A stretch of DNA of 41,850 nucleotides from Bacillota bacterium. Lineage in GTDB: Bacteria; Bacillota; Dehalobacteriia; UBA4068. A program made the position numbers and the translations under genes. This document shows positions 1 through 41,850 of the stretch, piece after piece. The notes below the pieces were generated by a model. That model was not told the DNA's origin. It searched no databases and saw nothing but the letters and a program-made list of their open reading frames with translations. The stretch covers positions 1-41,850 of the forward strand of contig JAILCQ010000027.1 in the NCBI GenBank assembly GCA_024679955.1. Direction: 5' to 3'. Numbering within the stretch: the first letter of the stretch is position 1; each line of letters starts with the position of its first letter.

Positions 1-339
1 TCCAACGCCGGCCCCAGGCGGCCCGCCGCCCAACCGGCGGCCCCAAGCCAAAAGCGGCCTGCCGCCCAGCCGGCGGCAAGCACCGGCCAAAGACGGACGG
101 CCGCCGTTTCTTCCGAGCCAAGCCGGCCCCAGCCGGCGGCACAGGAAAAACCGGTGCGGGAAGAAAGCGCCGCCGTCGCTTTGGCTACGCCAGCACCAGC
201 TATAGCCGTCGTTGGGCAAAGCTATGCCGAGGATTTATTTGCCAACGGTTTGAACCGGCAGGAATGGATCAACGGCATCATCGTCAGCGAGATCCTGTCG
301 CCGCCTTTGAGCAAGCGAGGCCGGGCATACCGGCGTTAG
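1..339 (+). CDS. C-terminal end of a Pro/Ala-rich protein (5' truncated by window)
   Basis: The frame is open from base 1 to a TAG at 337-339, so this is the last ~112 codons of a longer gene whose start lies outside the window. The visible part is a low-complexity linker rich in Pro, Ala, Arg and Gln, with near-repeats of RPAAQPAA, followed by a compact tail, NRQEWINGIIVSEILSPP, ending in basic residues (SKRGRAYRR). The linker suggests a surface, envelope or cytoskeletal tether. The tail looks like an ordered short motif, and I have a vague memory of similar '...GIIxSEILGPPRxKR' tails on unnamed clostridial proteins, which I cannot verify. Function is unknown. A strong terminator follows 26 bases downstream, so this is the end of its transcription unit. 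Confidence 0.6.
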   Translation, partial: SNAGPRRPAAQPAAPSQKRPAAQPAASTGQRRTAAVSSEPSRPQPAAQEKPVREESAAVALATPAPAIAVVGQSYAEDLFANGLNRQEWINGIIVSEILSPPLSKRGRAYRR

Positions 340-364
340 CCGCCAGTCTTACAGCCATAAAGAA

Positions 365-406
365 AAAAGCCGTTTTACCGGGTGGAAACCGGGTAAAACG
401 GCTTTT
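365..406. terminator. Bidirectional intrinsic terminator
   Basis: A 15-bp perfect inverted repeat (365-379 with 392-406) has the arm AAAAGCCGTTTTACC. The A-run on one side and T-run on the other let it work in both directions. It sits between the convergent ends of the truncated + strand gene and bioY on the - strand, and so serves both. Confidence 0.85.
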
Positions 407-429
407 GTGCGCAGATGCAAAAAACAGAT

Positions 430-996
430 TCAATCGGCCCGCTGCCGCGAGCTTTTGACATAAGGCTGGAGCCGGCGGCAGAGAAACCAGGCCAAAACCA
501 GCTTGCCGATATCCGGCAGGATGAAGGGCAAAACGTATACGCTGAGGGCGGCCAGGAAGCCGGAGGCGCCGGTTTCCGGCGCATAGACGCAGACGTTCCA
601 CAGGGTGCCGCACAGATAGACCAGCAGCAAGCCCAGACCCATGCCCAACAGGGAGGGGATGGATTTGCCGCCGCAGCGCTGCATCAGCCAGCCGCTGAGC
701 GGCACAGCCAGCAGAAAGCCCAGCAAATAGCCGCCGGTAGGCCCCAAAACGATCCCCAGGCCGCCGCGAAAACCGGAAAACACCGGCAAACCGGCCATGC
801 CCAGACCGAGATAAATCAATATGGCCGCGGTACCCCGGGCGGGCCCCAGCAGGCCGGCGCATAAAAATATGCCCAGAGTTTGCAGGGTAAAGGGGATCAT
901 GGTAGGGATGGAAATCCAGGCGCATACCATCATGATCACGGTGGCCAAGGCGATATAGGCCATATCCAAGGGGCTCCATTTGCCGATTTGTGCCAT
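430..996 (-). CDS. bioY: BioY, biotin-binding S component of an ECF transporter
   Basis: The product is a 188-aa, very hydrophobic protein with about six membrane segments. It carries the BioY pattern: N-terminal WSPLDMAYIALATVIMMVCA, then IPFTLQTLGIFLCAGLLG and the Gly-rich RGGLGIVLGPTGGYLLGF. BioY is the substrate-capture subunit that takes up biotin with or without an energy-coupling module. No ecfA or ecfT is present nearby, so it probably shares a module encoded elsewhere or works alone. The start was set at the ATG at 996: an AAGGAGG ribosome site lies 10 nt upstream, whereas the in-frame TTG at 1005 would sit only 1 nt after it. Its promoter overlaps a BirA-like operator, which fits biotin-responsive repression. 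It lies downstream of, and codirectional with, an MFS exporter. Confidence 0.93.
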   Translation of the reverse strand: MAQIGKWSPLDMAYIALATVIMMVCAWISIPTMIPFTLQTLGIFLCAGLLGPARGTAAILIYLGLGMAGLPVFSGFRGGLGIVLGPTGGYLLGFLLAVPLSGWLMQRCGGKSIPSLLGMGLGLLLVYLCGTLWNVCVYAPETGASGFLAALSVYVLPFILPDIGKLVLAWFLCRRLQPYVKSSRQRAD

Positions 997-1037
997 TATG
1001 GGCAAACCTCCTTGCCAACGAATTCAAAACCGTCCTC

Positions 1038-1090
1038 ACTATACCACGGTTTTGCCAGCCTGTCAACCATTGAAAAATTTATGGTTTACA
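1038..1090 (-). promoter_or_regulatory. bioY promoter overlapped by a BirA-type biotin operator
   Basis: Read on the - strand there is a TTGACA box (1061-1066), a 17-nt spacer and TATAGT (1038-1043), a near-consensus sigma-A promoter. The -35 box is embedded in an inverted repeat: TGTAAACC (complement of 1083-1090), 14 nt, then GGTTGACA (complement of 1061-1068). This matches the known BirA layout of TTGTTAACC-type half sites about 15 nt apart. Binding there would block RNA polymerase at the -35. The sequence shows promoter and palindrome; the BirA assignment is inferred from the match and from control of bioY. Confidence 0.85.
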
Positions 1091-1139
1091 GACTGGACGT
1101 TTTACCGGGACAGGATAGGGTATTATGGAAGGGTAAGCT

Positions 1140-2387
1140 TTATTTCACGCCGGCGCAGGGAATGGAAGATTTCAGAAACAAACGCCAGCCCAGCAAAGGC
1201 AAGAAGCAGAAGAGGAACATCAAAGCGCCCAGGGTGGGAACGATGGGGAAGACGCCCAGGGCGGAGGAGGCCAAAACCGTGCCCACGCTGCCGAAAAGAA
1301 TGCCGGAAGAAGCGATCAAAGAGGCGGCGCTGCCGCTGTCCCCCTGATGCTGATCCAGGATCAGATTTACGGAAAAGGTACGGCAAGCGCCGTGCACGAA
1401 GCCGAAGCCCACGAAGCTGAGCCAAAACGTCCAGGGGGCGATGGAGCCGATGCAAATCATCAGCAGGCCCAGAACGCTGTCGGTCAGGAAAATCAGCGCG
1501 CCGATGAGGGCTTTGGGCTTATCCGCCACAAAGCGCAGATAAAAAGAGGGGCTGAGCATACAGATAAAGGCGTTTGCGGCGAAAAAGAAGCTGTATGCCT
1601 GTTCGCTGAGACCAAAAAAGCCTTCATAAATATAGGAGGAGAGGGCGATATAGCCCATAAAAGGGATCATCGGCAAGGCAAAGAGCACAACCGGTATGAT
1701 AAATGATTTTTCCTTCAGCAAAATATGAAAGCGGTGAAAGGAATCCGCCAGCTTACCCCGGCACCGTTCCGCCTCCGGTTGGGTTTCCTTAAAGCATAAA
1801 GCCAAGGACAGGCAAATCATTCCCAACAGCGCCAAGGTCAGGAACACGTAGCGCCAGTTGAAAAAACGCAGAATCTGTCCGCCCAGCACCGGGGCCAGCA
1901 TGGGCGCCAGGCCTCCCATGGTATAAATAAAGGCCAAAATCCTCTCCCGCGCCGAGCCGATAAAGCAATCTTTGACGATGGCCATGGATATGGTGATGAT
2001 GGCCCCCGCGCCGATGGCCTGGAATATCCTGGCGGCGATCAGCATTTGTATGGAAACAGATGCGGCGCAGGCCAGGCTGGCCGCCGCATAGCAGACGGCG
2101 CCGGCGATGATGCAGGGGCGGCGGCCGTATTTATCGCAAAAGGGGCCCCAAAAGATGGTGGCGACGCCGTAAAACAGGAAAAACACGGTGAGGGTCAAAT
2201 TGGTAACGGCGGTGGTGGCCGAAAAAAAACGGCTCATATTGGGCAGGGCCGGCAAATACATATCGGTGGACAAGGGAACAAAGGTATTGCTGAGAATGAG
2301 AAATACGATCAGCCCCTTGTGGCCGAGAATGGTTTGTTTTTCCGCCTGTTCGGTTTTTTGCGAGCGGATGGGAGAAAAGGAATCCAT
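1140..2387 (-). CDS. Bcr/CflA-type MFS drug exporter
   Basis: A 415-aa protein with about 12 membrane segments, belonging to the major facilitator superfamily, DHA1 group. Diagnostic stretches are the N-terminal PLSTDMYLPALPNMSRFF, typical of the Bcr/CflA branch, the loop motif FCDKYGRRPCIIAG between helices 2 and 3, and the helix 5 region GGLAPMLAPVLGGQI (motif C, antiporter signature). Members export drugs or small metabolites by proton antiport; the substrate cannot be read from sequence. The ATG at 2387 was chosen because the family-like protein begins shortly after it. An AGGAGG lies 16 nt upstream, which is far, so an earlier in-frame ATG at 2414 is possible. A promoter at 2506-2534 gives a long leader. 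The gene is upstream of bioY but bioY has its own promoter. Confidence 0.88.
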   Translation of the reverse strand: MDSFSPIRSQKTEQAEKQTILGHKGLIVFLILSNTFVPLSTDMYLPALPNMSRFFSATTAVTNLTLTVFFLFYGVATIFWGPFCDKYGRRPCIIAGAVCYAAASLACAASVSIQMLIAARIFQAIGAGAIITISMAIVKDCFIGSARERILAFIYTMGGLAPMLAPVLGGQILRFFNWRYVFLTLALLGMICLSLALCFKETQPEAERCRGKLADSFHRFHILLKEKSFIIPVVLFALPMIPFMGYIALSSYIYEGFFGLSEQAYSFFFAANAFICMLSPSFYLRFVADKPKALIGALIFLTDSVLGLLMICIGSIAPWTFWLSFVGFGFVHGACRTFSVNLILDQHQGDSGSAASLIASSGILFGSVGTVLASSALGVFPIVPTLGALMFLFCFLPLLGWRLFLKSSIPCAGVK

Positions 2388-2505
2388 GTTCTGACCGGAT
2401 CGCCTCCTGAACATAAGCACTTTTGCGGCCGTGGCGTATGGCAAACGCCGTTGCCGGCCGCGCCGCCGTTTTATGCCCAAACCCCATAAAACGACGATGA
2501 ATACT

Positions 2506-2534
2506 ATTATAATCGCAAAGTTCCCCTCTGTAAA
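2506..2534 (-). promoter_or_regulatory. Promoter for the MFS exporter gene
   Basis: On the - strand there is TTTACA (2529-2534), a 17-nt spacer and TATAAT (2506-2511). It points into the MFS gene and leaves a leader of about 110 nt. It lies within the divergent interval shared with priA. Two TATAAT-like boxes at 2589-2600 on + could serve priA but lack a convincing -35. Confidence 0.7.
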
Positions 2535-2667
2535 GATACGGGAAAGGGAAGTCAAGCAGGAAATTCGGCCAAAGACGGAAAAACATACTATAATTATAAT
2601 ACGATACTTTTTTACGGCGGACGGCCCCGGGCTGTGCCGCCGGAAACGAACGAAGGGCGAAAACGGC

Positions 2668-4860
2668 ATGTATGTGCAGGTAGCGTTGAATCGAAAAATA
2701 GGCGACGGGGATAAGCTGCTGACCTATGAAATCCCGGCCCAATGGCGGGACATAGTCCGTCCGGGCATGGCGGTATCCGTGCCTTTGCGCCGGGAAACGC
2801 TGGAAGGGGTGGCGGTGACCGTTACGGCGGAAGCGCCGGCTGAGGTAGCGCCGGAGCAAATCCGTCCCCTGACGGCGGTGAATCCGGGGCCGCCCTTGCT
2901 GACGCCGGATCTGTTGCGTCTGGCGCAATGGATGTCCCGCTATTATCTATGCCCCTGGACGGCGGCTGTGCAGGCCATGCTGCCGGCGGGATTGACATTG
3001 AGCGGACGGCCGCCGCAAAACAGTTTGCAGACCTGTTACCGTTTGGCGGAGGTACCGGAGGGACTGCGGCTTACGGAAAAGCGCCGGGCCCTGGCCGCCT
3101 ATTTGCAGGCCCAGGGAGAATGCAGCGTCCGGCAGTTGGCGGAGGCCGGTTTCGACGCCGGATTCTTGCGCCGCTGCCTGCAGGCGGGCATGTTGACCCG
3201 GCGGCAAAAGCGGCGCTATAGCCCGGAAGCGGCCCGTTTGACCCAAGACGCCGTGCTGTCCCCGGCCCAGGAGGCGGTTTACCGGCAGATACTGGAAGAG
3301 ATACAGGGCGAGAACCGGCCCGTCCTGCTGCATGGGCAGGCGGGCAGCGGCAAAACGGAGATCTATTGCAAGCTGGTGCAGCGCACAGTCGATCAGGGCG
3401 GGCAGGCCATCGTATTGACGCCGGAGATCGCTTTGGCGGGACAAATGGCGGAAATGCTGCAAAGGCGTTTCGCCATGCCGGTGGCGTTGCTGCACAGCGC
3501 CTTGAGCGGCAGCGAAAGGAGATTGCTGTGGCAGGACATTGCCGCCGGAAAATATCAGGTGGCGGTGGGGCCCCGCAGCGCTTTGTTCGCGCCTTTTGCC
3601 GCTTTGCGCTTGATCGTGGTAGACGAGGAGCAGGAAAGCAGCTATAAGCAGGATAACCAGCCCCGGTTCCACGGGGTGACGGCGGCCCGGATGCGGGCCC
3701 GCTTCACCGGGGCGGCTTTGGTTTTGGGCAGCGCCACCCCTTCCGTGGAAAGCTATTATCTGGCGGAGCAGGGGACGTATGCCATGGCTACCTTGACTGG
3801 GCAGTATTATGCTTCGCCGCCGCCGGCGGTGACCGTGGCGGATATGCGCCGGGAATTGCGGCGGGGCAATGCCACCATGTTCAGCCAGGCTCTGGGCCAG
3901 GCTTTGCAGGAAAACTTTGCCCAAGGCGGGCAAAGCGTACTGTTTTTGAACCGCCGGGGGTATTATCATTTTTTCTTTTGCCGGGATTGCGGCCATACCG
4001 TGACCTGTCCCCATTGCGCCGTGGCCATGGCCTATCACGGCGACCGGCGGCAGGGGACGCTGAAATGTCATTATTGCGGCCAGACCATGGAGGCCCCGGC
4101 TTTGTGCCCCCGCTGCGGTTCGCCTCATATCCGCCGTTTCGGCGCAGGGGTGCAAAGAGTGGAGGAGGAAGTGAAGCGTTTATTGCCCCAGGCCCGGGTG
4201 CTGCGGCTGGACAGCGATATGGCGGAAGACCGCCAGGCCTACGAACGGGTGTGCCGGGCTATGCGCCGGGGCGAGGCGGATATCCTGGTGGGCACGCAAA
4301 TGCTGGCCAAGGGGTTGGATTTTCCCGGCGTCACCCTGGCGGCGGTGATGGCCGCCGACGCCATGCTCAATCTGCCGGATTGGCGGGCGGGAGAGCGGGC
4401 CTTTCAGTTGATCAGTCAATTGTGCGGCCGGGCCGGACGCCGCCGGGTGCAGGGGCGGGCCATCATTCAAACCTATAGCCCCGCGGCTTTGCCGGTGGCG
4501 GCGGCCGCGGCCCATGATTATCAGAGGTTTTACCGGGCGGAACTGGCCGACCGGCGGGAGCGGAATTATCCGCCCTTTTGCCGTTTGACTCGCCTGCTGT
4601 TTTTGGCCAAGACGCCGGCGGTCGCCCAGGCTTTTGCCCGGCAGGCGGCGGAAACGCTGCGGCAGCCGCCGGGGGATTGGCAAACCGTGGGGCCTTCGGA
4701 AGCGCCTTTCGGCAAGATCAACGATTGGTACCGTTGGCAGGTTTTGTTGAAATACCAGGATTTTTCCCAGCTGCGCTGCCGTTTGCAGGCTTTGGCGGCG
4801 GCCTTGCGCCGGGAGCCGGTGCGGTTGGTCATCGATGTGGATCCTTTTTCTTTGCTATAG
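2668..4860 (+). CDS. priA: Primosomal protein N' (replication restart helicase PriA)
   Basis: The 730-aa product has normal PriA length. An N-terminal DNA-binding domain (about residues 1-100) is followed by a superfamily 2 helicase: Walker A GQAGSGKTE at 223-231, DEEQ box at 319-322, LGSATPS motif, and the C-terminal GTQMLAKGLDFPGVT and CGRAGRR motifs. Between the helicase lobes is the zinc module, with paired CxxC cysteines from Cys438 to Cys483 (CRDC, CPHC, CHYC, CPRC). PriA recognises stalled forks and reloads the replicative helicase. The ATG at 2668 is preceded by AAGGGCG; the open frame extends further upstream but only the part from here matches the family. The neighbours priA-def-fmt are a common Bacillota order. 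Confidence 0.97.
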   Translation: MYVQVALNRKIGDGDKLLTYEIPAQWRDIVRPGMAVSVPLRRETLEGVAVTVTAEAPAEVAPEQIRPLTAVNPGPPLLTPDLLRLAQWMSRYYLCPWTAAVQAMLPAGLTLSGRPPQNSLQTCYRLAEVPEGLRLTEKRRALAAYLQAQGECSVRQLAEAGFDAGFLRRCLQAGMLTRRQKRRYSPEAARLTQDAVLSPAQEAVYRQILEEIQGENRPVLLHGQAGSGKTEIYCKLVQRTVDQGGQAIVLTPEIALAGQMAEMLQRRFAMPVALLHSALSGSERRLLWQDIAAGKYQVAVGPRSALFAPFAALRLIVVDEEQESSYKQDNQPRFHGVTAARMRARFTGAALVLGSATPSVESYYLAEQGTYAMATLTGQYYASPPPAVTVADMRRELRRGNATMFSQALGQALQENFAQGGQSVLFLNRRGYYHFFFCRDCGHTVTCPHCAVAMAYHGDRRQGTLKCHYCGQTMEAPALCPRCGSPHIRRFGAGVQRVEEEVKRLLPQARVLRLDSDMAEDRQAYERVCRAMRRGEADILVGTQMLAKGLDFPGVTLAAVMAADAMLNLPDWRAGERAFQLISQLCGRAGRRRVQGRAIIQTYSPAALPVAAAAAHDYQRFYRAELADRRERNYPPFCRLTRLLFLAKTPAVAQAFARQAAETLRQPPGDWQTVGPSEAPFGKINDWYRWQVLLKYQDFSQLRCRLQALAAALRREPVRLVIDVDPFSLL

Positions 4861-4877
4861 TAAAAAGCCGGCGGATA

Positions 4878-4886
4878 TGGTATACT
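4878..4886 (+). promoter_or_regulatory. Extended -10 promoter upstream of def
   Basis: TGGTATACT is a TGn extended -10 element joined to TATACT, about 75 nt before def. No good -35 box is seen, as is usual for extended -10 promoters. The surrounding ATATGGTATACTATA string recurs, on the - strand, upstream of the DUF362 gene (24847-24855). Confidence 0.5.
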
Positions 4887-4965
4887 ATACAGATAAGCGA
4901 ACTACCGGACCATGCCGGATCGCGATAGATGACAAATCATTCAAAGAAAGGCGGGAACGGGACTT

Positions 4966-5430
4966 ATGGCACAGGTGCGGCAAATCGTTTTGGAAGGCGA
5001 CCCCGTTTTGCGGCGTCAGGCGGCGGAGGTGCGTCGTTTTAATCCGGTTTTGCATAAATTGTTGGACGATATGAAATATACTATGTATGACGCCGGGGGC
5101 GTAGGCTTGGCCGCGCCGCAAGTCGGCATCAGCAAACGGGCCATCGTGGTCGACGACCGGGAAAACGGTTTTTTGGAATTGGTGAATCCTTTGGTGACCT
5201 TCCGGCAGGGCGAAGAAGAGGACGTGGAATATTGCCTTTCGGTGCCCCGCTGCGGCGGCCTGGTCAAGCGGGCTGCCAAGATCGGCTTGACCTATCAGGA
5301 CCGGTTCGGCGAAAAGCACGACCTGGAGGCGGAAGATTTTTTCGCCCGGGTGTTGCAGCATGAGATCGACCATTTATTCGGCCGGTTGTTTGTGGACATT
5401 ATGACGGAAGAAGTAAAGGATGAGGCATAA
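4966..5430 (+). CDS. def: Peptide deformylase
   Basis: A 154-aa enzyme that removes the formyl group from the N-terminal methionine of new proteins using a bound Fe2+. Motif 1 is GVGLAAPQVG and motif 3 is QHEIDHLFG, supplying the two metal histidines and the catalytic Glu. Motif 2, normally EGCLS, reads EYCLSVP: the metal-binding Cys is kept but the Gly is Tyr. The ATG at 4966 follows AAAGGCGGGAA. The stop codon overlaps the fmt start by one base (TAATG), so the formylating and deformylating enzymes are translationally coupled, as expected for this gene pair. Confidence 0.95.
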   Translation: MAQVRQIVLEGDPVLRRQAAEVRRFNPVLHKLLDDMKYTMYDAGGVGLAAPQVGISKRAIVVDDRENGFLELVNPLVTFRQGEEEDVEYCLSVPRCGGLVKRAAKIGLTYQDRFGEKHDLEAEDFFARVLQHEIDHLFGRLFVDIMTEEVKDEA

Positions 5431-6362
5431 TGCGCAGCGTATATATGGGCACGCCGGATTTTGCGGTTTTGCCTTTGCAAAAGATGATCGACTGCGGACA
5501 GCCGCCGCTGGCGGTATTCAGCAAGCCCGACCGGGCCAAGGGGCGGGGTAAAAAAATCGCGCCTACGCCGGTGAAAGCAGCCGCTTTGGCCGCCGGTTTG
5601 CCGGTGTATCAGCCCCAATCCGTCAACAGTCCGGAGGCGGTGGAGATCTTGCGGGATTTGCGTCCCGACCTGTTGGTGGTGGCGGCCTACGGCCAGATCT
5701 TGCGCCGTCCCGTATTGGAATTGCCGCCTATGGGCATTATCAATGTGCACGCTTCCCTGCTGCCGGCCTATCGGGGCGCGGCGCCGATACAGCGGGCCAT
5801 TATCAACGGGGAAAGGGAAACCGGCGTGACCATCATGTTTATCGAAGAGGGCCTGGATTGCGGCGATATGCTGCTGCGCCGGGCTATCCCCATCGGCCCG
5901 GAGGAGGACGCCGCTTCCCTGCACGACCGCCTGAGCCGCTTGGGGGCGGAAATGCTGGTGGAGGCTTTGGATCTGCTGGAGCGGGGGGAGGCTCACGCCG
6001 TTCCCCAGGACGATGAAAAGGCGACTTTCGCGCCGATGTTGACCAAGGATGACGAAAAGCTGGATTGGACGCAGCCGGCGGCGGCTTTGCATAACCGCAT
6101 CCGGGGCATGAATCCTTTTCCCGGCGTATACGCTTTTTATAACGGGAAACGTTTGAAGATCAAAAAAGCCGCCTGCGCCGGGGAGGCGGCTTTGCCCCAC
6201 AGGCCGGGAGAGATCCTGTCTTTGGATGGGGAAACCGTGCGGGTGGCTGCCGGTTCCGGAACGGTTATCCTCCAGGCGGTGCAGCCGGAAGGCAAAGGCG
6301 TGATGAGCGCCGGCGCTTTTGCCCGGGGCTATGCCTTGCGGCCCGGCGACTGTCTGTTGTAA
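5430..6362 (+). CDS. fmt: Methionyl-tRNA formyltransferase
   Basis: The product is 310 aa, the usual length for Fmt. It transfers a formyl group from 10-formyl-THF to initiator Met-tRNA. The N-terminal formyltransferase fold shows MGTPDFAV at the start, AKGRGKKIAPTPVK (tRNA-facing loop) and the active-site block INVHASLLPAYRGAAPIQRA with catalytic Asn and His, followed by GLDCGDML with the catalytic Asp. The C-terminal third is the tRNA-binding barrel. It overlaps def by one base. The 10-formyl-THF it needs links it to fhs at 36 kb. Confidence 0.97.
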   Translation: MRSVYMGTPDFAVLPLQKMIDCGQPPLAVFSKPDRAKGRGKKIAPTPVKAAALAAGLPVYQPQSVNSPEAVEILRDLRPDLLVVAAYGQILRRPVLELPPMGIINVHASLLPAYRGAAPIQRAIINGERETGVTIMFIEEGLDCGDMLLRRAIPIGPEEDAASLHDRLSRLGAEMLVEALDLLERGEAHAVPQDDEKATFAPMLTKDDEKLDWTQPAAALHNRIRGMNPFPGVYAFYNGKRLKIKKAACAGEAALPHRPGEILSLDGETVRVAAGSGTVILQAVQPEGKGVMSAGAFARGYALRPGDCLL

Positions 6363-6390
6363 ATTCCATATAGGAAACGGAGGTTTGAAG

Positions 6391-7077
6391 ATGCCCTATT
6401 ATTATGACGCCACTTGGTTGCTGCTGTTGCCGGCTTTGGCTTTGAGTCTTTACGCGCAGTTCAAAGTCACTTCTACCTATAAGAAATATGCGGAAGTGCA
6501 GGCCGCCAGCGGCATCGCCGCCAACGATATGGCCCGCCAGCTTTTGGACTATAACGGTTTGGAAGATGTGCCCGTGGAAATGGTGGCGGGAAGCCTGACC
6601 GATCATTACGATCCTCGCAGCCGGGTTTTGCGCTTATCGCAGACCACATATTCCAGCCGCTCGGTGGCGGCTTTGGGCGTGGCCGCCCATGAGGCTGGCC
6701 ATGCCATGCAGCACGGTGAAAACTACGGGCCCTTGAAGCTGCGTTCTTTGATGGCGCCGGTAGCGCAGGTAGGTTCTTCCGCGTCCTGGATACTGATTTT
6801 GATCGGTATTTTGCTCAACGCCATGAATCTGGTGGGTTTGGGCATCCTCTTTTTCACCGCGGCGGTGGCCTTTCAATTGGTGACCCTGCCGGTGGAATTC
6901 AATGCCAGTTCCCGGGCTTTAGCCGCTTTGGAAGGCGGCGGTTTCCTTACCCGGGAGGAAACGGATCAGACGGCGCAAGTGCTGCGGGCGGCTGCCCTGA
7001 CCTATGTGGCGGCGGCTTTGACCGGCTTGCTGCAATTGCTGCGTTTGATCGTGATTTTCGGCGGACGAAGAGAGTAA
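6391..7077 (+). CDS. Membrane zinc metallopeptidase (Zn_peptidase_2 family)
   Basis: A 228-aa protein beginning MPYYYDATWLLLLPALALSL, a membrane segment. It has the zinc protease motif AAHEAGHAMQH around residue 105 and two to three further hydrophobic helices in the second half (ASWILILIGILLNAMNLVG; a C-terminal helix near LLQLLRLIVIFGG). This matches the B. subtilis YugP-like family often found between fmt and rsmB in Bacillota. The physiological substrate is unknown. The start was chosen at the ATG at 6391, 7 nt after GGAGG; a frame extension upstream lies inside fmt. The gene ends 12 nt before rsmB and is probably in the same operon. Confidence 0.9.
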   Translation: MPYYYDATWLLLLPALALSLYAQFKVTSTYKKYAEVQAASGIAANDMARQLLDYNGLEDVPVEMVAGSLTDHYDPRSRVLRLSQTTYSSRSVAALGVAAHEAGHAMQHGENYGPLKLRSLMAPVAQVGSSASWILILIGILLNAMNLVGLGILFFTAAVAFQLVTLPVEFNASSRALAALEGGGFLTREETDQTAQVLRAAALTYVAAALTGLLQLLRLIVIFGGRRE

Positions 7078-7089
7078 GGAGTTTGCGTT

Positions 7090-8502
7090 TTGGGAAAAGG
7101 AAGCAGCCGTGAAACAGGAAACAGGCCAAGATCCGCTAAGCCGGTGAACGCCCGGCAAGCGGCTTTGTTGGTCATGCGCAAAGTGGAACGGGAAGGGGCC
7201 TATGCCAATATCGCCCTGAATCAGACCCTGCGGGAAAACGTTTTGTCTCCGCAGGACGCGCGTTTGGCGGCGCAGATCGCCTATGGGGCGATCCGCATGC
7301 AAAATGCTCTGGACTATATTTTGCAGCGATTTCTGAGCAAGCCTTTGGAGCAATTGCCGGATTATATTTTGCCGGTTTTGCGTTTGAGTCTCTATCAGTT
7401 GCTGTATCTGGATAAAATACCGCCGTCGGCGGCGGTGAACGAAGGCGTGACTTTGGCCAAAAAATACGGCGGGCAGAAAATCGGCAATCTGGTCAACGCG
7501 GTATTGCGGCAAGCCCAGCGCCAGGGCGGACTGGCTTTGCTGCCCCGGCGGGAGGAGGATTTTGTCGAATATCTTACCGTGACCCTTTCCCATCCCCGCT
7601 GGCTGGTCCAACGCTTGACCCGCCTGTGGCCGGCGGAGGAAGCGGAGGCCTTTTGCCGCTGCGATAACGCCAATCATCAGGTGGCCATCCGCTGCAATAC
7701 GCTGCGCATCAGCCGGGAGGAGCTGTTCCGGCGTTTGCAGGAAGCGGGCATAGAAGGGGAAGCCAGCCCCTATGCGCCGGAAAGCGTGGTGATCCGGGAC
7801 GGCTCCGCCGCCGCTTTGCAAAGCCTGCGGCAGGAGGGGCTGTTTGCCGTGCAGGGGGAAGCCTCCGCCCTGGTTGCCCATGCTTTGGCCCCCCGGCCGC
7901 AAATGCAGGTTTTGGATATGTGCGCCGCCCCCGGCGGCAAATCCACCCATATGGCGGCCTTGATGCAAAACCGGGGACGGATATGCGCCTGCGATATACG
8001 GCCCCATAAACTGAAATTGATCGAGGACGCCGCGGCTTTGCTGGGCATTACCATCGTGCAGCCGGTTTTGGCGGACGCTTTGCGCATCGACGGCCGGGTG
8101 CTGGGCATGGCGGACGGGGCTTTGCTGGATGCGCCCTGCAGCGGTTTGGGGGTTTTGGCCGCCCGGGCCGACGCCCGCTGGCGCAAACGGGAGGAAGATA
8201 TCCCCCGTTTGGCGGAGCAGGGGCTGGCTATGCTGTTTTCCGTGGCGGATCAGGTCCGTCCCGGGGGCCGGCTGTGTTTTTCCACCTGCACGGTCACGGA
8301 TGAAGAAAATATAGAGAATGTAAGAAAGTTTTTGGCCCGGCGGGAGGATTTCCGTTTGACCCCCATATGGGGTTTGCGGCGCATGTTTCATGATCCCCAG
8401 GACTTGCGCAGCTTGGAACAGGGATACATACAATTGCTGCCCCATAAGCATCATACCGACGGCTTTTTTATCGCCCTGCTGCAAAGGAACGACCATGCCT
8501 AG
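7090..8502 (+). CDS. rsmB: 16S rRNA (cytosine-967-C5) methyltransferase RsmB
   Basis: A 470-aa enzyme with an N-terminal NusB-like RNA-binding domain (about residues 20-150) and a C-terminal SAM-dependent m5C methyltransferase. SAM motif I is VLDMCAAPGGKSTH. Cys350 lies in DAPCSGLG, and Cys400 in FSTCTVTDEENIENV is the nucleophile position in this family. It starts with TTG at 7090, placed 8 nt after AAGGAG, which decides the start. It overlaps rlmN by 8 bases, so two rRNA-modifying enzymes are coupled. Confidence 0.95.
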   Translation: MGKGSSRETGNRPRSAKPVNARQAALLVMRKVEREGAYANIALNQTLRENVLSPQDARLAAQIAYGAIRMQNALDYILQRFLSKPLEQLPDYILPVLRLSLYQLLYLDKIPPSAAVNEGVTLAKKYGGQKIGNLVNAVLRQAQRQGGLALLPRREEDFVEYLTVTLSHPRWLVQRLTRLWPAEEAEAFCRCDNANHQVAIRCNTLRISREELFRRLQEAGIEGEASPYAPESVVIRDGSAAALQSLRQEGLFAVQGEASALVAHALAPRPQMQVLDMCAAPGGKSTHMAALMQNRGRICACDIRPHKLKLIEDAAALLGITIVQPVLADALRIDGRVLGMADGALLDAPCSGLGVLAARADARWRKREEDIPRLAEQGLAMLFSVADQVRPGGRLCFSTCTVTDEENIENVRKFLARREDFRLTPIWGLRRMFHDPQDLRSLEQGYIQLLPHKHHTDGFFIALLQRNDHA

Positions 8503-9592
8503 GCCGGAGCTTTTGTCCATGGATTTGCCGGGGCTTACCGATTTGTTGGCCGCCTGGGGGGAGCCGGCTTATCGGGCCAGGCAGCTTTTCGGCTGGCTGC
8601 ATCAGAAAAACGCCGGGGATCTGGCGGAAATGAGCGATCTGCCCAAAGCTTTGCGGCGCAGGCTGGCGGAAGAAACGGATTTTCAGCCCTTGAAATTGCT
8701 GCGGCGGCAGGAATCGGCGGCAGGGGATACGGTAAAGCTGCTGCTGGAATTGGCGGACGGTGAACAGATCGAAACGGTGCTGATGCTGTACCGCCGCAAG
8801 GACAGCCGGGATCGGGCCACCTGCTGCGTCAGCAGCCAAAGCGGCTGCGCCATGGGCTGCGCCTTTTGCGCTACCGGCCAATACCGCCGTTTTCGCAATT
8901 TGACCGCCGGGGAGATCCTGGGTCAATGCTATTGGGCCTGCCGGGCAGCCCGGGAAAAAGGTTTCGCCGGTTTGAGCAATGTGGTGTTCATGGGTATGGG
9001 CGAGCCTTTGTACAATTTGAATCATGTGGCGGCGGCTTTGGCCGCTTTGGAGCATCCTTTGGGCTTGGCCTTGAGCCACCGGCGCGTCACCGTTTCCACC
9101 TGCGGCGTGGTGCCGCAAATCTACCGTTTGAGTGAGTGGGAACAGCCGGTGGAATTGGCGGTGTCCTTGCACAGCGCCGACGAAGCGCTGCGCCGGCAGC
9201 TGATGCCGGGGGCGGGACGCTGGAGTTTGGCGCAGTTGATGGAGGCCTGCCGGGCATACCGGCGGCGCACCGGACGGCGCTTGACCTTTGAGTACGCGCT
9301 GTTCAAAGGGGTGAACGACAGCCCGTCAGCGGCGGCCCAATTGGCCGCTTTGTTGACAGGCGAAGATATTCTTGTTAATATAATACCTGCAAATCCGGTG
9401 GAGGGCAGCGCCTTTACGGCGCCTTCCGCTAAAACGATCGAGAATTTTACTGCCGCCTGCCGCCGTTTGGGCATCCATTTCCAATTGCGGGAATCCCGGG
9501 GACAGGACATTGACGGGGCCTGCGGCCAGTTGCGTAAAAGAAATCAGATATGCGGCGACGCGTTCGCCGTTGACCCGGCTTTTGGCGAATAG
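8495..9592 (+). CDS. rlmN: Dual-specificity 23S rRNA/tRNA adenine-C2 methyltransferase RlmN
   Basis: The 365-aa protein is a radical SAM enzyme that makes m2A2503 in 23S rRNA and m2A37 in some tRNAs. The iron-sulfur motif is CAMGCAFC (Cys118, Cys122, Cys125), followed by NVVFMGMGEPLYN. The methyl-carrying cysteine is Cys343 in DGACGQL near the C-terminus, with its partner in VSTCGVVP. The ATG at 8495 overlaps the end of rsmB (8495-8502) and has AAAGGAA upstream; the longer open frame before it lies inside rsmB. A 53-nt gap with a strong ribosome site separates it from the phosphatase gene. Confidence 0.96.
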   Translation: MPRPELLSMDLPGLTDLLAAWGEPAYRARQLFGWLHQKNAGDLAEMSDLPKALRRRLAEETDFQPLKLLRRQESAAGDTVKLLLELADGEQIETVLMLYRRKDSRDRATCCVSSQSGCAMGCAFCATGQYRRFRNLTAGEILGQCYWACRAAREKGFAGLSNVVFMGMGEPLYNLNHVAAALAALEHPLGLALSHRRVTVSTCGVVPQIYRLSEWEQPVELAVSLHSADEALRRQLMPGAGRWSLAQLMEACRAYRRRTGRRLTFEYALFKGVNDSPSAAAQLAALLTGEDILVNIIPANPVEGSAFTAPSAKTIENFTAACRRLGIHFQLRESRGQDIDGACGQLRKRNQICGDAFAVDPAFGE

Positions 9593-9645
9593 GCGGGAAA
9601 GACCGATCCGCTTCCGTCAAGGCCCGGGGATAAGGAGGTGTTGGC

Positions 9646-10353
9646 TTGCGTGCGGAATTCCTCTCCCATGTAGGCGCGGTACGGAAAAACAATGAGGACG
9701 CGGTATATTGCGACGCGATCCGCGGTCTTTTTGCCGTGGCGGACGGGATCGGCGGCCGGCGTTACGGAGAATTGGCTTCCGCTGCCGCCGTGCAGGTTTT
9801 GGCTGAAAAAAGCGGCTGTTTCCCCGGCGGAGATCCGAAAGAAGTGATGCGGGAAGTTTTTTATCAGGCCAACGATACGTTGCATCAGCTGGGGAAGCGC
9901 AAAGGGTATCCCGGTATGGGTACGACCATGACCGCCGCCTACGCCAACGAGCAAAAGATATACTGGGTGCATGTGGGAGACAGCCGGGCCTATTGGTTCA
10001 ACCGTCATGAAGTCCGCAAGCTGACCGAGGATCATACTTTGGTGGAGGCTTTGCTGCGGGACGGACGGATCAGCCCGGAAGAAGCGGCCAATCATCCGCA
10101 AAAGCATGTGATCACCCGTTCTCTGGGACTGGAAACGTTGGTGGCTCCCGACGAAGGAGAATTTGATTGGCAAAGCGGCGATTATTTGCTTCTATGTACC
10201 GATGGGCTGCATAATTTATTAGAGCCGGAGGAAATGAAAGAGATCACCATCCGCGCCGCCAATTTGCGCACGGCCGTTCAGTTTATGGCGGAGCAGGCGT
10301 ATAATCGGGGCGGATACGACAACATTTCCCTGGTGTTGATCGCCCACGATTAA
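9646..10353 (+). CDS. PP2C-family protein Ser/Thr phosphatase (PrpC/Stp type)
   Basis: The product has 235 aa, typical of bacterial PrpC/Stp. Metal-binding and catalytic motifs are in order: RKNNEDAVY, VADGIGGRRYGELAS, GMGTTMTAAY, HVGDSRAYW, LTEDHTLVE, LLCTDGLHNLL and GGYDNISLVL. It dephosphorylates targets of the adjacent PASTA kinase, needing Mn2+ or Mg2+. It starts with TTG at 9646, 7 nt after AAGGAGG (9632-9638). The kinase gene begins 16 nt after its stop, so the opposing pair is co-transcribed. Confidence 0.95.
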   Translation: MRAEFLSHVGAVRKNNEDAVYCDAIRGLFAVADGIGGRRYGELASAAAVQVLAEKSGCFPGGDPKEVMREVFYQANDTLHQLGKRKGYPGMGTTMTAAYANEQKIYWVHVGDSRAYWFNRHEVRKLTEDHTLVEALLRDGRISPEEAANHPQKHVITRSLGLETLVAPDEGEFDWQSGDYLLLCTDGLHNLLEPEEMKEITIRAANLRTAVQFMAEQAYNRGGYDNISLVLIAHD

Positions 10354-10369
10354 GCAGGAGGTACGATAC

Positions 10370-12316
10370 GTGATCGGTAAATTGTTCAATAACCGCTACG
10401 AAATCAAGGAAAAGCTGGGTTCCGGCGGCACGGCGATCGTTTATCGTGGCCTGGATACGCTTTTGGGCAGAATGGTTACGATCAAAATTCTGCGGGAAGA
10501 ATATGCCAGCAATGAGGATTTTGTGCGCCGTTTTCGCCGGGAAGCGCAGGCGGTGGCCAGTTTGTCTCATGGCAATATCGTCTCCGTTTACGATGTGGGC
10601 TATGAAGAAAACATGCATTATATCGTGATGGAGTTTGTGGAAGGGGAGTCTCTGAAAGAGTATATCAAACGCAAAGGCGCCCTGGAAATAAACGAAGCCT
10701 GCGATATCATTACCCAGATATTGCATGGGATACAATATGCCCATGAACACGGCATCATCCATCGGGATATCAAACCCCATAATATCTTACTGGGGGTGGA
10801 CGGCCGGGCCAAAGTGACGGATTTCGGCATCGCCGTAGGCATGAGCGATGTGACCATGACCTATAATACCTCATCCAAAATATTGGGCTCGGTGCATTAT
10901 ATTTCTCCGGAACAGGTGCAGGGCCAGGCGGTGACGGAAAAATCGGATATTTATTCTGTGGGCGTGGTGTTTTATGAAATGCTCACCGGCCAGATGCCTT
11001 TTTCCGGCGACGCGCCGATCTCCATCGCCATGCAGCATGTGCAGGGCGAAGTGGCGCAGCCCCATCAGGTGAATCCCAATATCCCCATGGGTTTGTCCTA
11101 TGTGGTGATGCGGGCCATGCGCAAAAACCCCGAATCCCGCTACGAATCCGCCCGGGAAATGGCGGACGCCGTCAACGCGGTATGGAAAGGCAGCAAGACG
11201 GCTGCAGCGCCGTTCAGCGCCGTGGCCACGGTCGGGGAAAAACGGCCCTCTACCCATAAAGAAGTCTATGATCCGGACTATGACGATTACGCAGACCAGG
11301 AGGAAGAGAGCATTTTCCGCCGGCGCCGGGAAGACGGCGGCAAAAACAGCGGTTCCTCCGGCAGCGGCAGCGGAGGCGGCGGCAGCCGGGGCGGACGCAT
11401 CGCCCTGCTGGCGCTGATGGCTTTGTTGGCCCTGTGCATCGTCTGGGCGGCGGTGCGTCTGATCGGCTATTTCGGCGAGGACGATACCACCACCGTGCCT
11501 GCCGTGGTGGGCTACAGCCAGGAAGAAGCCGTGGCCATGCTGAAAGAATGCGATTTGGAAGCAAATATCATCGAAAAGAACAGCACCGAGATCCCCCAGG
11601 GCCAGGTGATGTACCAAAGCATCGGCGAAGGGCAAACGGTAAGCAAAGGCCAGGTCATCGATTTGACGGTAAGCGCCGGGGTGCCGGTGGTGGAAGTGCC
11701 GTCGGTTTTGGGGCAGATGGAAAGAGACGCCATCGCCAAGCTGAACGATATGGGCCTGTTCACCAAAATCAGCGAGGAATACAGCAATGACTATTCCAAA
11801 GGGCAGGTCATGGCCCAGGATCCGCAGGAAGGTACGGAAATTGCCGAAGGCGGTACGGTAAACCTGGTGATCAGCCTGGGCGCGGAAGTCAAGGCGGTTT
11901 CCATGCCCGATCTGGTGGGGAAAACCGCCAACAAAGCCAAGCAATTGGTAACGGACGCCGGTTTGTTCGTGGAGGAAGTCGTATATAACGAAAACTATGA
12001 CTATGAAGAAGACGTCGTATACGATCAAAGCATCGCCGCCGACAGCCAAACCTTTACCGGCCAGTATGTGACCATTTATGTCAGCAAGGGGCCGGGACCG
12101 GTATTGAAAAAATCCATGTTCACCTATATGCTGCCTGTCGACGGGCAAATCCATGAAGTGGTCGTCACGTCGCAAGACGTTTTTGAGACCAAGGAAGTGT
12201 ATCATCAGATGCTGGACTTCGGCGAAACCGTTTATTTGGAGATCGAATACTATAACCGGGCGTTGGTAACGGTGTTCCTGGACGGCGAGTCTGTATATAC
12301 GGAAAACCTGCAGTAG
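10370..12316 (+). CDS. prkC: Membrane Ser/Thr protein kinase with three PASTA domains (PrkC/Stk type)
   Basis: A 648-aa sensor kinase. The cytoplasmic Hanks kinase domain (about 1-270) has the Gly loop LGSGGTAIVYRG, ATP Lys39, catalytic HRDIKPHNILL near residue 130, and DFGIAV. A juxtamembrane acidic stretch and a Gly/Ser-rich linker lead to one membrane helix (about 342-368). Outside are three PASTA repeats (about 374-438, 440-505, 508-575; each with VPxVxG or MPDLVG openings) that bind muropeptides or lipid II in this family, then a C-terminal beta-type tail of ~70 aa. It controls growth, cell wall synthesis and germination in Bacillota. The start is GTG at 10370 after GGAGG. It is placed between its phosphatase and rsgA, a known PrkC-linked order. 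Confidence 0.95.
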   Translation: MIGKLFNNRYEIKEKLGSGGTAIVYRGLDTLLGRMVTIKILREEYASNEDFVRRFRREAQAVASLSHGNIVSVYDVGYEENMHYIVMEFVEGESLKEYIKRKGALEINEACDIITQILHGIQYAHEHGIIHRDIKPHNILLGVDGRAKVTDFGIAVGMSDVTMTYNTSSKILGSVHYISPEQVQGQAVTEKSDIYSVGVVFYEMLTGQMPFSGDAPISIAMQHVQGEVAQPHQVNPNIPMGLSYVVMRAMRKNPESRYESAREMADAVNAVWKGSKTAAAPFSAVATVGEKRPSTHKEVYDPDYDDYADQEEESIFRRRREDGGKNSGSSGSGSGGGGSRGGRIALLALMALLALCIVWAAVRLIGYFGEDDTTTVPAVVGYSQEEAVAMLKECDLEANIIEKNSTEIPQGQVMYQSIGEGQTVSKGQVIDLTVSAGVPVVEVPSVLGQMERDAIAKLNDMGLFTKISEEYSNDYSKGQVMAQDPQEGTEIAEGGTVNLVISLGAEVKAVSMPDLVGKTANKAKQLVTDAGLFVEEVVYNENYDYEEDVVYDQSIAADSQTFTGQYVTIYVSKGPGPVLKKSMFTYMLPVDGQIHEVVVTSQDVFETKEVYHQMLDFGETVYLEIEYYNRALVTVFLDGESVYTENLQ

Positions 12317-12324
12317 AGGCGCTT

Positions 12325-13197
12325 ATGGAAAGGGGTATCGTTTGCGCCGGGTACGGCGGTTTCTATCAGGTGGCTTTGGAGGGCGGTCCCATGCTCCGCT
12401 GTACCGCCCGGGGCAAACTGAAGCGGCGTTTCGGCGCGATCTATGCAGGCGACCGGGTGGAGGTGCAGCGGTTGGCCGACGGCGGCGTGGTGGAAAACAT
12501 CCTGCCCCGGCAGAACCTGTTGCACCGCCCCAAAGTGGCCAATGTGCGCCGGGCCATATTGGTACAGGCCCTGCGGGATCCGGTCTGCGATTTGTTCCTG
12601 TTGGAAAAAATGATCGTGGTGGCTTTGCAGCAGGGTATAGAGCCCTTCGTCTGTTTTAATAAAGGCGATCTGGATCCGGCCCTGGGAGATAAGCTGTGCG
12701 GCCTCTACCGGCAAGCCGGTTTTGCGGCGGCTGCGGTTTCCGCTGTGGACGGTTGGGGGGTGGACGCCGCCGCCATGCTGGCGGAAGACGGGATCACCAT
12801 TTTGGCCGGTCCCTCCGGGGTGGGAAAATCCAGTTTGCTCAACCGGCTGTGCCCGCAAATACAGGCCCAGGTAGGGGATATCAGCGTCAAATTGCAGCGG
12901 GGGAAGCATACCACCCGCTATGTGACTTTGTATCCTTTGCCGAAGGGCCGCGGTATGTTGGCGGATACGCCGGGATTTTCGCTTTTGGATCTGCCCGCCG
13001 GTTTAACGCAGGCGCAGATACAGGCGGCTTATCCGGAATTTGCCGCCTGGCCGGGCTGCCGCTTTCAGGGCTGCCGTCACGATCGGGAGCCGGGCTGCCG
13101 GGTGCGGCAGGCGGCGCTGGACGGCGATATCGACGAACAGCGGTATCAAAGGTATGTGGCAATATTGCGCCAGGCGCAGGAAAGAGAGGAAAAATAA
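12325..13197 (+). CDS. rsgA: Ribosome small-subunit biogenesis GTPase RsgA
   Basis: A 290-aa circularly permuted GTPase that checks late 30S assembly. An N-terminal OB fold binds RNA; the G motifs come in permuted order, G4 NKGDL near residue 111, then G1 GPSGVGKSS at 162-170, then G3 DTPGF. A C-terminal zinc-finger follows (about 245-258: CRFQGCRHDREPGC, the Cys-Cys-His-Cys pattern). The stop is immediately followed by the rpe ATG with no gap. In this family the kinase PrkC can phosphorylate RsgA, which fits the neighbourhood. Confidence 0.96.
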   Translation: MERGIVCAGYGGFYQVALEGGPMLRCTARGKLKRRFGAIYAGDRVEVQRLADGGVVENILPRQNLLHRPKVANVRRAILVQALRDPVCDLFLLEKMIVVALQQGIEPFVCFNKGDLDPALGDKLCGLYRQAGFAAAAVSAVDGWGVDAAAMLAEDGITILAGPSGVGKSSLLNRLCPQIQAQVGDISVKLQRGKHTTRYVTLYPLPKGRGMLADTPGFSLLDLPAGLTQAQIQAAYPEFAAWPGCRFQGCRHDREPGCRVRQAALDGDIDEQRYQRYVAILRQAQEREEK

Positions 13198-13851
13198 ATG
13201 GCTTGGATCGCTCCGTCTTTTTTGGCGGCGGATATTTGGCGGGTGGCGGAACAGATTTCCGGTTTGGAACAGGCCGGCTGCCGCTATTTGCATTTGGATA
13301 TTATGGACGGCGCTTATGTGCCCAATATCTCTTTTGGCGCAGATTTTGTAAAATCGCTGCGTCCCCGCACCAATATGGTGTTTGACGCCCATTTGATGGT
13401 GGAAGAACCCGGCCGTTTCGCGGAAGATTTTGCCAAAGCCGGGGTGGAAAGCCTGACCGTCCATGCGGACGCCTGCCGGCATCTGCACCGCACCTTGCAG
13501 CAGATCAAAGATTTGGGCATGCGGGCAGGGGTGGCTTTGAACCCGGCTACGCCCATCGGCGCGGTGGAGGAAGTTTTGCCCATGGTGGATCTGGTTTTGG
13601 TGATGAGCGTGAACCCGGGCTTTTGCGGGCAAAAGTTTATCCCCGGCGCCTTGGATAAATTGGCCAAACTGGCGGAAATCCGACGCAGTCGGGGCTATGA
13701 GTATTTGCTGGAGATCGACGGCGGCGTCAACCGGGAGAACGCCGCGGCCACCGTGGCCGCCGGCGCGGATCTGCTGGTGGCCGGTTCCGCAGTTTTGGGG
13801 GCGGCGGATTGGCTGGCCGCCTATCAGGCTTTGGCGGCGGAAGCGCTGTGA
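13198..13851 (+). CDS. rpe: Ribulose-phosphate 3-epimerase
   Basis: The product has 217 aa and a TIM-barrel fold. It interconverts ribulose 5-phosphate and xylulose 5-phosphate in the pentose phosphate pathway. Motifs: IAPSFLAAD at the N-terminus, YLHLDIMDGAYVPNISFG (metal His and Asp), FDAHLMV, VMSVNPGFCGQKF, and EIDGGVNREN with the catalytic Asp. It begins directly at the base after the rsgA stop and ends the housekeeping cluster. Its pathway supplies ribose 5-phosphate for PRPP, the substrate of the purine operon that follows. Confidence 0.96.
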   Translation: MAWIAPSFLAADIWRVAEQISGLEQAGCRYLHLDIMDGAYVPNISFGADFVKSLRPRTNMVFDAHLMVEEPGRFAEDFAKAGVESLTVHADACRHLHRTLQQIKDLGMRAGVALNPATPIGAVEEVLPMVDLVLVMSVNPGFCGQKFIPGALDKLAKLAEIRRSRGYEYLLEIDGGVNRENAAATVAAGADLLVAGSAVLGAADWLAAYQALAAEAL

Positions 13852-13936
13852 GCGACGGGATTGTGCCGGGCTTTTGCCGCGGTTTTCGGGGCCGGAGGAC
13901 AGATTTGCATTTTTCGGAAAGGCCGGCCTCTATCCG

Positions 13937-13966
13937 TTGACACACTGGTTGTTGCCATGCTACAAT
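13937..13966 (+). promoter_or_regulatory. Promoter of the purine operon
   Basis: TTGACA (13937-13942), an 18-nt spacer and TACAAT (13961-13966). The predicted start is near 13973, about 210 nt before the purE start codon. No PurR-box-like palindrome was recognised around it. Confidence 0.8.
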
Positions 13967-13972
13967 ATTATA

Positions 13973-14183
13973 TAGTTTTTTGATTTTTGTCCGAAGGGAA
14001 AGCCGGGAAAAATCTCCTTGCATCCTTTCGGCGTCGAAAGGGGCGTTCGCGTTGAGCTTGCTTGTTGCCAAAGGGATGAAAGCGGCAGGCCTGGCGTTGG
14101 GCGCAGCCTATTTTTAAGGAAAAAGCGATAGGGTGTAGTGTGCAAACGCTGCACCCTGAACTTTTTATCGGGAGGACGAAGGA
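13973..14183 (+). promoter_or_regulatory. Long structured 5' leader of the purine operon, candidate attenuator
   Basis: The leader contains several perfect local helices: GATTTTT with AAAAATC (13982-13988/14008-14014), CCTTTCG-GCGT-CGAAAGG (14024-14041), and a 10-bp hairpin, GGGTGTAGTG with CGCTGCACCC (14131-14140/14147-14156), followed five bases later by T5 (14162-14166). That last hairpin looks like a weak intrinsic terminator placed just before the GGGAGG of purE. GGGCGCAGC at 14099-14107 could pair with GCTGCACCC instead, giving an alternative fold. No known class (guanine, PRPP/ykkC, ZTP, THF) was recognised by its conserved core. Function is inferred only from position and structure. 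Confidence 0.5.
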
Positions 14184-14684
14184 ATGAAAAAAGTAGCCGT
14201 GATCATGGGGAGTTTGAGCGATTTGCCGGCGGTGCGGCCGGGTATCGATTTGCTGCAGCGTTTGTCGATCCCCTTTGAGGCCCATGTGTTTTCCGCCCAT
14301 CGCACGCCGGAGGCGGTCAGCCGTTTTGCCGCCGAAGCGGAACAGGCCGGTTTCGGCGCGATCATCGCCGCCGCCGGTAAGGCCGCGCATCTGGCCGGGG
14401 TGGTGGCCGGACACACCTGTTTGCCGGTGATCGGCATACCGGTCAAATCTTCTACCCTGGACGGTCTGGACGCCTTGCTGGCCACGGTGCAAATGCCTTC
14501 CGGCGTGCCGGTGGCCACGGTGGCCATCGACGGCGCGTATAACGCCGCTTTGCTGGCGGCGCAGATATTGGCCCTGAGCGACGACACGCTGGCGGCCCGT
14601 TTGCGGCAAATGAAGCAGGATATGGCGGCGGAGGTTTTGGCCAAGGATGAAGCATTGCAGCAGCAATTAAGGGAGGATAAATAA
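14184..14684 (+). CDS. purE: PurE, N5-CAIR mutase / AIR carboxylase
   Basis: A 166-aa protein of the PurE family, acting at the carboxylation step AIR to CAIR. It has [10 protein letters not shown] (phosphate loop), the substrate motif SAHRTPE and the C-terminal [14 protein letters not shown]. The usual GAGGAAHLPG loop reads [11 protein letters not shown] here, with Lys in place of Gly. There is no purK next to it. Class I PurE needs PurK to make N5-CAIR; class II uses CO2 directly. The class cannot be settled from reading alone. First gene of the purE-C-F-M-N-L operon; GGGAGG precedes the ATG. Confidence 0.93.
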
Positions 14685-14686
14685 GC

Positions 14687-15397
14687 ATGGAAAAAAGAGA
14701 GCAACTTTACGAAGGCAAAGCGAAAAAAGTATTTGCCACGGACGATCCCAAGTATTGCATCGTTTCCTATAAAGACAGCGCCACCGCTTTTAACGGCTTG
14801 AAAAAAGGGGAGATCCATGATAAGGGCATGATCAACAACCGGGTGACCAATCATTTGATGCGGCTTTTGGCGGCGGCGGGCATCCCCACCCATTATGTGG
14901 AAGAGCTTTCGCCCCGGGAAACTTTGGTGAAAAAAGTGGATATCATTCCTCTGGAAGTCATTGTCCGCAACATCGCCGCCGGCTCTTTGTCCAAACGCCT
15001 GGGCATACCGGAGGGAACCAAGCTGAAACGGACGGTGTTGGAGTATTCTTATAAAAACGATGATCTGGGCGATCCTATGGTCAACGATTATCATATTTTG
15101 GCCATGGAATATGCCACGGAAGAAGAATTGAAGACCATTGCCGGATACGCCCTGCGTATCAATGAATTGCTCAGCGATTATCTGCGGGATCTGCATATCG
15201 AGTTGATCGATTTTAAGCTGGAGTTCGGCAAAACCGCCGGCGGGGAGATCGTGCTGGCGGATGAAATCTCGCCGGACACCTGCCGCTTCTGGGACAGCGT
15301 TACCCATAAAAAGCTGGATAAAGACCGTTTCCGTCAGGATCTGGGCGGAGTGGAAGATGCATATAAGGAAATTTTGCGCCGTTTGTTGGGAGAATAA
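14687..15397 (+). CDS. purC: SAICAR synthetase (phosphoribosylaminoimidazole-succinocarboxamide synthase)
   Basis: A 236-aa enzyme that condenses CAIR with aspartate using ATP to give SAICAR. Typical blocks: [15 protein letters not shown] at the N-terminus, [35 protein letters not shown] and [12 protein letters not shown]. The length is that of the short bacterial form. The ATG lies 2 nt after the purE stop with GGGAGG upstream inside purE, which indicates tight coupling. Confidence 0.97.
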
Positions 15398-15427
15398 GCG
15401 GTAGATTTAAAAAAACGGAGTAGAAAT

Positions 15428-16855
15428 ATGGACAATCATTTACATGAAGAATGCGGCGTATTCGGTATATACTGCCGGGATGAAGATGTTTCTGTGGCTT
15501 CCGCCTGCTATTATGCCTTGTTTGCTTTGCAGCACCGGGGACAGGAAAACTGCGGTATCGTGGTCAACGACAACGGCGTGATGACGCCTTACCGGGATTC
15601 GGGTCTGGTAAACGACGTGTTCACCGAGGACGTGATGCGCAGCCTGGGCAACGGGCAAATCGCCATGGGTCATGTGCGCTACGGCACCACCGGTTCTTCC
15701 AACCGGCGCAACGCCCAGCCTTTGACCATCAATCATGTGAAAGGCTCTATGTCTTTGGCCCATAACGGCAATTTGACCAATGCGGCGGCCTTGCGCCGGG
15801 AGCTGGAGTTGAACGGATCGATCTTTCATACCACCAGCGATACGGAAGTGATCGCCTATGAGATCACCCGGCAGCGGCTGAACAGCTCTTCCATTGAGGA
15901 AGCGGTGAGCAAGACCATGGATATCATCCAGGGCGCCTATTCTTTGGTGTTGATGTCGCCGCAAAAACTGATCGGCGCCAGAGATCCTTTGGGCTTCCGG
16001 CCTTTGGTCATCGGTAAAATCGGCGAAGACGGCTATGTGCTGGCTTCGGAAACCTGCGCTTTGGACGCCATTTCCGCCCAATATGTGCGGGACGTGCGGC
16101 CGGGGGAAATCGTGGTGGTGGATGAAAACGGCCTGAATTCCCTGACCGGCCATTGCCATGAGGGCGAGAAAGCTTTATGCGTGTTTGAATATATCTATTT
16201 TGCCCGGCCGGATTCGCAAATCGAAGGCAGCTCCGTGCAGATCGCCCGGCAGCGGGCCGGGGCCATGTTGGCCCTGGAGCATCCGGTCAACGCCGATGTG
16301 GTGATCGGCGTGCCGGATTCCGGCATTGCCGCCGCCATCGGCTATGCCAAGGAATCGGGCATCCCCTACGGCATCGGTTTGATCAAAAACAAATACATCG
16401 GCCGCACCTTTATTGCGCCGGGACAAAGCCACCGGGAAGACCGGGTGCGCATCAAACTGAACGCGGTCAGCGAAACGGTGCGCGATAAGCGGGTGGTCAT
16501 GATCGACGATTCCATCGTGCGGGGCACCACCTGCGCCCGTATCGTTCGTTTGCTGCGGGCGGCCGGGGCCAAAGAAGTTCATATGCGGGTATCTGCGCCG
16601 CCTTTCCTGAACCCATGCTATTTCGGTACGGATATCCGTTCCCGGGAAAGCCTGATCGCCTGCCGCCATACGGTGGAGGAGATCGCCGAGATCATCGGCG
16701 TGGACAGTTTGGGCTATTTGAGCATAGAAGATTTGCCCAAGCTGGCGGATAAATATCATGGCGGCATTTGCACCGCCTGCTTCACCGGCCAGTATCCGGT
16801 GGATATTTCCGGCGCGGGAGAGCGTTTGTTCCAGGAACAAAAAATTCAAAAATAA
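15428..16855 (+). CDS. purF: Amidophosphoribosyltransferase
   Basis: A 475-aa enzyme that commits PRPP to purine synthesis, making phosphoribosylamine from PRPP and glutamine. A short propeptide of 8 residues precedes Cys9, the N-terminal nucleophile of the glutaminase domain (EECGVFGIY). The PRPP loop is VVMIDDSIVRGTT in the C-terminal phosphoribosyltransferase domain. Cysteines at ALCVFEY, NPCYFGTD and CTACFTGQYP match those that ligate a [4Fe-4S] cluster in the B. subtilis-type enzyme, so this is probably the oxygen-sensitive, iron-sulfur form with a cleaved propeptide. It lies 30 nt after purC. Confidence 0.97.
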   Translation: MDNHLHEECGVFGIYCRDEDVSVASACYYALFALQHRGQENCGIVVNDNGVMTPYRDSGLVNDVFTEDVMRSLGNGQIAMGHVRYGTTGSSNRRNAQPLTINHVKGSMSLAHNGNLTNAAALRRELELNGSIFHTTSDTEVIAYEITRQRLNSSSIEEAVSKTMDIIQGAYSLVLMSPQKLIGARDPLGFRPLVIGKIGEDGYVLASETCALDAISAQYVRDVRPGEIVVVDENGLNSLTGHCHEGEKALCVFEYIYFARPDSQIEGSSVQIARQRAGAMLALEHPVNADVVIGVPDSGIAAAIGYAKESGIPYGIGLIKNKYIGRTFIAPGQSHREDRVRIKLNAVSETVRDKRVVMIDDSIVRGTTCARIVRLLRAAGAKEVHMRVSAPPFLNPCYFGTDIRSRESLIACRHTVEEIAEIIGVDSLGYLSIEDLPKLADKYHGGICTACFTGQYPVDISGAGERLFQEQKIQK

Positions 16856-16864
16856 GAGGGAACT

Positions 16865-17905
16865 ATGAATAAGAGCTACAGCGAAAGCTACAAACGGGCA
16901 GGCGTGGACATCACCGCCGGCTATACGGCGGTGGAAATGATGAAACAGCATATCGAACGCACCACTACGCCGGGTGTGTTATCCGGCATAGGCGGCTTCG
17001 GCGGTTTGTTTGCGGCGGATTGGTCCCGCTACCGGCAGCCGGTTTTGGTCAGCGGCACCGACGGCGTGGGCACCAAGTTGAAACTGGCTTTTCTGATGGA
17101 CAAGCATGATACGGTGGGTATCGATTGCGTGGCTATGTGCGTCAACGACATCATTTGCTGCGGCGCAGAGCCCCTGTTCTTTTTGGATTATATCGCCTGC
17201 GGCAAAAACCGGCCGGAAAAGATCGCCGCTATCGTTTCCGGGGTGGCGGAAGGCTGCGTGCAGGCGGGAGCCGCGCTGATCGGCGGCGAAACCGCGGAAA
17301 TGCCGGGCTTTTATCCACAGGACGAATATGATTTGGCCGGTTTTGCCGTGGGTATCGTGGATAAAGATAAAATCATCGACAACAGCCAAAGCCGGGCCGG
17401 CGACGCCTTGGTGGCCCTGCCCAGCTCTGGTTTGCATTCCAATGGCTTTTCCCTGGCCCGTCAGGCCTTTGACGTGGAAAGCCGGGACCTGCGTCATTAT
17501 TTGCCGGAATTGAGTCAAAGCCTGGGTGAGGCGCTGCTGGCCCCCACCCGCATCTATGTGAAGCCGGTTTTGGCTCTGCTGCAGCAACCGATACGGGTCA
17601 GCGGCATCGCCCATATCACCGGCGGCGGCTTTTTTGAGAATATCCCCCGTAGTTTGCCGGCGGGCATGACGGCGGTCATTCGCAAAAAATCCCTGCGCAT
17701 CCCCATTCTTTTTGATATGCTGCAATTTGAAGGCAATATTCCCGAGCGGGACATGTTCAACACCTTCAATATGGGCGTGGGCATGTGCCTGACCGTAGCC
17801 GCCGACCAGGCGGATCAGGCGGTGGCCTTTTTGCGGGAGCAGGGCGAGGACGCCTATATCATCGGCGAATTGCAGGCCGGCGAAAAAGAGGTGCGTTTAT
17901 GTTAA
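16865..17905 (+). CDS. purM: AIR synthetase (phosphoribosylformylglycinamidine cyclo-ligase)
   Basis: A 346-aa PurM-fold enzyme that closes the imidazole ring, converting FGAM to AIR with ATP. It shows [16 protein letters not shown] at the N-terminus, [14 protein letters not shown] (phosphate binding), [20 protein letters not shown], and [11 protein letters not shown]. The C-terminal domain has [14 protein letters not shown] and FNMGVGM. The gene starts 9 nt after the purF stop and overlaps purN by 7 bases. Confidence 0.97.
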
Positions 17906-18516
17906 AACGGCGTATTGCGGTGCTGGTTTCCGGCGGGGGCACCAACTTGCAGGCTTTGATCGACCGGCAGCAGGCGGGGGATATCCCCCACGGACAATTG
18001 ACGGTGGTCATCGCCGATAATCCCCAAGCCTATGCTTTGCAACGGGGGGAAAAGGCGGGATTGGCCGTGGCGGCGATTCCCCGGCGGCAAATGTCGCAGG
18101 AACAGTTTGAAGGGGAATTGCAGGCCACCTTGGAAAAATATGACATTGAAGTGATCGTGTTGGCCGGTTTTCTGTGCATTTTGAGCGCCAATTTTTTGCG
18201 GAAATGGCAGGAACGGGTGATCAATATCCATCCGTCGCTGATCCCTTCTTTTTGCGGCAAAGGTTTTTACGGCCTGCGGGTGCATCAGGCGGCTTTGGAT
18301 TATGGCGTGAAAGTGACCGGCGCTACCGTGCATTTTGTGAATGAGATCCCCGACGGCGGCAAAATCATTTTGCAGAAAGCGGTGGCGGTTTTGCCGGATG
18401 ATACGCCGGAAACCCTGCAAAGACGGGTGATGGAAGAGGCCGAATGGCAATTGCTGCCGCAAGCGGTGGAAATGGTTTGTGCCAAATTGTGCGAAGAACA
18501 AGCGGACAGGGAATAA
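17899..18516 (+). CDS. purN: GAR transformylase, 10-formyl-THF dependent
   Basis: A 205-aa enzyme that formylates glycinamide ribonucleotide using 10-formyl-THF. Motifs: [15 protein letters not shown] (phosphate loop), catalytic block [18 protein letters not shown] with the essential His, and [14 protein letters not shown] with the catalytic Asp. The ATG at 17899 lies inside the end of purM (TTATGTTAA), which fixes the start by coupling. The longer open frame upstream is inside purM. The cofactor is supplied by the Fhs pathway (36 kb). Confidence 0.96.
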
Positions 18517-18533
18517 GAGCGAGGAATACGCGG

Positions 18534-21500
18534 ATGATATATCGGATATATACGGAAAAGAAGGCGGCGTATGCGGTGGAAGCCGCCGGCCTGCTGGCGG
18601 ATATGCGGGACAATTTGTCCATACCGGCTTTGACCGGCTTGCGTTTGTTGAACCGCTACGACGTGGAAGGTTTGAGCGAAGAACAGTTTGCGGCCTGCAT
18701 ACCGGTGGTGTTTGCCGAACCGCCGGTGGATACGGTATATCGGGAATTGCCGCCGGCCCAGCATATGCTGGCGGTGGAATATTTGCCCGGACAGTTTGAC
18801 CAAAGGGCCAACTCCTGTGCGGAATGTATACAGTTCGTGGTAGGCGGCAGCCGGCCCTTGGTGCACAGCGCCAAGGTGTATTTGCTGAGCGGCGATTTGA
18901 GCGACGGGGATCTGGAAAAAATCCGAAGGCATTTGATCAACCCGGTGGAAAGCCGCCCGGCGGATTTGGCCATGCCCATGACGCTGCGGCAGGACTATCC
19001 CCAGCCGGATCCGGTGGAGATCCTGGCAGGCTTCCGCGATATGACGGAGGAAGATTTGCCCAGGCTGATCGCCGAACGGGGTTTGGCCATGGACGAAGCG
19101 GATCTGGCCATGTGCCGGGAGTATTTCCGGGAAGAAGGCCGGGATCCCAGCCTGGCCGAATTGAAAATGATCGATACCTATTGGTCGGATCATTGCCGGC
19201 ATACCACCTTCGGCGCGCATATCGCCCCGCCAGAGATCGAAGACCCGCAGGTGTTGGCGGGCTATCAACGCTATTGCCGTTTGAAAAAAGAAATGGGCTG
19301 GGAAAAGCCCTTGACTTTGATGGATTTGGCTACCTTCGGCGCCCGCTATTTGCGGGCCGTGGGCAAGCTGAAGGATTTGGACGTATCGGAAGAGATCAAC
19401 GCCTGCACCGTAAAGGTGGAGGTGGATGTGGACGGGGAAAAACAGCCCTGGCTGCTGCTGTTTAAAAACGAGACCCACAATCATCCTACGGAGATCGAGC
19501 CTTTCGGCGGCGCGGCTACCTGCATCGGCGGGGCCATTCGCGATCCTTTGTCGGGGCGGGGCTATGTGTATCAGGCCATGCGCCTGACCGGCGCGGCCGA
19601 CCCCACCCAGCCTTTGGACACCACCCTGCCGGGGAAACTGCCCCAGCGCAAAATTACCACCACGGCGGCGGCGGGCTATTCTTCCTACGGCAATCAGATC
19701 GGCCTGCCCACCGGTTTGGTGGATGAGGTGTATCATCCCGGTTATGTGGCCAAACGTATGGAAGTGGGGGCGGTGATCGCTGCCGCGCCCGCAGTCAATG
19801 TGCGCCGGGAACGGCCCCAGCCCGGAGACGTGGTGGTCTTGCTGGGCGGCCGTACCGGACGGGACGGCATCGGCGGCGCTACCGGTTCTTCCAAATCCCA
19901 TAGCGTGTCCTCTCTGACCAGCTGTGGCGCGGAAGTGCAAAAGGGTAATGCGCCGGAAGAACGGAAGCTGCAGCGGTTGTTCCGCAATCCCCAGGCGGCT
20001 TCCCTGATCAAACGCTGCAATGATTTCGGCGCAGGCGGCGTTTCCGTTGCCATCGGCGAATTGGCCCCCGGTTTGGATATCGATTTGGATCGGGTGCCCA
20101 AAAAATATGAAGGTTTGGACGGCTGCGAATTGGCCATCAGCGAATCCCAGGAACGGATGGCTGTGGTGCTGGACGCCGGTGATTTGCAGCAATTCCTGCA
20201 ATTGGCGGCGGAAGAAAACCTGGAAGCCACGCCGGTGGCCTGGGTGAAAGAGGAACCCCGTTTGACCATGACCTGGCGGGGCCAGGTGGTGGCGGATATC
20301 GCCCGCCGCTTTTTGGACAGCAACGGCGCGGTGAAATATAGCCAGGCCAAGGTAAAGGCCGCTTTGCCCTTCCGCAAAGCCGCCGCTTCCTCCCTGGCCC
20401 GTGGGATGGCGGATTTGGCCGGGGATTTGAACGGCTGCTCCAAGCAGGGGCTGTCGGAGCGTTTTGACAGCACCGTAGGCGCGCAGACCGTGCTCTATCC
20501 CTTTGGCGGCAAACGGCAGGCTACGCCTATCCAGGCCATGGCCGCCAAATTGCCGGTACTGGACGGAGAGACCGATAGCTGTTCCTTCATGGCTTACGGC
20601 TTCAATCCGCAAATCAGCGAAAAAGACCCCTATCGCGGCGGCTATTTGGCGGTGGTGGAATCCGTCAGCAAATTGGCGGCCGCCGGCGCGGATCTGAGCC
20701 GCTGCTGGCTCAGTTTTCAGGAATATTTCCCCAAATTGGGCAAGGACGGCAGCCGTTGGGGCATGCCTTTGGCCTCCCTGCTGGGGGCTTTGAACGCCCA
20801 ATTGGATTTGTCTTTGGCCTCCATCGGCGGCAAGGATTCCATGAGCGGCAGTTTTGAGGAGATCGATGTGCCGCCCACGTTGATCAGCTTTGCCGTGGCC
20901 ATGGGGGATTGCAGCCGGGTATGTTCCCCGGAATGGAAGCGGGCCGGTTCGCCTTTGGTTTGGCTGAAGCCGGAATACGACGCCGACGGCCTGCCGGAAA
21001 AAGACAGCCTGCTGGCGGTGTACCGGCAGGTGGCCCAGGAGATTCAGGCCGGCCAGGTGTTGGCCGCCTATACCCCGGCTTACGGCGGCGTGGCGGGCGG
21101 ATTGATGAAGATGGCTCTGGGCAACGGGTTGGGCTGCCGACTGGATCCGGAGCTTTCCCTGGCGGAGCTGTTCGATTACAGCTACGGCAGCTTTATTCTG
21201 GAACTGCGGGAAGAGGTTCCCGGTTTGGGGCAGCCTTTGGGTACGGTCATTCCCCAATATGTTTTGCAATACGGAACGGAAACGGTGGATCTGGCGGAAA
21301 TCGAGAAAATCTATGACGGCAAATTGGCCAAGGTATTCCCGGTGCGTACGCCCCAGCGTGAAGAGACCCCGCCTACGTTGGGTTATACACAAAAGCAGGT
21401 GTTCGTGAAAAAAGGCGGCGCTGTGGCCAGGCCCCGGGTGACGATACCGGTATTCCCCGGCACCAATTGCGAATACGATACGGCGGCGGCGTTCCGGCGG

Positions 21501-22226
21501 GCCGGCGGCGATCCCCGTTTGGTGATCGTCCGCAATCTGACCCCGGAAATGCTGGCGGAATCGGTGACGGCATTGGCCAAGGCCATTGATGAAAGCCAGA
21601 TCCTGATGCTGCCCGGCGGCTTTTCCGGCGGCGACGAGCCGGATGGTTCGGGTAAATTCATCACCGCCTTCTTCCGCAATCCGGCGGTGGCGGAAAGCAT
21701 ACAGCGGCTGCTGGAGCAGCGGGACGGCCTGATCGGCGGCATTTGCAACGGCTTCCAGGCCCTGATCAAGCTGGGGCTGGTACCCTTCGGCGAGATCCGC
21801 GACGCCCAGGCGGATTCGCCCACGTTGACCTTTAACACCGTCGGACGCCATCAATCCCGTTTGATCCGCAGCCGGGTGGCTTCGGTGAAATCGCCCTGGA
21901 TGAGCCTGGATCAGGTGGGGGATATTTATACCGTGGCCATTTCCCATGGGGAAGGACGTTTTGTATGTCCCATGCCTTTGCTGCGGCAGTTGGCGGAAAA
22001 CGGACAGGTCGCCGCCCAATATGTGGACGAAAACGGCGCGCCTTCCATGGACATTGCCGCCAATCCCAATGGTTCCCTATGGGCGGTGGAGGCGCTGACT
22101 TCCCCGGACGGACGGGTGTTCGGCCGCATGGGCCATCCGGAACGGGCGGCCCGCCATTGCTTGCAGAATGTGCCGGGACAAAAGGATGTGAAAATGTTCG
22201 CCGGCGCGGTGGCCTATTTTGCCTGA
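18534..22226 (+). CDS. purL: FGAM synthase, single-chain clostridial type
   Basis: A 1230-aa protein that makes FGAM from FGAR, glutamine and ATP. One chain holds both the synthase domain (DTYWSDHCRHTTFGAH; ATP site FKNETHNHPTEIEPFGGAAT; second PurM-like half with GGKDSMSGSFEE) and a C-terminal class I glutaminase (FPGTNCEYD; nucleophile Cys1071 in GGICNGFQAL; ISHGEGRF). Many Bacillota instead split this as PurS-PurQ-PurL; the fused form here resembles the clostridial family. The ATG at 18534 is preceded by GAGGAA. Last purine gene of the operon; no terminator hairpin is evident directly after it. Confidence 0.96.
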   Translation: MIYRIYTEKKAAYAVEAAGLLADMRDNLSIPALTGLRLLNRYDVEGLSEEQFAACIPVVFAEPPVDTVYRELPPAQHMLAVEYLPGQFDQRANSCAECIQFVVGGSRPLVHSAKVYLLSGDLSDGDLEKIRRHLINPVESRPADLAMPMTLRQDYPQPDPVEILAGFRDMTEEDLPRLIAERGLAMDEADLAMCREYFREEGRDPSLAELKMIDTYWSDHCRHTTFGAHIAPPEIEDPQVLAGYQRYCRLKKEMGWEKPLTLMDLATFGARYLRAVGKLKDLDVSEEINACTVKVEVDVDGEKQPWLLLFKNETHNHPTEIEPFGGAATCIGGAIRDPLSGRGYVYQAMRLTGAADPTQPLDTTLPGKLPQRKITTTAAAGYSSYGNQIGLPTGLVDEVYHPGYVAKRMEVGAVIAAAPAVNVRRERPQPGDVVVLLGGRTGRDGIGGATGSSKSHSVSSLTSCGAEVQKGNAPEERKLQRLFRNPQAASLIKRCNDFGAGGVSVAIGELAPGLDIDLDRVPKKYEGLDGCELAISESQERMAVVLDAGDLQQFLQLAAEENLEATPVAWVKEEPRLTMTWRGQVVADIARRFLDSNGAVKYSQAKVKAALPFRKAAASSLARGMADLAGDLNGCSKQGLSERFDSTVGAQTVLYPFGGKRQATPIQAMAAKLPVLDGETDSCSFMAYGFNPQISEKDPYRGGYLAVVESVSKLAAAGADLSRCWLSFQEYFPKLGKDGSRWGMPLASLLGALNAQLDLSLASIGGKDSMSGSFEEIDVPPTLISFAVAMGDCSRVCSPEWKRAGSPLVWLKPEYDADGLPEKDSLLAVYRQVAQEIQAGQVLAAYTPAYGGVAGGLMKMALGNGLGCRLDPELSLAELFDYSYGSFILELREEVPGLGQPLGTVIPQYVLQYGTETVDLAEIEKIYDGKLAKVFPVRTPQREETPPTLGYTQKQVFVKKGGAVARPRVTIPVFPGTNCEYDTAAAFRRAGGDPRLVIVRNLTPEMLAESVTALAKAIDESQILMLPGGFSGGDEPDGSGKFITAFFRNPAVAESIQRLLEQRDGLIGGICNGFQALIKLGLVPFGEIRDAQADSPTLTFNTVGRHQSRLIRSRVASVKSPWMSLDQVGDIYTVAISHGEGRFVCPMPLLRQLAENGQVAAQYVDENGAPSMDIAANPNGSLWAVEALTSPDGRVFGRMGHPERAARHCLQNVPGQKDVKMFAGAVAYFA

Positions 22227-22260
22227 GGGGTTTGGCCAAATATGAGGTTTGTAATTGTAG

Positions 22261-22289
22261 TGTAGTAATGAGAAAAGATAGTATATAAT
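22261..22289 (+). promoter_or_regulatory. Possible promoter for the AT-rich lipoprotein gene
   Basis: TATAAT at 22284-22289 with a poor -35 (TGTAGT at 22261-22266) at 17 nt spacing, about 40 nt before the gene. The surroundings are AT-rich, so the -10 match alone is weak evidence. Confidence 0.4.
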
Positions 22290-22328
22290 TATTTCTATCA
22301 GAATACAATAGTATTTAAGGGAGACTGA

Positions 22329-22829
22329 GTGTTCTTCATGAAAAAAACTACAGCTGTGTTTATTATTGTTTTTATTTTTATCAGTTTGGGAGCTTGCAGT
22401 AATGCAGATAATCAACAATATGACAATGCATCAGAATTTTCAGGTAATTCTGATGCATCTGTTAGCGAAGATAGTCAATATCCCGAGTACGCCTTTTATG
22501 ATGAAGCTGGAAATGTTATACACGATTGTGATGAAAATGATGAAAAGTATTTGGCTGATTTAGATGAGTATTACAGCGTAGGTTATTCTGATGGATACTA
22601 TGATGGCATAAACGGTTATGAGGAAAATACGACATGGTCAGCCTCTGAAATGCATGCCAAGGGAGGGGCCATGTATTATAAAAATGGGGAAGTAGCGCAC
22701 AAAACCAGTGATCAAGAGGCTACCGATTTTGTGCGAGATGTTTATGCTATAGGCTACTATGATGGGTATTATGATGGCCTATATGGATACGAAGAAGGGA
22801 CTTCTTATGATATCCGGGCAGAGTACTGA
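22329..22829 (+). CDS. Small AT-rich lipoprotein with a duplicated Gly/Tyr/Asp motif
   Basis: A 166-aa predicted lipoprotein: basic start, hydrophobic helix and lipobox LGAC with Cys23 as the lipidation site. The mature part is acidic. It holds two copies of a GYxDGYYDGxxGYEE motif (about residues 85-98 and 142-156), one on each side of a segment with KGGAMYYKNGEVAH. I recognise no family. The start may be GTG at 22329 (5 nt after AAGGGAG) or ATG at 22338; both keep the signal peptide. Base composition is clearly lower in GC than every neighbour and the codon choice differs, suggesting acquisition by transfer. It stands alone between purL and a tRNA gene, with its own terminator. Homology and function are unknown. 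Confidence 0.75.
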   Translation: MFFMKKTTAVFIIVFIFISLGACSNADNQQYDNASEFSGNSDASVSEDSQYPEYAFYDEAGNVIHDCDENDEKYLADLDEYYSVGYSDGYYDGINGYEENTTWSASEMHAKGGAMYYKNGEVAHKTSDQEATDFVRDVYAIGYYDGYYDGLYGYEEGTSYDIRAEY

Positions 22830-22880
22830 TAATATAATCGCATGCCATGGTGTAGCGTTATATGTTTTCTGCGATAGAGA

Positions 22881-22914
22881 AAGGCTTGACCGGGAGATTT
22901 TCCGGCCAAGCCTT
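22881..22914 (+). terminator. Terminator of the lipoprotein gene
   Basis: AAGGCTTG (22881-22888) pairs with CAAGCCTT (22907-22914), with an inner CCGG/CCGG helix. A mixed T-rich tail (ATTTATTTT) follows about five bases later. It lies 52 nt after the stop codon. Confidence 0.65.
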
Positions 22915-22943
22915 CTGATTTATTTTGGCATCGCGAAAGCGGC

Positions 22944-22980
22944 AAAAAAAACGCCTGACTGTGGAAACAGTCAGGCGTTT
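22944..22980 (-). terminator. Terminator of tRNA-Val
   Basis: A perfect 14-bp hairpin (22949-22962 with 22967-22980) with a 4-nt loop. On the - strand it is followed by eight Ts (complement of 22944-22951). It begins at the CCA end of the tRNA, so the transcript ends right after the mature tRNA. Confidence 0.9.
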
Positions 22981-23056
22981 GGTGGGGTTAGTTGGGCTCG
23001 AACCAATGACCTCCACGATGTCAACGTGGCGCTCTAACCAACTGAGCTATAACCCC
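22980..23056 (-). tRNA. tRNA-Val (anticodon GAC), CCA encoded
   Basis: The cloverleaf is readable on the - strand: acceptor GGGGTTA with TAACCCC, D arm with AGCTCAGTTGGTTAGAGC, anticodon stem CCACG/CGTGG around loop TTGACAT (anticodon GAC at 23020-23022), and T arm with GGTTCGAGCC. Discriminator A is followed by a genomically encoded CCA. It reads GUC and GUU valine codons. It is a single gene with its own promoter and terminator. Confidence 0.96.
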
Positions 23057-23073
23057 AAGAACCGACGCCTATA

Positions 23074-23102
23074 AGTATAAACGACGGAACAGGCTTTGTC
23101 AA
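23074..23102 (-). promoter_or_regulatory. Strong promoter of tRNA-Val
   Basis: On the - strand: TTGACA (23097-23102), 17-nt spacer, TATACT (23074-23079), about 18 nt before the tRNA 5' end. It is consensus apart from one base and lies between the stop of the PHP gene and the tRNA. Confidence 0.88.
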
Positions 23103-23109
23103 GACAAAT

Positions 23110-23910
23110 TTAGCGGCTGATGTCAAGGAAATAGGGTTGGCGCTGCCGGTACAGGGTGAGACGGTGGAAGCCGTTATCCAGCAGCCAATCGTAGCCCTGG
23201 GCGATATGATCCAGCACCTTTTCGCCATGGCTGTCGGAGCCGCAGGTGACCAGTTGGCCGCCGAGTTCTTTGTAGCGGCGGAGGATGGCGGGATCGGGAT
23301 GGGCGCCGCCCACGCCAAAGCGCCAGCCGGCGGTATTGATTTCCAGGCCCTGGCCCCGTTGGATCAGCAGCTTGAGGATGGCGTCCAATTCCCCGGCATA
23401 GTCCTGGTAGCGCAGGGTGCGGTCCGCAAATCCCCGGTTGCGGCGGATCATGTCCAGATGGCCCGCCACGTCGAAACAGGGATAGGCTTCAAACAGCTCG
23501 TACATGGCTTCAAAGTAGCGGTGATAGGCGTCGGTTTTGTTCTTGCCGCGGATAAAATCTTCGTTATAGACGCCCAGGCCGTCTACGTTGTGCAGGGAAC
23601 CCAGGATAAAATCCCAGTCGCTGCCGTTGACGATCTCCTCGATTTCGCTCTTGTAGCCGGGGTAGAGGCCGATTTCCAGGCCCATGCCGATGGTAAGCTG
23701 GGGAAAAGCTTCCCGGGCTTCTTCGATGCGGGCGGCGTACAGGGGGAAATCCGGGATATGGTTGGGCCGGCCGGGGCCGGTGAATTCCACATGTTCGGTA
23801 AAGGTCAGGCCGGCGGCCCCGGCCTGCAAAGCCAGACGGCACACCTCCGCCAGAGGCAGGCGTCCGTCAAAAGAGATATCGCTGTGCACATGATAATCGT
23901 AAAGCTGCAT
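23110..23910 (-). CDS. PHP-domain phosphatase, histidinol-phosphatase (HisJ/HisK) family
   Basis: A 266-aa PHP-fold metal-dependent phosphoesterase. Metal ligand motifs are in order: DYHVHSDISFDG, LTFTEHVEFTG, GLEIGLYPG, ILGSLHNVDG, VAGHLDMIRR, LEINTAGWR and CGSDSHGEKV. This order matches the HisK-type histidinol-phosphatases that dephosphorylate L-histidinol phosphate. No other his gene is in the window, so another phosphoester substrate is possible. The ATG at 23910 has AGGAGG 16 nt upstream, rather far. It follows the DUF362-like gene by 38 nt and is probably co-transcribed with it. Confidence 0.87.
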   Translation of the reverse strand: MQLYDYHVHSDISFDGRLPLAEVCRLALQAGAAGLTFTEHVEFTGPGRPNHIPDFPLYAARIEEAREAFPQLTIGMGLEIGLYPGYKSEIEEIVNGSDWDFILGSLHNVDGLGVYNEDFIRGKNKTDAYHRYFEAMYELFEAYPCFDVAGHLDMIRRNRGFADRTLRYQDYAGELDAILKLLIQRGQGLEINTAGWRFGVGGAHPDPAILRRYKELGGQLVTCGSDSHGEKVLDHIAQGYDWLLDNGFHRLTLYRQRQPYFLDISR

Positions 23911-23948
23911 AGGGTCTGTGGGTTCTCCTCCTGTATGAATTTGGGGCG

Positions 23949-24755
23949 TCAGGATCTGCTGCCGGGCAAGCCGTCGCCTACCACGACAATATCCGCCGGA
24001 TGGATGCTGCCCAGCCCGTATTGAGAGCCCAGGCAGAGATAGGAAACCTGAGCGGCGGGAATGCCGGCGATGGCGGTAAGGACGGTGTCCAAGGCCCAGG
24101 GATCGGTGGCGGCGGCCAGAAAATCTTTGTCTTGCGGCTGATAGCCGGCGCTGCCCCGCAGGCCGTCCACGATGTGCAGATCCGCCGGCAGCAAGGCGGC
24201 GACGTCGGTCAGCGTGCGGCCGTCCGGCGGTGCGGCCGGGTCATGTTCTTCCGCCGTTCCGGCGGTCAAATGGATGACTGCGCTGCCGAAAAGCAAATCT
24301 TTGTCGCATTTGAATTTGCTCAAAGAGATGAGCGCGTCGGCCTCCAACAGCGGTTTGTATAGCGGATAGGCGCTGCGGTTGAGATCGAGCGGGGCGGGAC
24401 GGTCCAGCTGCGGCTGCCGGGTCAGGTTGATCAGATTTGTTTTTTCTCCCGCCAAATCCCCGTAGCCGCTGCGCTGTAGGGTTTGCGCAAAGTCGAAGCC
24501 GGGCGCGGGATGCAGCAGGATATTTACTTCCTTTACCCCTTGGGACAGGGCGATCTCCTTCAGGGCATACAGCCAGGCCGGGTGGGCGTTGACGCCGGTG
24601 GCCGCCGACAGGGGCAGGCCGCCGTCCGCCAATATGGCTACGCTTTCCCCGGGGGCGAAATAGGCTTCCACGCCGCCTAAGGGGGCCAGCAAACGGGATA
24701 TCTGGGCGATTTTATCTTGCGTCCGCAGGGCGTGACGCAGGGAAACGATGCTCAT
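23949..24755 (-). CDS. DUF362-like protein
   Basis: A 268-aa soluble protein resembling the DUF362 fold: an opening with a Gly-rich turn and a 'prepare substrate' style segment (FAPGESVAILADGG), VNAHPAWLYALKEIALSQG, then SRxxxxxVLEADALISLSKFKCDK-like spacing (LLEADALISLSKFKCDKDL), and a C-terminal block with HIVDGLRGS. DUF362 proteins are often fused to ferredoxin domains; no CxxCxxC motif is present here. Function is unknown. The ATG at 24755 was chosen because AAGGAG lies 7 nt upstream; the frame extends 63 codons further without family-like sequence. It heads a two-gene unit with the PHP phosphatase. Confidence 0.65.
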   Translation of the reverse strand: MSIVSLRHALRTQDKIAQISRLLAPLGGVEAYFAPGESVAILADGGLPLSAATGVNAHPAWLYALKEIALSQGVKEVNILLHPAPGFDFAQTLQRSGYGDLAGEKTNLINLTRQPQLDRPAPLDLNRSAYPLYKPLLEADALISLSKFKCDKDLLFGSAVIHLTAGTAEEHDPAAPPDGRTLTDVAALLPADLHIVDGLRGSAGYQPQDKDFLAAATDPWALDTVLTAIAGIPAAQVSYLCLGSQYGLGSIHPADIVVVGDGLPGSRS

Positions 24756-24846
24756 AGGCCGCTCCTTTGCAAAAGCTGATGCAGGCGGCCGATATTGCCG
24801 CCTGTATTGGCGAAAGACGCGGAAACGATCTTTCCGCAACCTATAT

Positions 24847-24855
24847 AGTATACCA
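24847..24855 (-). promoter_or_regulatory. Extended -10 promoter for the DUF362-PHP unit
   Basis: On the - strand, TGGTATACT (TGn plus TATACT) lies about 90 nt before the DUF362 start codon, with only a weak -35 (TTTTGT) 17 nt away. It is nearly the same string as the one before def. Confidence 0.5.
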
Positions 24856-24914
24856 TATGCCGGCGGAATACAAAACTGTTTTTTTCCTTGACCGCGCCGG
24901 ACAAGACGCCATAG

Positions 24915-24948
24915 AAAAACCCCTTGCCGGCGGACAACCGGCAAGGGG
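24915..24948 (-). terminator. Terminator of the rplM-rpsI operon
   Basis: CCCCTTGCCGG (24920-24930) pairs with CCGGCAAGGGG (24938-24948). On the - strand the hairpin is followed by TTTTT (complement of 24915-24919). It begins 15 nt after the rpsI stop. Confidence 0.9.
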
Positions 24949-24962
24949 CAAAGGATGCAAAA

Positions 24963-25358
24963 TTAACGTTTGCTGAATTGGCTGGCTTTGCGGGCTTTTT
25001 TCAAGCCGTATTTGCGACGTTCTTTCATTCTGGGGTCGCGGGTCATAAAGCCGGCGGTTTTCAAAGCGGGGCGCAGTTCGCCGTCTGCCTGGACCAAAGC
25101 CCGGGCGATGCCGTGGCGGATGGCGCCGGCCTGGCCGGTGGTGCCGCCGCCGTGCACGCTGGCGATCACGTCGTATTTTTCATTGGTAGAGGTCAGTTCC
25201 ATCGGTTGTTTGACGATCATGACCAGGGTCTTTTTGCCGAAATATTCGTCAAGGTTCCGTTTGTTTACGGTGATGTTGCCGGAGCCGGGAAGAATCCATA
25301 CTTTGGCGATTGCGTTTTTGCGGCGTCCGGTTCCGTAATATTTCATAGTTTGCGTCAC
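24963..25358 (-). CDS. rpsI: 30S ribosomal protein S9
   Basis: A 131-aa ribosomal protein of the small subunit head, whose tail reaches the P-site tRNA. Hallmarks: [14 protein letters not shown] at the N-terminus, [20 protein letters not shown] in the centre and the basic tail ending FSKR, with the C-terminal Lys-Arg typical of S9. The GTG at 25358 (MTQTMKYYG) was chosen over the ATG at 25346 because AAGGAGG lies 9 nt before the GTG. It follows rplM by 23 nt, the standard L13-S9 operon. Confidence 0.97.
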
Positions 25359-25381
25359 GGTTTTATTCCTCCTTCTGCCGT

Positions 25382-25810
25382 TTAGAATTGCCAAATTTCA
25401 GGTTTTTGCGCTTGATGAGGATGTTGGTCTCCCCGATATACCTTGAGTTTCTTGGCCATCGCGCGGCCCAAGCGATTGTGGGGCAACATGCCTTTGACGG
25501 CTTTTTCCATTGCCAGCTCGGGCTTTTTATCCATCATATCTTTGTAGGTGACTTCTTTCAGTCCGCCCGGATAACCGGAGTGATGATAATACTTTTTGTT
25601 CGCCAATTTATTGCCGGTGAGCACGGCTTTGTCGGCGTTGATGATAATAACGAAATCCCCGGTGTCCACATGGGGCGTAAAAGTCGGTTTGTGCTTGCCG
25701 CGGAGCAAGCGGGCAGCTTCGGTGGCGATCCGGCCCAAGGGTTTGCCGTCGGCGTCGATAACGTACCAGCTTCTCACTATATCAGCGGGCTTGGCCATAT
25801 AAGTAGCCAC
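25382..25810 (-). CDS. rplM: 50S ribosomal protein L13
   Basis: A 142-aa large-subunit protein that binds 23S rRNA early in assembly. Recognisable parts: [40 protein letters not shown], and [20 protein letters not shown] followed by HPHQAQKPE. The start is GTG at 25810, 6 nt after GGAGG. The operon has a consensus promoter and a hairpin leader of the L13 autoregulatory kind. Confidence 0.97.
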
Positions 25811-25867
25811 AAGATTCCCTCCTTAAAATGCAAAACGCAAAATGCGAAACGTAAAATTTTCTCTAGG

Positions 25868-25901
25868 CGCTTGTTGCCAACGGGGCAGAAGTCAACAAGC
25901 G
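25868..25901 (-). promoter_or_regulatory. L13-leader-like RNA hairpin
   Basis: Nine perfect base pairs, CGCTTGTTG with CAACAAGCG on the - strand, enclose a 16-nt internal region, only about 10 nt after the predicted transcription start. Short leaders of this kind bind L13 and repress the rplM-rpsI operon in Bacillota. The assignment rests on position and shape. Confidence 0.6.
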
Positions 25902-25910
25902 TGCTCATAT

Positions 25911-25939
25911 ATTATATCTGCTGCCATATGCAATGTCAA
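25911..25939 (-). promoter_or_regulatory. Consensus promoter of rplM-rpsI
   Basis: On the - strand TTGACA (25934-25939), exactly 17 nt, and TATAAT (25911-25916). Both hexamers and the spacing are perfect consensus, fitting a highly expressed ribosomal protein operon. The 125 bases beyond it, up to the thioesterase stop, show nothing further. Confidence 0.93.
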
Positions 25940-26064
25940 GAAATTTCTATTTTTAATATAGCGTTTTCTATGGTTTTTGCCGGAAAACGACTTGCGGGGC
26001 CTTGGTCCGCCGGTCTTTTGCCGGGAGAGGCTTTGCCGGCAGAGGGAAGTCGCCCGGTGACGGC

Positions 26065-26823
26065 TTACGGTTGGAATTGCAATTTGAATACGAAGGACGG
26101 CTTGTTTTGGGGCAGGATCAGCCCGCGGATGATCGTGTTTTGTTCATCGCCGGCTTTTTCTATGGCCAATTGGGCGTCGCTTTGCAATTCCGCCATAAAC
26201 CAGCAATCCTGGCGGCGCAGGTTTTTGATGTTCTGCCGCTGGGCCGGGGTCAAAGCATCGTAGGCGAATTCGCCGTAGCGGCTGTTGTTGACATGGCCCA
26301 GCTCGTCCAGCCAACTGGGCCGCACGTTCAAAACCTCCTGCCGGACGAAATCGGGCTCTTCTTTGAAACGGCTGTTGGCGGGCAGCAGCGCTTCGCCGTC
26401 GGGCAGTTCAAAGTGGCGCAATACGTTCAAATCCGAACAAATGCGGCGTGTTTGCAGATCCAGTAGGGAGGTGAACATGGTCCCCACCGCCACCGTTTGT
26501 TCCGCCTGATCGTAAATGGCGAATTCCCGGCGGTAAATGGGCAGGCTATGGCTGGTATGCCAGGTTCGGCCATGGTATTGGCCGTTGGGGCGGAGGGGCG
26601 TTTTGTATTCTATGCTTAAAGAAAGCAGCACCCAGGACATGTGGAAGCGGCTGATCAGCCGGGGCACGTCCATTTCGATTTGCTGCAAATGGCTTTCGAT
26701 CATATGCATGACCAGCTTTTGCCCGGCGGCGGGATACAAAGCGCTTTGGGGCGTGAACATGGATACGTCCAAGGCCAAAGGATAGGACAGTGCTTTTTCA
26801 TTGCGTTGCGCGTCGGTTAACAT
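26065..26823 (-). CDS. Acyl-ACP thioesterase (FatA/FatB-like, PF01643)
   Basis: A 252-aa protein with two hotdog-fold halves. It hydrolyses acyl-ACP to release free fatty acids. The N-terminal half shows SRFHMSWVLLSLSIEY and GRTWHTSHSLPIYRREFAIYD (family pattern W..R..R.F.v.d). The C-terminal half has the catalytic-type block LDELGHVNNSRYGEFAYDAL, with the conserved Asn in HVNNxRY. The ATG at 26823 lies after AGAGGA and matches the family start; the 18-codon extension does not. It is a single gene with its own promoter, oriented away from the cysteine desulfurase cassette. Confidence 0.88.
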   Translation of the reverse strand: MLTDAQRNEKALSYPLALDVSMFTPQSALYPAAGQKLVMHMIESHLQQIEMDVPRLISRFHMSWVLLSLSIEYKTPLRPNGQYHGRTWHTSHSLPIYRREFAIYDQAEQTVAVGTMFTSLLDLQTRRICSDLNVLRHFELPDGEALLPANSRFKEEPDFVRQEVLNVRPSWLDELGHVNNSRYGEFAYDALTPAQRQNIKNLRRQDCWFMAELQSDAQLAIEKAGDEQNTIIRGLILPQNKPSFVFKLQFQP

Positions 26824-26867
26824 GGGTATCCTCTTTTCTGTGAAAAATGTGCGCCGAATATACGGAC

Positions 26868-26896
26868 AGTATATCATAAAGCCGTTTTTCGCTCAA
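26868..26896 (-). promoter_or_regulatory. Promoter of the acyl-ACP thioesterase
   Basis: On the - strand TTGAGC (26891-26896), 17 nt, TATACT (26868-26873) preceded by TGA, an extended -10. The predicted start is about 40 nt before the ATG. Confidence 0.7.
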
Positions 26897-26973
26897 GGAA
26901 GGAATCTGGCGGTGGCGGGGCGGCTTATTTATCGAAAATAACTATGATGCCATGATTTCATTAGAATTCCCGA

Positions 26974-27004
26974 TTGGAAAACCCCGGATTCGTGGTTGTA
27001 TAAT
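26974..27004 (+). promoter_or_regulatory. Promoter of the cysteine desulfurase cassette
   Basis: TATAAT at 26999-27004 with TTGGAA at 26974-26979, spacing 19 nt (18 if TGGAAA is used). The transcript would start near 27011 and carry a ~190-nt leader. Confidence 0.65.
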
Positions 27005-27010
27005 ACTAGT

Positions 27011-27198
27011 AAGAGAATAACTGTTTGATGTGACGAGGGATGGCAAAAGCGGGAATGTCTGGCTGGCGGCCTGCGATCCGGAAGGAACCGGCAGGAATAC
27101 TTTTGCCAAAAACTGCAGCCCGGCAGCGTGCTGCGGCGTACAGATGGCGGATATACCGCGCCGGGCAAAGGTATCCCGGCAGGGAGCAGGATAATGCC
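27011..27198 (+). promoter_or_regulatory. Structured leader RNA before the cysteine desulfurase gene
   Basis: The interval contains a closed domain: GGCAAAAG (27042-27049) pairs perfectly with CTTTTGCC (27100-27107). Inside it CCTG (27070-27073) and CCGG (27078-27081) pair with the contiguous CCGG-CAGG at 27088-27095. A second hairpin, GCCGGG (27160-27165) with CCCGGC (27175-27180), lies just before the ribosome site. No known riboswitch core was recognised, and it is not SRP RNA despite a CCGGAAGG string. Function is unknown. It could be a cis-regulatory element or simply a structured untranslated region. Confidence 0.45.
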
Positions 27199-28335
27199 AT
27201 GATATATTTGGATAATGCGGCGACCACTTTACATAAGCCCCGGCAGGTGATAGACGCGGTGGCGGCGGCCATGGGCTCCATGGGCAACGCTTCCCGGGGG
27301 GCCCATGAAAACGCCCTGAACGCGGCCTGTACCATATTCGAGACCCGGAGAAAGCTGGCCGCCTTATTCGGCTGCCCCAGGGCCGATCATGTGGCCTTTA
27401 CGCAGAATTCCACCGAGGCTCTGAACATCGCCATCCATGGCTTGATCGCCGGCGGCAGCCATGTGATCTCTACCGATCTGGAGCACAATTCCGTGCTGCG
27501 TCCCCTGTACCGTTTGCAGGTGGAGCAACAGGTGGCGGTAAGTTTTTTGCCCGCGGACAGGCAGGGGCGCATCCGCTATGAGGATTTGGAAAGGTATTTG
27601 CGGCCGGATACCGGGGCCATCGTTTGCACCCACGCTTCCAATCTTACCGGCAATATGCTGGATCTGGCCCGTATCGGCCGCTTCGCCCGCAGCCATGGCC
27701 TGCTGTTCATCGTGGACGCCTCGCAAACGGCAGGCTGCCAGCCCATCGATATGCAGGCTATGTCCATAGACGCGCTTTGCTTTACCGGCCATAAAGGGCT
27801 GATGGGGCCTCAGGGCACAGGCGGTATTTGCCTGCGCGGGGATTTGGATATCCGACCCTGGAAGGTGGGCGGTTCCGGCGTCCAATCCTACAGCAAAAGC
27901 CACCCGTTGGATTTTCCCACCCGGCTGGAGGCCGGCACCCTGAACGGTCACGGCATCGCCGGGCTAGGCGCGGCGCTGGATTTTATCCAAAGCACCGGTT
28001 TGGAAGCGATCCGGGAAAAAGAACGCCGTCTGATGGAACGCTTTTACCGCGGCGTCGGCCCCATAGACGGCGTAACGGTGTACGGCGATTTTTCCGGTAT
28101 GGAGCGAGCCGCTATCGTGGCGCTGAACATCCGGGATTATGATTCGGCAGCGGTCTCCGACGCCCTGGCTGAAGAGTACGGCATCGCTACCCGTCCCGGC
28201 GCGCATTGCGCCCCCAGGATGCACTATGCCCTGGGCACCGCCGACCGGGGGGCCGTGCGGTTCAGTTTTTCATATTTCAATACCGAAGAAGAAACAGATG
28301 CGGCCATTGCCGCCGTGGCGGAATTGGCCCGATGA
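27199..28335 (+). CDS. Cysteine desulfurase-like class V aminotransferase (SufS/Csd branch)
   Basis: A 378-aa PLP enzyme. It opens with MIYLDNAATTLHKP, as SufS/Csd enzymes do. PLP contacts: FTQNSTEALN, HNSVLRPLYR, VDASQTAG, and the Schiff-base Lys199 in FTGHKGLMGPQG. The catalytic Cys337 is in RPGAHCAPRMH. These enzymes take sulfur (or selenium, as selenocysteine lyases) from cysteine as a persulfide. The form resembles the clostridial class V family often linked to selenium or anaerobic redox genes, not IscS. No iscU or sufBCD is near, so general iron-sulfur assembly is less likely; the partners here are an HgdB-like protein and DUF3343. The ATG at 27199 begins the family sequence, after AGCAGGA; the longer frame lies in the leader. 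Confidence 0.88.
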   Translation: MIYLDNAATTLHKPRQVIDAVAAAMGSMGNASRGAHENALNAACTIFETRRKLAALFGCPRADHVAFTQNSTEALNIAIHGLIAGGSHVISTDLEHNSVLRPLYRLQVEQQVAVSFLPADRQGRIRYEDLERYLRPDTGAIVCTHASNLTGNMLDLARIGRFARSHGLLFIVDASQTAGCQPIDMQAMSIDALCFTGHKGLMGPQGTGGICLRGDLDIRPWKVGGSGVQSYSKSHPLDFPTRLEAGTLNGHGIAGLGAALDFIQSTGLEAIREKERRLMERFYRGVGPIDGVTVYGDFSGMERAAIVALNIRDYDSAAVSDALAEEYGIATRPGAHCAPRMHYALGTADRGAVRFSFSYFNTEEETDAAIAAVAELAR

Positions 28336-28351
28336 GAAAAAGCCCGGTCTT

Positions 28352-28374
28352 GGCCGCCGGGTCCCTGGGCGGCC
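28352..28374 (+). other. GC-rich hairpin in the gap between cassette genes 1 and 2
   Basis: GGCCGCC (28352-28358) pairs perfectly with GGCGGCC (28368-28374) with a 9-nt loop. No T-run follows, so it is not a standard terminator. It may be a processing or stability element that sets different levels of the two proteins. A second small hairpin, GCGCA...TGCGC near 28454-28471, holds GGAGGA in its loop. The true ribosome site of the next gene, GAGGAGG, follows it. Confidence 0.35.
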
Positions 28375-28490
28375 GGAGAAGCGGTAAGCCTTTGTCCAAG
28401 CGCCGGACAGCATGTTGAAGCATAAACGCGATACCAGGTATTTCGCGCAGGAGGATTTGCGCACACTATAAATATAGAGGAGGAAATTCT

Positions 28491-29765
28491 ATGTCCAATT
28501 ATGTTGAAATGTGGAAAAATCTGGGAATGGATCTGGAATCCCATGATTTGCTGTGCCAGGTGCTGCCTACGGCGGTGGGCGATGTGTTCCTGACCCAGGA
28601 AAACCGGCCCAAATGCATGGATTTCTGGGATACGGTCATCGCGGAAGTACACGGCATCCGTCCCGCGGAGCTGATAGAAGCCCAAAAAGAAGGCCGTAAA
28701 GTATTCGGCACCTTTTGCGTATATGTGCCCGACGAGGTAGTCATCGCCTGCAACGGTATCGTGACCGGCCTGTGCGGCGGCTCTCAGTTTTGGGTGCCCG
28801 GCGGCGAAGCGGTGCTGCCCAAAGCCACCTGTCCTTTGGTGAAGGCTTCGGTAGGCGCTCGCCTGGGCCGTACCTGCCCCTTTTTCCGCATCGCCGATAT
28901 GTACGTGGGCGAAACCACCTGCGACGCCAAGAAAAAAGCCTATGAGATCCTGGGCAAGGACGTGCCCATGTATGTGATGGACGTGCCCCAGATGAAACGG
29001 GAAAAGGACATCCTGAAATGGAAGGATGAAATCGCCGCCTTTGCCAAAAAGGTGGAGGAATTCACCGGCAATACCCTGACCGCGGAAAAACTGGCGGAAG
29101 CCATCAAAACCGTCAATGAAAAACGCAAAGCCCTGGCCCGGGTTTATAATTGCCGCAAATCCGAATGCCTGCCTATTTCCGGCCGGGACGCTTTGTTGAT
29201 GATGCAGATCGCTTTCTTCGACGATCCGGCCCGCTGCGCCCAGATGTGCAACCGTTTGGCGGATGAATTGGAACAGCGGATCAAAGACGGCGTCAGCGTG
29301 GCGCCGGCCGGGGCCAAACGCATCCTGGTCACCGGCACGCCTTTGGCCGTGCCCAACTGGAAGCTGCATAATATCATCGAAACCAGCGGCGGCGTAGTGG
29401 TTTGCGAAGAAATGTGCACCGGCACCCGCTATTTTGAAAACCTGGTGGACGAAAGCAAAACCACCCTGGATGAGCAGTTTATGGCGCTCTCCCAGCGCTA
29501 TATGAAGAACAATTGCGCCTGCTTCACGCCGAACGAAGGCCGCATCGAGGACATCCTGCGCCTGGTGAAGGAATACAAGGCAGACGGCGTGATCGACTGC
29601 AGCCTCAAGTTCTGCTGCCTCTATGATGTGGAAAAATACAGCGTGTCCAACGTTTTGAAAGACGCCGGCGTGCCGGTCCTCAGCCTGGAGACCGATTATG
29701 AAGACGCGGATTCCGAACAGCTGCGCACCCGCATCGGCGCTTTCATCGAAATGATCGATGACTGA
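28491..29765 (+). CDS. Double-cubane-cluster-type anaerobic reductase (HgdB/2-hydroxyacyl-CoA dehydratase family)
   Basis: A 424-aa protein of the 2-hydroxyacyl-CoA dehydratase D-component family. Cys residues are abundant and placed as in the double-cubane-cluster protein group: TFCVYVPDE, ACNGIVTGLCGGSQFW, TCPLVKASVGARLGRTCPFF, NCRKSECLP, VCEEMCTGTRYF, NNCACFTPNEGR and DCSLKFCCLYD. Such proteins carry a [8Fe-9S] double-cubane cluster and reduce small substrates at very low potential when charged by an ATP-driven activator (HgdC/BcrC-like). No CoA-dehydratase partner subunit and no activator gene is adjacent. The substrate is unknown. It has an excellent GAGGAGG ribosome site and overlaps the DUF3343 gene by 8 bases. 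Confidence 0.85.
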   Translation: MSNYVEMWKNLGMDLESHDLLCQVLPTAVGDVFLTQENRPKCMDFWDTVIAEVHGIRPAELIEAQKEGRKVFGTFCVYVPDEVVIACNGIVTGLCGGSQFWVPGGEAVLPKATCPLVKASVGARLGRTCPFFRIADMYVGETTCDAKKKAYEILGKDVPMYVMDVPQMKREKDILKWKDEIAAFAKKVEEFTGNTLTAEKLAEAIKTVNEKRKALARVYNCRKSECLPISGRDALLMMQIAFFDDPARCAQMCNRLADELEQRIKDGVSVAPAGAKRILVTGTPLAVPNWKLHNIIETSGGVVVCEEMCTGTRYFENLVDESKTTLDEQFMALSQRYMKNNCACFTPNEGRIEDILRLVKEYKADGVIDCSLKFCCLYDVEKYSVSNVLKDAGVPVLSLETDYEDADSEQLRTRIGAFIEMIDD

Positions 29766-30036
29766 AGAAAGTCAAAATATCCGCTACTATGTTCTGTTTG
29801 CCAATTATGAGCATGGGCTGGCCGCCCATGGCATTTTGGACGCCGCGGGGATCGAAAACCGCATCGCCCCGGCGCCCCGGGCCATACAGGGGGAGCTGAC
29901 CTGCGGTATGTCCCTGCTGCTGCGGCCGGAGCATGCGGAGGCGGCCAAGGCTTGTCTGGACGCCCAAGGGGCGGCATACCATGCCATCCTGCCTCTGGCG
30001 GATCAGCTGCGGGCCCGCCGGGACAAATACTGCTGA
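29758..30036 (+). CDS. DUF3343 protein, putative Se/S carrier
   Basis: A 92-aa protein matching DUF3343: YYVLFANYEHGLAAHGILDA at the start, a Pro-rich middle with RAIQGELTCGMSLLL holding the conserved Thr-Cys-Gly, and a C-terminal Cys. DUF3343 proteins are described as putative selenium/sulfur carriers because they travel with cysteine desulfurases, YedE/YedF-type genes and selenium genes. The conserved Cys in LTCGM is the likely persulfide or selenide site (inference). Its ATG lies inside the end of the previous gene (ATGACTGA), showing translational coupling. It is the last gene of the cassette; a terminator follows after 33 nt. Confidence 0.85.
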   Translation: MTEESQNIRYYVLFANYEHGLAAHGILDAAGIENRIAPAPRAIQGELTCGMSLLLRPEHAEAAKACLDAQGAAYHAILPLADQLRARRDKYC

Positions 30037-30067
30037 ACATATAGTAAGCGTACATACAGCGACAAAA

Positions 30068-30114
30068 AAGAACCGTTTCCCGATGGGTGCATCCGGAAAC
30101 GGTTCTTTTTTTGC
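30068..30114. terminator. Bidirectional terminator between convergent units
   Basis: GAACCGTTTCCG (30070-30081) pairs with CGGAAACGGTTC (30094-30105), flanked by an A-run on the left and seven or more Ts on the right. It serves the DUF3343 unit on + and the DUF1847/ABC unit on -. Confidence 0.92.
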
Positions 30115-30142
30115 CGGTAGACGCGGTTATTCTTTTTCGGCT

Positions 30143-30784
30143 TTATTTTTCGCCGTCTTTCGGCGGGAAAAAGCGTTTTTTATAGTAGCTTTCCGCCACA
30201 TATACCGCCGCCAGCGGGTTATGGCCGGTGACCCGGTCTTTTACCGCCAGGATGGTGGCTGGGGCTTCCAGGTATTTCAGCGCCAGGGTGTCATGGCCGA
30301 CGCACAGGCCCAGGATGATATTGAGCTGCGTTTTTTCGCTGTTCATCAATAGGGCCTGGCCGATGGGATTGCACATGATTTCGCCGCAGTTGCCGGACAG
30401 GGTCTCCGCATCCGTAACGTCGATATGGCTTTTGGGGACGGCCCCGTTTTTGCAGGCCGCCGATACGACTTCAAAGCCGTTGTAGGTCAAGATCTTTTCC
30501 ACGATCCGGGCTTCCTTGGCCAGGCCGATGCAAAAGACCAGGCCCAGTTTTTGGAAGCCGTTCTTTTTGCTGAAGAGCATGATCTCTTCCAGCCGGCACA
30601 GGGAGCCGTAGCCTTCGGCTTCCACAACGGAGGCGGTATGGGCGATTTGCAGATTTTCTTTTTCTCTATACAAGGCCTGCGCCTGTTTCTGCAGCTCCGT
30701 TTCTTTGCTGGGGCAGTCTTTCATGGTTTTTTCCATATCGTTCAGTTCGCATCCGTGCAGGGTGCATTCCGCGCATTTTGTCAT
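30143..30784 (-). CDS. DUF1847 Cys-rich protein
   Basis: A 213-aa protein of the DUF1847 type. The N-terminus has a cysteine cluster, Cys4, Cys7, Cys12 and Cys24 (KCAECTLHGC ... DCPS), looking like a metal or iron-sulfur site. The rest is an alpha/beta region with LGLVFCIGLAKEARIVEKIL, the internal CNPIGQALLMN, and LGLCVGHDTLALKYLEAPAT near the end. The family has no assigned role. A good AAGGGGAA ribosome site precedes the ATG. It lies 95 nt after the binding protein gene of an ABC importer on the same strand and is probably part of that unit, separated by a strong hairpin. Confidence 0.82.
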   Translation of the reverse strand: MTKCAECTLHGCELNDMEKTMKDCPSKETELQKQAQALYREKENLQIAHTASVVEAEGYGSLCRLEEIMLFSKKNGFQKLGLVFCIGLAKEARIVEKILTYNGFEVVSAACKNGAVPKSHIDVTDAETLSGNCGEIMCNPIGQALLMNSEKTQLNIILGLCVGHDTLALKYLEAPATILAVKDRVTGHNPLAAVYVAESYYKKRFFPPKDGEK

Positions 30785-30819
30785 GGTAGTTCCCCTTCTA
30801 TCGTTTGACGTAAAGACAG

Positions 30820-30854
30820 GGCAACGGCAGTCCAGGTTCCGGGCTGCCGTTGCC
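30820..30854 (-). other. Strong hairpin between the ABC binding protein and DUF1847 genes
   Basis: GGCAACGGCAG (30820-30830) pairs perfectly with CTGCCGTTGCC (30844-30854), an 11-bp stem. On the - strand it is followed by CTGTCTTTACG, without a T-run. It is more likely an RNA stabiliser or partial terminator that lowers DUF1847 expression relative to the binding protein than a full terminator. Confidence 0.5.
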
Positions 30855-30879
30855 GGTATGTCGCAATGATTGTTCGGGA

Positions 30880-32073
30880 TTACAGAACAGGCGACCAGGC
30901 CAAATCCATAACCGCTTGCGGATCATCCATGGAGGTGATCAGGCCCAGGCGGATATAGCGGTTGATGATTTCCTGCAATTCTTTCTTGGTGAAATCGTCG
31001 CTGAGACCGTATTGCAGGGAATTGTTGGTCATGGTGTTCATCTTCAGATCGCCGGCGGCTAGGCCCAGATCCAACATGGTCTGAGAGGCTTCTTCCGGAT
31101 TTTCACGCATCCAGCACAGGGCTTTTTGGATGGCCTGCACCAGTTTCTTGGTATGAACGGGGTTTTCCTTGACAAAGGTGCCGTTCATAGCCAGCGCGCA
31201 GCAGATGCCCACTTCGGCGTAGTCGCTGTCCAGCATGGAGCTGATGCATTTCAGGGTGCCGTCTTTCAGCATGCTGTAGGCGTAAACGTCGCTGAGCAGG
31301 GCGGCGGAGATCTCACCCCGCTGCATGGCGGCCACGCAGGCGTCGGCCGAGACCTGGGTGAGGGTGACGTCCGTCAGGGGGTTGATGCCGTCGTCGTCCA
31401 GCATCAGGGAGGTGATGTTATAGTCGGAAGCGCCGATGCCGTTGGGTACGGCCACGGCGGTGCCTTTCAGATCTTCCGTGGTATTGTAATCGCTGTCAGC
31501 CAGGACGTACAGAGATTTGCAGGCCAGATGTGCGCCGCCGACAAAGGTGATATCCACGCCGTTGGTAATGGGGACGATGCTGGTGGCGATGTGGCAAATG
31601 GCGATATGTACCTGGCCGGTGCCCAAAGCTTCCACATAGTGTTCGCCTTTGACGCCTTCCACATTGATGCCGGCGTCTTCATAGTAACCCAAATGCTCGG
31701 CAATGCTGGTGCCGGAGCTGCAGCCTTCCAGCAGTTCATAGCGGATGGTCTGGCCGTAGGCGGGCTCGTTTTTCATAGCTTCCAGTTCTTCCTCGGTGGG
31801 CGTCAGGTCAAAATCCAGATAGTCGCTGGCGCGGCCTTCGGCGGGCACGGGAGTGAACATGGCTTCCCAGTTGCCGGCAGCGGCGGCTTCCGCGGCGTCC
31901 ATATGCACATCCGACAGATTGACTTCCACATTGTCGCCGCCCACGCCCATGTCGATCTGACCGTCGGGAGACAGTTCATTGCTGTCCGCCGAATTGGGGG
32001 AGGAGGCGCAGGCAGCCAGGGCGACGATGGCCGCCAGGCACAGCAGCACAACCAGTAATCTCTTTGTCTTCAT
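30880..32073 (-). CDS. ABC importer substrate-binding lipoprotein (NMT1/SsuA/TauA-like)
   Basis: A 397-aa predicted lipoprotein: signal MKTKRLLVVLLCLAAIVALA with lipobox LAAC (Cys22). An acidic stretch of about 80 residues follows, then a periplasmic-binding-type domain (from IRYELLEGCSSGTSIAEHLG; GYYEDAGINVEGVKG; GTGQVHIAICHIATSIV; DLKGTAVAVPNGIGASDYN). This is the fold used for nitrate, sulfonate, taurine or thiamine-precursor uptake. It holds about nine cysteines besides the lipid Cys, unusual for an exported receptor. The ligand is unknown. The ATG at 32073 is 5 nt after AAGGAGAAG. A 99-nt gap separates it from the ATPase gene. Confidence 0.88.
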   Translation of the reverse strand: MKTKRLLVVLLCLAAIVALAACASSPNSADSNELSPDGQIDMGVGGDNVEVNLSDVHMDAAEAAAAGNWEAMFTPVPAEGRASDYLDFDLTPTEEELEAMKNEPAYGQTIRYELLEGCSSGTSIAEHLGYYEDAGINVEGVKGEHYVEALGTGQVHIAICHIATSIVPITNGVDITFVGGAHLACKSLYVLADSDYNTTEDLKGTAVAVPNGIGASDYNITSLMLDDDGINPLTDVTLTQVSADACVAAMQRGEISAALLSDVYAYSMLKDGTLKCISSMLDSDYAEVGICCALAMNGTFVKENPVHTKKLVQAIQKALCWMRENPEEASQTMLDLGLAAGDLKMNTMTNNSLQYGLSDDFTKKELQEIINRYIRLGLITSMDDPQAVMDLAWSPVL

Positions 32074-32172
32074 ATTTCTTCTCCTTTTATAATTTATATT
32101 CCAAAGCCGCCGCAAATAGGAATGCAGCGGTAAATTGGCATTTTGGACCAAAACGGTCCCGACCGCCGGTCT

Positions 32173-32949
32173 TTATCCGGCAGCGCTGCCGCTGAAGTGC
32201 AGCTTGCGCAATATATCGTTGCGGTGGGCCACAAAGGTGTCGGAAGAGCGGTCTCGGGTGAGCGCCTTGTCGATGGGGATATCAGCCAGTATCCGTCCCG
32301 GGCTGGAATCCATCACCAGCACCCGGGTGCCCATGTAGATGGCCTCGTCCACATCGTGGGTGACCATCAGAGCCAGGTGCTGCCGTTTTTCCCACATCTT
32401 TATGATCTCGTCCTGCATATTCATGCGGGTAAAAGCATCCAGCGCGCCTAAGGGCTCGTCCAGTAGCAGGATGTTCGGCTCATTGATCAGGGTCCTTACC
32501 AGAGCAACCCGCTGGGCCATGCCGCCGGAAAGCTGATTGGGATAGTCCTCGCGGAATTTTTCCAAGCCGATCAGGCTGATCATTTCCTCGATGCGGCCGG
32601 CCTTCTCCTTTTGCCTGCCCTGCAAGGTCAGGCTGAAGCCGATGTTCTTCTCCACGGTGAGCCAAGGAAACAGGGTGGGCTTTTGAAAGACCATGCCCCG
32701 GTCGGGAGAGGTGCCGGTCACCTCCTGGCCGTTTACCGTAACTTTGCCGGTGGTGGGCATGATCAAGCCGGCCACCAGCCGCAAAATGGTGGATTTGCCG
32801 CAGCCGGAGGGACCCACCAGGCTGATGAATTCGCCGCTTTCCATGGTGATGGAAATATCGTAAATCGCCTGGGTGACTTCGTCGGTATCGATTTTTGCGA
32901 AACTTTTGGATACATGGGAAAGCTCCAGCACGACTTTTTCGTTATCCAT
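32173..32949 (-). CDS. ABC importer ATP-binding protein (SsuB/TauB/NrtD type)
   Basis: A 258-aa ABC ATPase energising import. Walker A GPSGCGKST at 46-54, Q-loop VFQKPTLFPWLTV at 88-99, signature LSGGMAQR from 140, Walker B LLLDEPLGALDAFTR from 161, and switch His in MVTHDVDEAI. This matches the nitrate/sulfonate/taurine group. The ATG at 32949 is 8 nt after AGGAG; the frame extension of 11 codons is not family-like. The start overlaps the permease stop by 8 bases (ATGGATAA), so the two are coupled. Confidence 0.94.
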   Translation of the reverse strand: MDNEKVVLELSHVSKSFAKIDTDEVTQAIYDISITMESGEFISLVGPSGCGKSTILRLVAGLIMPTTGKVTVNGQEVTGTSPDRGMVFQKPTLFPWLTVEKNIGFSLTLQGRQKEKAGRIEEMISLIGLEKFREDYPNQLSGGMAQRVALVRTLINEPNILLLDEPLGALDAFTRMNMQDEIIKMWEKRQHLALMVTHDVDEAIYMGTRVLVMDSSPGRILADIPIDKALTRDRSSDTFVAHRNDILRKLHFSGSAAG

Positions 32950-34015
32950 TGCTTTCAACTCCTGTCTGCCAGCGCAGCACATGGCGCTTAACCAAATCCA
33001 AACTCTTGGTGACCAGCGTAAAGATGAGGCAGATCACGAACAGCGCCGCAAACATTTTGTCGTAGCTGGCCCAGGCCTTGGCCCAGGTCATGTACCAGCC
33101 CAGACCGGATTTGACGCCCAACATTTCCGCGATCATAATGGCGGTGCAGGAACTGCCCATGGCTTGGGTGCAGCCCTGAAGAATGGAGGGCATGGCATGG
33201 GGGATGGCCACCCGGAAGACCAACTGGCGCTCTTTGGCTCCCAAAGTCCTGGCCGCGTCGAAGAGGTCCTTGTCCACATTGTGTACGCCGGTCATGGAAG
33301 CCACGGTCACCGCAAACCAGGAGCCCAGGGCGATGATGAACACCGCGCCGCCGAATAGGGACGACGCCACCACCATCATAATGGGGATCCAGGTAGAGGT
33401 GGGGATGGGCCCCAAAAAGTTGATAACGGGATCTACCCAGTAGCGGCATCTTTTGGAGTAGCCGCAGGCGATACCGGTAATCAGTCCCAGCAGCACGCCG
33501 ATGGAATAGCCCAAAAACAGCAGCAGCAGCGTATGTATGGTGCAATCCCAAAGCATCATCCGGTCGCCAACGGCGGCGCAGATGATAAAGTTCATGCAGG
33601 GGACAAAGGGTTGGGTGAGTATGCCGGTTTTTAACGTGAGATAATCGTAAAGGGCTGCCAGTAAAAACAAGGCCGCGTAGCGGGGCGCTTTGTAGTGGAC
33701 TTTTTCATAAACGGCGCTTTCGCCGCCGGCTTGCCGGATCAGGGCCACGACCAAGTAGATCACATAGGCGGCGATGAAGCCGAACAGCACATACAGATAC
33801 ATATGGGGATCATGATTGGGACGATTGTCCGGAATGTATAAATACTCTGCCACGGCAATCAGCCCGCAGAGGATGGGCAGCGACAAAGTAACGGCTTCAA
33901 ACCGCTTGTCCTTTTTGGTCTTTTCTTTGCTTTCCAGCTTTTGGAGTTGCTTCCGCGTTAATCCGCCGATTTGCAGCGATTCCGCCGCATTTTGCAGGGC
34001 TTCCTTTTGGGGCAT
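32942..34015 (-). CDS. ABC importer permease with an extended membrane N-terminus
   Basis: A 357-aa membrane protein. The C-terminal ~230 residues are a normal SsuC/TauC-type permease with the coupling loop DAARTLGAKERQLVFRVAIP. The N-terminal ~125 residues are extra: a charged start (LESKEKTKKDKRF) and about three additional membrane helices (LSLPILCGLIAVAEYLYI; LYVLFGFIAAYVIYLVVALI; YAALFLLAALYDYLTL). Usual permeases of this group have about 250-270 residues. The ATG at 34015 follows AAGGAGG. First gene of the importer unit. The promoter was not pinned down: TATACT at 34078-34083 (- strand) has no good -35. Confidence 0.9.
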   Translation of the reverse strand: MPQKEALQNAAESLQIGGLTRKQLQKLESKEKTKKDKRFEAVTLSLPILCGLIAVAEYLYIPDNRPNHDPHMYLYVLFGFIAAYVIYLVVALIRQAGGESAVYEKVHYKAPRYAALFLLAALYDYLTLKTGILTQPFVPCMNFIICAAVGDRMMLWDCTIHTLLLLFLGYSIGVLLGLITGIACGYSKRCRYWVDPVINFLGPIPTSTWIPIMMVVASSLFGGAVFIIALGSWFAVTVASMTGVHNVDKDLFDAARTLGAKERQLVFRVAIPHAMPSILQGCTQAMGSSCTAIMIAEMLGVKSGLGWYMTWAKAWASYDKMFAALFVICLIFTLVTKSLDLVKRHVLRWQTGVESNG

Positions 34016-34206
34016 AGGGCCTCCTTTTGATACGCTGACAAAGGTTATTTGAACAAAGCATTTATTCTCCTTTGAGAGTATACTCGTATCGAACAACAAA
34101 GTCTAATTCAAATAAACGATGAGATGCCGGTAAATATCGTTTTTATGAATAAATTTGACATATGCCGGTTTGGATATGGCCGTTTTTTTTGCCTGCAAAA
34201 GCGGCG

Positions 34207-34259
34207 TTCCGGCAGTAAACCCGGTTGCGCGCCGTTTGCCTTGCGGTCTGCTGCCGGAA
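34207..34259. other. Long inverted repeat in the gap between the ABC unit and purA
   Basis: TTCCGGCAG (34207-34215) pairs with CTGCCGGAA (34251-34259), enclosing 35 nt. It lies beside the purA terminator in a 322-nt non-coding stretch (34016-34337) that otherwise holds the ABC unit's leader and AT-rich DNA, including a TTTGACATA string on + at about 34155. No ORF is convincing. It may be a second terminator-like structure or a small RNA; this is undecided. Confidence 0.35.
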
Positions 34260-34260
34260 T

Positions 34261-34298
34261 AAAAAACGCCCGGCAGTCTGTATGGACAGCCGGGCGTT
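34261..34298 (-). terminator. Terminator of purA
   Basis: AACGCCCGGC (34265-34274) pairs with GCCGGGCGTT (34289-34298). On the - strand it is followed by six Ts (complement of 34261-34266), 40 nt after the purA stop. Confidence 0.9.
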
Positions 34299-34337
34299 AG
34301 TTGCGTATATGGGAAAGGCGTTCCGCCGGGGATAGGC

Positions 34338-35612
34338 TTAGGACAAAATGAGATAATCCTCCCGGTGTTCTCCCACGGATACGTATTGGATGGGGCAGTT
34401 TACGGCTTTTTCGATGAAGCGGATATACGCCAAAGCGGCGGCGGGCAAATCTTCCGCCCGGCGGCAATGGGAGATATCCTGGCAGAAGCCGGGCAGGTAT
34501 TGATAAATGGGTTTGGCCCGCTGCAGGGCGGCGCCCATGGGGAAGGACTCCACCCGGCGGCCGTCGATTTCATAGGCTACGCAAACGGGGATTCGATCCA
34601 TATAGGAAAGCACGTCCAATTTGGTCAAAGCCAGGCGGTCGGCGCCTTGCAGCAGCACGCCGTAGCGAGAGGCCACGCAATCGAAAGCGCCTACCCGGCG
34701 GGGGCGTCCGGTAGCCGCGCCGTATTCGCCGCCGGCCTGTCGCAGGGCGTCCGCTTCCGCGCCGCTCATTTCCACGGTGAAAGGCCCTTCGCCGACGCAG
34801 CTGGAGTAGGCTTTGAGGATGCCCAGGGTGAAATCCAGCTTGCGGCCGGGTATGCCCGCGCCCAGGGGGGCGTAGGCCGCCAGCGTAGACGAGGACGAGG
34901 TATAGGGGATGATGCCGTAATCCACATCCCGCAAAGCGCCTAGCTGGGCTTCAAACAGGAGGCGTTTGCCGGCTGCCACGGCTTGTTCCAGATAGGCGGT
35001 GGTATCGCAAATGTAGGGCCGTAAGGGGCCGCCGTACTGTTCCAGCCAGGCCAGCATATCCTGAGGCTGTACCGGCGTATGGCCGTAGCCTCGGGCCACG
35101 GTCAGGTTTTTCCATTCGATCAGGCCGGGCAAACGGCGGGCGGTTTCGTCCATTTCCAGCAGATCGCCCATGCGCAAGGTTTTCTTCATATATTTATCGC
35201 CGTATACCGGGCCGATGCCCCGGCGGGTGGAGCCGAATTTGGCGTCTTGCAGACGGTCCTCCTCCAGATTGTCCAAAAGCCGGTGATAGGGCATGCAGAT
35301 GACGGCGCGGGAACTGATTTTTAAATGTTCCGGAGAAATGACGATACCCTGTTCCTGCAGGCGGCGGATCTCGCCGGCCAGATGTTCTAGATCGATCACC
35401 ATACCGGGGCCCATGACATTGGTCACATTGTCCCGGAGGATGCCGGAGGGCAATAGATTGAGAATAAATTTGCCTTTGGCGTTGACCACGGTATGCCCGG
35501 CATTGTTCCCTCCCTGATAGCGAATGACGATATCATAATCCTCGGAAAGCAAATCCACCATGCGGCCTTTGCCTTCATCGCCCCAATTGATGCCTACGGT
35601 AGCTGTGAGCAT
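34338..35612 (-). CDS. purA: Adenylosuccinate synthetase
   Basis: A 424-aa enzyme that joins IMP and aspartate with GTP, the first committed step to AMP. Blocks: ATVGINWGDEGKGRMVD (GTP loop), RYQGGNNAGHTVV, NLLPSGILRDNVTNVMGPGM, FGSTRRGIGPVYGDKYMKK, FEAQLGALRDVDYG, and TTGRPRR-like ATGRPRRVGAFD. The LSEDYDIVIRYQ form resembles clostridial PurA. The ATG at 35612 was chosen by the GGAAGG ribosome site and family start; the open frame runs 30 codons further. It is a single gene with its own promoter and terminator, separate from the pur operon as is common. Confidence 0.96.
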   Translation of the reverse strand: MLTATVGINWGDEGKGRMVDLLSEDYDIVIRYQGGNNAGHTVVNAKGKFILNLLPSGILRDNVTNVMGPGMVIDLEHLAGEIRRLQEQGIVISPEHLKISSRAVICMPYHRLLDNLEEDRLQDAKFGSTRRGIGPVYGDKYMKKTLRMGDLLEMDETARRLPGLIEWKNLTVARGYGHTPVQPQDMLAWLEQYGGPLRPYICDTTAYLEQAVAAGKRLLFEAQLGALRDVDYGIIPYTSSSSTLAAYAPLGAGIPGRKLDFTLGILKAYSSCVGEGPFTVEMSGAEADALRQAGGEYGAATGRPRRVGAFDCVASRYGVLLQGADRLALTKLDVLSYMDRIPVCVAYEIDGRRVESFPMGAALQRAKPIYQYLPGFCQDISHCRRAEDLPAAALAYIRFIEKAVNCPIQYVSVGEHREDYLILS

Positions 35613-35672
35613 ATGCAAACCTTCCATCCTATTCCCGTGCGGGATTATTTTGACCGTGAAAAATAACAATAT

Positions 35673-35702
35673 ATTATAGTATGCTCCGGCCATAGCTGTC
35701 AA
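35673..35702 (-). promoter_or_regulatory. Promoter of purA
   Basis: On the - strand TTGACA (35697-35702), 18-nt spacer, TATAAT (35673-35678), giving a leader of about 55 nt. Both hexamers are perfect. Confidence 0.88.
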
Positions 35703-35835
35703 GACAAAGGGAAGGGAATGGGAATCAATTATCCTTTGTAATCGTGAGGGGATTTACATAGATGAAATTTATATGGATTTATATATAGGAAGGAAACTGT
35801 TTTTTCCCAGGCAAAAAACGAATCGGATAAACGAC

Positions 35836-35865
35836 TTGGCAAACGGGGATGGATAGAGGTATAAT
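35836..35865 (+). promoter_or_regulatory. Promoter of fhs
   Basis: TTGGCA (35836-35841), 18 nt, TATAAT (35860-35865). The leader of about 85 nt holds a short CCGG-TACGTAG-CCGG hairpin near 35919-35933. No ZTP or THF riboswitch core was found. Confidence 0.82.
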
Positions 35866-35955
35866 AATAAGGTATAAGTTTTTTACGGGAAAGCATGAAT
35901 ACTGCGGCAGCGGCCGGTACGTAGCCGGTAAGAGAAAATGAAAGAGGTATATGTT

Positions 35956-37626
35956 ATGAAAACCGATATTGAGATTGCGCAAGCATGTAAGATGGCGAAT
36001 ATTCGAGATATCGCCGCCGGTTTGGGCGTGGAAGACGAATACTTTGAACCCTACGGATATTATAAAGCCAAAATCCATTATCGCTATTTGCAGGATATGC
36101 GGGATTTGCCCTCCGGCAAACTGATCCTGGTCACCGCTATGACCCCGACGCCCATGGGTGAAGGGAAAACTACCGTCAGCATCGGTCTGGCGGACGCTTT
36201 GCGCAAAACCGGCAAAAAAAGCATGGTGGCTTTGCGGCAGCCTTCCCTGGGCCCTGTGTTTGGCGTGAAAGGCGGCGCGGCCGGCGGCGGCTATGCCCAG
36301 GTCGTCCCCATGGAAGATATAAACCTGCATTTTACCGGCGATTTTCACGGGGTGGCTTCTGCCAACAATTTATTGGCAGCCATGGTGGACAATCATATCT
36401 ATCAGGGCAACGCTTTGGGCCTGGATGTGCGGCGGATCGCCTGGCGGCGCTGCGTGGACATGAACGACCGGCAGCTGCGGCATATTGCCTGCGGCCTGGG
36501 CGGTTTGACCGGCGGCATTCCCCGGGAGGACGGCTTTGATATCACCGCTGCATCCGAGGTGATGGCGGTGTTATGCCTGGCGGAAGATTTGACGGATTTG
36601 AAGAAACGGCTGAGCCGGATGATCGTCGGCTATACCCGGGACGGGGCGGCGATCACTGCCGGACAACTGCAGGCGGCCGGTGCCATGGCAGTGCTGTTGA
36701 AAGATGCGCTGAAGCCCAATCTGGTGCAAACCCTGGAAGGCACGCCGGCTTTGATCCACGGCGGCCCCTTTGCCAATATCGCCCATGGCTGCAACAGTGT
36801 GATCGCCACCAAGATGGCGTTGAAGCTGGCGGATTATACGGTAACGGAGGCCGGCTTCGGCGCGGATCTGGGTGCGGAGAAGTTTTTGGACATCAAATGC
36901 CGCATGTCCGGCCTGCGGCCGGACGCGGTGGTGCTGGTGGCCACTTTGCGGGCGCTGAAACATCATGGCGGCTTGTCCAAAGCGGAATCCACCGGGGAGA
37001 ACCGGGGGGCTTTGGCCAAAGGCTTGCCGAATTTGCTGCGGCATATCGAGAATCTGCGCACGGTTTACCATTTGTCGCCTTTGGTGGCCATCAACCGTTT
37101 TGCCGGCGACAGCCCCGAGGAATTGGATTGGCTGCGCAGCCGCTGTGAAGAAGCCGGCGTGGAGGCGGCCATCTGCGACGTACGCAGCCAAGGCGGCGCA
37201 GGCGGCCTGGAAATGGCGGAAAAAGCGGCAGCCTTGTGCGAAAAGAAAAACGATTTTTGTTTTTGCTATGATTTGGACTTGCCTTTGGAAGAAAAACTGA
37301 CCCAGTTGGCCCGGAAGATTTACGGGGCGGATGGTATAGACCTGTCCGACCAGGCCAAGAAACAAATCGATCATTTGAATGCCTTGGGCTTCCAGCATTT
37401 GCCCATTTGCGTGGCGAAAACCCAATACAGCTTCAGCGATGACAAGAATAAACTGGCCGCGCCCAGCGGATTTCGCATTTTTGTATCTCAAGTGAAGGCT
37501 GCGGCGGGAGCCGGTTTCGTCATCGCCCTGACCGGCGATATAATGACCATGCCCGGATTGCCGAAAAAACCGGCGGCGGAGAGCATCGATATCGGCGTGG
37601 ACGGAATGGTGAGCGGCCTGTTTTGA
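35956..37626 (+). CDS. fhs: Formate-tetrahydrofolate ligase (10-formyl-THF synthetase)
   Basis: A 556-aa enzyme, the normal family length. It makes 10-formyl-THF from formate, THF and ATP. The P-loop is TPMGEGKTT near residue 66, followed by [20 protein letters not shown] and the family signature [20 protein letters not shown], then [20 protein letters not shown]. The C-terminus has [15 protein letters not shown]. The ATG at 35956 was chosen by GAGG 8 nt upstream; an in-frame ATG at 35938 has a weaker site. The product feeds PurN and Fmt in this window and may be part of acetogenic or formate-using one-carbon metabolism. Single gene. Confidence 0.97.
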
Positions 37627-37675
37627 ACTTTCGTTTTGGGCGGCAGGCGGCGGCGGGAAACAAAGTGGGGCTGCT

Positions 37676-37720
37676 GTAAAAAAGCCGTTTTTCCCCCCAA
37701 GGACGGAACCGTTTTTTTAC
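37676..37720. terminator. Probable terminator after fhs
   Basis: GTAAAAAAGCCG at 37676-37687 can pair, with one mismatch and one wobble, with CGGAACCGTTTTTTTAC ending at 37720. The outer pairs are A-T and give a T7 run on +. It lies 50 nt after the fhs stop. It is imperfect, so less sure than the other terminators here. Confidence 0.5.
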
Positions 37721-37789
37721 CATTGGCGGAAGCTATGAGAAAAACGGAAAAATTCGGAAAAATACGGTGAATGAGTTCGGACAGAAACA

Positions 37790-37818
37790 TAGACAAAAGT
37801 TTGTTAAAGGTATATAAT
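37790..37818 (+). promoter_or_regulatory. Promoter of nifJ (PFOR) with overlapping inverted repeat
   Basis: TAGACA (37790-37795), 17 nt, TATAAT (37813-37818). An imperfect inverted repeat, GTTTGTTA ... TAATAAAC (about 37799-37822), covers the -10. It resembles a redox-regulator (Rex-like TTGTTAA) half-site pattern but the spacing is not standard. Confidence 0.7.
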
Positions 37819-37873
37819 AAACTTATCCATATCAATACCAATAATTTAATAAGCGCTTTAAGGAGGCCAGTTT

Positions 37874-40800
37874 ATGAGCAAAAAGATGATGACAATGGAC
37901 GGCAACAAAGCCGCTTCCTATGTTTCTTATGCCTTTACTGAAGTCGCGGCCATTTTCCCCATCACCCCTTCCTCCACCATGGCGGAATATGTGGATGAAT
38001 GGGCTGCCCATGGGAAAAAGAATATCTTCGGCCGTCCCGTGAAGGTAGTGGAAATGCAATCCGAGGCCGGTGCGGCCGGCGCGGTACACGGTTCTTTGGC
38101 GGCCGGTTCTTTGACCACCACCTATACCGCTTCCCAGGGATTGCTGCTGATGATCCCCAATATGTATAAGATCGCCGGCGAATTGCTGCCCGGCGTTATG
38201 CATGTTTCCGCCCGTTCCTTGGCGACCCACGCCTTGAACATTTTCGGCGATCACAGCGACGTGATGTCCTGCGCCCAAACCGGTTACGCGATGATCGCTT
38301 CCGGCAGCGTACAGGAAGTTATGGATATCGGCGGCGTTGCTCACCTGGCCGCGATCAAATCCCGCATTCCTTTCCTGCATTTCTTCGACGGTTTCCGCAC
38401 CTCCCATGAACAGCAGAAAATCGAAGTGATGGACTATGACGATCTGGCCGCCCTGCTGGACCGGCAGGCGCTGCAAGAATATCGGGACAACGCCTTGAAT
38501 CCGGAACATCCGGTGATTCGCGGCACCAATGAAAACCCGGATATCTTCTTCCAGGCCAGAGAAGCCTGCTCCCCCTTCTTCAAAGCGGTTCCCGATATCG
38601 TAGCCGATTATTTTGCCAAGATTTCCAAGCTGACCGGCCGGGATTATAAACTGTTCAATTATTACGGCGCGCCCGATGCGGAAAACGTGATCGTAGCCAT
38701 GGGTTCCGTTTGCGATACCGTGGAACAGGCCGTGGACGCTTTGAACCGGCAAGGTAAAAAAGTCGGTTTGATCCGCGTACATCTGTACCGTCCTTTCGCC
38801 ATCGACTATTTCCTGAAAGCCATGCCGCAAACGGTGAAACGCATCGCCGTTTTGGATCGGGTGAAGACCCCCGGCGCTCCCGGCGAACCTCTGTACATGG
38901 ATGTGCTTTCCGCCTATTACGGACAGGCCAATGCGCCGAAGATCATCGGCGGCCGTTATGGCTTGGGCAGCAAGGACACCATTCCGGCAGATATCATCGC
39001 CGCTTTTGACAACCTGATGAGCGACGCGCCCAAACATAATTTCACCCTGAGCATCAACGACGACGTAAGCGGCACTTCCCTGGAACGGGGCGAAATCACC
39101 GACCTGCTGCCTCAGGGCACCATTCAGTGCAAATTCTGGGGCTTGGGCTCCGACGGTACGGTGGGCGCCAACAAACAGGCCGTGGATATCATCGGCAGCA
39201 ATACCGATATGTACGCCCAGGCCTATTTCGCCTACGATTCCAAGAAATCCGGCGGCTTGACCATGTCTCACCTGCGCTTCGGTGAAAAAGAGATCAAAGC
39301 CCCGTATCTGATCAACCAGGCCGACTTCATTTCCTGCTCCAATCAGTCTTACGTGCATATTTACGACGTGTTGGCCGGTTTGAAGAAAGGCGGCGTTTTC
39401 CTGCTGAACTGCGTATGGGAAGCCGATCAGTTGGCGGACAAATTGCCGGCGGCCATGAAACGCACCTTGGCCCAGAACGACATCCAGTTCTATATTATCA
39501 ACGCCGTGGATATCGCCCGGAAATTGGGTCTGGGCAACCGCACCAATATGGTCATGCAATCCGCTTTCTTCGCTTTGTCCAAGGTGATCCCCATGGATAT
39601 GGCCATCAAAGCTTTGGATGAATCCATCGAACACGCCTATGGCAAAAAAGGCGAAAAAGTGGTCAACATGAACAAGGAAGCGGTGCAGGAAGGCGCCAAA
39701 GCTTTTGTGAAAGTGGATATCCCCGCGGATTGGGCCAACGCCAAAGACGAATGCTGCTGCGATAATGCGGATGAGCCTGATTTCGTAAAGAATATTTTGC
39801 GTCCCATGACCACCAACCACGGCGACGAATTGCCGGTTTCCGCTTTTGTGGGCCGGGAAGACGGTCATTTCCCGCTGGGCGGCTCCTGCTATGAAAAACG
39901 CGGCGTTTCCGCTTTCGTGCCGGCCTGGATCAAAGAGAACTGCATCCAGTGCAACCAATGCGCGCTGGTTTGTCCCCATGCGGCGATCCGTCCCATCCTG
40001 GTAGATGAAGCCCAAGCTGCCGCTGCGCCCGCCGCTTTTGAAACCATTAAGGCCAACGGTAAAGATATGGCCGGTCTGTCCTTCCGCATGCAGGTCAGCC
40101 CCTTGGACTGCCAAGGCTGCGCCTCCTGCGTGACCGTCTGCCCCGCCAAGGAAAAAGCCCTGGTGATGAAGACCAGCGAAGAACAGCAATATGACGCGGA
40201 GAACTGGGAATATGCCATGTCCCTGCCGGATCGTACGGAACAATTCGCGCCGACCAATGTGAAAAACAGCCAGTTCCGCAAACCGTATCTGGAATTCTCC
40301 GGCGCTTGCGCCGGCTGCGGCGAGACCCCCTATTGCAAGCTGATCACCCAGTTGTTCGGCGACAGAATGGTCATGTCCAACGCCACCGGTTGCTCCTCCA
40401 TCTGGGGCGCTGCCGTACCGGCCATGCCCTTCTGCACCAATGACAAAGGCCAAGGTCCGGCCTGGTGCAACAGCCTGTTTGAAGACAACGCCGAATTCGG
40501 TTTCGGTATGTTCCTGGGCGCCAGAGAACAAAGAGAACAACTGAAAGGGATCATCGAAAAAGCGGTCTGCGGCTGCGAAGGCGGCTGCACCGATCCGGCT
40601 GTTCTGGACGCTTTGAAAGAATGGTTGGCAGCCTATAATAGCGGCGAAGGCTCCAAAGCCGCCAGCGCCAAGCTGATCCCGCTGCTGGAGAAGAGCTCCT
40701 GCGTGACGGCGAAAGAGATCCTCAAACGCAAAGACCATCTGGTGAAGAAATCTTATTGGGCTTTCGGCGGCGACGGTTGGGCTTACGATATCGGTTACGG

Positions 40801-41395
40801 CGGTTTGGATCATGTTTTGGCTTCCGGCGAAAACATCAATATCTTCGTATATGATACGGAAGTATATTCCAATACCGGCGGACAAAGCTCCAAAGCCACC
40901 CCGGCTGCGGCTATCGCCAAATTTGCCGCTTCCGGCAAAAAGACCAAGAAGAAAGACCTGGGCATGATGGCCATGTCCTATGGCTACGTATATGTGGCGC
41001 AAATCGCCATGGGCGCCGACCCCAACCAGGCCTTGAAAGCGATCAAAGAAGCGGAAGCCTATGACGGACCTTCCCTGATCATCGCCTACGCCTCCTGCAT
41101 CAACCACGGTATCAAAGGCGGTATGAGCAATGCCATGAAGGAAATGAAAGACGCGGTGGCGGCCGGTTACTGGCAACTGTACCGCTTCAACCCCGAACTG
41201 GCGGAGAAGGGCGAGAATCCCTTTATCCTGGACAGCAAGGAACCCACGGCTTCCTTCCGCGATTTCATCGGCAATGAAGTCCGTTACAACGCACTGGCCC
41301 GTCAATATCCGGACACGGCGGAAGAGCTGTTCGCCAAGACGGAGAACGACGCCAAGCAGCGTTTGGCCGGCTATAAACGTTTGGCAGGGAAATAA
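37874..41395 (+). CDS. nifJ: Pyruvate:ferredoxin oxidoreductase (single-chain PFOR)
   Basis: A 1173-aa homodimer-type PFOR that oxidises pyruvate with CoA to acetyl-CoA and CO2, reducing ferredoxin; the central pyruvate step in anaerobes. In order: N-terminal pyruvate-binding domain I (DGNKAASYVSYAFTEVAAIF; PITPSSTMAEYVDEWA), CoA-binding region, a 2x[4Fe-4S] ferredoxin domain (CIQCNQCALVCPHA near 690; CQGCASCVTVCPAK near 746), and the TPP domain (CAGCGETPYCKL near 812; ATGCSSIWG; GDGWAYDIGYGG). Cysteines of CAGC, plus ASCINHGI near 1074, hold the proximal cluster. The AAGGAGG ribosome site is 8 nt before the ATG. Codon use looks highly biased, fitting strong expression. Single gene. Confidence 0.97.
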   Translation: MSKKMMTMDGNKAASYVSYAFTEVAAIFPITPSSTMAEYVDEWAAHGKKNIFGRPVKVVEMQSEAGAAGAVHGSLAAGSLTTTYTASQGLLLMIPNMYKIAGELLPGVMHVSARSLATHALNIFGDHSDVMSCAQTGYAMIASGSVQEVMDIGGVAHLAAIKSRIPFLHFFDGFRTSHEQQKIEVMDYDDLAALLDRQALQEYRDNALNPEHPVIRGTNENPDIFFQAREACSPFFKAVPDIVADYFAKISKLTGRDYKLFNYYGAPDAENVIVAMGSVCDTVEQAVDALNRQGKKVGLIRVHLYRPFAIDYFLKAMPQTVKRIAVLDRVKTPGAPGEPLYMDVLSAYYGQANAPKIIGGRYGLGSKDTIPADIIAAFDNLMSDAPKHNFTLSINDDVSGTSLERGEITDLLPQGTIQCKFWGLGSDGTVGANKQAVDIIGSNTDMYAQAYFAYDSKKSGGLTMSHLRFGEKEIKAPYLINQADFISCSNQSYVHIYDVLAGLKKGGVFLLNCVWEADQLADKLPAAMKRTLAQNDIQFYIINAVDIARKLGLGNRTNMVMQSAFFALSKVIPMDMAIKALDESIEHAYGKKGEKVVNMNKEAVQEGAKAFVKVDIPADWANAKDECCCDNADEPDFVKNILRPMTTNHGDELPVSAFVGREDGHFPLGGSCYEKRGVSAFVPAWIKENCIQCNQCALVCPHAAIRPILVDEAQAAAAPAAFETIKANGKDMAGLSFRMQVSPLDCQGCASCVTVCPAKEKALVMKTSEEQQYDAENWEYAMSLPDRTEQFAPTNVKNSQFRKPYLEFSGACAGCGETPYCKLITQLFGDRMVMSNATGCSSIWGAAVPAMPFCTNDKGQGPAWCNSLFEDNAEFGFGMFLGAREQREQLKGIIEKAVCGCEGGCTDPAVLDALKEWLAAYNSGEGSKAASAKLIPLLEKSSCVTAKEILKRKDHLVKKSYWAFGGDGWAYDIGYGGLDHVLASGENINIFVYDTEVYSNTGGQSSKATPAAAIAKFAASGKKTKKKDLGMMAMSYGYVYVAQIAMGADPNQALKAIKEAEAYDGPSLIIAYASCINHGIKGGMSNAMKEMKDAVAAGYWQLYRFNPELAEKGENPFILDSKEPTASFRDFIGNEVRYNALARQYPDTAEELFAKTENDAKQRLAGYKRLAGK

Positions 41396-41470
41396 GACCC
41401 GCCGGGCATAAACGCCTCGCCACGCGGGACAGGCCAAAAAACTATAAAAAACATTTTCAAATGTATTGAC

Positions 41471-41514
41471 AAAAGCGGAAGGTAATGATAACATAATCTT
41501 TACCTTCCGCTTTT
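41471..41514 (+). terminator. Terminator after nifJ
   Basis: AAAAGCGGAAGGTAA (41471-41485) pairs perfectly over 15 bp with TTACCTTCCGCTTTT (41500-41514), with a 14-nt loop. The T4 tail is part of the stem. It stands between nifJ and the rRNA promoters. A TTGACA string at 41466-41471 abuts it but its -10 is poor. Confidence 0.8.
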
Positions 41515-41554
41515 GCGTGAGGGAAAAATTTCCAAAAGAAATTTTTAAAAAGCC

Positions 41555-41583
41555 TTGACGAACTTTTCCAAAGATGGTATACT
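41555..41583 (+). promoter_or_regulatory. Ribosomal RNA operon promoter P1
   Basis: TTGACG (41555-41560), 17 nt, then TATACT (41578-41583) preceded by TGG, an extended -10. A- and T-rich runs just upstream (41524-41550) look like an UP element. Confidence 0.85.
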
Positions 41584-41641
41584 AAGTAAGTTCGCGAAAG
41601 CAAGGGGTCGAAAAAAGGTTTGAAACCGGTTCGAAAAACCC

Positions 41642-41670
41642 TTGACAAAGAAAGGCGGATGTAGTACAAT
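41642..41670 (+). promoter_or_regulatory. Ribosomal RNA operon promoter P2
   Basis: TTGACA (41642-41647), 17 nt, TACAAT (41665-41670), 87 nt downstream of P1. The pair is arranged like the tandem promoters of Bacillota rrn operons. Confidence 0.88.
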
Positions 41671-41676
41671 ATTAGA

Positions 41677-41850
41677 GCGCTGAAACGCCAGGCGTTATGG
41701 CAGAGCGTTAAAGCGCAAAGGTCTTTGAGAACTGAACAGTAAACAAGCCAAAAAAAGCAAAAGTCCTTACAATTCCGAGAGGACGGCGGTAGTCGGACTC
41801 AAGGTAAAGAAGTAAGAAAAGTAAAGAGCCAAAGAGCTTTTCGTAAAGAG
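41677..41850 (+). other. 5' leader of a ribosomal RNA operon (16S gene lies beyond the window)
   Basis: After P2 the sequence includes AAAGGTCTTTGAGAACTGAA (about 41737-41756), a box A-like antitermination element with the CTTTGA(g/a)AACTGAACA string that typically precedes 16S genes in Bacillota. It is followed by A-rich and purine-rich leader DNA with no open reading frame. The conserved 16S start (AGAGTTTGATC) is not reached, so no rRNA gene is called. Confidence 0.8.

Follow-up and report, generated by a model that had tools for sequence, protein, structure and literature searches.

How is the purine operon that begins with purE controlled in this bacterium, and what is the function of the RNA stretch that precedes its first gene? 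The window, i.e., the whole 41,850-nt stretch of DNA that was analysed, carries on its + strand rsgA and rpe, then purE, purC, purF, purM and purL, as located by a gene scan, with a purN-like frame between purM and purL that was identified by eye reading. The last position of rpe is 13851, and the first of purE is 14184. The features that matter for the question, and the window's sole Rfam match, are as follows:

13937..13966, + strand: promoter-like site TTGACA-18-TG-TACAAT, 11/12 positions
13973..14183, + strand: leader of the purE operon, its transcription start placed from the promoter
13991..14031, + strand: hairpin P1, 15 pairs in two parts
14039..14109, + strand: long irregular hairpin P2, with the upper part P2b (14060-14067 with 14083-14090)
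14052..14117, + strand: 22-codon frame (stop included), TTG start, with GAAAGGGG 8 nt upstream
14111..14115, + strand: U5 after P2 and after a weak 5-pair hairpin (14098-14110)
14129..14158, + strand: T2, a terminator-like hairpin of 13 pairs with a GCAA loop
14162..14166, + strand: U5 tract of T2, three bases (AAC) 3′ of the stem
14170..14175, + strand: purE ribosome site GGGAGG, identical in the congener G001
14184..14684, + strand: purE, the operon's first gene, followed by purC, purF, purM, the purN-like frame and purL
22983..23056, − strand: tRNA gene, the only Rfam match in the window at curated scores

Control by early termination is common in bacteria, and the layout of this locus points in that direction. 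One promoter-like site was found where shuffles led to an expectation of 0.1, and the congener G001 has TTGACA-18-TG-TAAAAT at the equivalent position, there too with the end of rpe upstream. Only 17 nt separate the U tract from the start of purE, which is too short for a promoter, so that any transcript that begins at the promoter (13937-13966), or at one farther upstream, has to cross T2; if T2 terminates at all, then purE is attenuated. Since the promoter precedes T2 and another would not fit after it, attenuation is the most likely function, and the region can, with moderate confidence, be read from its sequence as a leader that controls the purine operon by transcription attenuation. RNA polymerase would start near 13973 and transcribe P1 and P2, T2 with its U5 would end some transcripts near 14166, just 5′ of the purE ribosome site, and the share of transcripts that escape would set the expression of the downstream pur genes. 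Both the activity of T2 as a terminator in the cell and the regulation of the escape from it are inferred.

The leader is real, i.e., a folded RNA between the promoter and purE. Its 211 nt have a folding energy of −79.6 kcal/mol (z −3.25), with 1/200 shuffles equally stable, and a good promoter lies upstream, which bears out the structured leader ahead of purE that had been proposed in a sequence-only reading of this DNA. When T2 was left out, the upstream hairpins were weakly above chance (z −1.52, 11/200 shuffles), and the same part of the congener leader gave z −2.49 (1/200 shuffles).

The distribution of constraint along the leader was judged against the fourfold-site identity between the window genome and G001, which is 53/76 in purE (0.70) and 47/86 in purC, or 0.617 for the two pooled. 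From T2 through the ribosome site (14124-14183) the identity is 57/60 (P 1.5e-6 against the purE value, 2.3e-9 against the pooled one), and at 14124-14158 it is 34/35. P1, with 28/44, is at the neutral level (P 0.86 at 0.70 and 0.46 at 0.617), and P2, with 56/75, gives P 0.23 and 0.013, respectively. With 57/60 in the one part and near-neutral values in P1 and P2, the constraint on the leader sits on T2 and the ribosome site, whereas P1 and P2 are weakly constrained. In G001, three pairs of P1 are changed on both sides, one is broken and one faces a gap; all 8/8 pairs of P2b hold, two with one-sided changes, and the basal part of P2 changes its register. These pair counts come from alignment A2, in which P1 is unshifted, a choice that favours P1; A3 to A5 and A7 were left out of them, and A4, A5 and A7 shift P1 by one base. 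The two-sequence pair-change count for P1 and P2b is weak against shuffles (71/500). The U5 at 14111-14115 is a possible weak first terminator, and the 14098-14110 hairpin that precedes it is lost in G001 (alignment A2).

Three of the 13 pairs of T2 are U-G, the closing pair included. The sequence-only reading had described a last hairpin of 10 bp with two G-U pairs, followed by T5, just 5′ of the purE ribosome site; the hairpin and its position stand, as does the T5 run at 14162-14166, but the pair counts were too low and the run does not adjoin the stem directly, as AAC intervenes. A three-base gap between stem and U tract weakens a terminator. Two features of an attenuator are found here: purE is separated from its promoter by a stable stem with a U tract (three bases away), and that stem is under selection. 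No pair of T2 varies between the window genome and G001. In a by-position test, 14118-14169 was aligned with purE loci of the order, 28 without the congener and 29 with it; the congener reached z 14.5, and G003, which belongs to a second genus (locus L035), was the best of the 28 loci from outside the genus, with a recognisable T2 at the equivalent site before purE (z 4.9, 0/500 shuffles) and a runner-up at z 2.1. Free local alignment of T2 was less clear (L035 4/100 shuffles, L042 10/100). With G003 included, i.e., across three genomes, 3/13 pairs differ on both sides and pairing holds in 97.3% of cells, a statistic that was matched by 15/500 shuffles. As to the covariation that had been named as a check on the earlier reading, compensatory changes are present in T2 among three genomes and, weakly, in P1 between two. 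The remaining leader of G003 is unlike that of the window and does not fold with notable stability (z −1.33). The model R2 was built with G003 included, and its match there is by construction, the by-position test being the independent one; its matches away from purE leaders, in G010, G014, G022, G011, G020, G028 and G030 (E 8.8e-4 to 0.09), are taken for ordinary terminators.

Searches with Rfam at curated cut-offs returned nothing in the whole window except the tRNA, and at E≤10 the leader gave two matches (E 5 and 7.5) that are far below the cut-offs and at chance level. None of the other Rfam 15 families, PRPP, THF and T-box among them, matched the leader at cut-off, and neither the purine (guanine) riboswitch RF00167 nor the ZTP riboswitch RF01750 matched in the window or its genome. 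Curated RNAs, among them the known riboswitches and T-boxes, were ruled out by this search, in agreement with the earlier observation that the leader lacks a recognisable guanine, PRPP, ZTP or THF riboswitch core. That the library can detect such an element was shown by a positive control, the ZTP riboswitch that precedes purE in G005. For 20 of 80 clostridial purE loci, with purE at any operon position, Rfam likewise gave no match at cut-off, and purE without a known RNA class is common among clostridial loci. Searches of the open literature listed no account of such a purE leader.

The distribution of the leader is narrow. While purE was found in 19/20 family genomes and 33/35 order genomes, the whole leader is kept solely in G001, the single congener compared. 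The model R1 for the P2 element, built from the two congeners and run with strict filters in the class and phylum searches, matched 2/43 genomes of the class and 2/398 sampled genomes of the phylum, these being the same two congeners with one match per genome, and its matches in the order's 28 further purE loci were at chance level, with L139 the best (E 0.014). A wider family for the P2 element is unsupported among the genomes sampled, R1 having found just its two source genomes. The leader is, in sum, a genus-restricted attenuator-type leader.

How the choice between termination and read-through might be made was also considered. The sequence-only reading had put forward GGGCGCAGC at 14099-14107 as a mutually exclusive antiterminator, and this segment does pair with the 3′ arm of T2 at 8/9 positions. 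The duplex has −15.4 kcal/mol, compared with −21.4 for the two T2 arms; the best energy against the 3′ arm was reached by 21/300 dinucleotide-shuffled leaders, and in G001 the equivalent site gives −9.7 kcal/mol, with a different site being best. As its energy is at chance level, as it is lost in the congener and as it would have to invade an already transcribed 13-pair stem, this antiterminator is unsupported. A gapless scan of both genomes for conserved alternative helices between 13973-14123 and T2 had its best score matched by 111/300 column shuffles. Folds of growing prefixes showed that a small hairpin, CCUAUU/GAUAGG, occupies the base of the T2 5′ arm as long as the 3′ arm is not yet made, and by eye G001 could form an equivalent one (UCUAUC/GAUAGG); as a switch element this hairpin is weak and is not claimed.

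Other explanations have to be weighed against regulated attenuation. T2 might be a plain, unregulated terminator that trims read-through from rsgA-rpe and holds pur expression at a fixed low level behind a sensorless leader. This would fit with T2 as the sole strongly constrained part and with no conserved alternative pairing above chance, and the neighbouring upstream gene, rpe, has the same orientation, with no terminator found after it. For a pure insulator, however, it would be wasteful to have the promoter upstream of T2, and a 150-nt folded stretch with the three compensatory changes of P1 precedes T2. This explanation is less likely than regulated attenuation. Alternatively, P1 and P2 could bind a purine-pathway metabolite and so decide the formation of T2, i.e., form an orphan riboswitch of two species in one genus. 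The structured leader of a metabolic operon with a terminator at its end, the compensatory changes of P1, the retention of P2b and a congener leader stabler than its shuffles all speak for it, yet conservation usually peaks in the aptamer, and in the two sequences compared P1 (28/44) and P2 (56/75) are near neutral and are not more conserved than their surroundings (57/60). As the element is also confined to one genus and occurs once per genome, an orphan riboswitch is unlikely.

Still less probable is a coupling to translation, in which a ribosome on the 14052-14117 frame would open P2 and decide the formation of T2. The TTG start with its GAAAGGGG, a stop 11 nt before T2 and a frame that is open in both the window genome and G001 would suit such a device, and in the purE leader of G003 (L035 ~2060-2180, − strand) a 34-codon frame, MQHVFQLCWVLPGCFVHGAGRRGAVAVLPAAAGK, follows a strong ribosome site, GGGGAGG, and ends just before the T2 of that leader. 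On the other hand, the 17 aligned codons of the 22-codon frame show 5 nonsynonymous and 3 synonymous changes, against 16 and 45 in purE (Fisher one-sided P 0.05), and the peptide ends differ; there is no run of codons for a single amino acid that could report a purine signal, the start is inside P2, and the frame of G003 shows no sequence relationship to that of the window. The 22-codon frame probably does not encode a functional peptide, although ribosomes may enter it. Regulated attenuation at T2, the purine-operon leader that the sequence-only reading had advanced, fits best with the evidence, given that T2 sits between the promoter and purE, shows the highest conservation in the leader and carries compensatory changes in another genus.

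The purE loci of relatives differ in what precedes the gene. In G005, a ZTP riboswitch stands before purE (L039 2082-2168, − strand; 52.7 bits, cut-off 39), the one case among 20 family genomes; its equivalent place means that purE-leader control does occur in the family. Several family members lack a leader like that of the window, which speaks against attenuation as the common mode: G004 and G015 have short purE leaders, and G007 has no leader gap; there, a GntR/UTRA gene is located directly 5′ of purE (L034 2038-2697, − strand; Pfam UTRA, E 4e-24), and its product is a candidate regulator of the purine operon. PurR (TIGR01743) was above cut-off in 0/20 family genomes, a point in favour of control within the leader, and the weaker matches in 15/20 look like other proteins with a phosphoribosyltransferase domain. 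The purE leaders of the genus g2 share identical sequence blocks (L036 1208-1321, + strand; L038 2161-2275, − strand; L042 2071-2183, − strand). A model, R3, made from the G014 and G002 leaders also matched G018 and G007; the leader frames read SGSQPDIAF (G014, G002) or SWPDIAF (G018), and GYQPAIAF is read in the GntR/UTRA gene of G007. The idea that these blocks are a conserved RNA, perhaps related to the 14098-14110 hairpin, was dropped, the G007 match being inside the GntR/UTRA gene; this match and the SGSQPDIAF reading make coding or decayed coding sequence more likely, and the g2 leader frame may be a remnant of a GntR/UTRA-type regulator. The purE operons of the family are thus seemingly headed by unlike devices, namely a ZTP riboswitch in one genus, an unassigned leader with the conserved terminator in two and a GntR-type regulator gene in another. 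Should T2 be triggered by a metabolite, the leader would represent a new purine sensor; otherwise this would be a small case of rapid turnover in purine-operon control.

Among known systems, trp-type leader-peptide attenuators have a short open frame ahead of the terminator. The window likewise has a short frame before T2, but this frame is without a coding signature or a regulatory codon run. The ZTP (pfl) leader of G005 also precedes purE, at the equivalent position, and is of the terminator type, whereas a ZTP match is absent from the window's genome. PRPP riboswitches (ykkC subtype 2b), as outlined in PMC5912903, occur singly or in tandem with guanine aptamers and act on de novo purine genes via terminator control; purine genes and a terminator are shared with the window, whose leader has no such Rfam match at E≤10. 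The pur operon of B. subtilis is described in PMC3347571 as controlled by a leader terminator. That leader has a guanine riboswitch, whereas the window and its genome have no purine riboswitch match, with PurR below cut-off; the B. subtilis arrangement of promoter, leader and intrinsic terminator just before purE, with early termination of transcription (PMC3347571), is one that the present leader resembles.
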